From Flavobacterium ovatum (GTDB lineage: Bacteria > Bacteroidota > Bacteroidia > Flavobacteriales > Flavobacteriaceae), in contig NZ_CP160035.1 of the NCBI RefSeq assembly GCF_040703125.1, forward strand, positions 3,272,001-3,336,000: a stretch of DNA of 64,000 nucleotides, read 5' to 3'. The notes below the pieces were generated by a model that saw nothing but the letters and a program-made list of their open reading frames with translations, made no database searches and was not told where the DNA came from. Both the position numbers and the translations under genes were made by a program. This document shows positions 1 through 64,000 of the stretch, in pieces; the first letter of the stretch is position 1; every line of letters starts with the position of its first letter.

Positions 1-1
1 T

Positions 2-637
2 GGAATTGTTGCCAATCAACGCAAAGTAGTAAAAACCCAAAAAGGCGAAATGCAATTTGGAGGAGTTATCTATTCGGATAGTGCTGATAAAGCTACTCGA
101 TTTATTGCCAATTGCAACCAAAAGAAAATACCATTAGTTTTTTTACAAGACGTTACTGGTTTTATGGTAGGTTCTAAGTCTGAACAGGGCGGAATTATTA
201 AGGACGGTGCTAAAATGGTGAATGCTGTAAGCAATTCTGTAGTGCCTAAATTCACTGTGGTAATAGGGAATTCCTACGGTGCTGGAAATTATGCCATGTG
301 CGGAAAAGCATTTGATCCTAGATTAATTTTTGCATGGCCAAGTGCTGAGTTGGCGGTAATGGGAGGCACTCAGGCAGCCAAAGTATTGGCACAAATTGAA
401 GCTTCGTCTTTAAAATCCAAAGGAGAAACTATTGATGAAGCGAAAGAAAATGAATTGTTTACAAAAATCAAAGCAAGATATGACGAACAGGTTTCTCCTT
501 ACTACGCTGCGGCACGCTTGTGGACTGATGCTATTATTGATCCTTTAGATACTAGAACATGGATTTCAATGGGTATTGAGGCTGCTAACCACGCTCCTAT
601 TGAAAAGAAATTTAATTTAGGTGTGATTCAGGTTTAG
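2..637 (+). CDS. Acyl-CoA carboxylase carboxyltransferase (beta) subunit, 3' part
   Basis: The frame is open from base 2 and continues beyond the left edge, so only the last 211 residues are visible. This is the C-terminal carboxyltransferase half of a biotin-dependent acyl-CoA carboxylase beta subunit, which moves the carboxyl group from carboxybiotin to an acyl-CoA. The stretches QDVTGFMVGSKSEQGGIIKDG and NSYGAGNYAMCGKAFDPR carry the glycine-rich oxyanion-hole signatures of this family. They look closest to methylcrotonyl-CoA carboxylase MccB, with propionyl-CoA carboxylase as the alternative. The in-frame ATG at 50 is internal and not the start. The biotin-carrying alpha subunit is not in the window. 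Confidence 0.9.
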   Translation, partial: GIVANQRKVVKTQKGEMQFGGVIYSDSADKATRFIANCNQKKIPLVFLQDVTGFMVGSKSEQGGIIKDGAKMVNAVSNSVVPKFTVVIGNSYGAGNYAMCGKAFDPRLIFAWPSAELAVMGGTQAAKVLAQIEASSLKSKGETIDEAKENELFTKIKARYDEQVSPYYAAARLWTDAIIDPLDTRTWISMGIEAANHAPIEKKFNLGVIQV

Positions 638-750
638 GCTGTAAGACAAGTCCAAATCACAGCTTATTGAAGGAAATTTTTCGACACTACTATCACCTAT
701 TATCTTAAAAATCACTACCTTAGTGTATTAATTTAAAAAACTATAGTATT

Positions 751-1173
751 ATGAACAACGTAAAAACCTTAAATAAATGGGCGAATGCGCACACTTATTT
801 ATCTATAGATTTAATCCGAATTGCACTGGGGATTTTTTTATTCATGAAAGGTGTTGAATTCATTACAAATATTCAATATCTAGTAGATTTGATTTCTCCC
901 ATCGATAGAATTGGAGGAGGAATGTTTCTTATACATTATATTGCTCCTGCCCATATGATTGGTGGTATTATGATTGTTTTTGGACTCTTGACTAGATGGG
1001 CAATAATAGCACAACTACCAATCCTTTTGGGAGCTGTTGTTGTAAACTTCATGGGAGAAATGCAATCACAAAACCTTATCTTAGCAATAGCAACTTTAGC
1101 TGTATGTATCTTCTTTATGTTTTATGGAAGCGGAAAAAATTCAGCAGATTACTATTTTAAGATGGAACAGTAG
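751..1173 (+). CDS. DoxX-like small integral membrane protein
   Basis: A 140-residue protein with about four hydrophobic segments (roughly residues 18-45, 68-88, 90-108 and 112-131). The spacing and small glycine-rich loops (RIGGGMFL, AHMIGGIMIVFGLLTR) fit the DoxX/DoxD-like superfamily of inner-membrane proteins. The molecular function of most members is unknown; some take part in thiosulfate oxidation or redox-related complexes. It is a lone gene 113 bases after the carboxylase and is followed by a strong terminator shared with the convergent menE. I see no residues that fix a more specific role. Confidence 0.65.
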   Translation: MNNVKTLNKWANAHTYLSIDLIRIALGIFLFMKGVEFITNIQYLVDLISPIDRIGGGMFLIHYIAPAHMIGGIMIVFGLLTRWAIIAQLPILLGAVVVNFMGEMQSQNLILAIATLAVCIFFMFYGSGKNSADYYFKMEQ

Positions 1174-1217
1174 CGAAAGACAATTGCAAATATCAATGTT
1201 TATGTTCAATAGAACAT

Positions 1218-1261
1218 AAAAAAAGGAAGCATTTTGAAAAATCAATTTGCTTCCTTTTTTT
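1218..1261. terminator. Bidirectional rho-independent terminator
   Basis: A perfect 14-base stem (1218-1231 pairing with 1248-1261) with a 16-base loop. The GGAAGCA core is flanked by an A-run on the left and a T-run on the right, so it can end transcription in both directions. It lies between the convergent DoxX-like gene and menE. Confidence 0.9.
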
Positions 1262-1275
1262 AAAATATATAGTGA

Positions 1276-2325
1276 CTATTTTAATTTAGACAATATTTCT
1301 TTACGCTTACATTTTCCTGTTTCTGTTTCATCAAATTTAGAAACAAATAGAATTTCTTTTGGCTTTTCATATTTGTCAAGAGCATCAAAGATAGAAGTAT
1401 CAAACTCTTTATTTTCGCCTTCTATTACAAGTACCAATTTTTCACCAAGTACTTCATCTGGTAGTCCGCCAATAAAAAATCTGTTAGAAATAGCGTTTGA
1501 TAACTTTTCTTCAATTACCTCAGGAAGCATCTTGATTCCCCCACTATTAACAACATTATCAATTCTACCTAAGAAAACAAATTGTTTATCGTTAAGGATT
1601 TCTACAATATCATTAGTAACAATCTGTTCTTTAGCAACCCTTGGCGCATCAATCACCAAACATTTTTGATCGTTTTGAGAAACTTTAACCCTTGGCAAAA
1701 CAGTAAATGCTTTTTCTCCAATTTTTTTAGCAGCAATATGAGTCATTGTTTCCGTCATACCATATGTTTCATACACTTTGGTATTTATCATTAGTAAACT
1801 TTTTTCCAATTCCTTACTCATTTGTGCTCCACCTACTATTAACTTTTTAACATTCCTTAAAGCTGCAATAGAATTTTTAGCTTGCAAAGGAACCATTGCT
1901 GCAAAATCATACATAGTTTCATTTCGTTCCAAAGGAGTCGAACTAGGCGCTACAAAATCAATATCTAATCCTAAGATAAAACTTCTAACCAGCATCATTT
2001 TTCCTGCAATGAATCTAGTTGGCAAGCAATACAATGCTTTATCTCCTGGAGATAACTCAAAAAAATCTCCCGTAGCTAAAGCAGAATTCACCATAATCTG
2101 CTTGTCAGTTCTCAAAATTTTTGGAACTCCTGTTGTGCCTGAAGTCTGTAAATCAATATATGACTTATCATCAAACCAATCTAGTAAAAAATCCCCAATA
2201 GATTTTTCAAACTCATCACCCTCTTTTACTAATGAATAGGAAACATGAATCAATTCTTGTTTGTTTAAGTAAACTCCGTTTAATCTAAAACGATTATGAA
2301 CGTTTTTATAAGTAACATTTCTCAT
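1276..2325 (-). CDS. menE: o-Succinylbenzoate-CoA ligase-like AMP-binding enzyme
   Basis: A 349-residue member of the adenylate-forming superfamily. The ATP-binding P-loop TSGTTGVPK is at about residues 61-69, the YETYGMTET motif at about 183-191, and the C-terminal hinge GRIDNVVNSGGIK at about 253-265. The short length, lacking most of the usual 500-residue N-domain, is typical of Bacteroidota MenE, which activates o-succinylbenzoate with CoA in menaquinone synthesis. It is the second gene after the CPBP protease (29-base gap, same strand), a neighbourhood I know from flavobacteria. No other men gene is in the window, so the substrate is inferred from family and context. Confidence 0.8.
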   Translation of the reverse strand: MRNVTYKNVHNRFRLNGVYLNKQELIHVSYSLVKEGDEFEKSIGDFLLDWFDDKSYIDLQTSGTTGVPKILRTDKQIMVNSALATGDFFELSPGDKALYCLPTRFIAGKMMLVRSFILGLDIDFVAPSSTPLERNETMYDFAAMVPLQAKNSIAALRNVKKLIVGGAQMSKELEKSLLMINTKVYETYGMTETMTHIAAKKIGEKAFTVLPRVKVSQNDQKCLVIDAPRVAKEQIVTNDIVEILNDKQFVFLGRIDNVVNSGGIKMLPEVIEEKLSNAISNRFFIGGLPDEVLGEKLVLVIEGENKEFDTSIFDALDKYEKPKEILFVSKFDETETGKCKRKEILSKLK

Positions 2326-2354
2326 TGTTGTTAGTTGTGTATTATTATATGTAG

Positions 2355-3269
2355 TTAGTGTATTTTACCTGTTAGTTTCTCTTTCCAATCAACCCACTGG
2401 TATTTACGACTAAAGATAAATAAAAGCATTGGGTATATTACAAATATTGGGAAAATAATATCAAAACCTGCATCAGGAATTGAAATATCTTTAAAAATAG
2501 AATGAGTTTGAAAAGCAGACCAATCTGCCGTAATTAACAACGCACTTATCAAGTTATTAGCAGCATGAAATCCTAGCGCTAATTCCATTCCCTCATCCAT
2601 CAGCGTAAGAATTCCTAAAAACAATCCCGTTCCTATATAATAGACAAAAATAATATTCCCCAACTTAGAAACTTCTGGATTAAACACGTGCATCATCCCA
2701 AAAATAATGGAAGTCATCATTAATGGAAACCATTTATTTTTAGCCAAATTAGCAAAGCCTTGCATCAAATATCCTCTAAAAACATATTCTTCAACACTGG
2801 TTTGAAAAGGAATTAAAAGTGTTCCAATCACTATTAATAGTATAAAAGGAATAGGTTTAAAATTAAAAACATAATCAGAAGGATTAAGATAATAATCACT
2901 CAATGTAGTGAGGACAATAAAAAAAGACCAAATAGAGAAAGAGAAAAATATCCTTTTCCAATCCATTTTCAATCTAGAAGTAGTAACTGAAAGTAACGTT
3001 TGCTGATGCAAATGACGTACAACATAAAAAATTCCAAATAGCGTTAAAACAGAAGGGATTAAAATTAAAACTAATGTTACATTAGAATCAAAAAAATGCA
3101 TTAACTCTTCATTTCCTGAAGGGTATTTTACTTTATTAAAAAACACTTGATAAAAAACCCCTAGTAATAAAGGAATTTGACCTATAAATGAAACTGTAAT
3201 TATCAAAAAAGAACCTATAATATATTTCCAAAATTTATTCTCTGAAGTTACTCCTTGTTCAACAAACAT
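2355..3269 (-). CDS. CPBP-family intramembrane metalloprotease
   Basis: A 304-residue multi-pass membrane protein of the CPBP (CAAX protease and bacteriocin-processing, ABI/Rce1-like) family. The diagnostic EExxxR motif is at about residues 160-165 (EEYVFR). It is followed by FGMMH (His about 194) and GFHAANN (His about 235), the other predicted active-site residues. The substrate is unknown; members cleave prenylated or hydrophobic peptides in the membrane. It is transcribed ahead of menE with a 29-base gap, so the two probably share a transcript. Confidence 0.85.
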   Translation of the reverse strand: MFVEQGVTSENKFWKYIIGSFLIITVSFIGQIPLLLGVFYQVFFNKVKYPSGNEELMHFFDSNVTLVLILIPSVLTLFGIFYVVRHLHQQTLLSVTTSRLKMDWKRIFFSFSIWSFFIVLTTLSDYYLNPSDYVFNFKPIPFILLIVIGTLLIPFQTSVEEYVFRGYLMQGFANLAKNKWFPLMMTSIIFGMMHVFNPEVSKLGNIIFVYYIGTGLFLGILTLMDEGMELALGFHAANNLISALLITADWSAFQTHSIFKDISIPDAGFDIIFPIFVIYPMLLFIFSRKYQWVDWKEKLTGKIH

Positions 3270-3397
3270 TAATTTACAATTTATTTAGGACTAAGATAGG
3301 ATTCGAAATAGTATTTTAGCGAAATATTTCATCTTTTTTAACATAAAATCAACCTTAAGGATAGCAAGCTATTTTAAATAAACATTAAATTATACTT

Positions 3398-3745
3398 ATG
3401 ATGCAAATTTATCACAATCCAAGATGTGGGAAATCAAGAAATTGTTTAGCTTTCATGGAAGATAAAAATATGGATTTTGAAATCATCAAATATCTTGAAA
3501 CTCCTCCTACTATAGAAGAATTAAGATTGCTTTTAAAAAAACTAAATCTTGAGCCAATTGAATTAGTAAGACAAAAAGAAAAAATTTGGATCGAAAACTA
3601 TAAAAACAAAACACTTAGCAATGAAGACATTATAAAAACACTAGTTTCAAATCCAATTTTAATTGAAAGACCTATCGTAATTTACAACGATCAAGCCATA
3701 ATTGGCCAGGAATTTGACAAATTAGAAACTTTTATCAAACAATAG
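3398..3745 (+). CDS. arsC: ArsC-family arsenate reductase
   Basis: A 115-residue thioredoxin-fold protein matching the glutaredoxin-dependent ArsC/Spx family in length and motifs. HNPRCGKSRN places the catalytic cysteine at residue 10, and IERPIV near residue 90 is the conserved ERP segment. In this family the cysteine attacks arsenate, which is then released as arsenite. There are no ars operon genes around it, so a housekeeping thiol role is possible. The start has two adjacent ATGs (3398 and 3401); either may be used. Confidence 0.85.
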   Translation: MMQIYHNPRCGKSRNCLAFMEDKNMDFEIIKYLETPPTIEELRLLLKKLNLEPIELVRQKEKIWIENYKNKTLSNEDIIKTLVSNPILIERPIVIYNDQAIIGQEFDKLETFIKQ

Positions 3746-3833
3746 TTTAATTTTAACAACACTTAATCATTTTGAATATTTTAAACCTTATGACAGTTTA
3801 GTATTCTAATAATAAATTAATAACAAGGTATCA

Positions 3834-6335
3834 ATGCGACATTTTCTCAAGCATCTCTTAGCTCTCAGTATTATTTTTAGCTTTTTAAATACTACTGCAC
3901 AACAAAAACCCGTTTTAAAAGAAAAAATTAAAATCTCGGGAACAATTATTGAAAAAACGACTAAGCAACCTCTAGAGTATGCAACGGTAACTTTCATTAA
4001 TCCTAAAAACCCAAAAGCGCTTTCTGGTGGAATTACTGATTCAAAAGGTACTTTTGACATTGAAATTTATCCTGGAATGTACACTATTAAAATTGAATAC
4101 ATTTCTTTCAAACCTATCGAAATTAATCAACGATTATTGCAAAAAAGCACTTCTTTGGGTACTTTTTCTCTAGAAGAAGATGCCGCACAATTAAAAGAAG
4201 TCGTGATTACAACTGAAAGACCAGCGGTTGAAATAAAATTAGATAAAAAAATATATAATGTCGGCCAAGACATGTCCGTAAGAGGTGGAACTGCTAGTGA
4301 TGTTCTTAATAACGTCCCCTCAATAGCAGTTGACACTGATGGAACCGTAAGTCTTCGTGGAAACGATAATGTCCGTATCTTAATTGACGGAAGACCTGCT
4401 AATGTTACCAATATTAGTGATGCTTTAAAAAGTATTTCATCCGATGCTCTAGATAAAGTTGAAGTCATCACCAATCCATCTGCCCGCTATGACGCAGAAG
4501 GTGGAGCTGGAATTATTAATATTGTACTTAAAAAAGGAAAAAATAATGGATTAAATGGTACTGTAGTAGCTACAGTGGGAGACCCAAAAAATCTTGATTT
4601 AAATTCTAACATCAATTATAAAACAAATCATTATAATTTATTTACCTCAATTGGTTACAATGACAGTAGCTCTCCTGGAAATACTAAAACCAACACCAAT
4701 TATTTGAATGAAGATGGTTCTATAGAAAAAACAATCAATGAAGTAAACAAACGAGTTCGTGAAAGAGATGGATTCAATACTGTATTTGGAGCAGATTGGT
4801 TCATAACCCCATCCATAACATGGACCAATTCTATTAAATACAGAAATCAGGATGGACATAATCCTGAAGATGTCAACTTTGACAATTATGTGGGTAGTGA
4901 CTTTTATGTGAGGAATCGTTATAATGACGAACTATCTAATGATGAAGATTTTCAATACAATACTAATTTTACCAAAAAATTTAAAAAAGACGGTCACAAA
5001 TTGACATTTGATTTTTCAACTTCAAATAACAAAGACATTGACGATTCAGTTATTACGGATCAAATCATTGGTAGCCCTAACAGTAAATTTGAACAATTTA
5101 CAACTAGTTTTAGAAGAGATGTTAGCCAATTAGTACAAACAGATTACGTACTTCCTATTGGTGAAAATACGCAATTTGAAATGGGGTATAAAGGGCAATT
5201 TAAAGTCCTAACTACTGATTTTAAAATAGGTGATATTGAAACAAATGGGGATTATACCGCAGACCCAAACTACAGTAATATATTAGAATATAAAGAAAAA
5301 ATTAATGCTATTTACACGCAATTTGGTTCGAAAATAAATAAATTCTCTTACCTGTTAGGAGTTCGTTACGAAGATTCAAATATTGACATCAATTTGCTTA
5401 GTTCTAACAACTTCAATACTAAAAAGTATAATAATTTTTTCCCAAGTGCATTTTTAACCTATGAGTTAACTGATGAAACTAGTTTATCTGTTAATTACAG
5501 TAAAAGAATATCACGTCCAAGCTCTCGATACATTAACCCTTCATCAAACTATTCTAGTAATGTAAATATTTTTCAAGGAAATCCTGATTTAAATCCATCT
5601 TTTACAGATGTTTATGAATTAGCATCTATGACAAAAATTGGAAAAGCAACACTAACCTCTTCTATTTATTACAACTATAGCACTTCTGTTTTTCAATTCA
5701 TCAGAAGACCAAACGGAGATGTCGTTGAAACTGAGGTGGACGGACAAATTACAGAAACACCTGTAATATTAACAACTCCAATCAACTTAGCAAAGGAAAG
5801 CCGTTATGGTTTTGAACTTAATATAAACTATTCTCCATTCAAATGGTGGAGGCTAAACAACAGCTTTAATGTTTATAAAAGCATTACAACAGGTAACTAC
5901 ACCTATACTGATATTAATGACGTAGAAGTAACACAGAATTTTGACCGTACTGCTACGAGTTGGTTCACAAGACTTTCTTCAAAAGTAACATTACCAAGCA
6001 AAATCGACTGGCAAACTAATCTTATGTACTTTGGTCCTAAAAATAGCGCACAAGGAAAATACCTAGGAATGTTTATTGCAACTGTTGCACTTAGTAAAGA
6101 CATACTAAAAGACAAGGCTACCATTTCCTTAAATGCTAATGATATTTTTAATTCAGGTAAAAGAAGGTTCAAAACCTTCATTCCGGGTGTAATTGATTCT
6201 TATACTGAACTACAATTTAGACAAAGACAAATTAACCTTTCCTTTACTTATCGTTTCAACAAGAAAAAAGGGGAAACAGAAAAAGGAGGAAGACAACAAA
6301 ACAATGAAAATGGTGATGGAGATTTCCCAGGTTAA
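3834..6335 (+). CDS. TonB-dependent receptor, outer-membrane beta-barrel protein
   Basis: An 833-residue outer-membrane receptor. An N-terminal Sec signal (about residues 1-22, ending TTAQQ) precedes a carboxypeptidase-regulatory-like domain (about 32-110, with EYATVTFINP and GGITDSKGTFDIEIYPG). A plug domain follows at about 125-235 (SVRGGTASDVLNNVPSIAVD, GIINIVLKKG), then a long barrel ending in alternating aromatic strands. This architecture imports large or scarce nutrients with TonB energy, but the ligand cannot be read from sequence. No SusD partner is adjacent, so it is not a standard SusCD pair. The tail after the last strand is hydrophilic and glutamate/asparagine-rich. Confidence 0.9.
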   Translation: MRHFLKHLLALSIIFSFLNTTAQQKPVLKEKIKISGTIIEKTTKQPLEYATVTFINPKNPKALSGGITDSKGTFDIEIYPGMYTIKIEYISFKPIEINQRLLQKSTSLGTFSLEEDAAQLKEVVITTERPAVEIKLDKKIYNVGQDMSVRGGTASDVLNNVPSIAVDTDGTVSLRGNDNVRILIDGRPANVTNISDALKSISSDALDKVEVITNPSARYDAEGGAGIINIVLKKGKNNGLNGTVVATVGDPKNLDLNSNINYKTNHYNLFTSIGYNDSSSPGNTKTNTNYLNEDGSIEKTINEVNKRVRERDGFNTVFGADWFITPSITWTNSIKYRNQDGHNPEDVNFDNYVGSDFYVRNRYNDELSNDEDFQYNTNFTKKFKKDGHKLTFDFSTSNNKDIDDSVITDQIIGSPNSKFEQFTTSFRRDVSQLVQTDYVLPIGENTQFEMGYKGQFKVLTTDFKIGDIETNGDYTADPNYSNILEYKEKINAIYTQFGSKINKFSYLLGVRYEDSNIDINLLSSNNFNTKKYNNFFPSAFLTYELTDETSLSVNYSKRISRPSSRYINPSSNYSSNVNIFQGNPDLNPSFTDVYELASMTKIGKATLTSSIYYNYSTSVFQFIRRPNGDVVETEVDGQITETPVILTTPINLAKESRYGFELNINYSPFKWWRLNNSFNVYKSITTGNYTYTDINDVEVTQNFDRTATSWFTRLSSKVTLPSKIDWQTNLMYFGPKNSAQGKYLGMFIATVALSKDILKDKATISLNANDIFNSGKRRFKTFIPGVIDSYTELQFRQRQINLSFTYRFNKKKGETEKGGRQQNNENGDGDFPG

Positions 6336-6361
6336 AACTATTCCAGACACATTATACCATA

Positions 6362-6392
6362 AAAAAAGGACTCGAATATCGAGTCCTTTTTT
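6362..6392. terminator. Bidirectional terminator hairpin
   Basis: A perfect 14-base stem (6362-6375 with 6379-6392) around a 3-base loop, core GGACTCGA, with A-tract and T-tract flanks. It ends the TonB-dependent receptor gene and can serve the convergent small membrane protein gene. Confidence 0.92.
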
Positions 6393-6411
6393 ATTTCAAA
6401 TCAAATTAATA

Positions 6412-6576
6412 CTAAAGTGATTCTTGTTTCTTTGCTTTCTTTGCTTTGTATCTTTCCCATAAAGCGCCTCCGATCCAATACTGAACGAAACCTACTAGAA
6501 AAAACATTAACCAAAAACCTATAGTTAATACGGTTAAAAAAAGTAAAAAGCCTAAATACTGTGAAAATTCAAACAT
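6412..6576 (-). CDS. Small hypothetical membrane protein
   Basis: A 54-residue protein with two hydrophobic stretches (about residues 6-30) and a very basic tail (ERYKAKKAKKQE). The family is not recognised. A longer in-frame reading could start at 6606, but a perfect Bacteroidota -7 box lies at 6604-6611 on the same strand and would sit on that codon. The ATG at 6576 is therefore the likely start, giving about a 20-base leader. The basic C-terminus probably stays in the cytoplasm. Confidence 0.6.
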   Translation of the reverse strand: MFEFSQYLGFLLFLTVLTIGFWLMFFLVGFVQYWIGGALWERYKAKKAKKQESL

Positions 6577-6603
6577 GTTTTCCGGAATTTTTGAATGTAG
6601 CCA

Positions 6604-6634
6604 CAAATATAGGTTTTAAATCATTTGCTAACAA
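6604..6634 (-). promoter_or_regulatory. Bacteroidota promoter for the small membrane protein
   Basis: On the minus strand the box TATATTTG (6604-6611) matches TAnnTTTG. A TTG at 6632-6634 lies 20 bases upstream, in the usual -33 position. This places transcription start downstream of the alternative start codon at 6606. Confidence 0.6.
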
Positions 6635-6722
6635 TAAAAACCAAATCAAATTACATAAAAAATAATAATGCGTACTTTTATAGAAGAAACAAAATTCTAC
6701 ATTTTTTTTAAATCATCACATT

Positions 6723-8108
6723 ATGAAATTTAGAATCGAAAAAGACACTCTTGGAGAAGTATCTGTCCCTAGTGACAAATATTGGGGAGCACAAACGGAA
6801 CGATCTCGGTCCAATTTTAAAATTGGTAGTCCAGCATCTATGCCTAAAGAAATTATTATGGGTTTTGCTTATTTAAAAAAAGCTGCCGCTTATACCAATT
6901 GTGATTTAAATGTTTTATCAATTGAAAAAAGAGATACTATCGCAACCGTTTGTGATGAAATTTTAACGGGACAATTAAAAGAACATTTCCCTCTAGTAAT
7001 TTGGCAAACAGGCTCAGGAACACAAAGTAATATGAATGTAAACGAGGTAATTGCTAATCGTGCTCAGGTTTTAAATGGATTGCGAATTGGCGAAGACGAA
7101 CCACTTATCAAAGCTAATGACGATGTCAACAAATCACAATCCTCTAATGATACCTTCCCTACTGCTATGCATATTGCTAGTTATAAAATGCTTATTGAAG
7201 TTACAATCCCTGCCATTGAAAAACTTAGAGATACGCTACAAAATAAATCTACCCAATTCAAAGATGTTATAAAAATAGGACGTACACACCTTATGGATGC
7301 AACACCACTTACCTTAGGACAAGAAATTTCAGGTTATGTTTCACAACTCAATCATGGGCTAAAAGCTTTAAAAAACACTTTACCGCATTTATCTGAAATT
7401 GCATTGGGAGGAACTGCTGTAGGTACTGGTTTAAATACTCCTGAAGGCTACGACATTCTAGTAGCTAAATACATTTCTCAATTTACTGGTCTTTCCTTTA
7501 AAACAGCCGAAAATAAATTTGAAGCTTTGGCAGCGCATGATGCCATTGTAGAAAGTCACGGTGCCTTAAAACAATTAGCGGTTTCTTTAAATAAAATAGG
7601 GAATGACATACGAATGTTAGCCTCTGGACCTCGCTCTGGAATTGGCGAAATTTTAATTCCTGAAAACGAACCTGGTTCATCAATAATGCCTGGAAAAGTA
7701 AACCCTACACAATCTGAAGCTTTAACAATGGTTTGTGCCCAAATCATGGGAAATGATGTGGCTATTACCATTGGTGGTATGCAAGGGCATTATGAATTGA
7801 ATGTTTTCAAACCCATGATGGCTTTTAATTTTTTACAATCTGCTCAATTATTAGGAGATGCTTGCCACTCTTTTGACGAACATTGCGCCCAAGGGATAGA
7901 ACCCAATCACAAACGTATTGATGAATTAGTAAATAATTCCCTAATGTTGGTAACCGCCTTGAATACTAAAATTGGTTATTATAAAGCTGCAGAAATTGCT
8001 CAAACAGCTCACAAAAACGGAACAACTTTAAAAAAAGAAGCAATTCGGTTGGGATATGTTACCGCTGAAGAATTTGATGCTTGGGTAAAGCCTGAAGATA
8101 TGATTTAA
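6723..8108 (+). CDS. fumC: Class II fumarate hydratase
   Basis: A 461-residue fumarase of the aspartase/fumarase superfamily, interconverting fumarate and malate in the TCA cycle. It shows the substrate-binding [18 protein letters not shown] (about residues 97-114), [15 protein letters not shown] (about 134-148) and the superfamily signature [15 protein letters not shown] (about 316-330) with the catalytic serine loop. The length equals that of E. coli FumC. The gene is monocistronic, convergent with miaE. A degenerate -7-like TACTTTTA sits about 45 bases upstream of the ATG. Confidence 0.96.
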
Positions 8109-8131
8109 AAAACATCACGGATAATAGTATT

Positions 8132-8725
8132 TTACCCGTGAATAGTTTCTCCTTTTCCGTAATTAGCAATTACCGATTCTTCAAAGGCTAACCATTCTCT
8201 CCAACGTTTTTCTACATCAATTCCTTTTCCATATTTTCTAGCATAAGTAATGAATGTGGTATAATGCCCCGCTTCACTTTCCATCAAATCTCTATAAAAA
8301 ACAGATAATTCTTCGTCTTTAATATTTTCAGATAAAACCTTGAAACGCTCACAACTTCTGGCTTCAATCATAGCCGAGAACAATAATCTCTCGACCAAAC
8401 CAGAAACTCTACTTCCATCATTCGATTTTTTCATGTACAAGTACAACTCATTTACATAATCATCTTTTCGCTCACGACCCAACTTCAAACCACGTTTGAT
8501 TATGATATTATGAACCATTTCAAAATGCTCGATTTCCTCTTTAGCTAAAGCCAATAAATCTTGAACCAAATCTTGATGTTCCGAGTTATGGGTTATAATA
8601 GTAATCGCATTGGTAGCTGCTTTTTGTTCGCACCAAGCATGATCTGTCAAAATCTCCTCTATATTCTTTTCTACAATATTTACCCATCTTGGGTCTGTAG
8701 GTAATTGTAATCGTAATACGCCCAT
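8132..8725 (-). CDS. miaE: tRNA-(ms2io6A)-hydroxylase MiaE
   Basis: A 197-residue ferritin-like non-haem di-iron monooxygenase that hydroxylates 2-methylthio-N6-isopentenyladenosine at position 37 of tRNAs. Four-helix carboxylate-bridge ligands are visible: E33 in AWCEQKAAT, the EEIEHFEMVH segment at about 63-72, EARSCERF near 120 and ESEAGHY near 150. Length and motif order fit the family well. It is a single gene convergent with fumC; its upstream spacer carries a dispersed palindromic repeat. Confidence 0.88.
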   Translation of the reverse strand: MGVLRLQLPTDPRWVNIVEKNIEEILTDHAWCEQKAATNAITIITHNSEHQDLVQDLLALAKEEIEHFEMVHNIIIKRGLKLGRERKDDYVNELYLYMKKSNDGSRVSGLVERLLFSAMIEARSCERFKVLSENIKDEELSVFYRDLMESEAGHYTTFITYARKYGKGIDVEKRWREWLAFEESVIANYGKGETIHG

Positions 8726-8739
8726 ACTTATTTTGTTTC

Positions 8740-8850
8740 AGGTTATAGGTTCGAAGTTTCAGGTTATTGTAAAGCTAAAAAAAGTTTAAAGTTTCGGGTT
8801 GTTATTGACAACCGCGAAACTTTAAACTTTAAACCTGAAACTTTAAACAA
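8740..8850. repeat. Intergenic palindromic repeat cluster
   Basis: The miaE-glyA spacer is built from short variants of a GTTTCAGGTT / AACTTTAAAC motif. Its centre is a hairpin in which 8784-8802 pairs with 8808-8827 with a single one-base bulge. Similar blocks flank it on both sides. It looks like a flavobacterial dispersed repeat rather than a plain terminator. Confidence 0.7.
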
Positions 8851-8861
8851 AAAGTTTTTAT

Positions 8862-10136
8862 TTAGAAAACGAAAATAGCTCTTTCGCTCATCATTTCATT
8901 TACTTCGTCAGCAACTGCTTCAATAACATCTTCGTCAGTATGATTTGTCAATACTCTGTCAATCAAAGCAACAATAGTTTCCATATCTGCTTCCACCAAA
9001 CCACGAGTGGTAATAGCTGCTGTTCCTACACGGATACCAGAAGTAACAAATGGTGATTTATCATCAAATGGAACCATATTTTTATTTACTGTGATTTCAG
9101 CTTTTACCAAAGCATTTTCAGCCTCTTTACCAGAAATCCCTTTGTTTCTTAAATCAATCAACATCATATGGTTGTCTGTACCACCTGAAATGATATTGTA
9201 TCCTCTTTTCACAAAAGCATCAGCCATTGCATTCGCATTTTTTTGCAATTGTCTAGCATAAGTAAAAAACTCATCTTGAAGAGCTTCACCAAAAGCAATT
9301 GCTTTTGCTGCTATAATATGCATTAATGGTCCACCTTGATTTCCAGGGAAAACCGCTAAATCTAATAATGAAGACATCATTCTAATATCACCTTTTGGAG
9401 TTTTCAATCCCCATGGGTTTTCAAAATCTTTCCCCATCAAGATTAAACCACCTCTAGGTCCACGTAATGTTTTATGGGTAGTTGTAGTAACAACATGACA
9501 GTGAGGAATTGGATCATTCATTAAACCTTTAGCAATCAATCCAGCAGGATGAGAGATATCAGCCATTAAAATAGCACCAACGCTGTCAGCAATTTCTCTA
9601 AAACGAACAAAATCCATATCACGAGAATAAGCCGAAGCACCTGCAATAATTAATTTTGGTTGCTCTCTAGTAGCAATTTCTTGAATTTTATCGTAGTTCA
9701 AACGACCTGTTTCTTTTTCAACACCATAAAAAACGGGGTTGTAAACACGTCCTGAAAAGTTGACTGGAGAACCATGAGTTAAGTGACCACCGTGAGATAA
9801 GTCAAATCCTAAAATTTTATCACCTGGTTGTAAACAAGCATGAAATACAGAAGCATTTGCTTGTGAACCTGAGTGAGGTTGTACATTTGCATAAACAGCA
9901 CCAAACAATTCTTTAGCTCTATCTATAGCAATTTGCTCAACAACATCAACTACTTCACAACCTCCATAATATCTTTTTCCTGGATACCCCTCGGCATATT
10001 TATTAGTCAAAACTGAACCTGCAGCTTCGATTACTTCGTCACTAACAAAGTTTTCAGAGGCAATAAGTTCTAATCCGTGTATTTGTCTATCTTGTTCTTC
10101 AAGAATAAGGTCAAAAATTTGTTTGTCGCGTTGCAT
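8862..10136 (-). CDS. glyA: Serine hydroxymethyltransferase
   Basis: A 424-residue PLP enzyme converting serine and tetrahydrofolate to glycine and methylene-tetrahydrofolate. The PLP lysine lies in [15 protein letters not shown] (about residue 228). The N-terminal [10 protein letters not shown] and [15 protein letters not shown] motifs are intact, and the length matches bacterial GlyA. A longer in-frame reading would start at 10172, but a -7 box at 10162-10169 lies just downstream of that codon. The start is therefore the ATG at 10136 ([11 protein letters not shown]). It is divergent from fahA. Confidence 0.96.
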
Positions 10137-10161
10137 TTCTATCAATTTAGTTAATTTGAGG

Positions 10162-10169
10162 CAAAAATA
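10162..10169 (-). promoter_or_regulatory. -7 box of glyA
   Basis: TATTTTTG on the minus strand matches TAnnTTTG and lies 26 bases upstream of the glyA ATG. A TTG about 16 bases further upstream (10186-10188) could serve as -33, although the spacing is short. Confidence 0.55.
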
Positions 10170-10179
10170 CAAAAAAACG

Positions 10180-10210
10180 TTTGTTCAATAGCTAGATTAT
10201 GATATATTTG
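10180..10210 (+). promoter_or_regulatory. Bacteroidota promoter of fahA
   Basis: TTTG (10180-10183), a 19-base spacer and TATATTTG (10203-10210) form a textbook Bacteroidota sigma-A promoter. It interleaves with the divergent glyA promoter, and the fahA ATG follows 30 bases after the -7 box. Confidence 0.75.
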
Positions 10211-10240
10211 ATATAATAATTTTCAATAAAAAAACTCCCT

Positions 10241-11524
10241 ATGCCAATTACCGCTAACGATACTAAAAGAAAATCTTGGTTGTCAGTCCCTGAAAACAGT
10301 GATTTTCCTATTCAAAACATTCCGTTTGGCGTTTTTTTAACAAGAGAAAACGTGGTCACTGTAGGAACCCGAATAGGTGATTTTGCTATTGATTTAGGTG
10401 CTTTGCAGCAAATGAATTATTTCTCAGGAATTGAATTGACTGATGATATGTTCATGCAAGACACTTTAAATGATTTTATATCTGATGGAAAAAAAACATG
10501 GAGGCTAGTTCGAAACAGAATTGCTGATATTTTTGACGAAAAAAACCCAACACTAAGAGACAACGAAAAGCACCGAGATATCGTTATTTTTAACATTGCA
10601 GAAGTCGAAATGCAATTACCTGTATTAATCGGTGATTATACCGATTTTTGTTCAAGTAAAGAACATGCTACCAACGTAGGTAAGATGCTTCGTGATCCCG
10701 AAAACGCACTGTTTCCTAATTGGTTGCATATTCCAATCGGATATCATGGAAGAAGTTCCTCGATAATCCCAACTGATATTCCTATACACAGGCCAATTGG
10801 TCAAACACTTCCTGCAGGAGAGTCTACACCGGTTTTAGGACCATCACGTTCAGTCGATTTTGAACTAGAAACCGCCTTCATCACTACTGATGCTAATATT
10901 ATGGGAGAAATGATTCCCATAAGTGAGGCTGAAGATTATATTTTCGGAATGGTATTGATGAATGATTGGAGCGCAAGAGATATCCAAAAATGGGAATACT
11001 TACCTTTAGGTCCCTTTTTATCAAAAAATTTCGCTACTTCTATTTCGCCATGGATTGTAACATTAGATGCCCTAGAGCCATTTAAAGTCCCTGGCCCAAA
11101 ACAAGTACCTAGCCCTTTACCTTATTTACAACAAAAAGGAAAGCACTCATTTGACATTCAACTTGAAGTTGCCATCCAACCAGAAGGCTCAACACCAACT
11201 GTGGTTAGTAAATCAAACTTTAAACACATGTACTGGACTATGAACCAACAGCTAACACATCACACATCTAATGGCTGTAGAGTAAATTCAGGTGACATGA
11301 TGGGTTCTGGAACTATTTCTGGCCCTACACAAGATAGTTATGGCTCTATGTTAGAACTTACTTGGGGAGGTAAAAACCCAATACAATTAAATGATGGGAC
11401 AGAACGTAAATTTATTAATGATAACGATACTGTTATCATGAATGGATTCTGCAAAAACAGTCAAGTTCAAATAGGTTTTGGAGAGGTTAAAACTAAATTA
11501 CTTCCTCCATTTGTAAGAAAATAA
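10241..11524 (+). CDS. fahA: Fumarylacetoacetase
   Basis: A 427-residue fumarylacetoacetase, the last step of tyrosine and phenylalanine catabolism, splitting fumarylacetoacetate to fumarate and acetoacetate. The metal and active-site regions are visible: DYTDFCSSKEHATNVG (about 127-142), PIGYHGRSSSI (about 166-176), FELETAF (about 206-212) and MVLMNDWSARDIQKWEYLPLG (about 236-256). Length and two-domain layout match eukaryotic and bacterial FAH. Other homogentisate-pathway genes are not in the window. It has its own promoter and terminator. Confidence 0.93.
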   Translation: MPITANDTKRKSWLSVPENSDFPIQNIPFGVFLTRENVVTVGTRIGDFAIDLGALQQMNYFSGIELTDDMFMQDTLNDFISDGKKTWRLVRNRIADIFDEKNPTLRDNEKHRDIVIFNIAEVEMQLPVLIGDYTDFCSSKEHATNVGKMLRDPENALFPNWLHIPIGYHGRSSSIIPTDIPIHRPIGQTLPAGESTPVLGPSRSVDFELETAFITTDANIMGEMIPISEAEDYIFGMVLMNDWSARDIQKWEYLPLGPFLSKNFATSISPWIVTLDALEPFKVPGPKQVPSPLPYLQQKGKHSFDIQLEVAIQPEGSTPTVVSKSNFKHMYWTMNQQLTHHTSNGCRVNSGDMMGSGTISGPTQDSYGSMLELTWGGKNPIQLNDGTERKFINDNDTVIMNGFCKNSQVQIGFGEVKTKLLPPFVRK

Positions 11525-11565
11525 AAAAAGGGATAATTAAACTTTATCACTTTTTTATACTGAAC

Positions 11566-11603
11566 AAAAAAGCATAATGAATTAGGTTTCATTATGCTTT
11601 TTT
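11566..11603. terminator. Terminator after fahA
   Basis: A perfect 16-base stem (11566-11581 with 11588-11603), core GCATAATGAA, loop of 6 bases, with A- and T-tracts at the two ends. It probably serves fahA and possibly the convergent ygiD. Confidence 0.9.
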
Positions 11604-11716
11604 AATTTATACTATTGATTTTTTGTTTTTTAGACTAACTAATATTTATGCCTGATTTTTTACTATACAGACTCTAAGACTCAATGGTTGTTTTGACTAT
11701 TAAAATTTTGAATAAT

Positions 11717-12547
11717 CTACACAATCCTAACCGAAGTCATACTCGCTGCGCCTCCCACTAATTTATCATTAAACAAAATCAATTCTTCTTTCTTTTCTTT
11801 CAACCCCAAAGTATAAATTAGAGGCAAATAATGATCTAGTGTTGGAATTGCCAACTGCAAAGCTTTACCTTGTTTATCGTAATCTATCAAGGCTTGGAAA
11901 TTGTTATCCAATAAAAAATGGTTTATTTTCTCTCTAGCTTCTATTGCCCAATCAAAACCATAATTTTCTTTGTCGAAATTAGCGAAATCAAATAATCGTA
12001 AATTGTGAATGATATTCCCGCTACCAATAATCAAAATACCTTTATGTCGTAAACTGCTCAATTTTTTAGCTAAATCATAATGGTATTGAGCGGGTTTTGA
12101 GTAATCAATACTCAACTGAATCACTGGAACATTAGCATCGGGATATAAATGTTTAATTACACTCCATGCACCGTGATCCAATCCCCATTCTTGATCGAGT
12201 TCGATCTCAGTTGGCAATAACAATTCTTTGGTTTCTATTGCCAAATGTGGATTTCCTTTAGCTGGATATTGTATATCAAATAATTCTTTTGGAAAACCAC
12301 CAAAATCGTGAATCGTTCTAGGCATTTTCATCGCAGTAATCTTTGTTCCTTTAGTAAACCAATGCGCCGAAATGCACAAAATCGCATTCGGCTGTGGCAA
12401 GATTTTAGCAATATTTCTAAAACCTGCCACAAATTGATTTTCCTCAATAGCATTCATTGGACTACCGTGTCCTAAGAATAAAACAGGCATTTTTTCAGTA
12501 CTGGAAAAAGTACTTGAAATGGTATGTAAGCTATCTAAAGTATTCAT
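11717..12547 (-). CDS. ygiD: DODA-type extradiol ring-cleavage dioxygenase (YgiD-like)
   Basis: A 276-residue member of the LigB/4,5-DOPA extradiol dioxygenase family. Conserved features include VLFLGHGSPMNAIEENQF (about residues 23-40, first metal histidine), ISAHWFTKG (about 60-68), WGLDHGAWSVIKHLYPDA (about 122-139) and GSGNIIHNLR (about 176-185). The physiological substrate in bacteria is unclear. A longer reading to 12556 would need TTG; the ATG at 12547 is preferred. It lies 17 bases after the helicase gene, so the two are probably cotranscribed. Confidence 0.88.
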   Translation of the reverse strand: MNTLDSLHTISSTFSSTEKMPVLFLGHGSPMNAIEENQFVAGFRNIAKILPQPNAILCISAHWFTKGTKITAMKMPRTIHDFGGFPKELFDIQYPAKGNPHLAIETKELLLPTEIELDQEWGLDHGAWSVIKHLYPDANVPVIQLSIDYSKPAQYHYDLAKKLSSLRHKGILIIGSGNIIHNLRLFDFANFDKENYGFDWAIEAREKINHFLLDNNFQALIDYDKQGKALQLAIPTLDHYLPLIYTLGLKEKKEELILFNDKLVGGAASMTSVRIV

Positions 12548-12564
12548 TTTTATCAAAATTTAGA

Positions 12565-13989
12565 TCATTCCACAAAACTCTCGTCTTTAAAACCTATCAA
12601 ATATAATTTACTTTTAGCACGCGTCATAGCGGTGTACAGCCATCGGATATAATCTCGATCAATACCGTTGGGTAAATAGGGTTGTTCTATGAATACAGTG
12701 TTCCACTGCCCTCCCTGTGATTTATGACAAGTAATTGCGTACGAGAACTTTACTTGCAATCCATTAAAGTATTCATTTGCTTTTACTTTTTGGAATTTCT
12801 TGTACTTAGTAGTTTCACTTTCATAATCTTTCATCACTTCTTCGTACAGTCTATTAGAATCTTCGTAAGACAATGATGGTGATTCACTTTTGATAGTGTC
12901 TAATAATAATACGGTTTCAAATGGTTTTTGGTTGGGGTAATCAACCATTCTGATTTTTACTTTGGCAAACTTAAATCCATACAATTCGATGATGGTAAAA
13001 ATCTCCAAAACCTCGATAATATCTCCATTGGCAATAAAACCTGCTTCGTCTGAATCTTTTAACCAAAAATAATTATTCTTCACCACCATTAGAAAATCAC
13101 CTGTGGAGAGTTCGTTTTCTTTATCTAAGATTTTAGTTCTAATTTGCTCGTTGTATTGATTCGCTCTTTTGTTGGAACGAACAATAAAGGCAGTGTCTTC
13201 AATACTGTAATTGCTGTAAGCCGAATTGATAGCATCCTGAATATCATAGCCATCCACCAATCGAACAATATCTTTGAATTTTTTTACATCAAATTGAAAA
13301 TCGGTAATAAATGAATCTTTAAGCAAGGCACGTAATTCTGTGGCATTATACAAAATTCCTGAATCCTCCTCTTGACGCATAACTTCATCAAGTTCGATAT
13401 GATCTATTTCTTTATTGTAATGCAAACTAAGGGTATCGATATCTAAAGCAGGACTGACATCTAAGTTTACTGGTGGCAACTGAGCGGTATCTCCCAATAG
13501 GATCATTTTACAATTGGTTCCCGAATAAACATAGGAAATCAAATCGTCCAGCAATGAACTACTTTCGTATAATTTAGAATCCGAGTTGGTATCCGAAATC
13601 ATCGAAGCTTCATCGACTATAAAAATGGTATTCTTGTGTTTGTTGGGTTGTAAAATAAAAGAAACGCCCCCACCTGAAGACTTTTTGGGAAAATATATTT
13701 TCTTATGAATCGTAAATGCTGGCTTTTCTGAATAGTTCGCAATTACTTTTGCCGCACGACCTGTAGGCGCTAGCAAAACGTATTTTTTATTGATTTCAAC
13801 CAAATTATTGACAATAGTCGAAATAACAGTTGTCTTCCCTGTTCCTGCATATCCTTTGAGTACAAAAATCGTATCATCATAAGTATCTGTTAAGAAAATA
13901 GCAATTTTTTGAAAAAATATATCCTGTTGGTATGTTGGCGTAAAAGGGAATTTCTTTCGTAAAAGACTATAAAATAATGAGGAGTTCAT
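12565..13989 (-). CDS. RecD-like ATP-dependent DNA helicase (SF1)
   Basis: A 474-residue superfamily 1 helicase lacking the RecD N-terminal domains. Walker A is GYAGTGKTT (about residues 46-54) and Walker B is FIVDEASMI (about 123-131). GDTAQLPP follows at about 170, and the C-terminal UvrD-like box has ITCHKSQGGQW and YTAMTRAKSKLYLIG. Short helicases of this type are common and constitutive in flavobacteria and probably act in 5'-3' DNA unwinding. There are no RecB/RecC genes nearby. It is first in a two-gene unit with ygiD. Confidence 0.88.
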   Translation of the reverse strand: MNSSLFYSLLRKKFPFTPTYQQDIFFQKIAIFLTDTYDDTIFVLKGYAGTGKTTVISTIVNNLVEINKKYVLLAPTGRAAKVIANYSEKPAFTIHKKIYFPKKSSGGGVSFILQPNKHKNTIFIVDEASMISDTNSDSKLYESSSLLDDLISYVYSGTNCKMILLGDTAQLPPVNLDVSPALDIDTLSLHYNKEIDHIELDEVMRQEEDSGILYNATELRALLKDSFITDFQFDVKKFKDIVRLVDGYDIQDAINSAYSNYSIEDTAFIVRSNKRANQYNEQIRTKILDKENELSTGDFLMVVKNNYFWLKDSDEAGFIANGDIIEVLEIFTIIELYGFKFAKVKIRMVDYPNQKPFETVLLLDTIKSESPSLSYEDSNRLYEEVMKDYESETTKYKKFQKVKANEYFNGLQVKFSYAITCHKSQGGQWNTVFIEQPYLPNGIDRDYIRWLYTAMTRAKSKLYLIGFKDESFVE

Positions 13990-14018
13990 CTTGAAAAAAG
14001 GGATTGTAAAGTGAATTT

Positions 14019-14026
14019 CAAAGATA
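14019..14026 (-). promoter_or_regulatory. -7 box of the helicase-ygiD unit
   Basis: TATCTTTG on the minus strand matches TAnnTTTG and lies 30 bases upstream of the helicase ATG. No clear -33 element was found at the expected distance. Confidence 0.45.
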
Positions 14027-14077
14027 GGTTTTATTGATGGTTTAATATAAAAAGTGAGCTCTCAAAGTGATAAAAAA

Positions 14078-14674
14078 TCAAACTTGGATAAATTCGCCAC
14101 AATCCATTCGGATGTCTTCACTTTTTAATTCTTGATTTAATAAACCACAAAAGGGAACATTCTCCTCCTTTGAAAAAAACTTGCAATTGTAACACGTTCT
14201 TTGAATGGTAATTATCTTCATTTTATTTAATTGAAGAATCATATCCGAAATATTCCTCCACAGAATAATTTTATCATCGGCATCCGATTTAGAAATAATA
14301 TCAAACAAAGGATCAGCAAAATTCTCAGTTTCTAAAACAATATCCTTACCCAATTCAGTCAACTCAATGGTGTAGCTTCTAGCATCAACTTTATCAATAA
14401 TTTTTTTGATATATTTCTTTTGTTCTAAAGTTTTGATAGTATCACTAATCGTTGGTTTCGAAACATTAAATTCATGTGCCAAATAACTGACCGTAGATTG
14501 ATTTTGAGTATGATACTTAATAAAAATCAGTAATTGTATTTGAATGGGAGAAAGTTGGTGTAGTTTCGACTTTTCCCAAAGCAATATTTTAAAAACTTGA
14601 GAAATACGCTCCAGTCCTGCTACAATTTTTTTGTCAAGATTAGCATTTTGCTCGTTAAGATTGAATACTGACAT
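14078..14674 (-). CDS. MarR-family regulator with C-terminal cysteine cluster
   Basis: A 198-residue winged-helix regulator. The MarR core spans about residues 18-152, with the recognition-helix region FNVSKPTISDTIKTLEQKKYI at 69-89 and the wing DKVDARSYTIELTELG at 94-109. Beyond the usual ~150-residue MarR length is an extension with four cysteines (C161, C164, C176, C192; CxxC then two singles) that could bind zinc or sense thiol redox state. It is followed upstream by a CPVC thioredoxin-like gene on the same strand. A perfect TTAGTTA-TCC-TAACTAA repeat abuts that gene's promoter, a plausible operator. Confidence 0.82.
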   Translation of the reverse strand: MSVFNLNEQNANLDKKIVAGLERISQVFKILLWEKSKLHQLSPIQIQLLIFIKYHTQNQSTVSYLAHEFNVSKPTISDTIKTLEQKKYIKKIIDKVDARSYTIELTELGKDIVLETENFADPLFDIISKSDADDKIILWRNISDMILQLNKMKIITIQRTCYNCKFFSKEENVPFCGLLNQELKSEDIRMDCGEFIQV

Positions 14675-14787
14675 CTTTTTAGTTTTTAAAACTCTATAAT
14701 TATTGTAAAAGTAAACGTTTTTTTAATAACGCTTAAAATGAAAAAAGAACTTGAACCCGTTTACTATTTCTTATTGATTACAAAAAA

Positions 14788-14821
14788 ATAATCCCTGCGG
14801 ATTTGATTCAACAGGGATTAT
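14788..14821 (-). terminator. Terminator of the thioredoxin-like gene
   Basis: A perfect 10-base stem (14788-14797 with 14812-14821), loop 14 bases. On the minus strand it is followed by a run of seven T (14781-14787 region). It lies 5 bases after the thioredoxin-like stop and separates that gene from the MarR gene. Confidence 0.82.
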
Positions 14822-14826
14822 AAAGG

Positions 14827-15060
14827 TTAACCTTTTAAATCTTGAATTGAAGCACCAAAATTTAAATGTAATACATTCCCTTTTGGAGTTACCAAAGCTG
14901 GAACTGATTTTACCCCTGCTTTTTCTGCTTCATTGATTTTCGATTTGTCCTCTCCCAAATGAATGATTTGGACGTTATTTTGACCTATTAAATCTATAAC
15001 GTCTTGTTCTGCGCTTACACAAACAGGGCAACCTGCGTGATAAAATACTGATTTACTCAT
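14827..15060 (-). CDS. Small thioredoxin-family protein with CPVC motif
   Basis: A 77-residue thioredoxin/glutaredoxin-fold protein. The redox motif CPVC is at residues 11-14 after the first strand (SVFYHAG). The cis-proline loop is KSVPALV at about 51-57, and it ends in a short helix. It has no signal peptide, so it is cytoplasmic. It is too small for classical thioredoxin and resembles stand-alone glutaredoxin-like reductases. The promoter region carries a perfect inverted repeat, and the neighbouring MarR regulator has redox-type cysteines, suggesting thiol-stress control (inference). Confidence 0.8.
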   Translation of the reverse strand: MSKSVFYHAGCPVCVSAEQDVIDLIGQNNVQIIHLGEDKSKINEAEKAGVKSVPALVTPKGNVLHLNFGASIQDLKG

Positions 15061-15112
15061 GACTTTAAAATTTTAAATTAGACATTAACTTTGTAATCAT
15101 AATTATATATAA

Positions 15113-15138
15113 CAAATATAGTTAGTTATCCTAACTAA
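15113..15138 (-). promoter_or_regulatory. Promoter with abutting inverted-repeat operator
   Basis: TATATTTG on the minus strand (15113-15120) is the -7 box of the thioredoxin-like gene. Immediately upstream, 15122-15128 and 15132-15138 form a perfect 7-3-7 inverted repeat (TTAGTTA/TAACTAA), placed between -7 and the -33 zone. That is where a MarR dimer would block polymerase. A further TTAGTTAA half-site occurs near 15200. Confidence 0.65.
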
Positions 15139-15567
15139 TTAAAACATTTTAACAATTAATTATTTAACCTCAAAAAGACGAAGAGTTAACTTTTAAAATA
15201 GTTAGTTAATTCAGGATATCATTTACTTCAAAAAAGTAATATGAAATTTCCTTAACTTAATGACATTGAGTTCGAGCATAGGTCTAGTACCGCTATACTA
15301 AAATTCTTTAACTAAACCACTCCTACGGACTTAAAGTCCATAGATTTAGTTAGCAACCTTAAAGTCTGCAAGGATGAATTACAAAAAAAATAAATTAGCC
15401 ACTGATTAAATTGATTTCCACAGATTAAATCCTTCTAATCCACATAATCTGTGGCAAAAAGTTTTTAGAAGCTAAAGCGAAATGCACTAAAGTACATAGT
15501 TTTAACTATAATTTGAGACCAATAAAAAACATCTTGATTACCATAACTATGACAAAATGAAAATTCC
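15139..15567. other. Gene-free spacer with nested hairpins
   Basis: No coding potential was seen. The stretch holds a nested palindrome: an outer 8-base stem 15309-15316 / 15345-15352 (TAACTAAA) around an inner perfect GGACTT-A-AAGTCC at 15327-15339. A second inverted repeat, CCACAGATTA at 15418-15427, pairs with 15445-15454. These look like flavobacterial dispersed repeats. The promoter of the downstream lipoprotein begins at its right end. Confidence 0.6.
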
Positions 15568-15599
15568 TTTTGAATTAGCATTTTGGTTCCGTAAATTTG
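15568..15599 (+). promoter_or_regulatory. Bacteroidota promoter of the putative lipoprotein
   Basis: TTTG (15568-15571), a 20-base spacer and TAAATTTG (15592-15599) form a complete Bacteroidota promoter. It lies downstream of an in-frame ATG at 15557, which rules that codon out and supports the start at 15665. Confidence 0.65.
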
Positions 15600-15664
15600 C
15601 TAGAAACACAATCAATCTAGGATTTTGCCGTTACAAAAGACAACCTAAGATTAAAATTTTTAGA

Positions 15665-16189
15665 ATGAAAAGATTAGCCATAGTACTCTGTTTAACTTTA
15701 TTTATTGCCTGTAAATCCAAAAAAGTAATAACCACTCAAATTCCTATTGAAACAACTCCAGGAATTGAAGAAGTTATTGAAGAAACAAAAGAGGAAGAAA
15801 AAGACAAAGTGGATTTTGTAAAACTGAAACTCACAGCCGTTAGTACTGCACAAAAGAAAAAGGCGTATGAATTGGGGAAACGAATTTTGATGACTTGTAA
15901 TACTTCTAAGTTCAAACCTTTTACTACTACCGAAGCTACAGCTTCAGTTATCAACAATATTACTATTGAAAAACTATCTGCAATATGCAATCGTTATCGT
16001 CAATATTATGGAACTTTTGATGATATTGAACTTGTGGAGACTTTTCAAAATCCTAAAAACAGAACTACAATTTATAGATTCAAAGCACTCTATTCTAAAA
16101 AAGTAGCCAATAAAGAACTTCGTGTGACCATGAATGCCGATAATAAAGTTTCAGCGATACAAACTATGGATTGGGTTAATACATTTTAA
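15665..16189 (+). CDS. Hypothetical lipoprotein
   Basis: A 174-residue predicted lipoprotein. The signal sequence MKRLAIVLCLTLFIAC ends in a lipobox with the lipidated cysteine at residue 16. A glutamate-rich linker (about 34-53) follows, then a compact domain of about 120 residues that I do not recognise (two cysteines near positions 79 and 105, a C-terminal run of beta strands). The longer frame back to 15557 lacks a signal and overlaps the promoter, so the internal ATG is chosen. It is monocistronic. Confidence 0.7.
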   Translation: MKRLAIVLCLTLFIACKSKKVITTQIPIETTPGIEEVIEETKEEEKDKVDFVKLKLTAVSTAQKKKAYELGKRILMTCNTSKFKPFTTTEATASVINNITIEKLSAICNRYRQYYGTFDDIELVETFQNPKNRTTIYRFKALYSKKVANKELRVTMNADNKVSAIQTMDWVNTF

Positions 16190-16430
16190 AAAGTAAAACT
16201 GATTTAAATTCACTACTTCCCTGACCATCTTTCGTTTAGCATTAAGTGAAAATATTTTTGATTGCAGATTAGTATTGGGTTGAAATATTTTAAAGCTGTT
16301 ATGGAAGAACAGGCTTTTTTTAAAAATGTGTCCACACGATAAAATCCATTATCTAAAATATAAAACACAGCCTCTTTTCGAACCAAATTACTAAAAAAAC
16401 AACGCCTTTTTTTTTTAAAGAATAGAAACT
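16190..16430. other. Spacer upstream of a gene remnant
   Basis: No gene is supported between the lipoprotein stop and the remnant ATG at 16431. There are AT-rich runs and a long T-tract around 16406-16416, but no clear hairpin terminator or -7 box. Confidence 0.5.
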
Positions 16431-16481
16431 ATGATAACAAATTTAGAAAACGAAGATTGCAATCAAATACTCAATAATAAT
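16431..16481 (+). pseudogene. 5' remnant of a gene cut by IS982
   Basis: Seventeen codons (MITNLENEDCNQILNNN) run directly into the left end of the IS982 element, where the inverted repeat supplies a TAA. The peptide resembles the start of flavobacterial pyridoxamine-5'-phosphate-oxidase-fold proteins, which typically begin MITNL and continue NNYIGHL. Past the right end of the element only about a dozen codons remain open, to a TAA near 17550. The middle of the gene is therefore gone rather than merely split. The assignment is from memory and tentative. Confidence 0.4.
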
Positions 16482-17516
16482 TAATGCGAATCAAGGGTTA
16501 AAAAATTAAATTTATAAAAGCGGAGGCTATTTTTCCAAAAATATGGATTAGCAATCCCTTACTTGACCTAACTTTACTTGCTTTTTGAATATCCGTCTTT
16601 TGAATTAACCAATTAAATAGCGATTCTATAGGTTATCTAATCCTTGATACCGCTACTGAAAACAAATCATCAGCAGCTTTGTCTCTATTTTTATTTTCTA
16701 GACATTTACCTTTAACTCCTTTTATAGGAGTCATCATTATTGAGTTTTTTTCATTTTCTAAATCTGAAAAAAAGTCTTGATTGATGTAAATTTTGTCTCC
16801 AAAAAAACATCTATTTGTTTTATTAGACCAAGCTTCTTTAAATACTGTTAAGTCATTTACCGTAGCTGGTGTTATTTGAATTTCTTCTGGAAAAGGAATC
16901 GTTTTATCGCGTCTAAAGGCTAATGCGTGAAGCTTTACTCCAAAATAATACAAACTTTTAGTAGAACAATATCCTTTATCTGTAAGGTCTTTAGCGACTT
17001 TAGCAAATCGTTTTCCAGAACAAGTAATTATCGGCATAGAATCGAGCAAACTTTGATTTACGTGACAATCTTGAGGCATAAAATTTTCAAAAAGTGAACT
17101 TGTAAGATTTCTAAATGCTTCAGATAATTGATTTAGTCTATTTGAAAATCCTGAATAAGAACCTAAATTTGGAAACCAAGAACGCAAATAATCAGATGCA
17201 AATTTATGTATTAGCTTTATCGTGAATCGTTGTTCTTCTTCAATGATAAATAAATAGATGCTCATAATTTCTTGGTCTGTTAAATTCTGTTTAGTGTTGT
17301 TACTAAATCTTTCACAGGTATATTTTAAATCTTTTTCAAATTTTTCACAAATCGTTGAATAGATTTTTACTGATTTTAGTGTTTTAGTCTGAATAATCAT
17401 ATGTTTAAATGTGCGTCGAATACACTTTAAATATACTGATTTCCAAGCTATCAACCTAGTTTATTGAAAGGTATTTCTTTCTTTTTTATCGTCTTCTCAA
17501 CCCTTGATTCGCATTA
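16482..17516 (-). mobile_element. IS982-family insertion sequence (inactivated)
   Basis: A 1,035-bp element bounded by perfect 18-bp terminal inverted repeats (16482-16499 and 17499-17516; TAATGCGAATCAAGGGTT). It contains one transposase gene on the minus strand, broken by a stop codon. A 3-bp ATT on each side could be the target duplication if the ends are read as 17 bp. The flanking host gene appears deleted, though, so a true duplication is not certain. Length and gene content fit IS982. Confidence 0.85.
16498..17454 (-). pseudogene. IS982-family transposase, nonsense mutation
   Basis: The DDE transposase reads as 273 residues down to a TAA at 16633-16635 immediately after SVAVSRIR. The same frame continues for another 44 codons (PIESLFNWLIQKTDIQKASK and on) to a natural TAA at 16498-16500. 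In relatives the interrupted position is typically glutamine, so CAA to TAA is the likely lesion. The C-terminal part contains the last catalytic acidic residue, so the protein should be inactive. Conserved LLDSMPI and GDKIYINQDFF catalytic-region motifs are still present upstream. Confidence 0.82.
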
Positions 17517-17557
17517 TTCAGGAAATTATAGGAAAAGAGCGGAAATTTTAAACAATA

Positions 17558-17598
17558 AAAAAATGACTTGGATTTATTACTAACCCAAGTCATTTTTT
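17558..17598. terminator. Bidirectional terminator
   Basis: A perfect 14-base stem (17558-17571 with 17585-17598), core TGACTTGG, flanked by A- and T-runs. It lies just after the 3' remnant right of the IS982 element and before the convergent SIMPL gene. It was probably the terminator of the disrupted gene. Confidence 0.88.
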
Positions 17599-17646
17599 AC
17601 TACTTACACCGTTTTTGGTACACTATAATAATATATAGGAACCTTA

Positions 17647-18339
17647 TTAATCCAATAGAAAACTCACATTCACATTGGCTGTAATTTCGATTTCTCCAGC
17701 TGCCAAAGTTTCTCTTGGAGTAGATGCATCTTCACTAATTACCATAGTCTTCATACGAGCATAAACAGGTTGCGGACTATATCCTTGTGAATTATCTGTA
17801 ATTGTCAACGCACGACCTATTTTCTGTCCCACTACAGATACATAATCCTCGGCCTTACTCTTTGCTTCTTTTATCGCTAATTTTCTCGCCTCCGATTCGT
17901 ATTGTGCCATTTTTGAAGATTGAAAACTCACATTGTCAATTCTGTTAATTCCATTTTCAACCAAACCTTCCATTAATTCATCATATTTCGATAAATCCTT
18001 CAACGTTATTTCGATTGTTTGTGTAGCATTGTAATTGTGTTTCTTTTTTTCATAATCGTATTGCGGATTCAAAGCCACACGTTGTGTTTTGTAATCAGCA
18101 GGATTCAAATTCATTTTTTTTATTAATTTCAAAACAGACTCTACTTGTTGGTCGTTTTGTTTCTTTACTTCTTTAGCCATGGTACCTTTAGTTTCGACTG
18201 TAGCTGTAATTAAAGCTTGATCGGGAACCACTTTTACTTTTCCTTCTCCAGACACATTAATTTGTGGAATTAGTTTTATTTCCTGAGCATAGGACATCGT
18301 CATAACAAACACTGTAAGAACTAAAATTATCTTTTTCAT
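17647..18339 (-). CDS. SIMPL-domain periplasmic protein
   Basis: A 230-residue secreted protein. The Sec signal (MKKIILVLTVFVMTMSYAQ) precedes a SIMPL/DUF541 domain: INVSGEGKVKVVPDQALITATVETKG at about 28-53, LNPQYDYEKKKHNYNATQTIEI at about 107-128, and LAAGEIEITANVNVSFLL at the C-terminus. Members such as E. coli YggE form periplasmic or outer-membrane oligomers and are linked to stress resistance, but the mechanism is not known. It lies 54 bases downstream of the rhomboid gene on the same strand and may be cotranscribed. Confidence 0.85.
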   Translation of the reverse strand: MKKIILVLTVFVMTMSYAQEIKLIPQINVSGEGKVKVVPDQALITATVETKGTMAKEVKKQNDQQVESVLKLIKKMNLNPADYKTQRVALNPQYDYEKKKHNYNATQTIEITLKDLSKYDELMEGLVENGINRIDNVSFQSSKMAQYESEARKLAIKEAKSKAEDYVSVVGQKIGRALTITDNSQGYSPQPVYARMKTMVISEDASTPRETLAAGEIEITANVNVSFLLD

Positions 18340-18393
18340 AATAGTTTTAAATATTAAATTATTTTGAATAATTACTTTTCAAAAGTTATGCCA

Positions 18394-19032
18394 TTATAGT
18401 TTCCCCATTTTTGCCATTACAAAAAGTACTACTATAGGAATCGTTAATAAAACAACCATAAACAGATGATCTACCAATACGCTTGGGTAAATCAATAAAG
18501 TAATCAAATAACCACCTATAGCGCCTCCAAAATGCGCCGTGTGCCCAATGTTATCATTCTTAGATCTCATTCCGTAAATAGAGTACAATAAATACAGTAT
18601 TCCAAAAACATAAGCTGGCATTGGAATTATAAAAAATATTCCCAACATCATATCAGGACGCAATAAAATAGCAGAATATAAAATACCCGTCACCGCACCA
18701 GAAGCACCAATTGCACTGTAGTTATAGTCTTTTTTATGAAAATAAACAGTCAGTAAACCTCCAACTAGTAAACTCCCAAAATAGACAATTAGAAAAGGAA
18801 AATCCCCCAAATAACTGATCACCACAGGAGCGAAGAAATAAAGCGTAAGCATATTAAAAGCCAAATGACTAATATCCGCATGTAAAAATGCCGAAGAAAC
18901 AATTCTTATTTGCTCTCCAGCTAGATATCGTCCCATGTGAAACTTATATTTACTAAAAAAAGTAGTATCATTAAATCCTTTAAAACTCATCAAAACATTA
19001 GCAAGCATTATTGCTATTAAAAAAATATTCAT
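18394..19032 (-). CDS. Rhomboid-family intramembrane serine protease
   Basis: A 212-residue six-segment membrane protease. The catalytic serine is in GASGAVTG (about residue 108) and the catalytic histidine in HTAHFGGAIGG (about 165). The L1-loop HADISHLAFNML is at about 52-63. The frame extends to 19080, but the ATG at 19032 (MNIFLIAIMLANV) gives the usual N-terminal membrane segment and is preferred. Its substrates are unknown. It is divergent from the lpxL-type gene. Confidence 0.87.
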   Translation of the reverse strand: MNIFLIAIMLANVLMSFKGFNDTTFFSKYKFHMGRYLAGEQIRIVSSAFLHADISHLAFNMLTLYFFAPVVISYLGDFPFLIVYFGSLLVGGLLTVYFHKKDYNYSAIGASGAVTGILYSAILLRPDMMLGIFFIIPMPAYVFGILYLLYSIYGMRSKNDNIGHTAHFGGAIGGYLITLLIYPSVLVDHLFMVVLLTIPIVVLFVMAKMGKL

Positions 19033-19121
19033 AAAAAGTATATTTGTGAAATGTAAATGTAGTAAAACTAAAATCCCCAAACCGCTCCTCTATAAAAGTT
19101 TATAGGTATTCATTTTTGACC

Positions 19122-19129
19122 TATATTTG
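19122..19129 (+). promoter_or_regulatory. -7 box deciding the start of the acyltransferase
   Basis: TATATTTG matches TAnnTTTG. It overlaps a TTG at 19127 that would otherwise extend the downstream frame. Transcription must start after it, so translation begins at the ATG at 19145 with a leader of only about a dozen bases. Confidence 0.6.
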
Positions 19130-19144
19130 CTAAAAAAATACCGC

Positions 19145-20041
19145 ATGCAATTTTTGGTTTATATAATCGCTTATCCCTTACTCTGGATTATCTCCATTCT
19201 TCCTTTTCGAATATTATATTGGTTTTCTGATTTTGTATATCTCATCGTATATTACATCATTGGCTACCGAAAAGAAACGGTTCGATACAACCTTGCGCTG
19301 ACCTTACCAAACCTAAATACAAAAGAACGCCTTTTGATAGAAAAAAAATCCTATCATCATTTATGTGATATGTTTCTTGAAATGATAAAAACAATGACTA
19401 TTTCCCCAAAAGAAATGAGTAAAAGATTTCATGTTACAAATCCTGAAATTTTCAAACATTACGAAAAAGAAAATAAAAGTATGATGTTGCTAGCATCACA
19501 CTATGCAAGTTACGAATGGTTATTAACCATGAATAATCAGACTACCTTGAAAGGAATCGCAGTATATAAAAAAGTGAACAACATCTATTTTGATCGTTTG
19601 GTTCGAAATATTAGAACTAAATTCGAGACCGAATTGATTGTAACTAGAGAAACCATTACATTCATTGCCAAAAAACAAAAAGAAAATATTGCTTGTGTAT
19701 ATGGACTTGCAAGTGATCAATCCCCTAAACTAGATCGAATATTTCATTATTATAATTTTATGGGTATTGAAGTTCCAGTACATACCGGAGCAGAAATGAT
19801 TGCTAGAAAATATAATCTAGGAGTTGAATTTATAAAAGTAAAAAAAGTAAAAAGAGGTTTCTATGAAGCTACTTTTATTCCGATTGCAAAAAATGCGAAA
19901 GAAACTCCTGAATTTCAGATCACCCATGAGTATATTCACGAAGTAGAAAAGCAAATCCTTGAGGCTCCTGAATTTTACTTTTGGACACACAAACGCTGGA
20001 AACATCAAAAAACAGAAATTCAAGTGTCTAGTCCTAAATAA
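19145..20041 (+). CDS. LpxL/HtrB-type lipid A acyltransferase (C-terminus altered by IS)
   Basis: A 298-residue inner-membrane lysophospholipid/lipid A acyltransferase. An N-terminal hydrophobic segment (about 1-35) is followed by the HxxxxE/D catalytic motif in LASHYASYEW (about 118-127) and GLASDQSP (about 178-185). It should add a secondary acyl chain to lipid A. The IS3-family element at 20025-21413 is inserted in the penultimate codon. Removing it with one AAG duplication restores GCA-TAA, so the original end was ...EIQA. The present protein ends ...EIQVSSPK, with its stop codon inside the IS inverted repeat. Function is probably unaffected. Confidence 0.86.
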   Translation: MQFLVYIIAYPLLWIISILPFRILYWFSDFVYLIVYYIIGYRKETVRYNLALTLPNLNTKERLLIEKKSYHHLCDMFLEMIKTMTISPKEMSKRFHVTNPEIFKHYEKENKSMMLLASHYASYEWLLTMNNQTTLKGIAVYKKVNNIYFDRLVRNIRTKFETELIVTRETITFIAKKQKENIACVYGLASDQSPKLDRIFHYYNFMGIEVPVHTGAEMIARKYNLGVEFIKVKKVKRGFYEATFIPIAKNAKETPEFQITHEYIHEVEKQILEAPEFYFWTHKRWKHQKTEIQVSSPK

Positions 20042-20073
20042 ACGATACAGATTATTAGACTAAAAATAATTAA

Positions 20074-20940
20074 TTAAACACTTGCAAGAACTTTTTTGCA
20101 AGTGTTTTTTGTTTTATATGTTCTCATTTTAATTTGATTCTGCAAGTGCATTTGATTTGGTGTTAGCATATAATTAGAATAATGTGGTCGTAATTCGTTA
20201 TATATATCAACTGATTCTTTTACGATTTTCTTCATAATTTTCAAATCTAGATTATATTTATCAATCATAAATTCCTGTTTTAGAATTCCATTTATTCTTT
20301 CAGCGACCGCATTTTCATATGGATCAGAGTTCTGTGTCATACTTGGCAATATTCCATTTTTACTTAGGATGTTTTGGTAATCATTGGCACAATATTGCAA
20401 TCCTCTGTCTGAATGATGAATCAAAGGTACTTCCTTGTTTTTTCTTTGCTGTATAGCCATCTTTAGGGCTATAACACTGCTTTCGGTGTTCATATTGTTA
20501 GCAACATAATAACCCACTATCTTTTTAGAATAAGCATCAGTAACGATACTTAAATAACACGGTTTATCTCTTTTCCCAATGTATGTTATATCAGAAACCC
20601 AAACCTGATCGGGTCTATTTATTTCTAAATCTAGAATTTTATTTTGGTGTTTTCTAAAGCGATGATGTGAATTAGTTGTAATGTGATAACTGCGTTTTGG
20701 TTGGATTAATAAGTGATTAGCTCTGAGTATATCAAATAATTTATCTCTACCAATTTTCATTGGTTTAAGCTCGTCCAATAACAAAAGATATGATTTCTTA
20801 GTGCCTAATCTAGGCATTGATTTTCTTATATCCATAACCAATGAAACCGCTTGAATTGCTTTAGATTCTTTGATAACTTTCCTTTTAATTCTACGATAAT
20901 AAACCTGTCTGTCTACCCCGAACAAATTACAGGCGAACAT
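20074..20940 (-). CDS. IS3-family transposase OrfB (DDE integrase-like)
   Basis: A 288-residue product with a helix-turn-helix-like N-terminus (HTH_21 type, about 35-95) and an rve integrase core. The catalytic acids are visible in WVSDITYI (about 114-121), HHSDRGLQY (about 175-183) and ENAVAERINGILKQEF (about 205-220). Its ATG overlaps the orfA stop as TAATG. It is probably made mainly as an OrfAB fusion by -1 frameshifting. The last codons lie inside a hairpin at 20078-20108 that resembles a terminator. Confidence 0.9.
   Translation of the reverse strand: MFACNLFGVDRQVYYRRIKRKVIKESKAIQAVSLVMDIRKSMPRLGTKKSYLLLLDELKPMKIGRDKLFDILRANHLLIQPKRSYHITTNSHHRFRKHQNKILDLEINRPDQVWVSDITYIGKRDKPCYLSIVTDAYSKKIVGYYVANNMNTESSVIALKMAIQQRKNKEVPLIHHSDRGLQYCANDYQNILSKNGILPSMTQNSDPYENAVAERINGILKQEFMIDKYNLDLKIMKKIVKESVDIYNELRPHYSNYMLTPNQMHLQNQIKMRTYKTKNTCKKVLASV
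20078..20108. terminator. Hairpin at the 3' end of IS3 orfB
   Basis: AACACTTGCAA-like arms (about 20078-20087 and 20097-20107) pair around a short loop and are followed on the plus strand by a T-run. On the plus strand it could terminate read-through from the acyltransferase gene into the element; on the minus strand it spans the last orfB codons. Confidence 0.6.
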
Positions 20941-21374
20941 TATTGTTTGCTGTTCTTTTTGTTTAAAATGGTCGATTGTTCGGGTGATGAGTTTTTTCGG
21001 ATATCAATTTGATATTCTTTCTCGGCTATTTCAATCATCATATCAAAAATGATTGCTTTTTTATCCGCAACAAAGGCTTGTTGTTCCAAAAAGGACTTCT
21101 GCTTCTCTAGAAGTTTTACTTTGGCTTCAAGCTCCATTATCTTTTGTTCTGGTGACTTTGACATAGTAAATGGTGTTTGGTTCTCCCAATCAAAGTTACC
21201 AAATTTCTTGAGCCAATTGACTACAGTTTTTCTACATTGAATTTCATACTTTTTTGTAGCAGCTGTTGCCGTAAGATGTCCTCGTTCAATTTCTTGGACA
21301 ATTTGCAATTTAAAAGACATTGAGTAATCTTTTTGCGTTCGCTTAACATAGCGTGTTTCTTCATGTTTTTCCAT
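20940..21374 (-). CDS. IS3-family OrfA (DNA-binding subunit)
   Basis: A 144-residue protein. The helix-turn-helix region is at about residues 15-65 (SMSFKLQIVQEIERGHLTAT, AATKKYEI). A leucine-zipper-like coiled coil follows at about 72-105 (EQKIMELEAKVKLLEKQKSF). It recognises the IS ends and dimerises through the coil. The frame ends in TAA overlapping the orfB ATG, with a slippery heptamer 20 bases before the stop. Confidence 0.88.
   Translation of the reverse strand: MEKHEETRYVKRTQKDYSMSFKLQIVQEIERGHLTATAATKKYEIQCRKTVVNWLKKFGNFDWENQTPFTMSKSPEQKIMELEAKVKLLEKQKSFLEQQAFVADKKAIIFDMMIEIAEKEYQIDIRKNSSPEQSTILNKKNSKQ
20961..20967 (-). promoter_or_regulatory. Candidate -1 frameshift heptamer T-TTA-AAC
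   Basis: On the minus strand, in the orfA frame, the codons read ATT TTA AAC, giving the canonical slippery heptamer T TTA AAC. Slipping by -1 here leads directly into the orfB frame, passing through its ATG without a stop. This is the expected arrangement for an IS3 OrfAB fusion transposase. Confidence 0.6.
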
Positions 21375-21427
21375 AAGGATACTTTTTGTGTATCGCTATT
21401 TCAGGACGGGACAAAGCATAAATTAAA

Positions 21428-21459
21428 AAACCCTTTCAAATTAAACTCTGAAAGGGTTT
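21428..21459. terminator. Terminator shared by the acyltransferase and glmM
   Basis: A perfect 11-base stem (21428-21438 with 21449-21459), core CCCTTTCA. It sits right of the IS3 element, just before the convergent glmM stop. It would originally have followed the acyltransferase stop by about 10 bases; the IS now separates them by 1.4 kb. Confidence 0.82.
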
Positions 21460-21483
21460 CTTGTATTCTATACTAATCGAAAA

Positions 21484-22872
21484 TTAAATTCCTGCAATTA
21501 CTTTGATTTCATCAATAATTCGAAGTGCTAATACATCTGCTTTTGCTTGTGAAGCAGCTTCAGTATAAATACGAATGATTGGTTCTGTATTTGATTTTCT
21601 TAAATGCACCCATTCTTCAGCAAAGTCAATTTTAACTCCATCAATAGTTGTGATGTCTTCATTTTTATATTTGTCAGTCATAGCAACCAAAATGGCATCT
21701 ACATCAATTTGAGGGGTCAATTCAATTTTATTTTTACTCATATAATATTCTGGATACGAAGCTCTCAATGCCGAAACGGTCATTTTTTTGTTTGCCAAAT
21801 ATGTCAAGAACAAAGCAATTCCGACCATACTATCACGACCGTAATGTGATTCAGGATAAATGATTCCACCGTTTCCTTCACCACCAATAATGGCGTTGTT
21901 TTTCTTCATTAAATCTACTACGTTTACCTCTCCTACAGCACTCGCTTCGTAAATTCCGTTGTGTAAATTGGTCACATCACGCAAAGCACGTGAAGACGAC
22001 ATATTAGACACAGTATTTCCAGGAGTTTTACTCAAAACATAATCTGCACAGGCTACCAAAGTATATTCTTCGCCAAACATTTCTCCGTCTTCAGAAATAA
22101 AAGCCAAACGATCTACATCTGGATCTACTACGATCCCGAAATCTGCTTTTTCTTTTACAACCAATTCACAAATATCCCCTAAGTGTTCTTTTAAAGGTTC
22201 TGGATTATGAGGAAATTCACCAGTCGGATCACAATACAATTCCACTACTTCGACACCCATTAACTCCAATAACTTAGGAACAATAATTCCGCCAGATGAA
22301 TTTACTCCATCTACAACTACTTTAAATTTTGCCGCTTTAACTGCTTCTATATCTACTAATGCTAAATTCAAGACTTCATCGATATGAATATCCATATAAG
22401 CATCATTGATTGTAATGGTACCCAAATTATCAACATCTGAGAAATCAAAAGCTTCGTCTTCGGCAATTTCAAGGATTTTCTCTCCTTCTATTCCATTCAA
22501 GAACTCCCCTTTTTCGTTCAATAACTTTAAGGCATTCCATTGTTTTGGATTGTGAGAAGCAGTAAGAATAATTCCGCCATCAGCTTTTTCTAGTGGTACA
22601 GCAATTTCTACAGTTGGTGTCGTTGACAATCCTAAATCAACAACATCAATTCCTAATCCAATCAAGGTATTCACTACTAAGTTGTGAATCATTGGTCCAG
22701 AAATACGAGCATCACGACCTACAACCACAGTTAATTTTTCTTTTCCTGAGTAGTTTTTTAGCCATGTTCCATAAGCCGAAGCAAATTTCACTGCGTCAAC
22801 CGGTGTTAGGTTATCCCCGACTTTTCCTCCTATTGTCCCACGAATTCCTGAAATTGATTTGATTAATGTCAT
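21484..22872 (-). CDS. glmM: Phosphoglucosamine mutase
   Basis: A 462-residue alpha-D-phosphohexomutase, most likely GlmM, converting glucosamine-6-phosphate to glucosamine-1-phosphate for UDP-GlcNAc synthesis. It has the N-terminal SGIRGTIGG, the phosphoserine loop TASHNPKQWNALK (about residues 100-112), the metal loop DPDVDRLAF (about 240-248), GEGNGGIIYPE for substrate binding (about 322-332) and the C-terminal RKSNTEPIIRIYTEA. The frame extends to 22917, but a -7 box overlaps that codon, so the ATG at 22872 is the start. A phosphomannomutase role is the alternative. Confidence 0.9.
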   Translation of the reverse strand: MTLIKSISGIRGTIGGKVGDNLTPVDAVKFASAYGTWLKNYSGKEKLTVVVGRDARISGPMIHNLVVNTLIGLGIDVVDLGLSTTPTVEIAVPLEKADGGIILTASHNPKQWNALKLLNEKGEFLNGIEGEKILEIAEDEAFDFSDVDNLGTITINDAYMDIHIDEVLNLALVDIEAVKAAKFKVVVDGVNSSGGIIVPKLLELMGVEVVELYCDPTGEFPHNPEPLKEHLGDICELVVKEKADFGIVVDPDVDRLAFISEDGEMFGEEYTLVACADYVLSKTPGNTVSNMSSSRALRDVTNLHNGIYEASAVGEVNVVDLMKKNNAIIGGEGNGGIIYPESHYGRDSMVGIALFLTYLANKKMTVSALRASYPEYYMSKNKIELTPQIDVDAILVAMTDKYKNEDITTIDGVKIDFAEEWVHLRKSNTEPIIRIYTEAASQAKADVLALRIIDEIKVIAGI

Positions 22873-22914
22873 GCTGTATATTTTTAAAAAATTGGTTATT
22901 TCTATTTGTTTGCA

Positions 22915-22922
22915 CAAATATA
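22915..22922 (-). promoter_or_regulatory. -7 box of glmM
   Basis: TATATTTG on the minus strand matches TAnnTTTG and overlaps the upstream in-frame start codon at 22917, giving about a 35-base leader before the ATG at 22872. Confidence 0.6.
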
Positions 22923-22969
22923 ATAATTGAGAGATTAAATAAGTGGTTTAGAATTCATATTTTAGTCGA

Positions 22970-23554
22970 ATGAATTTTTTAGCACACATCTACCTCTCCG
23001 GAAATAACGATTTAATTAAAATCGGCAATTTTATGGCCGATGGAATTAGAGGCAAACATTTTGAGACCTATGCAGTTGACATTCAAAAAGGAATCATTCT
23101 TCATAGAGCCATTGATACCTTTACTGATGCACATCCAGTTTTCCGAATGAGTACCAAAAAACTACACGAACGCTACCATCATTATTCGGGAGTGATTGTT
23201 GACGTATTCTATGATCATTTTTTAGCCAAAAACTGGAAAAAGTACTCAGATGAAAATTTAGCAGAATTTATTGACCATTTCTATACTTCTTTGGAACAAA
23301 ATAAAGAAATCCTTACGGAACGAACAGTTGCCTTGATGCCATATATGATTAAACAGAACTGGTTATTGAGTTATCAAACCGTAGAAGGAATTCGAGAAAT
23401 TTTGACGCAAATGGATTCCCGCACCAAAAACAAATCACAAATGCGATTCGCAACAGAAGAACTGGTTCTATTCTATGATGAATTCGAACAAGAATTTTCT
23501 ACTTTTTTTGAAGACCTGAAAAATCATTCGAAAGAAAAATTAATGAGTTTATAA
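22970..23554 (+). CDS. acpH: Acyl carrier protein phosphodiesterase
   Basis: A 194-residue AcpH-family protein that hydrolyses the 4'-phosphopantetheine arm from holo-ACP. It shows the N-terminal MNFLAHIYLSG, NFMADGIRGK (about 22-31), HRAIDTFTDAHPVF (about 46-59) and VDVFYDHFLAKNW (about 76-88), the HD-like metal-binding set of the family. Length is normal. It is followed, with a 1-base gap, by a decayed DNA alkylation repair gene that may once have been cotranscribed. Confidence 0.88.
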   Translation: MNFLAHIYLSGNNDLIKIGNFMADGIRGKHFETYAVDIQKGIILHRAIDTFTDAHPVFRMSTKKLHERYHHYSGVIVDVFYDHFLAKNWKKYSDENLAEFIDHFYTSLEQNKEILTERTVALMPYMIKQNWLLSYQTVEGIREILTQMDSRTKNKSQMRFATEELVLFYDEFEQEFSTFFEDLKNHSKEKLMSL

Positions 23555-23555
23555 A

Positions 23556-24231
23556 ATAAGTTTCATTCCGTCACTTCAAATTGCTTTTGAACCGAATACC
23601 AATAAAGAGGATGCTTTTGTAATGCCAAAATACATGAAAAATAAATTTGACTTCTTTGAAATAAAAACGAATCTAAGACGGTTATTATTACAATCTGTAT
23701 GGAAAGAAAACTAAATAGGAAATCAACCAAAATGTGCGCGATATTGTACCCAAATTCTTTTCTAAAAAAGAAAGAGAATTTCATTATTGTACTAGTGAAA
23801 TCCTGATAGAGCAACTTAAAAACAACTACAAACCAGAAGGTATCCTTTTAATAAAAAAAAGGTTAACCACACATTCTGGAAGGAACAGTGTCCATATCAT
23901 TTACAAACCTATTTTAGGGAACTATTTGCTCCAATTCTCTAATAGCATCTCAACGATAATCAGCGATTTTTCTACCGATGAAAATAGATGGCTTAATAGA
24001 TCCGCTATTTTATTTCAATTGGGTTATAAATCGAGAACTCACTTTCAATTGTTAAAGCATATTTGTTTACAACTTAAAGACTCCAATGAATATTTCATTC
24101 TAAAGTCGATTGGTTGGGCATTGCGAGAATATGCTAAAACTAATCCAGAGGCCGTTAAAGAATTCGTTTTCGTTAACAACTTAAAACCTTTAAGCAGAAA
24201 AGAAGCCCTCAAAAAAGTATCTGTTGCTTAA
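23556..24231 (+). pseudogene. DNA alkylation repair protein (AlkD-like), decayed
   Basis: Two frames together reproduce an AlkD-like HEAT-repeat glycosylase of about 225 residues. Frame 1 (23556-23711) reads ISFIPSLQIAFEPN and on to FVMPKYMKNKFDFFEIKT. It has ATA where ATG would be expected and ends in TAA at 23712. A frameshift near 23730 then leads to the second frame (open to 24231) with RDIVPKFFSKKEREFHYC and the C-terminal WLNRSAILFQLGYK and GWALREYAKTNPEAVKEFV. At least three lesions are present: start, stop and frameshift. An ATG at 23734 could express the C-terminal 165 residues, but that lacks the N-terminal repeats. Confidence 0.75.
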
Positions 24232-24239
24232 ATTAATAG

Positions 24240-24247
24240 TATTTTTG
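24240..24247 (+). promoter_or_regulatory. -7 box of the ClC channel gene
   Basis: TATTTTTG matches TAnnTTTG, 22 bases upstream of the ATG at 24270. It begins 8 bases after the end of the decayed AlkD-like frame, so the channel gene has its own promoter. Confidence 0.5.
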
Positions 24248-24269
24248 CATTTCAAAAAACAAAACTAAA

Positions 24270-26054
24270 ATGTTCAAAAGGTATATTTCTAAATTAGAAA
24301 GTATAATTGAGTTATTACAATCAATATTAACTGAAAAACAATTTATTTTCCTTTCGAGTGTCTTAGTAGGTATTAGTTCCGCATTTGCCGTAATTGTCTT
24401 AAAATCTTTCGCACACTGGGTATTTAAATTTGCGACCTATGTTAACGGCATTTTAAAACTTAGTTTTATTAATAGTATTTTACCTATTGCTGGACTGATA
24501 TTGACCGTTTTTGTGATCAAACGATTATTAGGTGGAAGCATCGAAAAAGGAACGTCTCAAATATTATATTCCGTTGCCAAAAAAGCGAGTATCATCCCTC
24601 GTAAACAAATGTATGCTCAAATAGTAACGAGTTCCTTAACAGTCGGTTTGGGTGGTTCTGCAGGATTAGAGAGTCCAATTGTAGTTACAGGTGCCGCTTT
24701 TGGTTCTAATTATGCTCAAAATTACAAATTAAGCTATAAAGACAGAACTTTACTGATTGGTTGCGGAGTAGCTGCCGGAATTGCTGCTGCCTTTAATGCG
24801 CCAATTGCTGGAGTGTTGTTTGCCATCGAATTTTTATTGGTAGATGTAAGCATCTCCGCTTTTACACCAATTATGATTGCAGCTGCCACTGGAGCTTTGG
24901 TATCGGTTATCGCGTTAAACGAAGAGATATTACTGAATATCAAGCACCAACCAGAATTTAACTACCACAACATTCCTTTTTACGTTTTACTCGGAATTAT
25001 AACTGGTTTTGTTTCGGTCTTTTTTACTCGAAATTTTCAAAAAACAGAACACTTTTTTGCGCATTTAAGAATGAATGCTTACAAAAAAGCATTACTAGGA
25101 GCTTCTTTATTAGCGGTGTTGATATTTGTTTTCCCTACACTTTTTGGAGAAGGATATGAAAGCATACGAACATTGGCAAACAATGACGCTAGCGAATTAT
25201 TAGAAAACACCTTGTTTAGCTCCTTTCGAAACAACAATTGGATCGTATTACTTTTTGTCGCGGCCACCATGATGATAAAAGTTTTTGCTACGGCAATCAC
25301 TTTAGGTTCTGGCGGAAACGGTGGTAACTTCGCCCCCTCTTTGTTCATGGGTTCCTATGTTGGTTATGTGCTGTCCAAAGCCATTAACTTAACTGGATTG
25401 ACCCATTTACCAATTGGTAACTTTACGATGGTCGGTATGGCAGGAATCCTTAGTGGTTTATTTCACGCTCCTCTGACTGCGATTTTCCTAATTGCAGAAA
25501 TAACAAGCGGATACAGCTTGATGCTGCCCTTGATGATTGTAGCTTCAATCAGTTATGCTATTTCAAAACGATTCGAAAAACACTCTATGGATGTAAAAGA
25601 ATTGGCTAAAAAAGGACATGCATTTACCAATAATAAAGACCACAATGTGCTATCAACTTTGGACATTGAATCTTTAATACAAACGGATTGTTTAACAGTT
25701 GCCCCAGAAGATAGTTTAGTTAAATTAGTCGATTTAATTTCACATTCTAACCAAACTGTTTTTGCAGTTATAAATAAAGAAAGAGAGCTCGAAGGAGTCG
25801 TTCACTTTAACGATATTCGTGAAATTATTTTTAATCCATATCGTGTAAAATATACTTTGATTAAAGATATAATGAAACAACCCCCATCTATAATCTACAC
25901 TATAGATAGCATGGAAGTGGTGATGAATAAGTTTGAAAAATGCAAAAGGACACATTTACCAGTAATTAAAAACGGTAAATATTACGGTTATCTATACAAA
26001 TCAGTAGCTCTGGAAGCTTACAGGTCAAAACTAAAATCGATGACGATCGAGTAA
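24270..26054 (+). CDS. ClC-family chloride channel/antiporter with CBS domains
   Basis: A 594-residue protein: a ClC transporter core (about residues 25-435, some ten or more hydrophobic segments) followed by two CBS domains (about 465-590, ending THLPVIKNGKYYGYLYK). Filter-region motifs are LGGSAGLESPIVVTGAAFGS (about 130-149) and GSGGNGGNFAPSLFMGSYVG (about 347-366). The CBS pair usually binds adenine nucleotides and gates transport. The usual gating-glutamate motif GKEGP appears here as GLESP, keeping a glutamate. Channel versus proton antiporter cannot be decided from sequence. Confidence 0.92.
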   Translation: MFKRYISKLESIIELLQSILTEKQFIFLSSVLVGISSAFAVIVLKSFAHWVFKFATYVNGILKLSFINSILPIAGLILTVFVIKRLLGGSIEKGTSQILYSVAKKASIIPRKQMYAQIVTSSLTVGLGGSAGLESPIVVTGAAFGSNYAQNYKLSYKDRTLLIGCGVAAGIAAAFNAPIAGVLFAIEFLLVDVSISAFTPIMIAAATGALVSVIALNEEILLNIKHQPEFNYHNIPFYVLLGIITGFVSVFFTRNFQKTEHFFAHLRMNAYKKALLGASLLAVLIFVFPTLFGEGYESIRTLANNDASELLENTLFSSFRNNNWIVLLFVAATMMIKVFATAITLGSGGNGGNFAPSLFMGSYVGYVLSKAINLTGLTHLPIGNFTMVGMAGILSGLFHAPLTAIFLIAEITSGYSLMLPLMIVASISYAISKRFEKHSMDVKELAKKGHAFTNNKDHNVLSTLDIESLIQTDCLTVAPEDSLVKLVDLISHSNQTVFAVINKERELEGVVHFNDIREIIFNPYRVKYTLIKDIMKQPPSIIYTIDSMEVVMNKFEKCKRTHLPVIKNGKYYGYLYKSVALEAYRSKLKSMTIE

Positions 26055-26065
26055 CGTTTGCTATT

Positions 26066-26280
26066 ACACAGCCATTCGCAGAGAATTCACAGAGATACAA
26101 TAAGTTATTTTTTAAAATTCTCTACGAATCTTTGTGCCTACTTTGCGAATCTCTGCGGACCCCTATTTTCCTAATCTCTCTGCGAATATTTGTGCCTACT
26201 TTGCGAATCTCTGCGTATCCCCTATTTTTTACTAAATTCTCTGCGAATCTTTGCGTAACAACTAGTAACTTTGCGTTTTT
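26066..26280. repeat. Degenerate tandem repeat of ~58-61 bp upstream of uvrA
   Basis: Two full units and a partial third share the words CTCTGCGAATCTTTG and TGTGCCTACTTTGCGAATCTCTGCG (units centred near 26123, 26181 and 26242; periods 58 and 61). A related fragment recurs upstream of argH at about 40651-40690. The last unit runs into the uvrA promoter. No coding potential was seen. Confidence 0.75.
26266..26273 (+). promoter_or_regulatory. -7 box of uvrA
   Basis: TAACTTTG matches TAnnTTTG, 16 bases before the uvrA ATG, so the leader is very short. No SOS-box-like sequence was noticed nearby. Confidence 0.5.
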
Positions 26281-26289
26281 GCCAAAATT

Positions 26290-29121
26290 ATGCTAGACAA
26301 CAACAATACCATTGAAGTTATAGGAGCCCGTGTTCATAACTTAAAAAATATAGATATTTCCATTCCTCGTGAAAAACTCGTAGTGATTACGGGACTTTCA
26401 GGCTCTGGAAAATCCTCCCTCGCTTTTGACACTATTTATGCCGAAGGGCAACGTCGTTATGTAGAAACTTTTTCTGCCTACGCTCGTCAGTTTCTTGGTG
26501 GATTAGAGCGTCCCGATGTCGATAAAATTGACGGACTTTCTCCCGTTATCGCCATCGAACAAAAAACAACTAGTAAAAGTCCACGCTCTACTGTGGGGAC
26601 GATTACTGAGATTTATGACTTCTTGCGTTTGCTTTATGCACGTGCCGCAGATGCGTATAGTTACAACTCAGGTGAAAAGATGGTCAGTTATTCCGATGAG
26701 CAAATCAAAGATTTGATTATCACTGACTACAACGACAAACGCATCAACATTCTAGCACCGGTAATTAAAGCTAGAAAAGGACATTATGGCGAATTGTTTC
26801 AACAAATTGCCAAACAAGGTTTCTTGAAAGTACGTGTGAACGGGGATATTCTGGACATTACACCCGGAATGAAACTCGACCGTTACAAAACTCATGATAT
26901 CGAAATCGTAGTCGATAGAATAGCAATCGACACCACAGCAGACACTGCCAAAAGAGTTAGCGAAAGCATCAACACCGCCATGAATCACGGTGAAAATGTA
27001 TTGATGGTTTTGGAACAAGACAGTCAAGAAGTACGCTATTTTAGTCGAAACTTGATGTGTCCTACTTCTGGAATTTCGTATCAGAATCCAGAACCCAATC
27101 TATTTTCTTTTAATTCTCCAAAAGGAGCTTGTGACCATTGCAAAGGCTTGGGAACGGTTAACGAAATCAATATTCTTAAAATTCTTCCCAACCCAAAATT
27201 ATCAATCAAAGCAGGTGGTTTTTTACCTTTGGGCGAATACAAGTCGACTTGGATTTTTAAACAATTGGAAATTATTGGAGAGCGTTTTGGCTTCAAAATC
27301 ACCGACCCAATCGAATCAATTTCTCCCGAAGCCATGGAGATGATTCTCAACGGTGGTAAAGAAAAATTTAGTGTCACCTCCAAAGATTTGGGCGTTACTC
27401 GTGATTACAAAATCGAATTTGAAGGAATAGCTCATTTTATCAAAAACCAACATGACGAGAGCGGTTCTACGACTATCAAACGATGGGCAAAAGAATACAT
27501 GGACGAAATTGATTGTCCCGTTTGCGATGGTTCTCGATTGAAAAAAGAATCTCAATACTTTAGAATAAACGAAAAAAATATCACCGAATTAGTCAATATG
27601 GATATATCCGACTTGACCGTTTGGTTTGAAGACCTAGCCTCTCATTTATCCAAAAAACAAATGGCGATAGCGGGCGAAGTCTTGAAAGAAATAAAAGACC
27701 GATTGTATTTCTTGATGAACGTAGGTCTAGATTATTTGGCGTTAAGCCGAAGCTCCAAATCGCTTTCTGGTGGAGAAGCACAACGCATCCGTTTGGCGAC
27801 CCAAATTGGTTCGCAATTGGTGGGTGTATTATATATTTTGGACGAACCCAGTATTGGTTTGCACCAGCGTGACAATGGTAAACTGATTCACTCCCTAGAG
27901 CAATTACGTGATATTGGGAACTCAGTTATTGTCGTAGAACACGACAAAGACATGATGGAACGTGCCGATTATGTAATCGACATCGGTCCCAAAGCAGGGA
28001 AATTTGGTGGCGAAATCATCAGTATTGGTACCTACCAAGAAACTTTAGATTCAGATACCATAACCGCACAATATTTGAACGGAAAATTAAAATTTGATAT
28101 TCCCGAAAAACGCCGTGAGGGAAACGGAAAATCACTAAAACTCACAGGAGCAACCGGTAACAACCTCAAAAATGTTACTATCGACTTGCCTTTGGGGAAA
28201 TTAATATGTGTAACAGGCGTATCTGGTAGCGGAAAATCGACTTTGATCAACGAAACCCTCTACCCTATTTTGAACGCCTTTTATTTCAACGGTGTCAAAA
28301 AACCACAACCTTACAAAAAAATTGAAGGACTCGAACATATCGACAAAGTCATCGCCATCGACCAAAGTCCAATTGGGCGCACACCACGTTCCAATCCTGC
28401 GACTTATACAGAAGTGTTTACCGAGATTCGCAAGCTTTACACCATGACATCCGAGAGTATGATTCGTGGGTACAAAGCCGGTCGCTTTAGTTTCAACGTC
28501 AAAGGCGGTCGTTGTGAAACCTGTCAAGGCTCTGGTGTCCGCACCATCGAAATGAATTTTCTACCGGATGTTTACGTAGAATGTGAAACTTGTCAAGGCA
28601 AGCGTTTCAACCGTGAAACACTCGAAATTCGATACAAATCAAAATCAATTTCCGATGTCTTGAACATGACCGTTGACGAAGCCGTTCCGTTTTTTGAGAA
28701 CATCCCAAAAATATACCGAAAAGTCAAAACCATTCAGGACGTAGGATTGGGTTATATCACCTTAGGGCAACAAAGTACGACCCTTTCTGGTGGCGAAGCA
28801 CAACGTATTAAACTAGCAGGTGAACTCTCCAAAAAGGACACTGGAAACACCTTTTATATCCTTGACGAACCTACCACAGGACTGCATTTTGAGGACATTC
28901 GCGTCTTGATGAACGTCATCAACACCCTCGTTGACAAAGGCAACACCATCCTCATCATCGAGCACAACATGGACGTCATAAAACTAGCCGATTACATAAT
29001 AGACATCGGTCCCGAAGGTGGAAAAGGCGGCGGAACCCTTGTCGCCAAAGGAACTCCCGAAGAAGTCGCTAAAAACAAAAAAAGCTATACAGCCAAGTTT
29101 TTAAAGAAGGAATTAGAATAA
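26290..29121 (+). CDS. uvrA: Excinuclease ABC subunit A
   Basis: A 943-residue UvrA, the damage-recognition ATPase of nucleotide excision repair. It has two ABC modules: Walker [13 protein letters not shown] (about 33-44) and [12 protein letters not shown] (about 641-652), with signatures [13 protein letters not shown] and [13 protein letters not shown]. Zinc-binding cysteine pairs appear in [14 protein letters not shown] and CETCQGSG...CETCQGKRF (about 740-770). The length is normal and the protein looks intact. It appears to be monocistronic. Confidence 0.97.
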
Positions 29122-29290
29122 AATAACCTTTTTACAATTAAAATATTTTGGGCGTCCCCTCCGTAAAACTACGGATCGGGCTGTCGACTTTATCGTTTGC
29201 TTACGCAACTATAAAGAAAACTTTGGGTAGGTTTTTATAAGTTTGTCCAAAACACAGTAAACAGTGTACATCGAAACTATATTATCTGAT
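29122..29290. repeat. Structured dispersed repeat after uvrA
   Basis: A GGGCGTCCCC...GGGCTGTCG-type block (about 29150-29185) holds a CCGTA-AAAC-TACGG hairpin. It is followed by a CTTTAT...ATAAAG stem around TTGC/GCAA (about 29189-29217). It resembles flavobacterial dispersed palindromes. No T-run follows, so a terminator role is doubtful. Confidence 0.5.
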
Positions 29291-29302
29291 ACGTTTTGAA
29301 TT

Positions 29303-29579
29303 TTATTTAAAATAACTCCGCCACCAATCGTGAACGAGTATGGAGTTTAGAAAGCCGTTTGGTATATTTCCATCTATAGTAGCAGGTCCTATTATATGTT
29401 TAAAAATATAATTTTGGTTTTTAAAGCTTATTTTTGTCTTTTGATGGTGAAACTGAACTATTACGACTGTTTTTACGATGTGTTAAGTCAACGATTTTAT
29501 CAAGTAATTTTTCAATTAATGATTCTAATCAGATAACTTTGATCTCTAATTCGGTAACACGTTTTTTATCGAACTTCAA
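29303..29579 (-). pseudogene. Remnant of an IS66-like transposase
   Basis: On the minus strand an N-terminal coiled-coil segment can be read (KRVTELEIKV, an internal TGA, LESLIEKLLDKIVDLTHRKNS, then NSSVSPSKDKN). This is the leucine-rich and SSxxPSKD arrangement at the start of IS66-type transposases. After a deletion and frame change comes a central piece reading NGFLNSILVHDWWRSYFK, like the catalytic region FxGILVHDxWxSYF of the same family. No ends were found. The overlapping plus-strand frame at 29434-29643 is its shadow. Confidence 0.45.
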
Positions 29580-29827
29580 TTACTATTTATTTGAAAAACA
29601 AAAAAAACCTCTAAAAAGCAAAGAGAATCAAGCAGTTAATTAATAATGAATAAGTATTCACAATAAAGCTAATTTGCTAAAAATATAAAACTAAAATTGT
29701 CCCTAACTATGTTTTTTTAGCACAGGCTGATTAGTCACTAATAGTCTTTTAATTGTAAATAAACAACATCTCGTTAAAACATTGTTAGAAAAAACCATTT
29801 TATACTAGTCGTTTTCAAAAAAATTTG
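29580..29827. other. AT-rich spacer without a supported gene
   Basis: No coding region or clear hairpin was seen between the IS66-like remnant and the promoter of the arginine cluster. A-rich runs dominate. Confidence 0.5.
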
Positions 29828-29835
29828 TACTTTTG
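29828..29835 (+). promoter_or_regulatory. -7 box of the arginine cluster leader
   Basis: TACTTTTG matches TAnnTTTG and lies only 4 bases before the ATG of a 28-codon leader frame. A transcript starting here would be nearly leaderless for that peptide. Confidence 0.5.
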
Positions 29836-29839
29836 CCCC

Positions 29840-29926
29840 ATGAATAAAACACGTGTATATATCACTTCTATCTCACGGATGAACCGACATGTTACCTCTC
29901 CCGAGGTACGGATACTATTAGTATAG
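29840..29926 (+). CDS. Candidate leader peptide of the arginine cluster
   Basis: A 28-codon frame (MNKTRVYITSISRMNRHVTS then PEVRILLV) begins right after a -7 box and lies about 220 bases ahead of the first arginine gene. It contains four arginine codons (positions 5, 14, 17, 24). Its end overlaps two adjacent perfect hairpins: TACCTC-TCCC-GAGGTA at 29893-29908 and ATACTAT-TAGT-ATAGTAT at 29912-29929, the latter spanning the stop codon. This is the layout of a translation-coupled attenuator, but the arginines are not stacked and no homolog is known to me. Confidence 0.35.
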   Translation: MNKTRVYITSISRMNRHVTSPEVRILLV

Positions 29927-29929
29927 TAT
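29893..29929 (+). promoter_or_regulatory. Paired hairpins in the arginine leader
   Basis: Two perfect hairpins, 6-4-6 (29893-29908) and 7-4-7 (29912-29929), stand three bases apart across the end and stop codon of the leader frame. Neither is followed by a T-run, so they would act through ribosome position or RNA stability rather than as simple terminators. Confidence 0.45.
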
Positions 29930-30143
29930 TCATTATGCTTGGTCCTATCATTAATTATTCATTTTTCATTTTTTTTGCTTTGGAATTTCAACTGTTATCT
30001 TTCATTGGATTAACAAATCCGAAAAACAATATTTATAACTTAATTTTGTATTCATTTTTATGGATATTGAATACTATTATAACTGTTGGTAATTCCAAAA
30101 ACCAATTACAATTTGTTTCACAACTCAATAAATCAACTTATAA

Positions 30144-30782
30144 ATGAATATTGATATCGTTATAGCACAGGATGAACATTTTAAATATGCGCAAGAAATT
30201 TGCGATACAATTGAATCGTCCGCATTATTAAGGGGTACCGGAATTGCAAAAAGAACTCCAGAGTACGTTCAAAAAAAAATGGCAAACAAAGATGCAGTTA
30301 TCGCCTTAGATAATGGCAAATTTGCAGGTTTTTGCTATATCGAAAGTTGGCAAGACAGTAATTATGTGGCTCATTCCGGGCTGATAGTTCATCCCGATTA
30401 TAGAAATTTAGGATTAGCAAAAAAAATCAAATCTAAAGTTTTTGAATATTCGTTAGAAAAATATCCAAACGCTAAAGTTTTTGGTATCACAACAGGATTG
30501 GCAGTAATGAAAATCAATTCGGACTTAGGTTACAAACCAGTTCCTTTTTCAGAGTTAACAACCGACCCAAGTTTTTGGAAAGGATGCCAGACTTGTACCA
30601 ATTATGAGATTCTAAAAAGCAAAGACAATAAATTGTGTTTGTGTACTGGAATGTTATACGACCCAAAAGAAAAGCCAAAAGATCCGCCCAAACATCCTTT
30701 TAATGTAATTGTATTAGATCGATTGAAAGCTATCAAACAAGCCTTATTCTTGAATAAAAAAGATAAGAAAGATAAAAAATAA
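30144..30782 (+). CDS. GNAT acetyltransferase, probable N-acylglutamate synthase of the arginine cluster
   Basis: A 212-residue GNAT-fold enzyme. The acyl-CoA binding region is HSGLIVHPDYRNLGLAKKIKSKVFEYS (about 82-108; the R/Q-x-x-G-x-A loop is RNLGLA). A C-terminal extension carries four cysteines (CQTC at about 149-152 and CLC at about 166-168) and then a lysine-rich tail. In Bacteroidota a GNAT gene of this type stands first in the arginine cluster, directly before argG. It is thought to make N-acetyl- or N-succinylglutamate in place of ArgA/ArgJ. The gap to argG is 60 bases. Confidence 0.75.
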   Translation: MNIDIVIAQDEHFKYAQEICDTIESSALLRGTGIAKRTPEYVQKKMANKDAVIALDNGKFAGFCYIESWQDSNYVAHSGLIVHPDYRNLGLAKKIKSKVFEYSLEKYPNAKVFGITTGLAVMKINSDLGYKPVPFSELTTDPSFWKGCQTCTNYEILKSKDNKLCLCTGMLYDPKEKPKDPPKHPFNVIVLDRLKAIKQALFLNKKDKKDKK

Positions 30783-30842
30783 AAGCAACATTAAATAATA
30801 ATCCGCTAAAAGCCCTTATAGCTATTAGCCAAAAATAAAAAG

Positions 30843-32036
30843 ATGAAAAAAGTAGTATTAGCTTATAGTGGAGGTCTTGATACCTCATATTGCCTTAAAT
30901 ATTTAAAGAACGAAAAGGGATACGAAGTTCATACAGTATTAATTAATACTGGTGGATTTGATGACCAAGAACTAAACGATATTGAAGAACGAGCGTATGA
31001 GTTAGGAAGTGCCAAACATGCTAACCTTACTATTGTAGATAAATATTACGACAAAGCCATCAAATATTTGATTTATGGTAATGTTCTAAAAAACAATACG
31101 TACCCATTATCTGTAAGTGCCGAAAGAGTTTTTCAAGCGATTGAAGCAATTAAATATGCAAAATCAATTGGTGCTACCGCTATCGCACACGGAAGCACAG
31201 GTGCAGGAAATGACCAAATTCGTTTTGACCTTATTTTCCATACCATCGCTCCAGAAATCGAAATCATCACTCCTATTCGTGACTTGAAATTATCAAGACA
31301 AGAAGAAGTGGACTATTTAAGCCAAAATGGGGTCCACTATTCTTGGGAGAAAGCACAGTATTCTATCAACAAAGGACTTTGGGGAACAAGTGTTGGAGGA
31401 AAAGAAACCTTAACTTCACACCAATCATTGCCAAACGAAGCTTATCCTTCACAATTGGTAAAAGAAGGTGAAGAAAAAGTAACGCTTGAATTCAAACATG
31501 GTGAGATAGTGTCTATCAACGGTAAAAAAGACAAACCTTCAAACAACATCGTAACTCTAGAGAAACTAGCAAACGCTTATGCAATTGGTAGGGATACTCA
31601 CGTAGGAGATACGATTATCGGAATCAAAGGAAGAGTTGGTTTTGAAGCCGCTGCGCCACTTATCATCATCAAAGGACACCACTTACTAGAGAAACACACC
31701 CTAGGTAAATGGCAACAATACTGGAAAGAGCAACTAGGAAACTGGTACGGAATGCTTTTCCACGAAGGTCAATTTCTTGACCCTGTAATGCGTAATATCG
31801 AAGCATTCCTAGAAGACACTCAAAAGAATGTAAACGGAAAAGTATTCGTAACTTTGAGACCCTATCATTTTGTGTTGGACGGAATCGAGTCTGACAACGA
31901 CTTGATGACTAACAGTTTTGGTCAATATGGCGAAATGAACAACGCTTGGACATCAGACGATGCCAAAGGGTTTATCAAAATTTTGGGTAACGCTCAAAAC
32001 ATATTTTCGGCTGTAAACAACGAAACTTACGAATAA
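30843..32036 (+). CDS. argG: Argininosuccinate synthase
   Basis: A 397-residue ArgG joining citrulline and aspartate with ATP. The N-terminal P-loop AYSGGLDTSYCLKYL (about 7-21) and HGSTGAGNDQIRFD (about 113-126) are intact, as are ITPIRDLKLSRQEEVDYL (about 145-162) and the C-terminal YHFVLDGIES. Length matches the family. It is second in the cluster, after the GNAT gene and followed by a 290-base repeat-bearing spacer. Confidence 0.95.
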   Translation: MKKVVLAYSGGLDTSYCLKYLKNEKGYEVHTVLINTGGFDDQELNDIEERAYELGSAKHANLTIVDKYYDKAIKYLIYGNVLKNNTYPLSVSAERVFQAIEAIKYAKSIGATAIAHGSTGAGNDQIRFDLIFHTIAPEIEIITPIRDLKLSRQEEVDYLSQNGVHYSWEKAQYSINKGLWGTSVGGKETLTSHQSLPNEAYPSQLVKEGEEKVTLEFKHGEIVSINGKKDKPSNNIVTLEKLANAYAIGRDTHVGDTIIGIKGRVGFEAAAPLIIIKGHHLLEKHTLGKWQQYWKEQLGNWYGMLFHEGQFLDPVMRNIEAFLEDTQKNVNGKVFVTLRPYHFVLDGIESDNDLMTNSFGQYGEMNNAWTSDDAKGFIKILGNAQNIFSAVNNETYE

Positions 32037-32086
32037 ATAAAGGCTTTTTCTAAGGAGCAGAAACATTTTGCTCTTCAGGAAATTTC

Positions 32087-32160
32087 GTCCCGCTATTCGT
32101 TACAATCTTTTTGGGCTGAACCCCAGCCCAAAAAGGATTTTCACTGCTATCGGGGCTAAA
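32087..32160. repeat. REP-like element, copy A (covarying core)
   Basis: A framed palindromic element: GTCCCGCTAT...ATCTTT on the left and AAAGGAT...CTGCTATCGGGGCTAAA on the right. Between them is an 11-base perfect stem 32108-32118 / 32124-32134 (TTTTTGGGCTG). Copies with the same frame but different core stems occur near 40344 and 47921. It lies in the argG-argC spacer. Confidence 0.75.
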
Positions 32161-32326
32161 GAGAAACATTTTGATTTTTCAGGATATTTTTCAAAATAAA
32201 AAAGTTGAAGTATTGTAAAAGGCTTTAACTCTATTTTAAACCATTTAGAAATTAAGAAAATTTCAGCTAAATGAAACTTAATTTCTTAATGGTTAAAACA
32301 ATAAAAATGTTTAAAAACAAAGAGTT

Positions 32327-33304
32327 ATGATTTCTATTGGAATAATTGGAGGTTCGGGATATACAGCAGGAGAATTAATTAGAATTCTTATGTTTCACCC
32401 AAATGCGAAACTAGATTTTGTTTACAGTACCACAAACGCTGGAAAACCATTAACTACTGCGCACCAAGATTTGATGGGCGATATCGAAATGAATTTCACC
32501 GATACCGTTAACCCAAATGTAGAGGTGCTTTTCTTGTGTTTAGGACATGGTAAATCCATTTCGTTTCTAGAAAATAACAAATTCTCTGACGCGACTAAAA
32601 TCATCGATTTAGGAAACGACTTCCGTTTGACCAAAGACAAAGATTTCGACGGAAAATCATTCGTTTACGGTTTACCAGAATTAAACAAAGCCGACATCAA
32701 AAAAGCACAACATATTGCCAATCCTGGTTGTTTTGCAACTGCCATTCAATTGGCTTTATTGCCATTAGCAGCAGACGGATTGTTGAGCGAAGATGTTCAC
32801 ATCAACGCAACAACAGGAAGTACTGGTGCAGGAGTAGGATTATCATCTACTTCGCATTTTAGTTGGAGAAACAACAATTTCTCGCACTACAAAGCATTCG
32901 AACACCAACATTTGGGCGAAATAAACCAAAGTTTGAATCTATTGCAAGCGTCTTATTCAGATGAATTGATTTTTGTACCCAACAGAGGGGATTTCCCAAG
33001 AGGAATCTTCGCTACTTTGTATACAAAATCAGAAGAAAGCTTAGAAGATTTGGTTGCCAAATACGAAGCTTTTTACAAAGACCAACCATTTGTAACCGTT
33101 ACTACGAGCAACATTAACATGAAGCAAGTAGTACAAACGAACAAATGTATTATTAGTTTATTGAAAAAAGGAAACCGGATTTTGATAACCTCTGTTATCG
33201 ATAATTTACTCAAAGGCGCCTCTGGTCAAGCCGTTCAAAACATGAATTTAATGTTCGGATTGGACGAAACTACAGGATTGCATTTGAAACCATCCGGATT
33301 CTAA
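32327..33304 (+). CDS. argC: N-acyl-gamma-glutamyl-phosphate reductase
   Basis: A 325-residue NADPH-dependent ArgC reducing acylglutamyl-phosphate to the semialdehyde. The dinucleotide-binding GIIGGSGYTAGELIRIL is at about 4-20, and the catalytic cysteine lies in HIANPGCFATAIQLALLPL (Cys about 136). The C-terminal FVPNRGDFPRGIFATLY is at about 217-233. It belongs to the class I, shorter ArgC type. It sits in the cluster between argG and argD. Confidence 0.94.
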   Translation: MISIGIIGGSGYTAGELIRILMFHPNAKLDFVYSTTNAGKPLTTAHQDLMGDIEMNFTDTVNPNVEVLFLCLGHGKSISFLENNKFSDATKIIDLGNDFRLTKDKDFDGKSFVYGLPELNKADIKKAQHIANPGCFATAIQLALLPLAADGLLSEDVHINATTGSTGAGVGLSSTSHFSWRNNNFSHYKAFEHQHLGEINQSLNLLQASYSDELIFVPNRGDFPRGIFATLYTKSEESLEDLVAKYEAFYKDQPFVTVTTSNINMKQVVQTNKCIISLLKKGNRILITSVIDNLLKGASGQAVQNMNLMFGLDETTGLHLKPSGF

Positions 33305-33317
33305 AAAACGTTTATTT

Positions 33318-33365
33318 GTTTAATCGGTTAATCGGTTAAATAATTAAGCAAATAACCGATTAAAC
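33318..33365. repeat. Inverted repeat in the argC-argD spacer
   Basis: A perfect 13-base stem, 33318-33330 (GTTTAATCGGTTA) with 33353-33365, around a 22-base loop that repeats the AATCGGTTA word. It ends 9 bases before the argD ATG, so folding could affect argD translation. Confidence 0.65.
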
Positions 33366-33373
33366 TTTACAAA

Positions 33374-34510
33374 ATGAACTTATTTGACGTTTACCCATTA
33401 TACCCTATTACTCCTGTAAAAGCACTAGATTGCATCATTACAGACGACAAAGGAATCGAATATTTAGATTTATACTCTGGTCACGGAGTGATTTCTATAG
33501 GTCACACCCAACCGGATTATGTGGCCAAAGTAAAAGAACAATTGGATAATTTGAGCTTTTACTCGAATGCAATTCAAAATCCATTACAAGTAGAATTGGC
33601 GGATAAGCTTGGAAAACTTTCAGGTTATACCGATTACAGCTTGTTTTTGTGTTCTTCTGGAGCTGAAGCGAATGAAAATGCTTTAAAAATGGCCTCTTTT
33701 CATACTAATAAAGCAAGAGTAGTATCTTTTCATAACGCTTTTCACGGACGTACCTCTGCAGCAGTTGCTACAACTGATAATCCGAAAATTGTTGCGCCGA
33801 TTAATGCGCAACAAGTGGTCACTTTTTTACCCTTGAACGAAATTGATTTGGTAGAAGCCGAATTGAAAAAAGGAGACGTTTGTGCGGTTATCATCGAGCC
33901 TATTCAAGGTGTTGGTGGTTTGGACCAAGGAACAACCGAATTTTTTCAAGGATTGGAAAGAATTTGTAAACAGTACGAAGTGGTATTGATTATGGACGAA
34001 GTACAATCTGGATTTGGAAGAAGCGGAAAATTCTTTGCGCACCAATTTCACGGAATCACACCAGATATTATTTGCATGGCAAAAGGTATGGGTAATGGTT
34101 TCCCGATCGGTGGAATCTTAATCGCTCCTCATTTCAAAGCAAGCTACGGTTTGCTAGGAACTACTTTTGGTGGAAGTCATTTGGCTTGTGCCGCAAGTAT
34201 CGCCGTTCTTGAAGTAATGGAAAAAGAAAACTTGATGGCAAACGCTACCAAAGTTGAAGCCTACTTTTTGGAAGCAATCAAAGTGATACCCGAAATTATC
34301 AAAGTAAAAGGTAGAGGTTTAATGCTTGGAGTTGAATTTGACTTCGATGTAAGTGCTTTGAGAAAGAAATTGATCATCGAAAAACATATTTTTACCGGCG
34401 GCGCTAATAATAAAAATCTATTGAGAATTCTTCCTCCCTTAACAATTACTACTGATGCAATTGATACTTTTATCGTAGCATTACAAGAGTCGTTATCGGA
34501 GTTAAAATAA
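33374..34510 (+). CDS. argD: Acylornithine aminotransferase
   Basis: A 378-residue class III PLP aminotransferase converting N-acylglutamate semialdehyde to N-acylornithine. It has SGAEANENALKMA (about 95-107), FHGRTSAAVAT (about 122-132), IMDEVQSGFGRSGKFFAHQ (about 207-225) and the PLP lysine in CMAKGMGNGFPIGG (about 236). The context between argC and proA/argF' supports ArgD over other family members. Confidence 0.93.
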   Translation: MNLFDVYPLYPITPVKALDCIITDDKGIEYLDLYSGHGVISIGHTQPDYVAKVKEQLDNLSFYSNAIQNPLQVELADKLGKLSGYTDYSLFLCSSGAEANENALKMASFHTNKARVVSFHNAFHGRTSAAVATTDNPKIVAPINAQQVVTFLPLNEIDLVEAELKKGDVCAVIIEPIQGVGGLDQGTTEFFQGLERICKQYEVVLIMDEVQSGFGRSGKFFAHQFHGITPDIICMAKGMGNGFPIGGILIAPHFKASYGLLGTTFGGSHLACAASIAVLEVMEKENLMANATKVEAYFLEAIKVIPEIIKVKGRGLMLGVEFDFDVSALRKKLIIEKHIFTGGANNKNLLRILPPLTITTDAIDTFIVALQESLSELK

Positions 34511-34586
34511 TTATTAAAAGTAGCTAAGCGACTAAGTTAATGAGTTGCTAAGTTTTAGACATAAAGTAAAATCTGCTTAAATCAAT

Positions 34587-34620
34587 AAAATCTGCGTGCA
34601 ATTATTTTCACGCAGATTTT
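34587..34620. repeat. Perfect hairpin in the argD-proA spacer
   Basis: AAAATCTGCGTG at 34587-34598 pairs perfectly with 34609-34620, loop 10 bases. Related AATCTGC words on both sides mark it as a dispersed repeat; it could also weaken read-through. Confidence 0.65.
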
Positions 34621-34658
34621 GCAGATTAAACAGATTTAGTAATACTAAATAAAAAACA

Positions 34659-35855
34659 ATGAACAAAATACTTCCAATCGAAAAAAGAAATGCTGTTTTA
34701 ACAACAATGGCGGCTTTATTAGAGCAAGAAAGAGAAAACCTAAAAACGATTAACCAGCAGGATTTAGCCAACTATAATGGCGAAGATTTGGCAATGGAAA
34801 AACGTTTGATGGTAGATAATGCCAAAGTAGATGGCATGATTCTTTCGTTGCAACAATTGGCTAGTCAAGAAGACCCTGTTGGACATGTTCGTTTTACGTT
34901 TACACACGAAAACGGAATGAAAATCAGCAATAAAACGGCCGCTTTTGGAACTATTTTAATAATATACGAATCACGTCCAGACGTAACTGTGGAAGCGGGA
35001 GGAATTGCTTTTAAGTCGGGAAACAAAATCTTGTTGAAAGGCGGAAAAGAATCTTTACTTTCGAACCAAAAAATCGTGAGCCTTTGGCACCAAGCTTTGG
35101 ATAGCAATGGCGTTGCTACAGAATGGGTAGAATATCTAAATTACGATAGAGTACAAACTCAAGCTTTCTTGGAAAAACCAACACAAAAAGTGGATTTAAT
35201 CGTCCCTCGTGGTGGCGAAAAATTGATTGAATTTACAAAGAAACACGCTACTTGCCCAGTTATTGTAAGCGGTCGCGGAAATAATTTCGTTTATGTAAAC
35301 GCGGATGCTGATTTAGAAAAAGCAATGTCCATTATCATCAATGGTAAAACATCCAACATTTCGGTTTGTAATGCTCTAGACAAAGTTTTGATTGACACGA
35401 ACTTGCCAAATTGGGAAGTTTTTGCAAAACAATTGGTAACTGAATTAGAAAAATTCAAAGTCAGTATTTTAGGAGATGATGCTTTCGCAAAAGCAACTGG
35501 GGTTCCTGCAATAGAAAACGATTTAATTTGGTACGAAGAATTTTTGGATTATAAAATCGTAATTGGAACCATTAACGGAAACCAAGAAGCGATTGCAAAA
35601 ATCAACAAATATTGTGGAGGTCACTCTGCTTCTATTATCACCATAAACGATGCTTTGGCACAAGAATTCATGGAAAATGTAGATGCATCTTCTGTATACC
35701 ATAATGCTTCGACTCGATTTACCGATGGAGGACAATTTGGTTTAGGAGGTGAATTAGCGATAAGCACTGATAAATTACACCAACGTGGACCAATTGGTTT
35801 GCAACATTTGGTAACCAATAAATGGTATATTTACGGAGACGGACAGATACGATAA
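34659..35855 (+). CDS. proA: Glutamate-5-semialdehyde dehydrogenase
   Basis: A 398-residue NADPH-dependent gamma-glutamyl-phosphate reductase of proline synthesis. It shows IIYESRPDVTVEAGGIAFKSGN (about 102-123), VDLIVPRGGEKLIEF (about 176-190), the catalytic cysteine in NISVCNALDKVLID (about 234-247) and the C-terminal ASTRFTDGGQFGLGGELAIST. It lies inside the arginine cluster, directly before proB and sharing its orientation. Confidence 0.95.
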   Translation: MNKILPIEKRNAVLTTMAALLEQERENLKTINQQDLANYNGEDLAMEKRLMVDNAKVDGMILSLQQLASQEDPVGHVRFTFTHENGMKISNKTAAFGTILIIYESRPDVTVEAGGIAFKSGNKILLKGGKESLLSNQKIVSLWHQALDSNGVATEWVEYLNYDRVQTQAFLEKPTQKVDLIVPRGGEKLIEFTKKHATCPVIVSGRGNNFVYVNADADLEKAMSIIINGKTSNISVCNALDKVLIDTNLPNWEVFAKQLVTELEKFKVSILGDDAFAKATGVPAIENDLIWYEEFLDYKIVIGTINGNQEAIAKINKYCGGHSASIITINDALAQEFMENVDASSVYHNASTRFTDGGQFGLGGELAISTDKLHQRGPIGLQHLVTNKWYIYGDGQIR

Positions 35856-35989
35856 AAGATTTTAGATTGCAGATTAACGATTTTTGATTTCAGATTTATT
35901 AAAAAAATGAGATTAATTTTTGATTTATTATTCTAGATGCGACACAACTTAGAACCTTAGTAACTTAGCATCTTAGAGACTTAAAAAAA

Positions 35990-36751
35990 ATGGCTAAAAA
36001 AAGAATTTTATTAAAGATAGGAAGCAATACGCTCACCAAAGAAACCAATCACATTTCGAGAGGAAAGATTGAAGATATTGGAATGCAGATTGCAGCTCTA
36101 AAAGACGAATACGAGTTTATAATTGTGAGTTCGGGTGCGATTGCAGCGGCAAAACAATTTGTAAAACTTGACAATAATGACCAAGAAGTTTTTGTAAAAC
36201 AAGCTTTGGCATCTATTGGTCAGCCTCATTTGATGCGGATTTACCATGAAAATTTCAGCGATTTAGGATTGCATACCTCACAATGTTTACTTTCTTATTC
36301 TGATTTCGAAAAGGAAAATACGAAGGTCAATATTGTCAATACTATTAATGTATTGGTCAAAAATCAATACATTCCGATCATCAATGAAAATGATACCGTA
36401 GCTACGGACGAAATTAAATTTGGAGACAACGATAAACTAGCGGCTTTGACTGCGGTTTTATTGAAAGTTGATATTTTGATTATCGCCACCAACACCAACG
36501 GAATTTACACCAAAGCCTCATTTCAAGACGAAGTACCAGAAACCATTTCAATAGTCAATGATTTAAAAACATTGGAAAAAGAAATCGGAGATTCAAAATC
36601 TTCACATGGAACAGGTGGAATGCAATCTAAAATCGAAGCCGCAGCTATCACCAAAGCGGCCAATATTGAAACTTGGGTAGTAAACGGCTTGAAAGATAAT
36701 TTTATTTTGAATGCTATAAATAATACAATACCTTTTACCAAGATTGTGTAG
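35990..36751 (+). CDS. proB: Glutamate 5-kinase (no PUA domain)
   Basis: A 253-residue amino-acid kinase making gamma-glutamyl-phosphate for proline synthesis. It shows LLKIGSNTLT (about 5-14), IVSSGAIAAAKQF (about 44-56), NENDTVATDEIKFGDNDKLAALTA (about 136-159) and GTGGMQSKIEAA (about 206-217). It lacks the C-terminal PUA domain of E. coli ProB, the shorter form common in Bacteroidota. It is separated from proA by a 134-base spacer of CTTAG-type repeats. Confidence 0.93.
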   Translation: MAKKRILLKIGSNTLTKETNHISRGKIEDIGMQIAALKDEYEFIIVSSGAIAAAKQFVKLDNNDQEVFVKQALASIGQPHLMRIYHENFSDLGLHTSQCLLSYSDFEKENTKVNIVNTINVLVKNQYIPIINENDTVATDEIKFGDNDKLAALTAVLLKVDILIIATNTNGIYTKASFQDEVPETISIVNDLKTLEKEIGDSKSSHGTGGMQSKIEAAAITKAANIETWVVNGLKDNFILNAINNTIPFTKIV

Positions 36752-36752
36752 A

Positions 36753-36807
36753 GTTGGGACACGGATGAAACGGATTCGCTATCGCGAAAACGCAGATTAA
36801 AACTGAT
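36753..36807 (-). repeat. Dispersed repeat, inverted copy left of the GxxExxY gene
   Basis: This 55-base block begins two bases after the proB stop. Read on the minus strand it contains the TTCGC-GATA-GCGAA palindrome followed by TCCGTTTCATCCGTGTCCCAAC. It is the inverted counterpart of the two copies at 37317-37353 and 37402-37438, and its end matches the copy at 44600-44640. Confidence 0.75.
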
Positions 36808-36860
36808 TTCTTTTTTTGAGTAGTTTAAATAGATAATTTAATATTATTAGAACTTTAAAT

Positions 36861-37241
36861 ATGGAATTGAAACATCAGGAATTATCAGATGCTATTTTAA
36901 AGACGTTTTATGAAGTTTACAATGAATTGGGGTTTGGCTTTTTAGAAAAAGTATACCAAAATTCGATGTATGTGGAATTAAAAAGCAGAGGTTTTAGTGT
37001 GGAAGCTCAGAAAAGAATTGAAATTTATTACAAAGGTGTTGAAGTAGGAGAATATTACGCAGATATAATCGTAGAAGATAAAATCATACTCGAACTAAAA
37101 GCTGCTGAATGTATAGTGAAAGAGAATGAAAATCAGATTCTAAACTATTTACGAGCAACACATTGTGAAGTAGGTTTGCTTTTAAACTTTGGAAAAAAAC
37201 CAGAATTTAAAAGAAAGATATTCGAAAATGATAGAAAGTAA
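36861..37241 (+). CDS. GxxExxY protein (PD-(D/E)XK nuclease-like)
   Basis: A 126-residue member of the GxxExxY family. The naming motif GFLEKVY is at residues 26-32. A PD-(D/E)XK-type active site is visible: D68 in GEYYADIIVEDK and E78-L-K80 in IILELKAAE. The family's biological role is not known. It is out of place between proB and argF', and inverted copies of one dispersed repeat lie on either side, which suggests insertion as a small unit. Confidence 0.85.
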   Translation: MELKHQELSDAILKTFYEVYNELGFGFLEKVYQNSMYVELKSRGFSVEAQKRIEIYYKGVEVGEYYADIIVEDKIILELKAAECIVKENENQILNYLRATHCEVGLLLNFGKKPEFKRKIFENDRK

Positions 37242-37316
37242 AGTATTTCAAATTAGTATTTTTGCTCATCACAAAATAAAAAATTAGGTTTAAAAAATAA
37301 TAATCCGCTTATATCT

Positions 37317-37438
37317 GTGTCTTCGCGATAGCGAATCCGTTTTATCAGCGTACCATTAACCACCAAAACAAATAACAAACATAAAAAATCCGCTCTTATC
37401 CGTGTCTTCGCGATAGCGAATCCGTTTTATCAGCGTAC
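37317..37438 (+). repeat. Two direct 37-bp repeats right of the GxxExxY gene
   Basis: Perfect 37-base copies at 37317-37353 and 37402-37438, starting GTGTCTTCGCGATAGCGAAT, with a 48-base gap. Each contains the TTCGC-GATA-GCGAA hairpin. Two units only, with no array structure, so this is not a CRISPR. The second copy ends 14 bases before the argF' ATG. Confidence 0.85.
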
Positions 37439-37452
37439 TAATAAACATAACA

Positions 37453-38400
37453 ATGAACTATATCTCTATAAAAAACATCGACAACCTATCACAATGGGTT
37501 AAGGACGCTATAAAAATCAAAAAAAATCCACTTAAAAACAAAAAACTAGGGAAACACAAAACCCTTGGAATGTTGTTTTTCAATCCAAGTTTAAGAACAC
37601 GTTTGAGTACTCAAAAAGCGGCCTTGAATCTAGGAATGAATGTGATGGTAATGAACTTTACCAGTGAAGGTTGGACACTTGAATTTGAAGATGGTGTAAT
37701 AATGAACCAAGGAGCTTCCGAACATATTAAAGAAGCTGCAGAAGTAGTTTCTCAATATTGCGATATTGTTGCGATTAGAGCTTTTGCGGGGTTAGTTGAC
37801 AAAGATAAAGACAATGCTGAAACAGTTTTAGCAGGATTCTTAAAACATGCTACTGTACCCATTGTAAATATGGAAGGAGCCACTGGTCATCCCTTACAAT
37901 CTTTAGCAGATGCAATTACCATTGAAGAGTTCAAAACAACTCACAGACCAAAAGTAGTTTTATCGTGGGCTCCACATCCTAGAGCTTTGCCTCAAGCCGT
38001 TGCCAATTCATTTGTAGAAATGATGCAATTACAAGATGCTGATTTTGTCATCACGCACCCAGAGGGATACGAATTGAATCCTGAAATTACTAAAGATTCT
38101 AGAATAGAATATGATCAAGACAAAGCTTTTGAAAATGCTGATTTTATCTATGCTAAAAACTGGAGTAACTACAACGAATACGGACAAATTACCAATGCTG
38201 ATTCAAATTGGACGATCACTTCCGAAAAAATGGCTTTGACTAACAATGCAAAATTCATGCACTGTTTGCCTGTAAGACGCAATGTAATTGTTTCTGACGA
38301 AGTACTTGATAGTGTGAATTCAATTGTAATTCAACAAGCTAATAATAGAACTTATGCAGCTCAACTAGTACTTCAAAAAATATTGAAAGATGGAAACTAA
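37453..38400 (+). CDS. argF': N-acylornithine (probably N-succinylornithine) carbamoyltransferase
   Basis: A 315-residue transcarbamylase of the acylornithine type. The carbamoyl-phosphate loop FFNPSLRTRLSTQKAALNLG is at about 42-61. The Bacteroidota-specific GVIMNQGASEHIKEAAEV is at about 81-98, HPLQSLADAITIEE at about 147-160 and MHCLPVRRNVIV at about 273-284. In this family the residue just before the EH pair decides substrate: proline in the Bacteroides fragilis succinyl enzyme, glutamate in the Xanthomonas acetyl enzyme. Here it is serine (S89), which favours the succinyl form. It overlaps argB by 11 bases. Confidence 0.88.
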   Translation: MNYISIKNIDNLSQWVKDAIKIKKNPLKNKKLGKHKTLGMLFFNPSLRTRLSTQKAALNLGMNVMVMNFTSEGWTLEFEDGVIMNQGASEHIKEAAEVVSQYCDIVAIRAFAGLVDKDKDNAETVLAGFLKHATVPIVNMEGATGHPLQSLADAITIEEFKTTHRPKVVLSWAPHPRALPQAVANSFVEMMQLQDADFVITHPEGYELNPEITKDSRIEYDQDKAFENADFIYAKNWSNYNEYGQITNADSNWTITSEKMALTNNAKFMHCLPVRRNVIVSDEVLDSVNSIVIQQANNRTYAAQLVLQKILKDGN

Positions 38401-39175
38401 ACAATCATTAACCCTTGTGAAAATTGGTGGAAACATTATTGATGATGCTAATGAGTTGAAACAATTTTTAGTAGATTTTTCTAAAATTGAAGGACACAAA
38501 GTTTTGATTCATGGAGGCGGAAAATCAGCTACCAAGATGGCAAAAAGCATTGGACTTGTTCCTCAAATGATTGATGGTCGTCGCATTACCGATGCCGCTA
38601 TGCTGGAAGTAGTTGTCATGATTTACGCTGGTCAAATCAATAAAGAAGTCGTTGCACAATTGCAAGCGATCGATACCAACGCAATCGGATTTTCAGGTGC
38701 TGATGGAAATTTAATCCAATCCGAAAAAAGAAACCATCCTACAATTGACTACGGATTTGTAGGTGATGTAAAAAAGGTAAACACTCCTCTTTTACAAACC
38801 CTAATTCAAGCTGGAATTACGCCTGTATTTTGTGCCATCACACACGACAAAAAAGGACAATTGCTAAACACCAATGCAGATACTGTTGCCAGCGAATTGG
38901 CTATAGCATTATCTGAAGTTTTTGAAGTAACGCTAAATTATTGTTTTGAGAAACCAGGTGTACTTTACGATGCTGAAGACGATGCGTCCGTTATTGACCA
39001 AATCAATCAAGAATTATATACCAAACTAAAAGACGAAAAAGCGATTCATTCAGGAATGATTCCTAAATTGGACAACTGTTTCAATAGTTTAAACAAAGGT
39101 GTTCAAAAAATCAGAATCGGACACCACAAAATGTTAAAAGATGCCAATTCAATTTGTACCACAATTCAACTTTAA
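38390..39175 (+). CDS. argB: N-acylglutamate kinase
   Basis: A 261-residue amino-acid kinase phosphorylating N-acylglutamate. It has the N-terminal VKIGGNIIDD (about 10-19), IHGGGKSATKMAKSIGL (about 39-55), DGRRITDAAMLEVVVMIYAGQINK (about 61-84) and the C-terminal SGMIPKLDNCFNSL. It starts inside the last codons of argF' (11-base overlap), so the two are translationally coupled. Whether the acyl group is acetyl or succinyl cannot be read from this protein. Confidence 0.93.
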   Translation: METKQSLTLVKIGGNIIDDANELKQFLVDFSKIEGHKVLIHGGGKSATKMAKSIGLVPQMIDGRRITDAAMLEVVVMIYAGQINKEVVAQLQAIDTNAIGFSGADGNLIQSEKRNHPTIDYGFVGDVKKVNTPLLQTLIQAGITPVFCAITHDKKGQLLNTNADTVASELAIALSEVFEVTLNYCFEKPGVLYDAEDDASVIDQINQELYTKLKDEKAIHSGMIPKLDNCFNSLNKGVQKIRIGHHKMLKDANSICTTIQL

Positions 39176-39216
39176 GAAATTGTGTAATTTTCAAAATTGC
39201 AACTAAAAAAACCAAA

Positions 39217-40287
39217 ATGAAAAACCAACAAACCCTTACCCAAGAAGCGATAGCCTTATTAAAGAATCTAATTGAAACCCCTTCCCTATCTAGCGAAGAG
39301 CAACAAACAGCGGCTTTAATAGAGCAATGGTTTATTCAAAACGAAATTCCTTTTAAAAGAGAAAACAACAATATTTGGGCATTCAATAAAACTTTTGATT
39401 CCAGCAAACCAACACTTTTATTAAACTCACACCATGACACTGTTCGGCCAAATCAAGCCTACACCAAAGATCCTTACAAGGCCATTGTCGAAGATGGTAA
39501 ATTGTATGGATTAGGTAGTAATGATGCTGGAGGATGTTTAGTTTCCTTAATGGCAACTTTTGTCTATTTCTACGAAAAAGAAAACCTGCCATACAACATT
39601 GTCATTGTAGCTTCTGCCGAGGAAGAAAGCAGCGGTAAAGATGGATTGAATAGCGTGTTAAAACATCTTCCAGAATTATCTTGCGCCGTTATTGGAGAAC
39701 CAACTTTAATGCAGTTAGCTATTGCCGAAAAAGGATTATTAGTACTAGACATCAAAGTAAAAGGAACGCCAAGTCATGCTGCACATCAAAATGATGACAG
39801 TGCGATATACAAAACCTTACCTATTATCGAATGGTTCAAAAACTATTCTTTCGATAAAATATCAGAGCAATTAGGTCCAGTTAAAATGACTGTGACGCAA
39901 ATAAACGCAGGAAAACAACACAATGTTGTACCTTCTGATTGTGATTTGGTCGTAGACATTAGAGTAAACGATTGCTACAACAATAAAGAAATTTTAGAAA
40001 CTGTAAAAGCAAATGTTGATGCCGAGGTAACGCCACGTTCAATGCACTTAAACGCTTCGTCAATCCCCGTTGAACACGGATTAGTACAAGCTGGAATCGC
40101 CTTAGGACGCACCACTTATGGCTCTCCTACCCTTTCAGACCAATCGGTTTTGACTTGCCAATCGTTGAAAATGGGACCTGGAGACACCTTGCGTTCCCAC
40201 TCTGCTGACGAATTTATTTACTTAAACGAAATAGAAGAAGGAATCGATTTATATATTAAAATATTAGGCGATTTCTTGAAACAGTAA
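39217..40287 (+). CDS. argE: N-acylornithine/citrulline deacylase (M20 family)
   Basis: A 356-residue M20 metallopeptidase-family deacylase. The metal ligands appear in LLNSHHDTVRP (about 68-78), YGLGSNDAGG (about 96-105), ASAEEESSGKDG (about 134-145) and VIGEPT (about 158-163). The dimerisation lid is in the middle and DQSVLTC lies near 308. The start is the ATG at 39217; the upstream in-frame ATG at 39154 would overlap argB and lacks family similarity. In Bacteroidota the substrate is N-acetyl- or N-succinyl-citrulline/ornithine. Confidence 0.9.
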   Translation: MKNQQTLTQEAIALLKNLIETPSLSSEEQQTAALIEQWFIQNEIPFKRENNNIWAFNKTFDSSKPTLLLNSHHDTVRPNQAYTKDPYKAIVEDGKLYGLGSNDAGGCLVSLMATFVYFYEKENLPYNIVIVASAEEESSGKDGLNSVLKHLPELSCAVIGEPTLMQLAIAEKGLLVLDIKVKGTPSHAAHQNDDSAIYKTLPIIEWFKNYSFDKISEQLGPVKMTVTQINAGKQHNVVPSDCDLVVDIRVNDCYNNKEILETVKANVDAEVTPRSMHLNASSIPVEHGLVQAGIALGRTTYGSPTLSDQSVLTCQSLKMGPGDTLRSHSADEFIYLNEIEEGIDLYIKILGDFLKQ

Positions 40288-40343
40288 ATTGATGGGAAGC
40301 GATTTCCCTCACACGAGGCTGAAAGCCGAACTGGCAAAGCAAT

Positions 40344-40411
40344 CTGCTATATCTTTCTATCCCGAAAAAAAATCGGGATAAAAAGGATGCCGCTTCTATC
40401 GGGGCTAGGGA
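40344..40411. repeat. REP-like element, copy B
   Basis: It has the same frame as copies A and C (CTGCTAT-ATCTTT on the left, AAAGGATGCCG...CTATCGGGGCTA on the right). The core stem is different: TATCCCGA at 40358-40365 with TCGGGATA at 40373-40380. It lies in the argE-argH spacer. Confidence 0.75.
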
Positions 40412-40476
40412 TTTGGGGTAATTGATAAAATTTGAACTGTTTCTAAATTAAAAGTTATAAATAACAAATAAAGTTT

Positions 40477-40631
40477 CAGTTACTCGAAGAATTCGACCAA
40501 CTGAATAAAACCGTATTAAAAACTATCTTTTAGAAAAATTAGAAGAGTTGAAAGTAATATCAATTTCAACTACTCGAAAAATTCGAGCAGTTCATATTAT
40601 AAAAGTAACTAACCGGTAAAACCGGATAGTT
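40477..40631. repeat. Three mini-hairpins with constant arms and varying cores
   Basis: Three 25-27-base hairpins: 40477-40503 (CAGTT...AACTG), 40568-40592 (AACT...AGTT) and 40607-40631 (AACTA...TAGTT). Each has short outer arms related to AACT/AGTT, a mismatch, a fully paired inner core (TCGAA, CTCGAA or CCGGT) and a 3-base purine loop (GAA or AAA). Cores differ while pairing is kept. They fill the spacer before argH; nothing else is coded there. Confidence 0.7.
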
Positions 40632-40652
40632 CAAAAAATAAAAAATAAAAAC

Positions 40653-40687
40653 TTTGCGAATCTCTGAGACAACTCTCTGTATATTTG
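40653..40687 (+). promoter_or_regulatory. Promoter of argH
   Basis: TTTG (40653-40656), a 23-base spacer and TATATTTG (40680-40687). It lies downstream of or over the in-frame ATG at 40654, which therefore cannot be the start. argH thus has its own promoter apart from the rest of the cluster. Confidence 0.55.
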
Positions 40688-40707
40688 CGAAAAAAAAAGA
40701 AACAAAC

Positions 40708-41988
40708 ATGAAACTTTGGGAAAAAGGAATACCTACTGACAAACAAATAGAACATTTCACTGTTGGAAACGACCGTGAATTGGATTTGGTACTAGCAAAA
40801 TACGATGCTTTGGGCTCTATCGCTCATGCCAAAATGCTTGGTCAAATAGGATTATTGACAGCAAGCGAAACAGATTCTTTGGTGGTAGCACTAAACGAAA
40901 TCATTGTAGATGCTGAAGCTGGCAATTTCGAAATCGAAGATAGTTTTGAAGATGTACACTCCAAAATCGAATACCTATTGACGGTAAAACTAGGAGATGC
41001 AGGGAAAAAAATCCATACCGCTCGTTCTCGTAACGACCAAGTGATGGTCGATGTGAACTTGTATCTTAAAGATGTCGTTATCGAAATGAAAGAGCAAGTC
41101 AAAACAACTTTTGACTTACTAATGGAAATGGCCGATAAATACCAAAACGTATTGTTACCAGGATATACGCATTTGCAAATCGCCATGCCATCTTCTTTTG
41201 GAATGTGGTTCTCGGCTTATGCTGAAAGTTTGATTGACGACATTACCTTATTGAATGCTGCTCTGAAAGTTGTAGACCAAAACCCATTGGGTTCTGCTGC
41301 TGGTTACGGAAGCTCCTTCCCTATCAACAGAACGTTTACTACAAAAGAATTAGGTTTTGAAACCTTGAAATACAATTCGGTTGCGGCACAAATGAGTCGT
41401 GGGAAATCTGAGAAAATTGTCGCTTTTGCCATGAGCAGTGTTGCGGCAACATTAGCAAAATTCTCTATGGACGTTTGTTTGTATATGAGTCAGAACTTTG
41501 ATTTTATTGGTTTGCCTGCGCATTTGACTACAGGTTCAAGCATTATGCCCCACAAGAAAAACCCAGACGTTTTTGAATTAATTCGTGGGAAATGTAACAA
41601 GATTCAAGCTTTGCCTTATGAAATCACTTTGATCACCAACAACCTACCGAGTGGTTACCACAGAGATTTACAGTTGTTGAAAGAAGGATTGTTTCCTGCG
41701 ATTCAAAACTTAAAAGCGTGTTTGGATATTGCGATTTTCTCTATCAAAGACATTACGGTAAAAGACAATATTTTGGCTGATAAAAAATACAACTACTTGT
41801 TCACCGTAGATACGTTGAACGAAATGGTAGTAGCAGGAATGCCTTTTAGAGATGCCTACAAAGCCGTTGCAGAGCAATTGGAAGCAGGAACTTACGAATC
41901 TCCAAAAGCAACCCAACACACACACGAAGGAAGTATCAACAACCTTTGCTTAGCAGAAATTAAAGAAAAAATGAATCGCGCTTATTAA
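40708..41988 (+). CDS. argH: Argininosuccinate lyase
   Basis: A 426-residue lyase of the aspartase/fumarase superfamily releasing arginine and fumarate. It shows HTARSRNDQVMVDVNLYL (about 104-121), PGYTHLQIAMPSSFGMWF (about 151-168), NPLGSAAGYGSSFPINR (about 192-208) and the signature GSSIMPHKKNPD (about 276-287). The start at 40708 (MKLWEKGIPTD) is supported by the promoter just upstream. It is the last gene of the arginine cluster and is followed by a terminator. Confidence 0.95.
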   Translation: MKLWEKGIPTDKQIEHFTVGNDRELDLVLAKYDALGSIAHAKMLGQIGLLTASETDSLVVALNEIIVDAEAGNFEIEDSFEDVHSKIEYLLTVKLGDAGKKIHTARSRNDQVMVDVNLYLKDVVIEMKEQVKTTFDLLMEMADKYQNVLLPGYTHLQIAMPSSFGMWFSAYAESLIDDITLLNAALKVVDQNPLGSAAGYGSSFPINRTFTTKELGFETLKYNSVAAQMSRGKSEKIVAFAMSSVAATLAKFSMDVCLYMSQNFDFIGLPAHLTTGSSIMPHKKNPDVFELIRGKCNKIQALPYEITLITNNLPSGYHRDLQLLKEGLFPAIQNLKACLDIAIFSIKDITVKDNILADKKYNYLFTVDTLNEMVVAGMPFRDAYKAVAEQLEAGTYESPKATQHTHEGSINNLCLAEIKEKMNRAY

Positions 41989-42013
41989 TTTTAAGGCCTT
42001 TATTTCTAAATAT

Positions 42014-42042
42014 AACGCATCGCTAATCACGATGCGTTTTTT
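42014..42042 (+). terminator. Terminator after argH
   Basis: A perfect 9-base stem AACGCATCG (42014-42022) with 42030-42038, loop 7 bases, followed by a run of T. It closes the arginine cluster. Confidence 0.88.
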
Positions 42043-42113
42043 ATTGGAGCCCATTTTCAGAGGACATGCCCAAATTGCACATAAAACAACTGCTGACTTT
42101 GAGGACAATTACT

Positions 42114-42121
42114 TACATTTG
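42114..42121 (+). promoter_or_regulatory. -7 box of the membrane-protein pair
   Basis: TACATTTG matches TAnnTTTG and lies 20 bases upstream of the ATG at 42142. Confidence 0.5.
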
Positions 42122-42141
42122 ATCTACAATCTATAACCATT

Positions 42142-43131
42142 ATGCAAGAAGTAAACCAGAGAGCATCAAAATCACTATTGGACAGCGGTTTCATAACCCA
42201 AGAGCAATTAACCGAAATCACGGCCTATCGAAAGCGAAATATCTTTTCATTAAACGCTGAATTAAAACTCTTCCTTTATTTGTCTGTAATTGCATTTACA
42301 ACAGGAATTGGAATGTTGATTTATGATAATATCGATACCATTGGACATACGATTATCATTGGGTTGGTTTTTATTTTAATGCTGGTTTGTTATTATTTTA
42401 GTTTTAAAAAAGCACCTCCTTTTAAAAAAAAACAAACCGAATTTGAAAGTCCAGTTATGGAATATATTGTGCTTACCGCCAATTTACTGACTTGCATTTT
42501 TATTGGTTATCTGCAAGTTCAATACAATACTTTTGGTACACATTACGGTTTGGTTACCATCATTCCGACGGTAATTGGATTGCTTTCAGCCTTTTATTTT
42601 GATAATAAAAATGTGCTTAGTCTTTCGATTACTGGACTGGCGGCTTATATTGGTTTGACGGTAAACCCGCAATCGTTATTGCAAAATGAAATCTATAATA
42701 CCGATTCGCTGAGTTATGCGGCGATTGGAATAGGAATCGCTCTTTTGGCTTGGAATTTCTATTGTAATAAAGCAAATTTCAAAACTCATTTTAGTTTTAT
42801 CTACCTGACTTTTGCGCAACATCTTATAGGAATTTCGTGTATCAATAACTTAATAGATCAGGAAATGTCCTTTTTATTTTTTATAATCTTGGCCGCAACC
42901 ACTTACTATTACTATATTTTGAGTTACCAGCTGAAGTCTATTTCACTTTTTGTTTTTATGATTATTTACGGTTTTATAGGGTTTAATATTTTCTTTTTTA
43001 CTCTTATGGACCAAATCAATTTTGCAGACTTCTTCAGCTTTTTAATGGTATTTAGCCCTTTTTATTCTTTTGGGATGGTGTACCTTTTTATTCAAATGGT
43101 TAGAAAATTTAATACCGAAATCAAAAAATGA
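42142..43131 (+). CDS. DUF2157-like multi-pass membrane protein
   Basis: A 329-residue protein with a cytoplasmic N-terminal helix pair (LLDSGFITQEQLTEITAY, about 12-29) and about ten hydrophobic segments from residue 45 onward. The N-terminal 'SGFIT-EQL' helix before membrane segments is typical of DUF2157-type proteins. The function is unknown. Its stop overlaps the next gene's start (ATGA, 4 bases), and the next protein begins with a similar helix (LFKAGFISKEQAKEVE), so the two may be paralogous subunits of one membrane complex. Confidence 0.6.
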   Translation: MQEVNQRASKSLLDSGFITQEQLTEITAYRKRNIFSLNAELKLFLYLSVIAFTTGIGMLIYDNIDTIGHTIIIGLVFILMLVCYYFSFKKAPPFKKKQTEFESPVMEYIVLTANLLTCIFIGYLQVQYNTFGTHYGLVTIIPTVIGLLSAFYFDNKNVLSLSITGLAAYIGLTVNPQSLLQNEIYNTDSLSYAAIGIGIALLAWNFYCNKANFKTHFSFIYLTFAQHLIGISCINNLIDQEMSFLFFIILAATTYYYYILSYQLKSISLFVFMIIYGFIGFNIFFFTLMDQINFADFFSFLMVFSPFYSFGMVYLFIQMVRKFNTEIKK

Positions 43132-44294
43132 TAGTTTACGATACACAGTTGCTAGAAAATCAAGTTTTAATTGATGAGGCACAATCCTTATTCAAAGCAG
43201 GTTTTATTTCGAAAGAACAAGCGAAAGAGGTGGAAACGCAATTACCAGAACTTAAACAGCAAAAAAATATCCTTTTCAGAATAGCTTTGTGTCTTTTGGG
43301 AATTGTTTTGTACTCGTCAATTTGTGGCTTTGCCTCTGTACTAGGACTCAATTTAATCGACAGTAATTTTACTTTTTTTATCTATATATATGCCTTAATT
43401 GGTTTTGTGGGAACGGAGTTTTTTGCTAGGCAAAATATCAAAGGGCAAGGTCAAGATGATACTTTTATTATTGGCGGGCAAGCGCTGTTGGCAACTGCTG
43501 TTGGCATATCCTCTGATGGGAACGGCTTGTTAATCGCAATTATAGCCACCATCGCCGCTTGCTTGACTTACCTTAGATATGTAAAAACAATTTCAGCATT
43601 GATTTTTGCAGTTTCGAGCGCAGCCATTGTCATTTATGGTTTGTTTGAGATGGGAAGTATTGGTAAATTAATTTTACCGTTTGCGATGATGATTTATGCA
43701 CTGGGAGTTTACTTTATATGTAAAAAAGCAATCAAAAAGAATCCGTTTTCTTTTTATCGAAAAGGATTGGTTTGGATAAAATACTTCAACCTAATACTGT
43801 TTTATGTTGCAGGGAATTATTTTGTAGTTCGTGAATTATCCGTTGTTTTATTGGGGAACGAAATTGCACCCAACAGTGATATTACTATGGCTTGGTTTTT
43901 TTATGCGTTTACGATCCTTGTTCCAATTGTATTTCTCGTTAATAGCTTGAAACAGCAAAATCGAGCAATGTTATGGATTGGATTGGCAACGACAGGATTT
44001 ACAATTTTTACAATTCGAAATTATCACCATCTTCTACCAACCGAAGTAGCGTTGACAATTGGCGGTTTGGTTCTTTTTGCGGTAGCCTATTTCAGCATCA
44101 AAAAACTAAAAGACAAAACAAGCGGAATTACTTTTCAGCCCGACCGCTTTATGAATACCAGCGACTTCATGCACACCGAAGCCTTACTACTCACCTCACA
44201 ATTTGGACTAAAACCAGAAATTGCTCCCGAAGCTTCCCCCATGGAGTTTGGTGGTGGAGATTTTAGTGGCGGCGGTTCTGGAGGGAGTTTCTAA
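43128..44294 (+). CDS. Multi-pass membrane protein with glycine-rich tail
   Basis: A 388-residue protein with an N-terminal SLFKAGFISKEQAKEVETQL helix (about 19-38) and about ten hydrophobic segments. A cytoplasmic-type C-terminal stretch ends in GGGDFSGGGSGGSF. Such GGGxFxGGGxGGxF tails are known from TPM/YgcG-type and related membrane proteins, though no TPM domain is seen here. It is coupled to the preceding gene by a 4-base overlap. The role is unknown. Confidence 0.6.
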   Translation: MIVYDTQLLENQVLIDEAQSLFKAGFISKEQAKEVETQLPELKQQKNILFRIALCLLGIVLYSSICGFASVLGLNLIDSNFTFFIYIYALIGFVGTEFFARQNIKGQGQDDTFIIGGQALLATAVGISSDGNGLLIAIIATIAACLTYLRYVKTISALIFAVSSAAIVIYGLFEMGSIGKLILPFAMMIYALGVYFICKKAIKKNPFSFYRKGLVWIKYFNLILFYVAGNYFVVRELSVVLLGNEIAPNSDITMAWFFYAFTILVPIVFLVNSLKQQNRAMLWIGLATTGFTIFTIRNYHHLLPTEVALTIGGLVLFAVAYFSIKKLKDKTSGITFQPDRFMNTSDFMHTEALLLTSQFGLKPEIAPEASPMEFGGGDFSGGGSGGSF

Positions 44295-44307
44295 AAAAAA
44301 TAACTAA

Positions 44308-44445
44308 CGTCAGTTCGAGTGCTTTTATTTCCAAATGTGATAGCTTTTGGATGTAAAAGTGTATCGAGAACGCTACTGAAAACAAGGCGACTTCTCGATA
44401 CATTTTTTCCTCCGCTCCGCTGCACAAAAAACACTCGTACTGACG
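44308..44445. repeat. Long palindromic element (MITE-like), full copy
   Basis: The outer arms CGTCAGTTCGAGTG (44308-44321) and 44432-44445 pair with one mismatch. The inner arms TGTATCGAGAA (44360-44370) and 44392-44402 pair perfectly. The right half includes CCTCCGCTCCGCTGC. A half copy with the same left arms follows clpB at 47788-47847. No coding capacity. Confidence 0.8.
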
Positions 44446-44479
44446 ATGTATAGGATATATTTTTAACTAATTGCGAAAA

Positions 44480-44640
44480 ATCCGTTTTCATCAGCGTTTT
44501 CGCAATAGCGAATCCGTTTCATCAGCGGACCAACAACGAATCCTATTGAAAACAAGGCTTCGACAAGCTCAGCCAGACAAAGAAATCCGTTTTCATCTGC
44601 GTCTTCGCGATAGCGAATCAGCGTCATCCGTGTCCCAACA
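44480..44640 (+). repeat. Further copies of the TTCGCGATAGCGAA repeat
   Basis: Two variants, around 44480-44527 (TTTTCGCAATAGCGAATCCG) and 44584-44640 (GTCTTCGCGATAGCGAATCA then CATCCGTGTCCCAAC). The second ends exactly like the inverted copy after proB. Between them lies a GGCTTCGACAAGCTCAGCC stretch. The whole 44295-44641 spacer is repeat material. Confidence 0.75.
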
Positions 44641-44641
44641 A

Positions 44642-45025
44642 CTAAATTTTGCTTTTCAACTCCACAGCATCGATATCACTGTGCGAAGCATCATAAACCG
44701 CTTTACCATTTTTAATCACAATCAACTGAGGTGATTGGTGGTACACGCCAAACTTAGAAGCAATTTCGTTCGAAATATCACGGTGCTCCAATAAATCTAA
44801 GAAATAAGGAGTCACTTCCGCTTCCGAATTAAATTCGTTTTCGAACTGTTTCAAAGCCATTCGGCTAATGCTACAACGGGTACTGTGTTTGAAAATAGCA
44901 GCTGGTTTTTCACTTGCAGCTATTGCGTCTAATTGTGCTAAATCAGTCAATGCCGTCCAATTCATTTTCTGAACTTCTTGTTTTGGAGCGTCATCACCCC
45001 CGAAGATATTTTTTAAAAAACTCAT
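44642..45025 (-). CDS. ytxJ: Bacillithiol-system redox protein YtxJ
   Basis: A 127-residue monothiol glutaredoxin/thioredoxin-fold protein. The redox-active segment is FKHSTRCSISRMAL, with a single cysteine at about residue 51. YHQSPQLIVIKNGKAVYDASHSDI (about 92-115) provides the cis-proline-type loop. YtxJ homologs are associated with bacillithiol, the low-molecular-weight thiol of Firmicutes and many Bacteroidota. The start is ATG 45025 (MSFLKNIFGG), typical for the family, rather than the upstream in-frame ATG at 45055. Confidence 0.82.
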   Translation of the reverse strand: MSFLKNIFGGDDAPKQEVQKMNWTALTDLAQLDAIAASEKPAAIFKHSTRCSISRMALKQFENEFNSEAEVTPYFLDLLEHRDISNEIASKFGVYHQSPQLIVIKNGKAVYDASHSDIDAVELKSKI

Positions 45026-45175
45026 ATTTTGTCTTATTTTATGACTTTTTGACACTATAAACTGATAAATATCAGCTTTTAAACGTCAAATTGTCCGTAA
45101 TTTTATAATGGAATATAATTTGTCGATTGGTTGACAAAGTTAGTTAATAAAATAATCATTCAAATCATAAATAAA

Positions 45176-47779
45176 ATGAACATCAATAAATTTACCATAA
45201 AATCGCAAGAAGTTATTCAGCTCTCGCAACAGCTCACAGAACGAGCTGGTCAACAACAAATCGAAAACGAACACCTCTTCAAAGCTATTTTTGAGGTGGA
45301 CGAAAACGTAGCTCCTTTTATTTTGAAGAAACTCAATGTGAATGTGCCGTTGTTTTTGCAAATCTTGGACAGCACCATTGCCAGTTTCCCAAAAGTTTCG
45401 GGTGGCGAAGTGCAGTTTTCGAGAGGAACAGGAACCACTTTGAACGAAGCCGAAAACATTGCACAAAAAATGAACGATGAATACGTTTCTATCGAACATT
45501 TACTATTGGCAATTTTTGGTTCGAAAAGCAAAGTAGCGCAAATCTTGAAAGACCAAGGCGTAACCGAAAAAGGCCTAAAAGCCGCCATCGACGAATTACG
45601 AAAAGGAGAAAGAGTAACCTCTGCATCTGCCGAGGAAACCTATAATTCTTTGAACAAATACGCCAAAAACCTCAACGAATTGGCCAAAGCCGGAAAACTC
45701 GACCCCGTAATTGGGCGTGATGACGAAATTCGACGTGTGTTGCAAATCCTTACCCGTAGAACCAAAAACAACCCCATGTTGGTGGGTGAACCTGGTGTGG
45801 GTAAAACCGCCATTGCTGAGGGATTGGCGCATAGAATTGTGGATAGCGATGTGCCAGACAACCTAAAAGATAAAATCGTATTTTCTCTCGATATGGGTGC
45901 TTTGATTGCTGGAGCCAAATATAAAGGAGAATTTGAAGAACGTCTAAAAGCAGTCGTAAAAGAAGTGACCGCTGCCGAAGGAGATATTGTTCTTTTCATT
46001 GACGAAATTCATACGCTTGTAGGTGCAGGTGGCGGCGAAGGTGCGATGGATGCCGCCAATATTTTGAAACCCGCTTTGGCTCGTGGCGAACTCCGTGCGA
46101 TTGGGGCAACGACTTTGGACGAATACCAAAAGTATTTCGAAAAAGACAAAGCCCTAGAACGTCGTTTTCAGAAAATTATCATCGAAGAACCCGATACCGA
46201 AAGTGCGATTTCGATTCTGCGTGGTATCAAAGAAAAATACGAAACACACCATAAAGTACAAATCAAAGACGAGGCGATTATTGCCGCTGTAGAGTTGTCG
46301 CAACGCTATATTTCGAACCGATTTTTACCAGACAAAGCCATTGATTTAATGGACGAAGCGGCATCCAAAATCCGAATGGAAATCAACTCCAAACCAGAAG
46401 AACTGGATATTTTGGATCGAAAAGTAATGCAACTCGAAATCGAAATCGAAGCCATCAAGCGTGAAAAAGACGAAAGTAAAATTAAGATTCTAGGTCTTGA
46501 CCTGGCCAACCTCAAAGAAGAGCGCAACCAAATTTACACCAAATGGAAAACGGAAAAAGATGTCGTAGACAACATTCAAACCGTAAAAACTGAAATCGAA
46601 GATTACAAACATGAGGCCGAACGTGCCGAGCGTGATGGCGATTACGGAAAAGTAGCCGAAATACGTTACGGAAAAATCAAAGAAGCACAAGAACGATTGG
46701 ACGGATTTACCAAGCAATTGCAAGACAACCAATCGGGAACTTCGTTGATAAAAGAAGAAGTAACCCGTGAAGACATTGCAGAAGTAGTTGCCAAATGGAC
46801 CGGAATTCCAGTCATGAAAATGCTTCAAGGCGAGCGCGAAAAACTACTGCATCTTGAGGAAGAATTGCACCGCCGCGTGGTAGGACAAGAAGAAGCCATT
46901 GAGGCCGTGAGTGATGCCGTGCGTCGTTCTCGTGCCGGATTGCAAGACATGAAAAAACCAGTAGGAACCTTCCTTTTCTTAGGAACCACCGGAGTCGGAA
47001 AAACCGAGTTGGCAAAAGCCTTGGCTGAGTATCTTTTTGATGACGAAAACGCCATGACCCGTATCGATATGAGCGAGTACCAAGAACGCCACAGCGTGAG
47101 CCGTTTGGTGGGTGCACCTCCGGGATATGTGGGTTATGAAGAGGGTGGTCAGCTGACCGAAGCCGTGCGCCGTCGCCCCTATTCTGTCATTTTGCTTGAT
47201 GAGATCGAGAAAGCACATCCAGATACTTTCAACATCCTATTGCAAGTATTAGACGAAGGGCGTTTGACAGACAACAAAGGACGTTTGGCCGACTTTAAAA
47301 ACACCATTATCATCATGACCTCCAACATGGGAAGCCAGATTATCCAAGAGAAATTTGACAACATGAAGGGTAGCATAGAAGCAGCAACCGAGCTCGCCAA
47401 AACCGAAGTTTTAGGATTACTAAAACAAACCGTTCGCCCCGAGTTCATCAACCGTATCGACGAGATTGTACTGTTCACGCCGCTTACCGTGGCCAACATC
47501 ACTCAAATTGTAGAGATACAGCTCAAGTCGGTAACCAAAATGTTGGCGCTGCAAGGCATCGTCATGGACGCCACACCACAAGCCATCGAGTACCTTTCGC
47601 AAAAAGGTTTCGACCCGCAATTTGGTGCCCGCCCAGTCAAAAGAGTCATCCAGCGAGAAGTCCTCAACAAACTCTCCAAGGAAATTCTAGCCAACAAAAT
47701 CGCAACCGACAGCATCATCCTATTGGATGCCTTCGACGGCGAATTGGTCTTCAGAAACCAAACAGACTCGAGTATTTAA
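45176..47779 (+). CDS. clpB: ATP-dependent disaggregase ClpB
   Basis: An 867-residue Hsp100 chaperone. It has a double Clp N-domain (about 1-145), AAA1 with Walker A GEPGVGKT (about 205-212) and Walker B VLFIDEIH (about 273-280), a coiled-coil middle domain (about 400-525), and AAA2 with GTTGVGKT (about 604-611) and [13 protein letters not shown] (about 675-687). With DnaK it resolubilises aggregates after heat stress. The start is ATG 45176 ([13 protein letters not shown]); the longer reading from a TTG at 45131 is not supported. Confidence 0.96.
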
Positions 47780-47787
47780 ATATTCTA

Positions 47788-47847
47788 CGTCAGTTCGAGT
47801 GTTTTTTGTGTAATGAAATGGAACAAAAAATGTATCGAGAACTTTTT
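47788..47847 (+). repeat. Half copy of the long palindromic element
   Basis: CGTCAGTTCGAGTG (47788-47801) and TGTATCGAGAA (47831-47841) match the left arms of the full copy at 44308-44445 in order and orientation. The right half is missing. It starts 9 bases after the clpB stop. Confidence 0.75.
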
Positions 47848-47920
47848 ACAAAACATCAGTCGCAAGATTGGTGTTTTTTTGTTTAGGAGCAGAAGGTTTG
47901 GGTTTTCATAAGGACGTTTT

Positions 47921-47992
47921 GTCCTGCTATCCACTGTATCTTTATGGCTTTAAAAAAAAGCCATAAAGGATGCCGTTCCTATCAGGGCTAAA
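47921..47992. repeat. REP-like element, copy C
   Basis: The left frame is GTCCTGCTATCC...ATC and the right frame AAAGGATGCCGTTCCTATCAGGGCTAAAG. The core stem TTTATGGCTTT (47941-47951) pairs perfectly with 47957-47967. It has the same frame as copies A and B with a different paired core. Confidence 0.75.
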
Positions 47993-48039
47993 GTTTGATG
48001 AGTTGTTTTTTTAATTACGATTTGTAGGAATTAAATTTA

Positions 48040-48047
48040 TATATTTG
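48040..48047 (+). promoter_or_regulatory. -7 box of the nucleotidyltransferase/DUF262 pair
   Basis: TATATTTG matches TAnnTTTG. A TTTG lies 15 bases upstream (48021-48024), somewhat close. The leader to the ATG at 48150 is about 95 bases. Confidence 0.45.
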
Positions 48048-48149
48048 GAGGAAGAAATAAAACGAAATAAAGTTATGTAAGTATACTCATTTATGGGTAG
48101 ACTGGGAAAGGATAGTTTCGAATATATACTAGTTAGCTATAATTAAAGA

Positions 48150-48740
48150 ATGAACAAAGAAAATTTAATCCATAAAATAAATTCAAGTACAGAGTTAGAT
48201 ATTTATTACGAATATTTACTTGGGCAAGAAGTTTGGTATTTTAAAAACAATGGAGACAATTTTAGTTCTGATTATGATTCATTTAAGAAATTCATATCTA
48301 GAAAACTAAATATTCCTTTTAATAATGTATCAGTTGTAGGCAGTGCTAAAACAAGGTACAGCTTTTCTCCAACAAAAAAATTATCCGAATTTCACAATAA
48401 ATCAGATTTTGATTTAATTATCGTTTCTAGAAATCTCTTTTATGATATTTGGTCTGCTTATCGAGAAGTTTCAAAAGGTCAATATCTTGATGGCTTTAGT
48501 CAAAAGTGCGGCAATATATTTGGCGGTTTTATAAGCGTTAAGGATGATGATAAAACATATGGAAATTATACTCTTGAAAATTGGCAAAAAAAGGTTCTTT
48601 CTTTTAAAGCCGAACTTCAGTTAACATTTAACATACAACACGAAATCAATTATAGAATTTATTCTGACTGGGAATCAGTTGAAGCATATCATTTAAAAGG
48701 AATAACAAAATTAAAAAACATCATCAATGAAATTAATTGA
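48150..48740 (+). CDS. Nucleotidyltransferase-fold protein paired with DUF262
   Basis: A 196-residue protein of unknown family. VVGSAKTRYSF puts a GS motif at residues 64-65, and KSDFDLIIVS puts a D-x-D at 86-88. That is the Gly-Ser...Asp-x-Asp signature of the nucleotidyltransferase superfamily, with a longer than usual insertion between them. A third acidic residue is not obvious (E155 or D173 are candidates). It overlaps the DUF262 gene by 14 bases, so the pair is translationally coupled. It could be a minimal NTase, a CD-NTase-like enzyme or an antitoxin-type NTase; I cannot choose. Confidence 0.55.
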   Translation: MNKENLIHKINSSTELDIYYEYLLGQEVWYFKNNGDNFSSDYDSFKKFISRKLNIPFNNVSVVGSAKTRYSFSPTKKLSEFHNKSDFDLIIVSRNLFYDIWSAYREVSKGQYLDGFSQKCGNIFGGFISVKDDDKTYGNYTLENWQKKVLSFKAELQLTFNIQHEINYRIYSDWESVEAYHLKGITKLKNIINEIN

Positions 48741-49794
48741 ACAAATTGACATTCAACCTCAAACAGCAAAATGGCTATATGATTTAAGCCAAAAAGGACT
48801 ATTAGAAGTTGATAATTCTTTTCAAAGAAATTATGTGTGGATAGAAAAAAACCAAATTCAATTAATCGAATCAATATTAATTGGCTACCCTATTCCTGAA
48901 ATATATTTATGGAATACGGGAACTGATGAAAATACAGGAGACACTAAATATTCAATAATTGACGGACAACAAAGATGCGGAGCTGTATTTCAATATATTG
49001 CTAATACATTTAAACTAAAAGCTTCAAGTTTAAACGAAAACAATCCTAAAAAAACTACTATTCAAGATAGATTTTTTAAAGATTTAGAAGCTGATGACAA
49101 AAAGGCAATTTGGTCATATGTATTCTCTGTTAGACTAGTAAGAAATCAAGTACAAAGAACCGCTATTGTAAATATGTTTCTTAGATTGAACAGTAATAAT
49201 ATGACATTAAATCCTCAAGAATTAAGAAATGCTGAATTCGAAGGGGAATTTATGCTTTTATCATCTGAGTTAGCCGAGCTTGATTTTTGGGAAGACAATA
49301 AACTTTTTGGTATTGCAGATCGAAGAAGAATGAGAGATGTATCATTTGTAAGTACTCTATTAGTCTTTCTAAAAAAGGGAATAGAAGAAGATATAGGAAA
49401 CTCTAATTTGAATCAGATATACGATTTATACAATGATGACTATACAGATAAGCAAACTGATATAGATAAATTTAAGGTGATTTTAGATGAAATAAATACA
49501 ATAATTGATGGCAATACTGAGCGAATTAAAATATTAAAAAGGCAGGTTCATTTTTACACGTTATTCACTGTTGTTTTTGATATTTTAAACAGTCAACCAA
49601 ATTTAACTGAAAGACAAATTGCAAATTACAGAGACTTCATTGATAACTATGAAAATGAAGTCCTTTTAGCACAGTATTATCCTGAATTAATTTCAGAAAT
49701 TTATGATTATAAATCACTAGTCAAAGAAGGTACAAGACAAAAGACTAACCGATTTAGTAGACATCTTCATTTAAAGAAAATAATCAATAAATGA
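48727..49794 (+). CDS. DUF262 (ParB/Srx-like) protein without an HNH domain
   Basis: A 355-residue protein. The DUF262 core is clear: SFQRNYVW (about 32-38), IESILIGYPIPEIYLW (about 47-62), IIDGQQR (about 77-83) and FLRLNSNNMTLNPQELRNAEF (about 145-165). DUF262 binds and hydrolyses nucleotides in GmrSD, BrxU and SspE, where a DUF1524 HNH nuclease is fused to it. Here the C-terminal half is helical and lacks HNH motifs. It starts inside the upstream nucleotidyltransferase-fold gene. A role in phage defence is an inference from family and context. Confidence 0.8.
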   Translation: MKLIEQIDIQPQTAKWLYDLSQKGLLEVDNSFQRNYVWIEKNQIQLIESILIGYPIPEIYLWNTGTDENTGDTKYSIIDGQQRCGAVFQYIANTFKLKASSLNENNPKKTTIQDRFFKDLEADDKKAIWSYVFSVRLVRNQVQRTAIVNMFLRLNSNNMTLNPQELRNAEFEGEFMLLSSELAELDFWEDNKLFGIADRRRMRDVSFVSTLLVFLKKGIEEDIGNSNLNQIYDLYNDDYTDKQTDIDKFKVILDEINTIIDGNTERIKILKRQVHFYTLFTVVFDILNSQPNLTERQIANYRDFIDNYENEVLLAQYYPELISEIYDYKSLVKEGTRQKTNRFSRHLHLKKIINK

Positions 49795-50341
49795 ACCAGC
49801 AGCTCTTCGAAGTCTTCATATAACAACTAAATATCATTAGGAATACTGTGCGAATATCTCCTGACTTCGCACACGCTCCTATTGTCTATAAAGTAAAATC
49901 AAATTATTTATACTTAAAAAATGAAATACTGTACGTGATTGCTTCCTTCGTCGCAATGACCTTAGTTTGCGTCCGTTGTTTGCCTAGAGATTCTTCGAGA
50001 AAGACAAACTTTGTGGATTTGCATTGCGCATAGTTTGGCGCTCATGAGCGTTCCAAAGCTTATATGAACTTCTATTGAATCCAGTTATAGAACCGCTATA
50101 GCCCTGACGACAAAGAAAAACTTATATGTCTTATATGGTTTAAAAAATTGCTAAAATAGCTGTAATTTGTAGAAAAGCTATGATGGGTTTCAAAATTTAT
50201 AAAACTATTCACCTGCCATGAAGAAATGAGAAAGTAAAAATAGCCTACTATTATAAAACTTTCCTAATATAGTAGCACAATTAAAAAGGCTGTCCTAACT
50301 TGTAATCGCAATAAACAGCTTACCTACTAATATATAAAAAA
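49795..50341. other. Gene-free spacer with a short palindrome
   Basis: No supported gene. A frame at 49848-50033 is open but has no family likeness, and its second half is repeat-like. At 50034-50057 a TTTGG...CCAAA pair frames the perfect 12-base palindrome CGCTCATGAGCG (50039-50050). The block ATTGCTTCCTTCGTCGCAAT around 49940 resembles common flavobacterial intergenic repeats. Confidence 0.5.
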
Positions 50342-50911
50342 ATGAATTTAAGAAATATAAAAAAATCCACCGTTCACAACATAATTTTCTTCGTGTTCAT
50401 TGGTTTACTATTGTTCAGCCCTATAGGAACGTTTGTAAAAGTGCAATTGAACCGATTAATAGCGTTCTCCCCAAAAACAATTGCGGTTACGGATCAAAAG
50501 AAACTCTCTAGCTACGAGTGGCAGTTGATGGATGCTAGCGGAAAGACGGTTTCGCTAAAAGATTATAAGGGCAAAATTATATTCATTAATTTTTGGGCTA
50601 CTTGGTGTCCTCCCTGTATTGCTGAGATGCCGAGTATGCAGAAGTTATATGACGATTATCAAAACAAAATCGTATTCTTGTTTGTTACCAATGACGACTT
50701 TACGAAAACAAATGCTTTTTTGACTAAACAGAATTTAAACTTACCCATCTATAAAGCTGCTGGCAATCCTCCTTTAGAATTGGAGTCTTCGACAATTCCA
50801 GCTACTTATGTCATTGATGCGCATGGCAATATTGTTTTGGCTAAAATTGGAACAGCAGACTGGAACAGTGACTCCTTTCGAAAAGAATTAGATGTATACA
50901 TAGGTGAATGA
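50342..50911 (+). CDS. TlpA-like membrane-anchored thiol-disulfide oxidoreductase
   Basis: A 189-residue protein with an N-terminal membrane anchor (about 13-31) and a thioredoxin-fold domain facing the periplasm. The active site is NFWATWCPPCIAEMP with the CPPC pair at residues 89-92. SSTIPATYVIDAHGNIV (about 150-166) provides the cis-proline loop and the following strand. TlpA/ResA-type proteins reduce periplasmic disulfides, for example in cytochrome maturation. It stands alone, so its partner is unknown. Confidence 0.87.
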   Translation: MNLRNIKKSTVHNIIFFVFIGLLLFSPIGTFVKVQLNRLIAFSPKTIAVTDQKKLSSYEWQLMDASGKTVSLKDYKGKIIFINFWATWCPPCIAEMPSMQKLYDDYQNKIVFLFVTNDDFTKTNAFLTKQNLNLPIYKAAGNPPLELESSTIPATYVIDAHGNIVLAKIGTADWNSDSFRKELDVYIGE

Positions 50912-50976
50912 TTAGTTTTGCCTTACTATGGTTTTAAACAAAAAAAGCGCCAATATCTACATATCGGGGCGGTCAA

Positions 50977-51177
50977 TCATTTAGTTTTCTTTTCTTCATT
51001 GTTCAATTTATCATCAAAGTCGGGTTCTTCTCCTTTGAATTTTTGAGTGTCCACATCGTAGTTCTCATCGTTTGTCAACGTCTCATCGTGATCTTTATAT
51101 TGATGTTTTCTCATATCACTTCTGTTGTCTCCCCCTTTTTGATTCGGTTTTTGTGGATTGTGGTTGTTTGTGCTCAT
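50977..51177 (-). CDS. Small hydrophilic, probably disordered protein
   Basis: A 66-residue protein composed almost entirely of polar and charged residues (STNNHNPQKPNQKGGDNRSD, then acidic/lysine-rich repeats) with no hydrophobic core. The family is not recognised; similar small disordered proteins in flavobacteria are often stress-related. The ATG at 51177 is preferred over 51213, since the extra 12 residues are unlike the rest. It converges on the TlpA-like gene. Confidence 0.5.
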   Translation of the reverse strand: MSTNNHNPQKPNQKGGDNRSDMRKHQYKDHDETLTNDENYDVDTQKFKGEEPDFDDKLNNEEKKTK

Positions 51178-51436
51178 AATTTCTTGTTTTAATGTTTCTA
51201 TAAAATTACTCATTAAGCAATGGTCTGCTGTTACGAAATTTCACTTTAAACTTACAGAATTTTATACAAGCTGATATGGCTTCCGATACAGTACCAGTCG
51301 TTATTGCAATCTATGAGGGTTTACAAAGATTCTATTACAATTATTTGAAACGAATTTGGATAATTTATAGCTATTAATTGAATAGTACGTGTTTATCACT
51401 CCTAACATACTTTTATAAATTTATAAAAAAATTTCT

Positions 51437-52801
51437 ATGTTAAAATTATTCCCATATACGTTTTTAATCATCTTCTTTTCATGTGCTTCTAGTCCTGAAA
51501 CAATTAAGCCAGAACAAGAAGCATTACCTAGCACAATTATAAATCAAGGTGAGGTTTCTGATATTTCAATTTATCCCTCTCAACCCTATTATCAAGAGGA
51601 AGCGGGTTATAATGGTAGTGAACTAACCAATTTACCTGCAGAAAGAAATGTGAATTTTGAGCACGTAGATGGTACAAGTGATACAGTAGCACTTGAAACC
51701 CTTATTAATACTTTGAGTAACAATGGTGGTGGTAAAATAAGAATAAAATCAGGCGACTACAGGTTTAGAGATGTTTTATTGAAATCTAATGTCCACATCA
51801 CTATTGAGAGCAATACAACCATAAAATTAGAAAATCAAGATCAAGGAAAAAATGCTATTAACGGTTTTCGTCAATTTTTTTCATTGAATGGTAGTGAAGT
51901 TGGAAAACCACTTGAAAATGTTAAAATTATTGGCTTAGGCACACCAAACACGCGTCCAAAATTAGTCGTAGAAAAATTTGCCGAAGTTTGGGGAGAAGCT
52001 TTCAATAGAGCCATCTCGTTTGGTTATGTAAAAAATGCTTTGGTTGAGAATTTGACTATTGTAGATAATTATACTTTAGGGGCGGCCATAGCTTTTAATC
52101 CTGTGGACTTGAACAACGACGGAGAAACCGCTGATCTGGCTGAAAATGTTACAATTGCTAATGTCTCTTTATCGAAGGCTTCCATTGGTTATGGATTGAT
52201 ACAAACCAATGTTGGCAGAAATATTTTACTTAAAAATTTATCTTGCGAAGGTGGCATGACCTGTCGTATAGAAGCGCATACTGGCAGACAATATGATTTA
52301 GGGGTGTATAACATTGTTGTCAAAAACGTAGCTAGTATTCATGGAAAAGCTGCTGTTTTACTGCAACCTCATTCGGTTTTAAATGGTAGAATTTTAGTTG
52401 ATATAGCAAAATCTGAAGGTAGTAGTTGGACTCTGTTCTTAAAAGAAGGCTTTGTTGGTGCTGATTCTAAAAGACGAGAAAAAGGAAGCTTTGCCTCCAA
52501 CTCCGAATTCAAAAACATTAGTTTAACTTCAACCGATAACACCGCAACGCTATCCTACAAAAATTATTCGTTTATACCATTGAATTTAAAATCCTTGTAC
52601 TTCGGACCAAATTTTGTCTTAATTCCAGAAGATTCCAATCACACTTTAAATAATGGTGTACCTGGAAATGAGAGTCCAATTGTGGGACCCTCTGTTGCAG
52701 TTGTTTACATAGACGCAAGCTATCCTATGATTTTACCTATTGAAAAAGATCTAGTTTTAACCGGTAAAACCGATTATAGATTGAAAATTTTAAAGCAGTA
52801 A
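51437..52801 (+). CDS. Lipoprotein with right-handed beta-helix fold
   Basis: A 454-residue surface lipoprotein. The signal sequence ends in the lipobox IFFSC (Cys 16), followed by a low-complexity linker. From about residue 80 it has the pattern of a pectate-lyase/GH28-like beta-helix: LINTLSNNGGGKIRIKSGDYRF, VHITIESNTTIKLEN, VKIIGLGT, NALVENLTIVDNYT, ENVTIANVSLSKA. Such proteins cleave or bind polysaccharides. Catalytic residues cannot be assigned by eye, and there is no SusCD or sulfatase neighbour. The ELTNLPAERNVNFEHVDGTSD region before the helix is unassigned. Confidence 0.7.
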   Translation: MLKLFPYTFLIIFFSCASSPETIKPEQEALPSTIINQGEVSDISIYPSQPYYQEEAGYNGSELTNLPAERNVNFEHVDGTSDTVALETLINTLSNNGGGKIRIKSGDYRFRDVLLKSNVHITIESNTTIKLENQDQGKNAINGFRQFFSLNGSEVGKPLENVKIIGLGTPNTRPKLVVEKFAEVWGEAFNRAISFGYVKNALVENLTIVDNYTLGAAIAFNPVDLNNDGETADLAENVTIANVSLSKASIGYGLIQTNVGRNILLKNLSCEGGMTCRIEAHTGRQYDLGVYNIVVKNVASIHGKAAVLLQPHSVLNGRILVDIAKSEGSSWTLFLKEGFVGADSKRREKGSFASNSEFKNISLTSTDNTATLSYKNYSFIPLNLKSLYFGPNFVLIPEDSNHTLNNGVPGNESPIVGPSVAVVYIDASYPMILPIEKDLVLTGKTDYRLKILKQ

Positions 52802-52918
52802 AGGGTTGAAACTTTATAATTGGAAACTTTTGCGAGCCTTCCTATAGTAACTACAATTTACAAAATGGGTTTTGCTTTATTTATTTGTGGAAGGAAAAAA
52901 AATAGAGTTTTTATCTAA

Positions 52919-53204
52919 ATTTCTTTTTTTGCAGAAAATCCGAGTTTAAAATCTTTGGTTGCAGAACAAGAAAACTTGCTAATCGGTAATGCAACATTTA
53001 TAAAACAGTTTTCGACTTGGGATGCCCATTTTTACATCTACCTTGACTGTCTATACCTCAAAGAACATACAAGAGAAAAAGGTCTAGAAAAAATGATAAT
53101 ACAAAAGATTAAAGAATATTGCAAATCTCAAAATTGCACTATTGCTCCATAACAAACGCCCGAATTTAAGAAGCAAAACGCTGCCTATAGCAGGTGGAAT
53201 TATC
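52919..53204 (+). pseudogene. GNAT acetyltransferase fragment, decayed
   Basis: From 52919 the frame reads ISFFAENPSLKSLVAEQENL, then TFIKQFSTWDAHFYIYLDCL, then HTREKGLEKMIIQKIKEYCK. This is the central GNAT fold, with an acyl-CoA loop (R-E-K-G-L-E, normally G in place of E). It stops at a TAA (53150-53152) exactly where relatives have tryptophan before QTPEF. QTPEFKKQN then follows in frame. The N-terminal third is missing and the C-terminal end is scrambled. The frame's only in-frame starter is TTG. Confidence 0.65.
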
Positions 53205-53716
53205 ACTCAAACCTATAATAAAAAGTGCGTCGGACTTTTTGGCTTGTTAGCAGAATTTAGCCCCTTTCGGAATTGAATAACAGAACGTGGCATACATTTC
53301 TCACTCCTACTCTGAATAAAAACTGCGTCGGAAAATCATAGCTGAAAAATTACAACTGAAACTAAGACTGTATCTAAATAATCACTATATTCATCTAACG
53401 CAAAGGTAGTTACATGTTTTTTTAGATCTTATTTTCCTTCGAGAAATCCTCGTACACAAACATGTAACTTTCCATATACATAAACGTTGGTAGTACTCCA
53501 AGTGTAATTAATAGCTAATTCTCGCCTACTTACGAATCCCGAAGCGTCGGGACTCAAGGATTTTCTATTTGGTTTGTATTTGTTTAAAACTGCAACGAAA
53601 TCATACACAAATACGCAAACGACAACTTTTGAATAGCGATTCGAACAAATAATTAAGTCATTCGGGCTTTAAAACCGATAAGAGTAGGCCATTATAAAAA
53701 CAATAAATAAATAAAC
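53205..53716. other. Gene-free spacer before the methyltransferase
   Basis: No coding region is supported. It contains an inverted repeat GTTACATGTTT (53409-53419) with 53458-53468, loop 38 bases, and repeated AAACTGCGTCGGA / AAAGTGCGTCGGA words near 53220 and 53320. No -7 box was found near the ATG at 53717. Confidence 0.5.
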
Positions 53717-54757
53717 ATGGAACAGAACGAAAATCATCCAACAGCTGAAAACATCATGAAAATTGGGACAGGATTTTGGGCCTCTAAAATTCTTTTGTCA
53801 GCTGTAAAATTTCAAATCTTTACAACACTTGCCGAAAAAAAATCAATGTCGGCTAAGGACATTAAAACTCATTTAGGTTTAAAATGCACCGACAGAAATG
53901 TGTATGATTATTTAGATGCGCTTACCACTTTTGGTTTCCTTAATCGTGAAGGTTTGTTGGAAACCGCAAAGTATTCGAACCACAACGACACCAATTTTTT
54001 CTTAGATAAAAACAAACCATCATATATTGGTGGGATGTTAGAAATGCTTAATAATCGTCTTTATAATTTCTGGGGAAATTTAGAAGATGGACTGCTTACT
54101 GGATTGCCACAAAACGAAGCAAAAAGCGGAGGGAATTTATTTGAAGCTCTTTATTCCGATGCCGATAGATTGAAAGAATTTATTCACGCCATGAGTGGTA
54201 TCCAAATGGGGAACTTTATGGCTTTTGCTCAAGCGTACGATTTCTCTAAATCTAAAACAATGCTTGATGTAGGTGGTTCAGGTGCTATGCTTTCGCTGAT
54301 GGTTGCTAAACATCAAACACATATGTCTTGTGTTTCGTGGGATTTACCAGCAGTTGCGCCCATCGCAAACGAAAACATTCAAAAATTTCAATTACAAGAC
54401 AGAGTTAAGACTGCCAATGGTGATTTCTTTAAAGATTCATTACCAACAGCCGACATTATAGTGATGGGGAATATTTTGCACGATTGGGATGAAGAAACAA
54501 AACTGATGTTAATGAAAAAAGCATTTGATGCCTTACCAAGTGGTGGAGTATTTGTAGCCATAGAAGGTATTATTGATGACGAAAGAAACAAGAATGTTTT
54601 TGGAATGATGATGAGTATAAATATGCTTATTGAAACCGGAAAAGGGTTTGACTACACCTTTGCCGACTTTAATAAATGGGCTAAAGCTGTAGGCTTTACA
54701 TCAACTAAAATAATTCAATTGGCTGGACCATCAAGTGCAGCCATCGCTTTCAAGTAA
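53717..54757 (+). CDS. SAM-dependent O-methyltransferase (ASMT/COMT type)
   Basis: A 346-residue methyltransferase: an N-terminal winged-helix dimerisation domain (about 12-85), then a Methyltransf_2 catalytic domain. The SAM loop is LDVGGSGAM (about 183-191), DLPAVAPIANENI (about 209-221) follows, GDFF is at about 235, and the catalytic-base segment is NILHDWDEE with His about 255. The family methylates hydroxyl groups of small aromatic or polyketide-like acceptors. There are no biosynthetic neighbours to indicate the acceptor. The 3' flank (54777-54829) is strongly structured. Confidence 0.88.
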   Translation: MEQNENHPTAENIMKIGTGFWASKILLSAVKFQIFTTLAEKKSMSAKDIKTHLGLKCTDRNVYDYLDALTTFGFLNREGLLETAKYSNHNDTNFFLDKNKPSYIGGMLEMLNNRLYNFWGNLEDGLLTGLPQNEAKSGGNLFEALYSDADRLKEFIHAMSGIQMGNFMAFAQAYDFSKSKTMLDVGGSGAMLSLMVAKHQTHMSCVSWDLPAVAPIANENIQKFQLQDRVKTANGDFFKDSLPTADIIVMGNILHDWDEETKLMLMKKAFDALPSGGVFVAIEGIIDDERNKNVFGMMMSINMLIETGKGFDYTFADFNKWAKAVGFTSTKIIQLAGPSSAAIAFK

Positions 54758-55287
54758 AACTGCCGCTAAAAGGTAAGGTTTCGTAGGGCTTGAAAAGCCA
54801 ACAATGAAACCGCGGTTGAACGGAACCGCTCTACTTCCGCCACTAACTGTTTGGCGAGATTGTGGTTTTAGTAGAATTAGCTTTTTTATCCTATATTCGT
54901 TTAGCAGAAAACACTCTTCTTTAAAGTTGCAGCCATCGTGTAGCGTCAAGACGTAGCTACAATTACGAAAATCAACCATTAGCAAAAGTCTTATAAATGT
55001 GTCTGCAATATAAGTGTTAAATCAAAGCCTCACTTAGTACTTTTAACTATTTAAGTATTAAGAGATTCCGACGGAATGACAAACTTTATGAAGTTTGTTT
55101 GTGTAATATCACTTATATGATATAAGTTTTAAATCATCATAACTAATTTCTACAAATAAAAAAACCGCTAGATGATATGTTACATTATATTTATATATTT
55201 GGCCACAAATAACACTTAAAATACATCATTCCTTTTTACATTATCTAAAACGCATAGGATTGATAAAATCCCAAAACAGAAAAACAT
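54758..55287. other. Structured, gene-free spacer
   Basis: Downstream of the methyltransferase stop lies a nested hairpin: GGTTTC (54777-54782) with 54806-54811, enclosing GGCTT/AAGCC at 54787-54799. An adjacent stem GCGGTT (54812-54817) pairs with 54824-54829. Further on, ACAAACTT-TATG-AAGTTTGT (55079-55098) is a perfect 8-base hairpin. TATATTTG at 55194-55201 is a -7 box for the decayed gene at 55288. No gene is supported. Confidence 0.55.
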
Positions 55288-56716
55288 ATGCTATCTGAAA
55301 ATAAGATTGTGCAATCAATCCTTCTTAAATTATCAACACTTTTTAAAACTGATAATTTCATAATTTCTATCGGCATTATGTCAATCTTGACTTTTATACT
55401 AATTTCCTATTTCAATAATCCCGCTTCCGATGACTTTTGTTATAATTGTGCTAGTCGCGATCAGGGATTCTGGAATGCCAGTTGACTACCTATAATGAAT
55501 GGTCTGGACGGTATTTTTCAACCGCTTTTTTGAGTAACCCGTTTTTGTTTTCTGACACTTTTTGGGTCTACAAATTAATGCCTATTCTTTTAATACTCGC
55601 TCTTTTTGCTTCCCTATATTTTTTGAGTTCCATATTATTCCAAACATTAAAATAGGAGAGATAAATATATTTTAACCTTTTCGATAATGACAATGTATTT
55701 GATCCATGCACCTACTATTTCCGAAGGGTTTTACTGGTTGGCAGGTTCAGCAACTTATTTATTATCCAGTATTTTGGCTATTATCTTATTGGTTTTTTTG
55801 ATAAAAATTATAGAAACTAATGAAAAGAAATACCTGTTTCTTTCTATCCTATTTTCGTTTTTTGTTGTTGGTACAAATGAGGTTGCCATGCTTTTTATCA
55901 ACTTCATTATTAGTATTATTTTAGTTTATCAATTTGTTCAACTCAAAAAAATTAATTATCCCCTATTGATCCTATTATTTTTCACAATTACCTTCTTCCT
56001 TAATTGTGTTTTTTGCTCCTGGAAACAGTCTAAGAAGCGCTTATTTTCCCTTTAAAAATCATTTTCTGTACAGTGTATATTTCTCCTTTTTCTCCCTAAT
56101 TGACTATTTAAGTATCTGGTTACCTTTTGTTATTGTACTTAGTATTATCCTATTTGATTATTTCAATAAAAATCAAAGTTTGAAAGGATCTAAAATTTTC
56201 GATCTTAACCCAATGTTGGTGTTGCTTATTGTTTTAGCGATTCCTTTTCTTGGTTTTTTTATCGGATTTTGGACTATGGGAAGTATAGCACCATTGAGAA
56301 CGATAAATATTATTTATTTCTATTTTTTACTCGGACTTATATTTCTAGCTTTTGTACTTTTTTTCAGGTTTAAAGCAGAAAAATCGAATTTTATAAGCTA
56401 TTCAAAATAGGTTAAATACTTGTTTATTCTTGTCATTGTTAGTCAATTGGTGCAAAAAAACAATATTAGAAAAGCTTATTCTGATTTGTTAAGTGGACGA
56501 GCCTATTAATATGATTTGGAATTAAAAAACAGGTATAAAACCATAAAAAATAGCACTTCTATTATTGTTTATGTTCCTGAGTTAGTTTCTATTCCTGAAA
56601 CACTATTTTCTGGAGACATTACAGGTGACACCAAAGATTGGAAGAATGAATGTTATGACTTATTTTTTAAACCCAAAAAAGTGATTACAAAACCAAATAA
56701 AGATAAAGAAAACTAA
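55288..56716 (+). pseudogene. DUF6056-like multi-pass membrane protein, decayed
   Basis: Pieces in three frames join into a membrane protein of about 475 residues. They are ASDDFCYN...GFWNAS (to 55485), LTTYNEWSGRYFSTAF (from 55482), HAPTISEGFYWLAGSATYLL (from 55687) and FFAPGNSLRSAYFPF (from 56006), ending in a soluble tail (VPELVSIPETLFSGDITGD). The motifs SDDF, E-W-S-G-R and SEGFYWLAG are those of DUF6056-type, glycosyltransferase-like membrane proteins. Lesions: three frameshifts (near 55480, 55655 and 56004, the last in a T6 run) and two in-frame stops (TAG 56408, TAA 56510 region). A -7 box remains upstream. Confidence 0.7.
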
Positions 56717-56810
56717 TTACTTTCAACATTAGTAAATGGTAATGGATTGAATAAAGGTTGGTGAGTGAGACTGTAATTTTACTTTGTTCTCAAGATGTAA
56801 ACCAACACTT

Positions 56811-56925
56811 CTCTTTAGCCCAGATAGTCCCAAAGTTTCGGGAGAAATCCTGTTGTGTTGCCATAGCAAACACAACAGGATTTCTCCCGAATCGTCGTGG
56901 GCAGGAACCCAACTATCCCAAAAAG
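56811..56925 (-). repeat. Long hairpin element, probable REP-like copy D
   Basis: A perfect 22-base stem (56838-56859 with 56869-56890) and 9-base loop, by far the strongest hairpin in the window. Read on the minus strand the element ends CTATCTGGGCTAAAGAG, close to the CTATCGGGGCTAAAG end of copies A-C, so it may be the same family with an enlarged core. It lies between the decayed membrane gene and convergent tamL and could also terminate transcription. Confidence 0.65.
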
Positions 56926-56990
56926 GCTCAATCATTCTGCTCTTAAAAACAAAATAACATACACTACAAAGAGTTGTGGATTCAGAATTA

Positions 56991-59279
56991 CTAAAAAGGG
57001 TAACCAATGGCGAGATTGAAAATCAAATTATCGCTACGCCAAGATTTGTCAGAAAAATTTATTTGGTCTATTACCCATTCATTTCCTTTTGACAAATAGG
57101 GTTTTCTTAATGGGAAAGCCAAATCTGTTCTAAGGATCAAGAAGCTAAAATCAAAGCGGAGTCCAACTCCTGTTCCCACTGCCAATTGATTGAGAAACTG
57201 ACTGGAGAATTCTGCACCTGGTTTCTCATCACTTTTGTTTCGCAACCAGATATTACCTGCATCTATAAAAACGGCACCTTTAACAAAGCTGTATATTTTA
57301 CCTCTTAATTCGGTACTGAATTCTAACTTCAAATCACCCGATTGATCTGGTAAAAAGGAATTGGTTACAGTGGAGCCATCAAAGGTTCCCGGCCCAATAG
57401 ATCGTGCTCTAAAGGCTCTAATACTGCTTGTACCGCCTATAAAAAACTGTTTTATATAAGGGAGATTATTGGAGTTTCCGTAAGGAAGTCCTGCTCCTAC
57501 TATGATTCTACTGGCCAATTTGGTTTCGCTATTAAAATTATAATAATGACGAAACTCCATTTCTGCTTTTGAATATTGACTGAAGGGAACACCAAAAATA
57601 CTTTTGGGATTATTGCTGTCCTTTGCCCCCATAAGCAACGCCAATGCGTTTCCAGAAAAATCTAAGCCTCCTTTGAAATAGATGTTGCTTTTTCTATTTT
57701 TCAACATCGTATTGGTGTAGGTATACGAATAGTTGGTTCCAAAAATAAGCTGCTTGTCTATGATGCTTTGCAAGGAAGGACTAGCCGCAATTTGCGATAG
57801 ATATAGGTCCGAAACATTATTAGACGAGGTAAAAGCAATGTTCACCAGATTGAGACTATGTTCTTTTCTTTCATTCTCCTTCCATAAATAACCAAAGGTA
57901 CTATTGAATGTTTTCAAGGAGTACAATTTTGATCTAAGTTGGTATTCATAGCCAATAGATGCCTTTGTATTAGGAACATATCCACCACCAGATTTCAACT
58001 CCAAAGGAGCTATAAATCGAGGCCAAACTAAACTAGCTTCACCTCCAAAACGATACACGTTAAAACCATTATTTTGACCAGAAACCTGAACTTCTATCCC
58101 TGTAAAAGCTGAGATACTCAAGAGTTCTGCTCCTTTGAAGGTATTGCGATTGCTCCAATTGATGTTTAACTCGGTACCGGAATAATTGGCAGTATTGGTT
58201 TTGGCCAACGCTTCTATTTGAATTGATTTTTTGGGCAAAGGTGTCAAATAATAGTAAGTGTCTAACTGATTTTTGAAAGAATCATTGACTTTAAATTCGT
58301 TCTTTACAAATTTAAAAGTTCCCAAAGTGATTAACCTATTTAAAGATAGATTGTGAGTCGTTCTATTGTAATAGTCACCTTTATGGAATAACAATGTTTT
58401 ATCGAAAATAATGGGTTTGAAAACTGTTTTATTTTCAATTATGGTAAAATCTCCATGCTGAATGGTGTCCATAACTCGTTTTGATAGGGTGTCTCTTTTT
58501 AAATTATAACTAGGATAAACAAATATATCATTGATACTATACTGTACTTTTGCTTTCGCGGGCGTTTCTTTTTTTATTTTAATAATTAAATCCACTTCCT
58601 GCTTACCCACCGTGCTATCTACTTGTACCAAAATGTAGTCCTCACTAAAATAGTAAAAACCACGTTCTTTTAATTTGGCATCTATTCGGGTGCGCTCCGT
58701 TTTTATCTTATCTAAGCTATAAGGCTGCCCTAATTTTAAAACACTTTTTTCTGTGAGTAAGTTAATTTCTTTACTTAAAACAGTAGTGTCTCTTGGGAAA
58801 ACAACTGATTTGATGCTAAACTGATTGTGTAATTTAACTTCGTACTTTGCCTTGGCTTTCTTGCCTTTTGAAATTGAATCTGCTTTGGATTCGGCATTAA
58901 AAAAACCGTTGTTCTCTACATAATTTTGTATGACTTCTTTATTATAATCCAAATTGACAGCACTAAGTAGAATAGGTTTTTCTCCAATTTTATATTTAAG
59001 CCAATATCTAAAACCCTTTTCTTTTTTTACTTCACCTGCCAAATTATAAAAAAAGATCCCTGGCCTCATTCCTAATAGCGTTTTATTGGGAATGGGACGA
59101 ATTAAATCCTTTAATTCATTTTTAATATTTTTACTATTATCTTGAGATTCGTTTCCTTTTTCGACCGTAATGGTATGACCTGTATACAATAAATCGCCCT
59201 CGGGAATTTTGCTAGTTCCGCTGCAACCCACGAGTACTGTTACTATCAAAAGTAATGCTATGTAGTTACTACTTTTCAT
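56991..59279 (-). CDS. tamL: Translocation and assembly module lipoprotein TamL
   Basis: A 762-residue BamA/TamA-superfamily outer-membrane protein with a lipoprotein signal (lipobox VLVGC, Cys 19). That combination defines TamL, the Bacteroidota counterpart of TamA. The N-terminal half has POTRA-like repeats (about 90-330; FSIKSVVFPRDT, IKTERTRIDAKLKERGFYYFSEDY). The C-terminal half is a barrel with FIGGTSSIRAFRARSIGPG (about 618-636; the VRGY/IRAF-type L6 loop) and a terminal aromatic strand ending in GYPF. It overlaps tamB by 11 bases and acts with it in envelope protein or lipid transport. Confidence 0.9.
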   Translation of the reverse strand: MKSSNYIALLLIVTVLVGCSGTSKIPEGDLLYTGHTITVEKGNESQDNSKNIKNELKDLIRPIPNKTLLGMRPGIFFYNLAGEVKKEKGFRYWLKYKIGEKPILLSAVNLDYNKEVIQNYVENNGFFNAESKADSISKGKKAKAKYEVKLHNQFSIKSVVFPRDTTVLSKEINLLTEKSVLKLGQPYSLDKIKTERTRIDAKLKERGFYYFSEDYILVQVDSTVGKQEVDLIIKIKKETPAKAKVQYSINDIFVYPSYNLKRDTLSKRVMDTIQHGDFTIIENKTVFKPIIFDKTLLFHKGDYYNRTTHNLSLNRLITLGTFKFVKNEFKVNDSFKNQLDTYYYLTPLPKKSIQIEALAKTNTANYSGTELNINWSNRNTFKGAELLSISAFTGIEVQVSGQNNGFNVYRFGGEASLVWPRFIAPLELKSGGGYVPNTKASIGYEYQLRSKLYSLKTFNSTFGYLWKENERKEHSLNLVNIAFTSSNNVSDLYLSQIAASPSLQSIIDKQLIFGTNYSYTYTNTMLKNRKSNIYFKGGLDFSGNALALLMGAKDSNNPKSIFGVPFSQYSKAEMEFRHYYNFNSETKLASRIIVGAGLPYGNSNNLPYIKQFFIGGTSSIRAFRARSIGPGTFDGSTVTNSFLPDQSGDLKLEFSTELRGKIYSFVKGAVFIDAGNIWLRNKSDEKPGAEFSSQFLNQLAVGTGVGLRFDFSFLILRTDLAFPLRKPYLSKGNEWVIDQINFSDKSWRSDNLIFNLAIGYPF

Positions 59280-62200
59280 CTTTTTCAGGAGTCTTATTAC
59301 TATTTGATTTCTTCGATTTACCCTTTGATTGAAACAACTCTATAAACTTATTATAGTTCATTGTAATAATAAACGCAACACCCGTTTCAACCACTTGACC
59401 TTGTAAGGCTACTTGATAATTATTTTTTCGGTATGCTCGTATTTTATATCGTCCATCTGTGGTTAGCAGATAATCTGCAGTAAGATCACCGGCAATATTA
59501 TTAGCTTGTTCGTTCGTGTTTTGCTCGCCTTCGACACCAAAACTACTCCCCAAAGTAACCTTTAATCGATCATTGAATAATTTTTTGGAAAGCCCCACAT
59601 TCAAGTCGGTTCTTTCTTTACGTTCACCAGTAGAATAATCCTCCGAGGCTTGTAAGTCAAAATCGAGTTCGAATCCTTTTATCAAATCTCCTGCGAAATT
59701 ATTGAGTTGTTGTGATAGAATTTTGCTCACACTTTGTTTGGCCAAATAAGAACCACTACTTCCTCCTACTTCACTCTCAAAAGGATTGTCGCCAATAAAT
59801 CTGTTCAATAACAATAGCGCAAACACTTGCTTATTTAAGGCATCTTCATCACGTTTAAGGTCTGTTAATTTTGCTTGAGTAGTATTGATTATTTCGGTTG
59901 AAACATCATTGTTTCCATCTGGTAAAACAATATCAAATGAAATCCTAGGTTCCAATAACTCTCCTTTCATGATTAGATTCGTTTCGAAAGGGATTTTTTG
60001 CTTGTACGTGTTTCTTGTTTCCGTACTTATACCTGTTAGTTGATCATCTACCAAGTCTAACGGAGAAGCTTCGACTTTGTACACGGCAGTTATATTAATA
60101 TTTGCTGTTGTAGGTTCCCCAGTCCAAAGGATATAACTTCCAGGCTGGATTTCAAACTTTCTTTTAATTAAGTTGAAACTCATTTCGTATGCACCACCTG
60201 TAAATTCATATTTTCCAGTTAGTGTCGTTTTTCCAGAAGGATCAATTCCACCAGTTAATTGCGCTTCTCCCTGTAGTTTTAAATAATCTCCATTGGATTC
60301 ATCAATTACAATTGAAATTTCAGCATTTTTATCTACTACAATATTTACCGAAGCATTTATTCCTTTTATTTCCGTTTGAATGATCTCTTTCATTGGGTCT
60401 TCAATTGTAAATAAAACAGGCTGATCTTGGTCTATAAACTCAATTATACCCTCTCTGTCTGCAATCGAAGGATCATCTTGAGGCAACACCATCGTAAATT
60501 TTGTATCAGCGTTTATTTTGACTGTACCATCAACGATTGGATTGTTTAATGTTCCTTTGATCCCCAAATTATTATCCAAATACAATTCCCCATAAAACAA
60601 TTTGTTGTCTTTCGCTTTAGAATTGACTGCTCTAAAATTCTTGGCAACTACATTCAAATTAAACCCCACATTAGAATAATCTTGACTGTCTATAAAACCG
60701 TCTACTATTAAAGGATTGTTATTCTCATCCTCTAATTTGAAGTTGTCAAAAACAATTTTATTTCCTTGAAAAGCTATTTGATCATTATTCAGTTTGAATT
60801 TCGAATTTAAGGGTATTGCAACAAATCCAACTGAATTAAACTTTAGGCTTCCATTAATTTCAGGGTTTGTTGCTTTTCCAGTTACAGCCAATTGACCATC
60901 CATAAACCCTTCCGTATCCTTTAAATACGCTGCAGTAAAAGCCTGTAATGATTTCATTTGAAGTTTTTGTATAGCAACTATCAAGTCTAAACTTTCCCCG
61001 CTTGAATTATAATTACCATCAACATTTACTTGATTTCCTAATCCTGTTAAGGCAATATTTGCACTATAAATATCCGCGTTTTTATTGGCTACTTTCAATT
61101 GGAGGTTCCCAATAGAATCCCCTTTCATGGTCAAATTATCAATACTTAAATCAGCTACGAACAAAGGTTTTTTGGTTAGGTCTACAATCGTTGTTTCTCC
61201 ATTGATGGTACCGCCAATTTCAAAATTTGATTTGGCGATACTCGTCAACGATTCTATTTGGAAATTTTCAAATTTGGCTACAATAGGAGCATTATCCATC
61301 TTATTTTGTGATTGAACAGAAAAAGATTGTCGACCGTTTTGAATTTTAAAATCAGAAAACAAAATACCTTTTGGAGCAATTTTTACAAAATTATTAGCAT
61401 CAACAGCCCAATTATCATAATTCAGAAGCATTTTTTCAGGATTAAGAGTAACTATTGACGCACCCAAACTATCTTTCATTGTGCCCGAAATCAAATACTT
61501 TTCCTTATCCTCAAAATCTTTTACACTCAAACTATAATCAATTGCATTGCTTTCAATCTTACCAACAATTGCTGTTTTTGGAATTTCAAATTGCGGATTT
61601 TTAATGAGTGCTACCGACAAATCATACTGTAATGTGTTTCCTTGCGTATTCATTTTAAAAACGCCATTTGAAATTTCATTATCCGCATAATTCATTCTGG
61701 GTAAAACTGCATTGACCACAATACTATCGTTAACCGAATTATAAGCGCCGCTAAGTGTAATCTCAGACAACTCTTTTATTTCTGGAAGTATCTTTTTTAC
61801 AACCAGATTGTCTTTAATTCTAAATTTAAAATCTAAATTTTGATTTTCTTTATTCGGAACATATTTTTTGTCGAATTGATAGTATTTTGAAATAGAATTA
61901 ACCAATTGGTCACTTATCAAAGACAACTTATAATTCCCACTTATCAAGCCATCAGCAAATTGAGATTGTAATACTATAGAATCTTTTTCAACGGTTGAAA
62001 TTGCCGCAATGCTAATCGAATCTAATGGAAACTGCTCCTTTTCTAAAGCGACTAGAAAATCAGTCGCATGAACCGCTCCATTGAGATTGTCAAGTCTTAA
62101 ATCGTCAAAATTAGCCGTAATATTTCCCTTCAATTTTAAAGGGCCAGCGTGCAGATTTAATTTATTAAGGTCAATAAAATCAACGTTTAATTTCAAATCT

Positions 62201-64000
62201 AACGTAGGTTTTTCTGGAAGCGAAGATCCTTTGGCATCCAGTTTAAAGGATAAATTGGGATCTGTAGCAGTTGAATTCACAACAAACTGACCTTTGTCCA
62301 TTGTAGCATTCAAATAAATATCTTTATAATCGTATTGATTAAAATTGGCTTTTACAATTTTCGAAGAAAGTTTGGCTGTAGCCAATGCAGGATCAAGACT
62401 CACTCCTTTTACGGTAGCATTTGCCGTTATTCTCCCTATTTGCTTATTTTTTATGAACTTCCCTAAATCAAAATTTTCAACAGAAGCATCGGCAATGTAC
62501 TTTTCACTATTTTTTCGACTTTGGTCAAAGGTTGCGTCAACAACAGCATTACCAAATGAACTCTTTAAATCCAATTTGGTTTTAAAATTATTCATACTTC
62601 CGTTGAAATTTCCTTTCACATTAAATGTCGCTGGTAGTTGAACGGTATTCGGAATTGTATTTTTGGGTACAAAAGCATCAATATCTTTGGCTGTACTTTC
62701 TAGGTATAATGAACTAATATTAAAAATACTTTTTTCGACTTTTGGCAATCCAGAAATAGTTCCCTTTAAAGCCACTTTTGTACTTCCAAGTCCATTAGCA
62801 TCGAAAGTGTCAATGGTTAATTTGTTCAATTTGCCTTTTACTACTGCATTGAAATTCACAATTGCATTAGGATAATTTTTGAAAACATCAATAGAATGAA
62901 GCGTAGGTACCAAAAACAAAACGTCTCTAAAACTCAGTTTACTGTTTTTTAGATTCGCATCAATAGTTAGATTTTCTAGATAATCATTCAACGAAGCTAT
63001 CGACGGATAAGTGGTTACAATAGATTGCTGTAAGGTAGTTTGAGGTGTTTTTAAGAACAACTTCTTCAAAGAAGCCCCTTTTGTCGTATAGACAAAATCA
63101 GTCCTTAATTCATCTAACTGAAAACCGCTTTTATCTTTAAATTTAAATGAATTGATAGTCCCTTTGTACTTGTTGTCAGATATAGTAATCGCTTTACCTT
63201 CCAAATACAAATCATTCAATTTCATGTGATTGTAATCCAATCCCTTTTGAATACTAGAAGCATTATTATTGTCAAATGTAAAATTAAAGTCAGCAATAGA
63301 AACCGAATTGATATCAATTTTCCATGGTAAACTTGACGAACTGCTAGTGGAATCATTGACCTTTTCGCTCGATTTAGATAAAGTCAACTGACCTTTGGAA
63401 CTTTTTAATTCTATGGATTCTAACGCTATAATTTGTTTCTCTAAATCTATTGTTTTTACTTTTGTACTTAAATGAAGAACCTCAATCTTGGTTCCAATAT
63501 TTGTAATCGCATTAATGTAACGAATGTCGATATTGTCTAATTGAATGTTTTCTAAATTCAATTTTAAAACTATACTGTCTGCTTTGTCTTTTATGTCTTT
63601 GACTACTTTTTCTGTCGTCGCTACTAAATCTTGGTTTAAATCTAATTTAAAACCATCAAGATTGATGTCTGGAACATCAAACGCTAATTTTTTTAAATCG
63701 AAATTATCAATTTTTGTATCAAAATGATTGACATATAAAGCCAATTCTGTATTTGAAACAGCATCATTATATCTGAATTTAATAGTATTGAGGTTTATTT
63801 TTTTAATAGAAATCGCCATTGATTCTCCTTCTTTTTTAGTTTGGTCAGGAGTTTCAAATGCTTTGGTGATATAATCAAAATTATAAACCGAGTCTTTACT
63901 AATTTTGATATTGGCTACAATCTTTTCTAATTCAATGGAGTTAACTTGTACTTTGTTATTAAACAATTGAAATAAATCTATATCAATGTTCAAAGATTTA
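59269..64000 (-). CDS. tamB: Translocation and assembly module inner-membrane protein TamB (5' end outside)
   Basis: The frame is open to the right edge (codons AAA TCT precede a TTG at 63993), so the N-terminus is missing; about 1,576 residues are visible. It is an AsmA/TamB-type protein built of repeated beta-strand units (bridge-like groove). The C-terminal TamB/DUF490 domain is at about 1180-1540, including GGIDPSGKTTLTGKYEFTGG, PGSYILWTGEPTTANINITAVY, LMKGELLEPRISFDIVLPDG and QVFALLLLNRFIGDNPF. The extreme C-terminus is lysine/serine-rich. It is translationally coupled to tamL, which starts inside its last codons. Confidence 0.9.
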   Translation of the reverse strand, partial: KSLNIDIDLFQLFNNKVQVNSIELEKIVANIKISKDSVYNFDYITKAFETPDQTKKEGESMAISIKKINLNTIKFRYNDAVSNTELALYVNHFDTKIDNFDLKKLAFDVPDINLDGFKLDLNQDLVATTEKVVKDIKDKADSIVLKLNLENIQLDNIDIRYINAITNIGTKIEVLHLSTKVKTIDLEKQIIALESIELKSSKGQLTLSKSSEKVNDSTSSSSSLPWKIDINSVSIADFNFTFDNNNASSIQKGLDYNHMKLNDLYLEGKAITISDNKYKGTINSFKFKDKSGFQLDELRTDFVYTTKGASLKKLFLKTPQTTLQQSIVTTYPSIASLNDYLENLTIDANLKNSKLSFRDVLFLVPTLHSIDVFKNYPNAIVNFNAVVKGKLNKLTIDTFDANGLGSTKVALKGTISGLPKVEKSIFNISSLYLESTAKDIDAFVPKNTIPNTVQLPATFNVKGNFNGSMNNFKTKLDLKSSFGNAVVDATFDQSRKNSEKYIADASVENFDLGKFIKNKQIGRITANATVKGVSLDPALATAKLSSKIVKANFNQYDYKDIYLNATMDKGQFVVNSTATDPNLSFKLDAKGSSLPEKPTLDLKLNVDFIDLNKLNLHAGPLKLKGNITANFDDLRLDNLNGAVHATDFLVALEKEQFPLDSISIAAISTVEKDSIVLQSQFADGLISGNYKLSLISDQLVNSISKYYQFDKKYVPNKENQNLDFKFRIKDNLVVKKILPEIKELSEITLSGAYNSVNDSIVVNAVLPRMNYADNEISNGVFKMNTQGNTLQYDLSVALIKNPQFEIPKTAIVGKIESNAIDYSLSVKDFEDKEKYLISGTMKDSLGASIVTLNPEKMLLNYDNWAVDANNFVKIAPKGILFSDFKIQNGRQSFSVQSQNKMDNAPIVAKFENFQIESLTSIAKSNFEIGGTINGETTIVDLTKKPLFVADLSIDNLTMKGDSIGNLQLKVANKNADIYSANIALTGLGNQVNVDGNYNSSGESLDLIVAIQKLQMKSLQAFTAAYLKDTEGFMDGQLAVTGKATNPEINGSLKFNSVGFVAIPLNSKFKLNNDQIAFQGNKIVFDNFKLEDENNNPLIVDGFIDSQDYSNVGFNLNVVAKNFRAVNSKAKDNKLFYGELYLDNNLGIKGTLNNPIVDGTVKINADTKFTMVLPQDDPSIADREGIIEFIDQDQPVLFTIEDPMKEIIQTEIKGINASVNIVVDKNAEISIVIDESNGDYLKLQGEAQLTGGIDPSGKTTLTGKYEFTGGAYEMSFNLIKRKFEIQPGSYILWTGEPTTANINITAVYKVEASPLDLVDDQLTGISTETRNTYKQKIPFETNLIMKGELLEPRISFDIVLPDGNNDVSTEIINTTQAKLTDLKRDEDALNKQVFALLLLNRFIGDNPFESEVGGSSGSYLAKQSVSKILSQQLNNFAGDLIKGFELDFDLQASEDYSTGERKERTDLNVGLSKKLFNDRLKVTLGSSFGVEGEQNTNEQANNIAGDLTADYLLTTDGRYKIRAYRKNNYQVALQGQVVETGVAFIITMNYNKFIELFQSKGKSKKSNSNKTPEKDEK

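Follow-up and report, generated by a model that had tools for sequence, protein, structure and literature searches.

A conserved, mobile gene pair for a nucleotidyltransferase-like protein and a nuclease-free DUF262 protein in Flavobacterium ovatum

Small nucleotidyltransferases (NTases) elsewhere poison tRNA, modify toxins or make immune signals, and in HEPN/MNT toxin-antitoxin pairs the MNT protein modifies HEPN. Among the systems that contain DUF262, NsnA, NsnB and NsnC are presumably the subunits of Menshen. This assignment agrees with a review (PMC10952713) that, in the sections available, gives the DGQQR motif of DUF262 a role in an NTP pocket and lists PD-T4-2 under both DUF262 and the HEPN family PF18735. 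T4 plating rises when PD-T4-2 is deleted from its native strain, according to the available sections of PMC9519451, in which the word DUF262 is absent. The reviewed sections of the literature on DUF262, GmrSD, NsnA, PD-T4-2 and Menshen hold no description of the gene pair reported here.

We identified this pair in the window, that is, the whole 64,000-nt stretch of Flavobacterium ovatum DNA that was analyzed (Table 1). Both ORFs are intact in the ORF list of the window, and the 14-base overlap of their frames claimed in a preliminary description was borne out by the ORF coordinates; of the 14 close relatives measured, 13 share this overlap length and one (L011) has 17 nt owing to an earlier start codon. 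Named by eye from the ORF list, clpB precedes the pair and a TlpA-like gene follows it; the latter (50177-50911) has a second copy in the same genome (L058:9472-10205, 92% identity, 735 nt). The upstream -7 box that the two genes were said to share corresponds to one exact TAnnTTTG, which we take to be the Bacteroidota -7 consensus, ~100 nt 5' of the NTase ATG, and no second exact same-strand match lies in the 370-nt gap; as 0.31 matches are expected by chance on one strand of this gap at the window's own frequency, support for a shared box is weak, and the promoter evidence amounts to this one possible element. Short repeats lie at 44478-44645, among them a 63-nt repeat that recurs near 36.8-37.4 kb; a 54-nt repeat forms an inverted pair (47788-47841 and 44392-44445). 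Short repeats flank clpB on both sides (44392-44645 and 47788-47841). The portrayal of the region as an accessory stretch rich in repeats and decayed genes thus holds for the repeats, and the pair itself is not decayed.

Table 1. Coordinates in the window of the two genes and of their sequence features
Feature	Position	Strand	Remark
NTase-like gene	48150..48740	+	196 aa
DUF262 (GmrSD_N) gene	48727..49794	+	355 aa, without HNH
Frame overlap of the NTase and DUF262 genes	48727..48740	+	14 nt
Possible Bacteroidota -7 element, TATATTTG	48040..48047	+	Single exact TAnnTTTG after clpB
G64-S65 of the NTase, hGS motif	48339..48344	+	Near-invariant in aligned NTases
D86-F87-D88 of the NTase, DxD metal motif	48405..48413	+	D86 and D88 invariant
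S129 of the NTase, third predicted strand (127-131), possible third-acid place	48534..48536	+	Predicted structure
Q33-R34 of the DUF262 protein, in QRNYVW	48823..48828	+	Invariant, 53 rows of alignment A2
D79-GQQ-R83 of the DUF262 protein, NTP-pocket motif	48961..48975	+	Invariant, 53 rows of alignment A2

The 355-aa protein matches PF03235 (GmrSD_N/DUF262; 1.9e-24, residues 29 to 171) and no other Pfam family, so that it is without DUF1524/HNH, as had been claimed, and no DUF1524/HNH gene adjoins the pair, the neighboring ORFs being the NTase gene, clpB and the TlpA-like gene. GmrSD_C hits two further DUF262 proteins encoded in this genome and the HNH family PF01844 hits 6 of 57 DUF262 relatives, so these models are able to detect the nuclease part. 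The helical part of the protein is BrxU-like, with the HNH part missing, and its sequence has no match in the PDB. Both motifs named earlier, QRNYVW (Q33) and DGQQR (D79), are present and invariant at the residues given in Table 1. When the comparison is widened to 57 DUF262 proteins, 28 have the exact DGQQR and 56 fit DGxQR; the eight NTase-linked proteins of that set comprise seven with DGQQR and one with DGKQR.

For the 196-aa protein, searches of Pfam, NCBIfam and PADLOC at E values up to 10 and of PDB sequences gave no match, and INPHARED phage records hold none to it or to a viral-contig NTase. It carries hGS followed by DxD, the signature of polymerase-beta-like nucleotidyltransferases, and the GS (64-65) and DFD (86-88) motifs already pointed out are conserved: in an alignment of 110 NTases (that of the window, 103 relatives and 6 from loci), all 109 rows with a letter agree at S65, D86 and D88, and 108/109 do at G64; G64 and S65 are invariant also across the 33 rows of alignment A1, and D86 and D88 are invariant across the 14 diverse members of alignment A3. 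The unusual insertion of ~20 residues did not hold up: GS and DxD are separated by 20 residues, and compared with small NTases of related genomes (GS-x10-DxD) the excess is nearer ~10 residues, as read from a weak profile alignment. That alignment, to seven small NTases, pairs GS and SDxD with a P-value of 0.00058 and a probability of 12%, which is weak; without the two transglycosylase-linked rows, the values are 0.0022 and 5%. The structure is predicted confidently and fits nucleotidyltransferases best, but weakly, so the protein is weakly placed in this fold class; its top structural neighbor, HI0073, serves as the MNT partner in a two-protein NTase.

Position 129 is Ser in 104 of the 110 rows and never Asp or Glu, and the order of the predicted strands suggests that it may be equivalent to the site of the third catalytic acid. 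This Ser would fit a degenerate NTase, that is, a noncatalytic subunit that binds nucleic acid or nucleotides and targets DUF262, perhaps in a restriction-like complex, as would two distant loci in which a C5 DNA methyltransferase gene and the NTase gene have 4 nt in common in a restriction-modification-like manner. However, a dead enzyme would need neither D86 nor D88, and both are identical in 109/109 rows and in the 14 diverse members, which makes such a subunit quite unlikely. CdnD and cGAS are also among the structural neighbors, one distant relative matches the PADLOC "Cyclase" (0.0018), and DUF262 binds nucleotides in relatives, as stated in the available sections of PMC10952713; on this reading, the NTase would synthesize a small nucleotide as a ligand for the DUF262 pocket. 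Yet the Z scores are only 3.4 (CdnD) and 3.2 (cGAS), the NTase is only 196 aa long, and that of the window is itself unmatched in PADLOC, so we consider nucleotide signaling very unlikely. We prefer to see the NTase as an active effector and DUF262 as its switch.

The distribution of the two genes shows that they travel together. A DUF262 gene lies directly 3' of the NTase gene in all 14 genome contig loci encoding the NTase (in one, L010, the contig ends within the DUF262 gene), in 5/5 viral contigs with the NTase and on plasmid pTHAF3_a, the single close plasmid match. E. coli copies occur in 3 of 5,426 genomes, and the pair is present in both of the regions read, two of the three. NTase matches were found in 5 of 395 genomes sampled from the phylum and 8 of 397 sampled from the family, which, after removal of overlap and with the window's own genome counted, gives 11 genomes; in 8 of these, the window's own included, DUF262 adjoins the NTase, in two (G161 and G339) a transglycosylase gene replaces it, and one (G371) has neither. 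The conserved co-occurrence that the preliminary description had proposed to look for is therefore evident in contig loci, viral contigs and sampled genomes alike. Loci that diverge in one protein diverge correspondingly in the other (Mantel r between the two sets of protein distances, 0.98 over 25 loci and 0.90 over the 15 close ones, with 0 of 9,999 permutations as high in each test), although the loci are not all independent because some are near-copies of each other. In four comparisons with relatives, dN was 0.04 to 0.11 versus a dS of 0.69 to 2.5 in both genes, with a dN/dS of ~0.04 to 0.10; both genes are under purifying selection. Chance adjacency, as an explanation by itself, is ruled out by the conserved adjacency and the correlated divergence (r = 0.98, 25 loci). 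The two genes genuinely form a module, one that is conserved and mobile.

Its mobility is apparent at several levels. In the window, the pair sits right after clpB, whereas none of the 9 genus relatives read carries it in the first 1.5 kb that follow clpB, where their genes vary; its GC content of 27 to 28% is below those of the window (34%) and of clpB (44%). On viral contigs, it lies near portal and gp25 (baseplate) genes (L065) or near a terminase gene (L067); searching viral contigs with the DUF262 alignment yielded 28 loci, of which two have the NTase directly upstream, and these two pairs lie between repressor-like and integrase-like genes (by eye). The E. coli copies are prophage-borne, flanked in the two regions read by the genes for the replicative helicase and for antiterminator Q; one of these copies is the pair WP_064226191/WP_064226192. 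P2-like and lambdoid prophages often carry defense genes. A distant pair on a 4.3-kb contig (L059:12-4285) is flanked by two copies of a 421-aa transposase-like gene (by eye) in a composite-transposon-like arrangement; its NTase reads only 170 aa, and the start may have been lost to insertion. That the two genes adjoin by chance or form a housekeeping pair unrelated to defense would agree with the many copies among ordinary genes in the neighborhoods listed. However, we judge this extremely improbable, given adjacency kept across phyla with correlated divergence, a rare and patchy occurrence in the two genome samples, and carriage by prophages.

The Mesonia phycicola pair (L007) follows OloA/OloB of the Olokun system (PADLOC, 2e-76 and 2.5e-132) at a distance of 154 bp; elsewhere the pair adjoins a KAP NTPase gene (L064; PF07693, 5.3e-43; PADLOC candidate PDC-S20) or an AAA_13 gene fragment (L066; PDC-S06). 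Clustering of the pair with defense genes is only suggested by these examples, because their neighbors were chosen by eye for scanning and the other neighborhoods, among those listed, contain mostly housekeeping genes.

The NTase also occurs in variant loci. In G499 and G567, the NTase gene shares 4 nt with a C5 DNA methyltransferase gene (PF00145), and these loci encode DUF262 proteins of 503 and 506 aa, with DGKQR in G499; one of the two methyltransferases begins with an Arm-type DNA-binding domain. The methyltransferase suggests a self/non-self mark in this branch. At L056:5904-10226 and L055:7644-11370, genes for a C5 DNA methyltransferase, the NTase and a long DUF262 protein are consecutive, and the L056 methyltransferase has the N-terminal Arm domain (PF17293), which is usual in tyrosine recombinases. 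At three further loci (L057:8291-9575, L060:2175-3501 and L101:7235-8489), a related NTase has a stand-alone GT51 peptidoglycan transglycosylase (PF00912) as its partner in place of DUF262; the frames overlap by 8, 107 and 14 nt, respectively, with first-found or annotated starts, and Asp takes the place of Ser129 in L057 and L060. One NTase-transglycosylase pair, on an Aliarcobacter plasmid, has DUF4365, PLD-like and TIR genes in its vicinity.

What adjoins other DUF262 genes was assessed at 57 loci, the best DUF262 relatives from the same two genome samples (Bacteroidota), with proteins of 285 to 702 aa, all of which match GmrSD_N, with none tallied for GmrSD_C. A same-strand neighbor lies within 60 bp at 51 of these loci. 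Since it adjoins DUF262 at only 8 of the 57, and at only 2 of the 28 viral loci, the NTase is one partner among several and not the rule. Neighbors were scanned in 46 of 54 cases (the 8 left out were truncated at the end of the locus or masked, one was short and one was itself DUF262), taking E ≤ 0.001 as a match, which for some falls short of the Pfam cut-offs, among the best 25 of 28 Pfam and the best 25 of 255 PADLOC families. On this basis, at least 16 of the 46 match HEPN_RiboL-PSP (PF18735), at least 10 NsnB-like AAA ATPases, at least 3 each FRG and PAPS reductase, and at least 1 each SIR2_2, TIR_2, RelA_SpoT and protein kinase. The partners differ in position, the NTase and FRG genes being upstream and the ATPase genes and individually named HEPN genes downstream, and this difference in gene order is a point against a simple analogy of the NTase with the other partners. 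At L076:485-2517, a DUF262 gene is followed by a RelA/SpoT-domain gene (PF04607, 3.3e-10), another nucleotide-transferring partner. The DUF262 genes at L093:2311-3459, L095:2091-3218 and L108:2464-3579 come directly after genes of similar beginning (...LGISGGKDSAALAIY...), which are probably the three PAPS reductase neighbors; a link of these DUF262 genes to DNA phosphorothioation is possible.

The main rival to our reading is toxin-antitoxin-like: the NTase would be an antitoxin or silencer that NMP-ylates DUF262, and DUF262 the toxic part, released on infection. The NTase gene comes first in 24/24 pairs measured, an antitoxin-first order being common, the translational overlap is 14 nt, and the best structural neighbor of the NTase, HI0073, is an MNT partner. 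On the other hand, the DUF262 protein has no nuclease domain in Pfam, and related DUF262 genes have many unrelated neighbors, several of known toxin types, so DUF262 fits better as a common switch than as a toxin; we therefore hold toxin-antitoxin control to be rather unlikely. The preliminary description had suggested an effector logic other than that of HNH nucleases, such as nucleotide signaling, NMP-ylation or toxin-antitoxin control, and its interpretation is supported in part; nucleotide signaling and toxin-antitoxin control rank below the reading with a switch and an effector.

We return, then, to DUF262 as the switch and the NTase as effector. The HEPN, ATPase, FRG, SIR2, TIR and RelA_SpoT neighbors, together with PD-T4-2 and Menshen, both of them tested systems that contain DUF262, are our chief ground for regarding DUF262 as a shared switch and the NTase as one effector among others; a defense role with DUF262 as sensor is inferred. 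The DUF262 protein has the BrxU/GmrS-type ParB/sulfiredoxin fold of an NTP-binding switch, with a helical domain and no HNH; it would sense incoming DNA or some step of phage infection and switch state on NTP binding or hydrolysis. The NTase would fill the place held by HEPN, SIR2, TIR, FRG or RelA/SpoT in sister operons and, once released or activated, might transfer nucleotides to RNA, protein or a small molecule of the cell or phage, which would stop infection. That this co-inherited, horizontally moving operon is most likely an antiphage or antiplasmid module with a DUF262 switch and an NTase effector is a proposal to which we give about an even chance. More tentatively, and with doubt prevailing, nuclease-free DUF262 may be a general plug-in immune sensor with swapped partners (HEPN, NTase, RelA/SpoT, SIR2, TIR, FRG and ATPase), the NTase version being a two-gene immune system not described before; its effector would be a small NTase that acts on a new target through an active site with, unusually, two aspartates, and one branch would be guided by a C5 methyltransferase self mark.

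The pair would thereby tie a nuclease-free DUF262 switch to small NTases, an enzyme class. Because E. coli prophages carry a counterpart, it is directly testable in laboratory strains. The variety of neighbors beside related DUF262 genes offers a simple route to further effectors and lets one ask what DUF262 senses without an attached nuclease.

Compared with type IV restriction enzymes such as GmrSD, BrxU and SspE, the pair shares the DUF262 domain, the DGQQR pocket and the BrxU-like helical part but has no DUF1524/HNH nuclease, either fused or adjacent. With HEPN/MNT toxin-antitoxin pairs it has in common a small NTase with GS and DxD, HI0073 being the first structure listed, whereas the partner is DUF262 and not HEPN, and ~10 extra residues separate GS from DxD. 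In Menshen, the likeness lies in the DUF262 protein, for which NsnA is the best PADLOC match (PDLC03877, 8.7e-38, residues 7 to 355); the difference is that no NsnB-like ATPase or OLD/TOPRIM gene adjoins the window pair in the ORF list, while the NsnB matches among the neighbors of other DUF262 genes serve as a control. PD-T4-2 of E. coli likewise has a DUF262 protein without DUF1524, and the window protein matches PD-T4-2_A (5.4e-19), but the partner there is HEPN and here an NTase without a HEPN match in Pfam or PADLOC, for which the PF18735 matches beside other DUF262 genes are the control. We read the pair as a new variant among the DUF262 systems without DUF1524, of the PD-T4-2 and Menshen kind.
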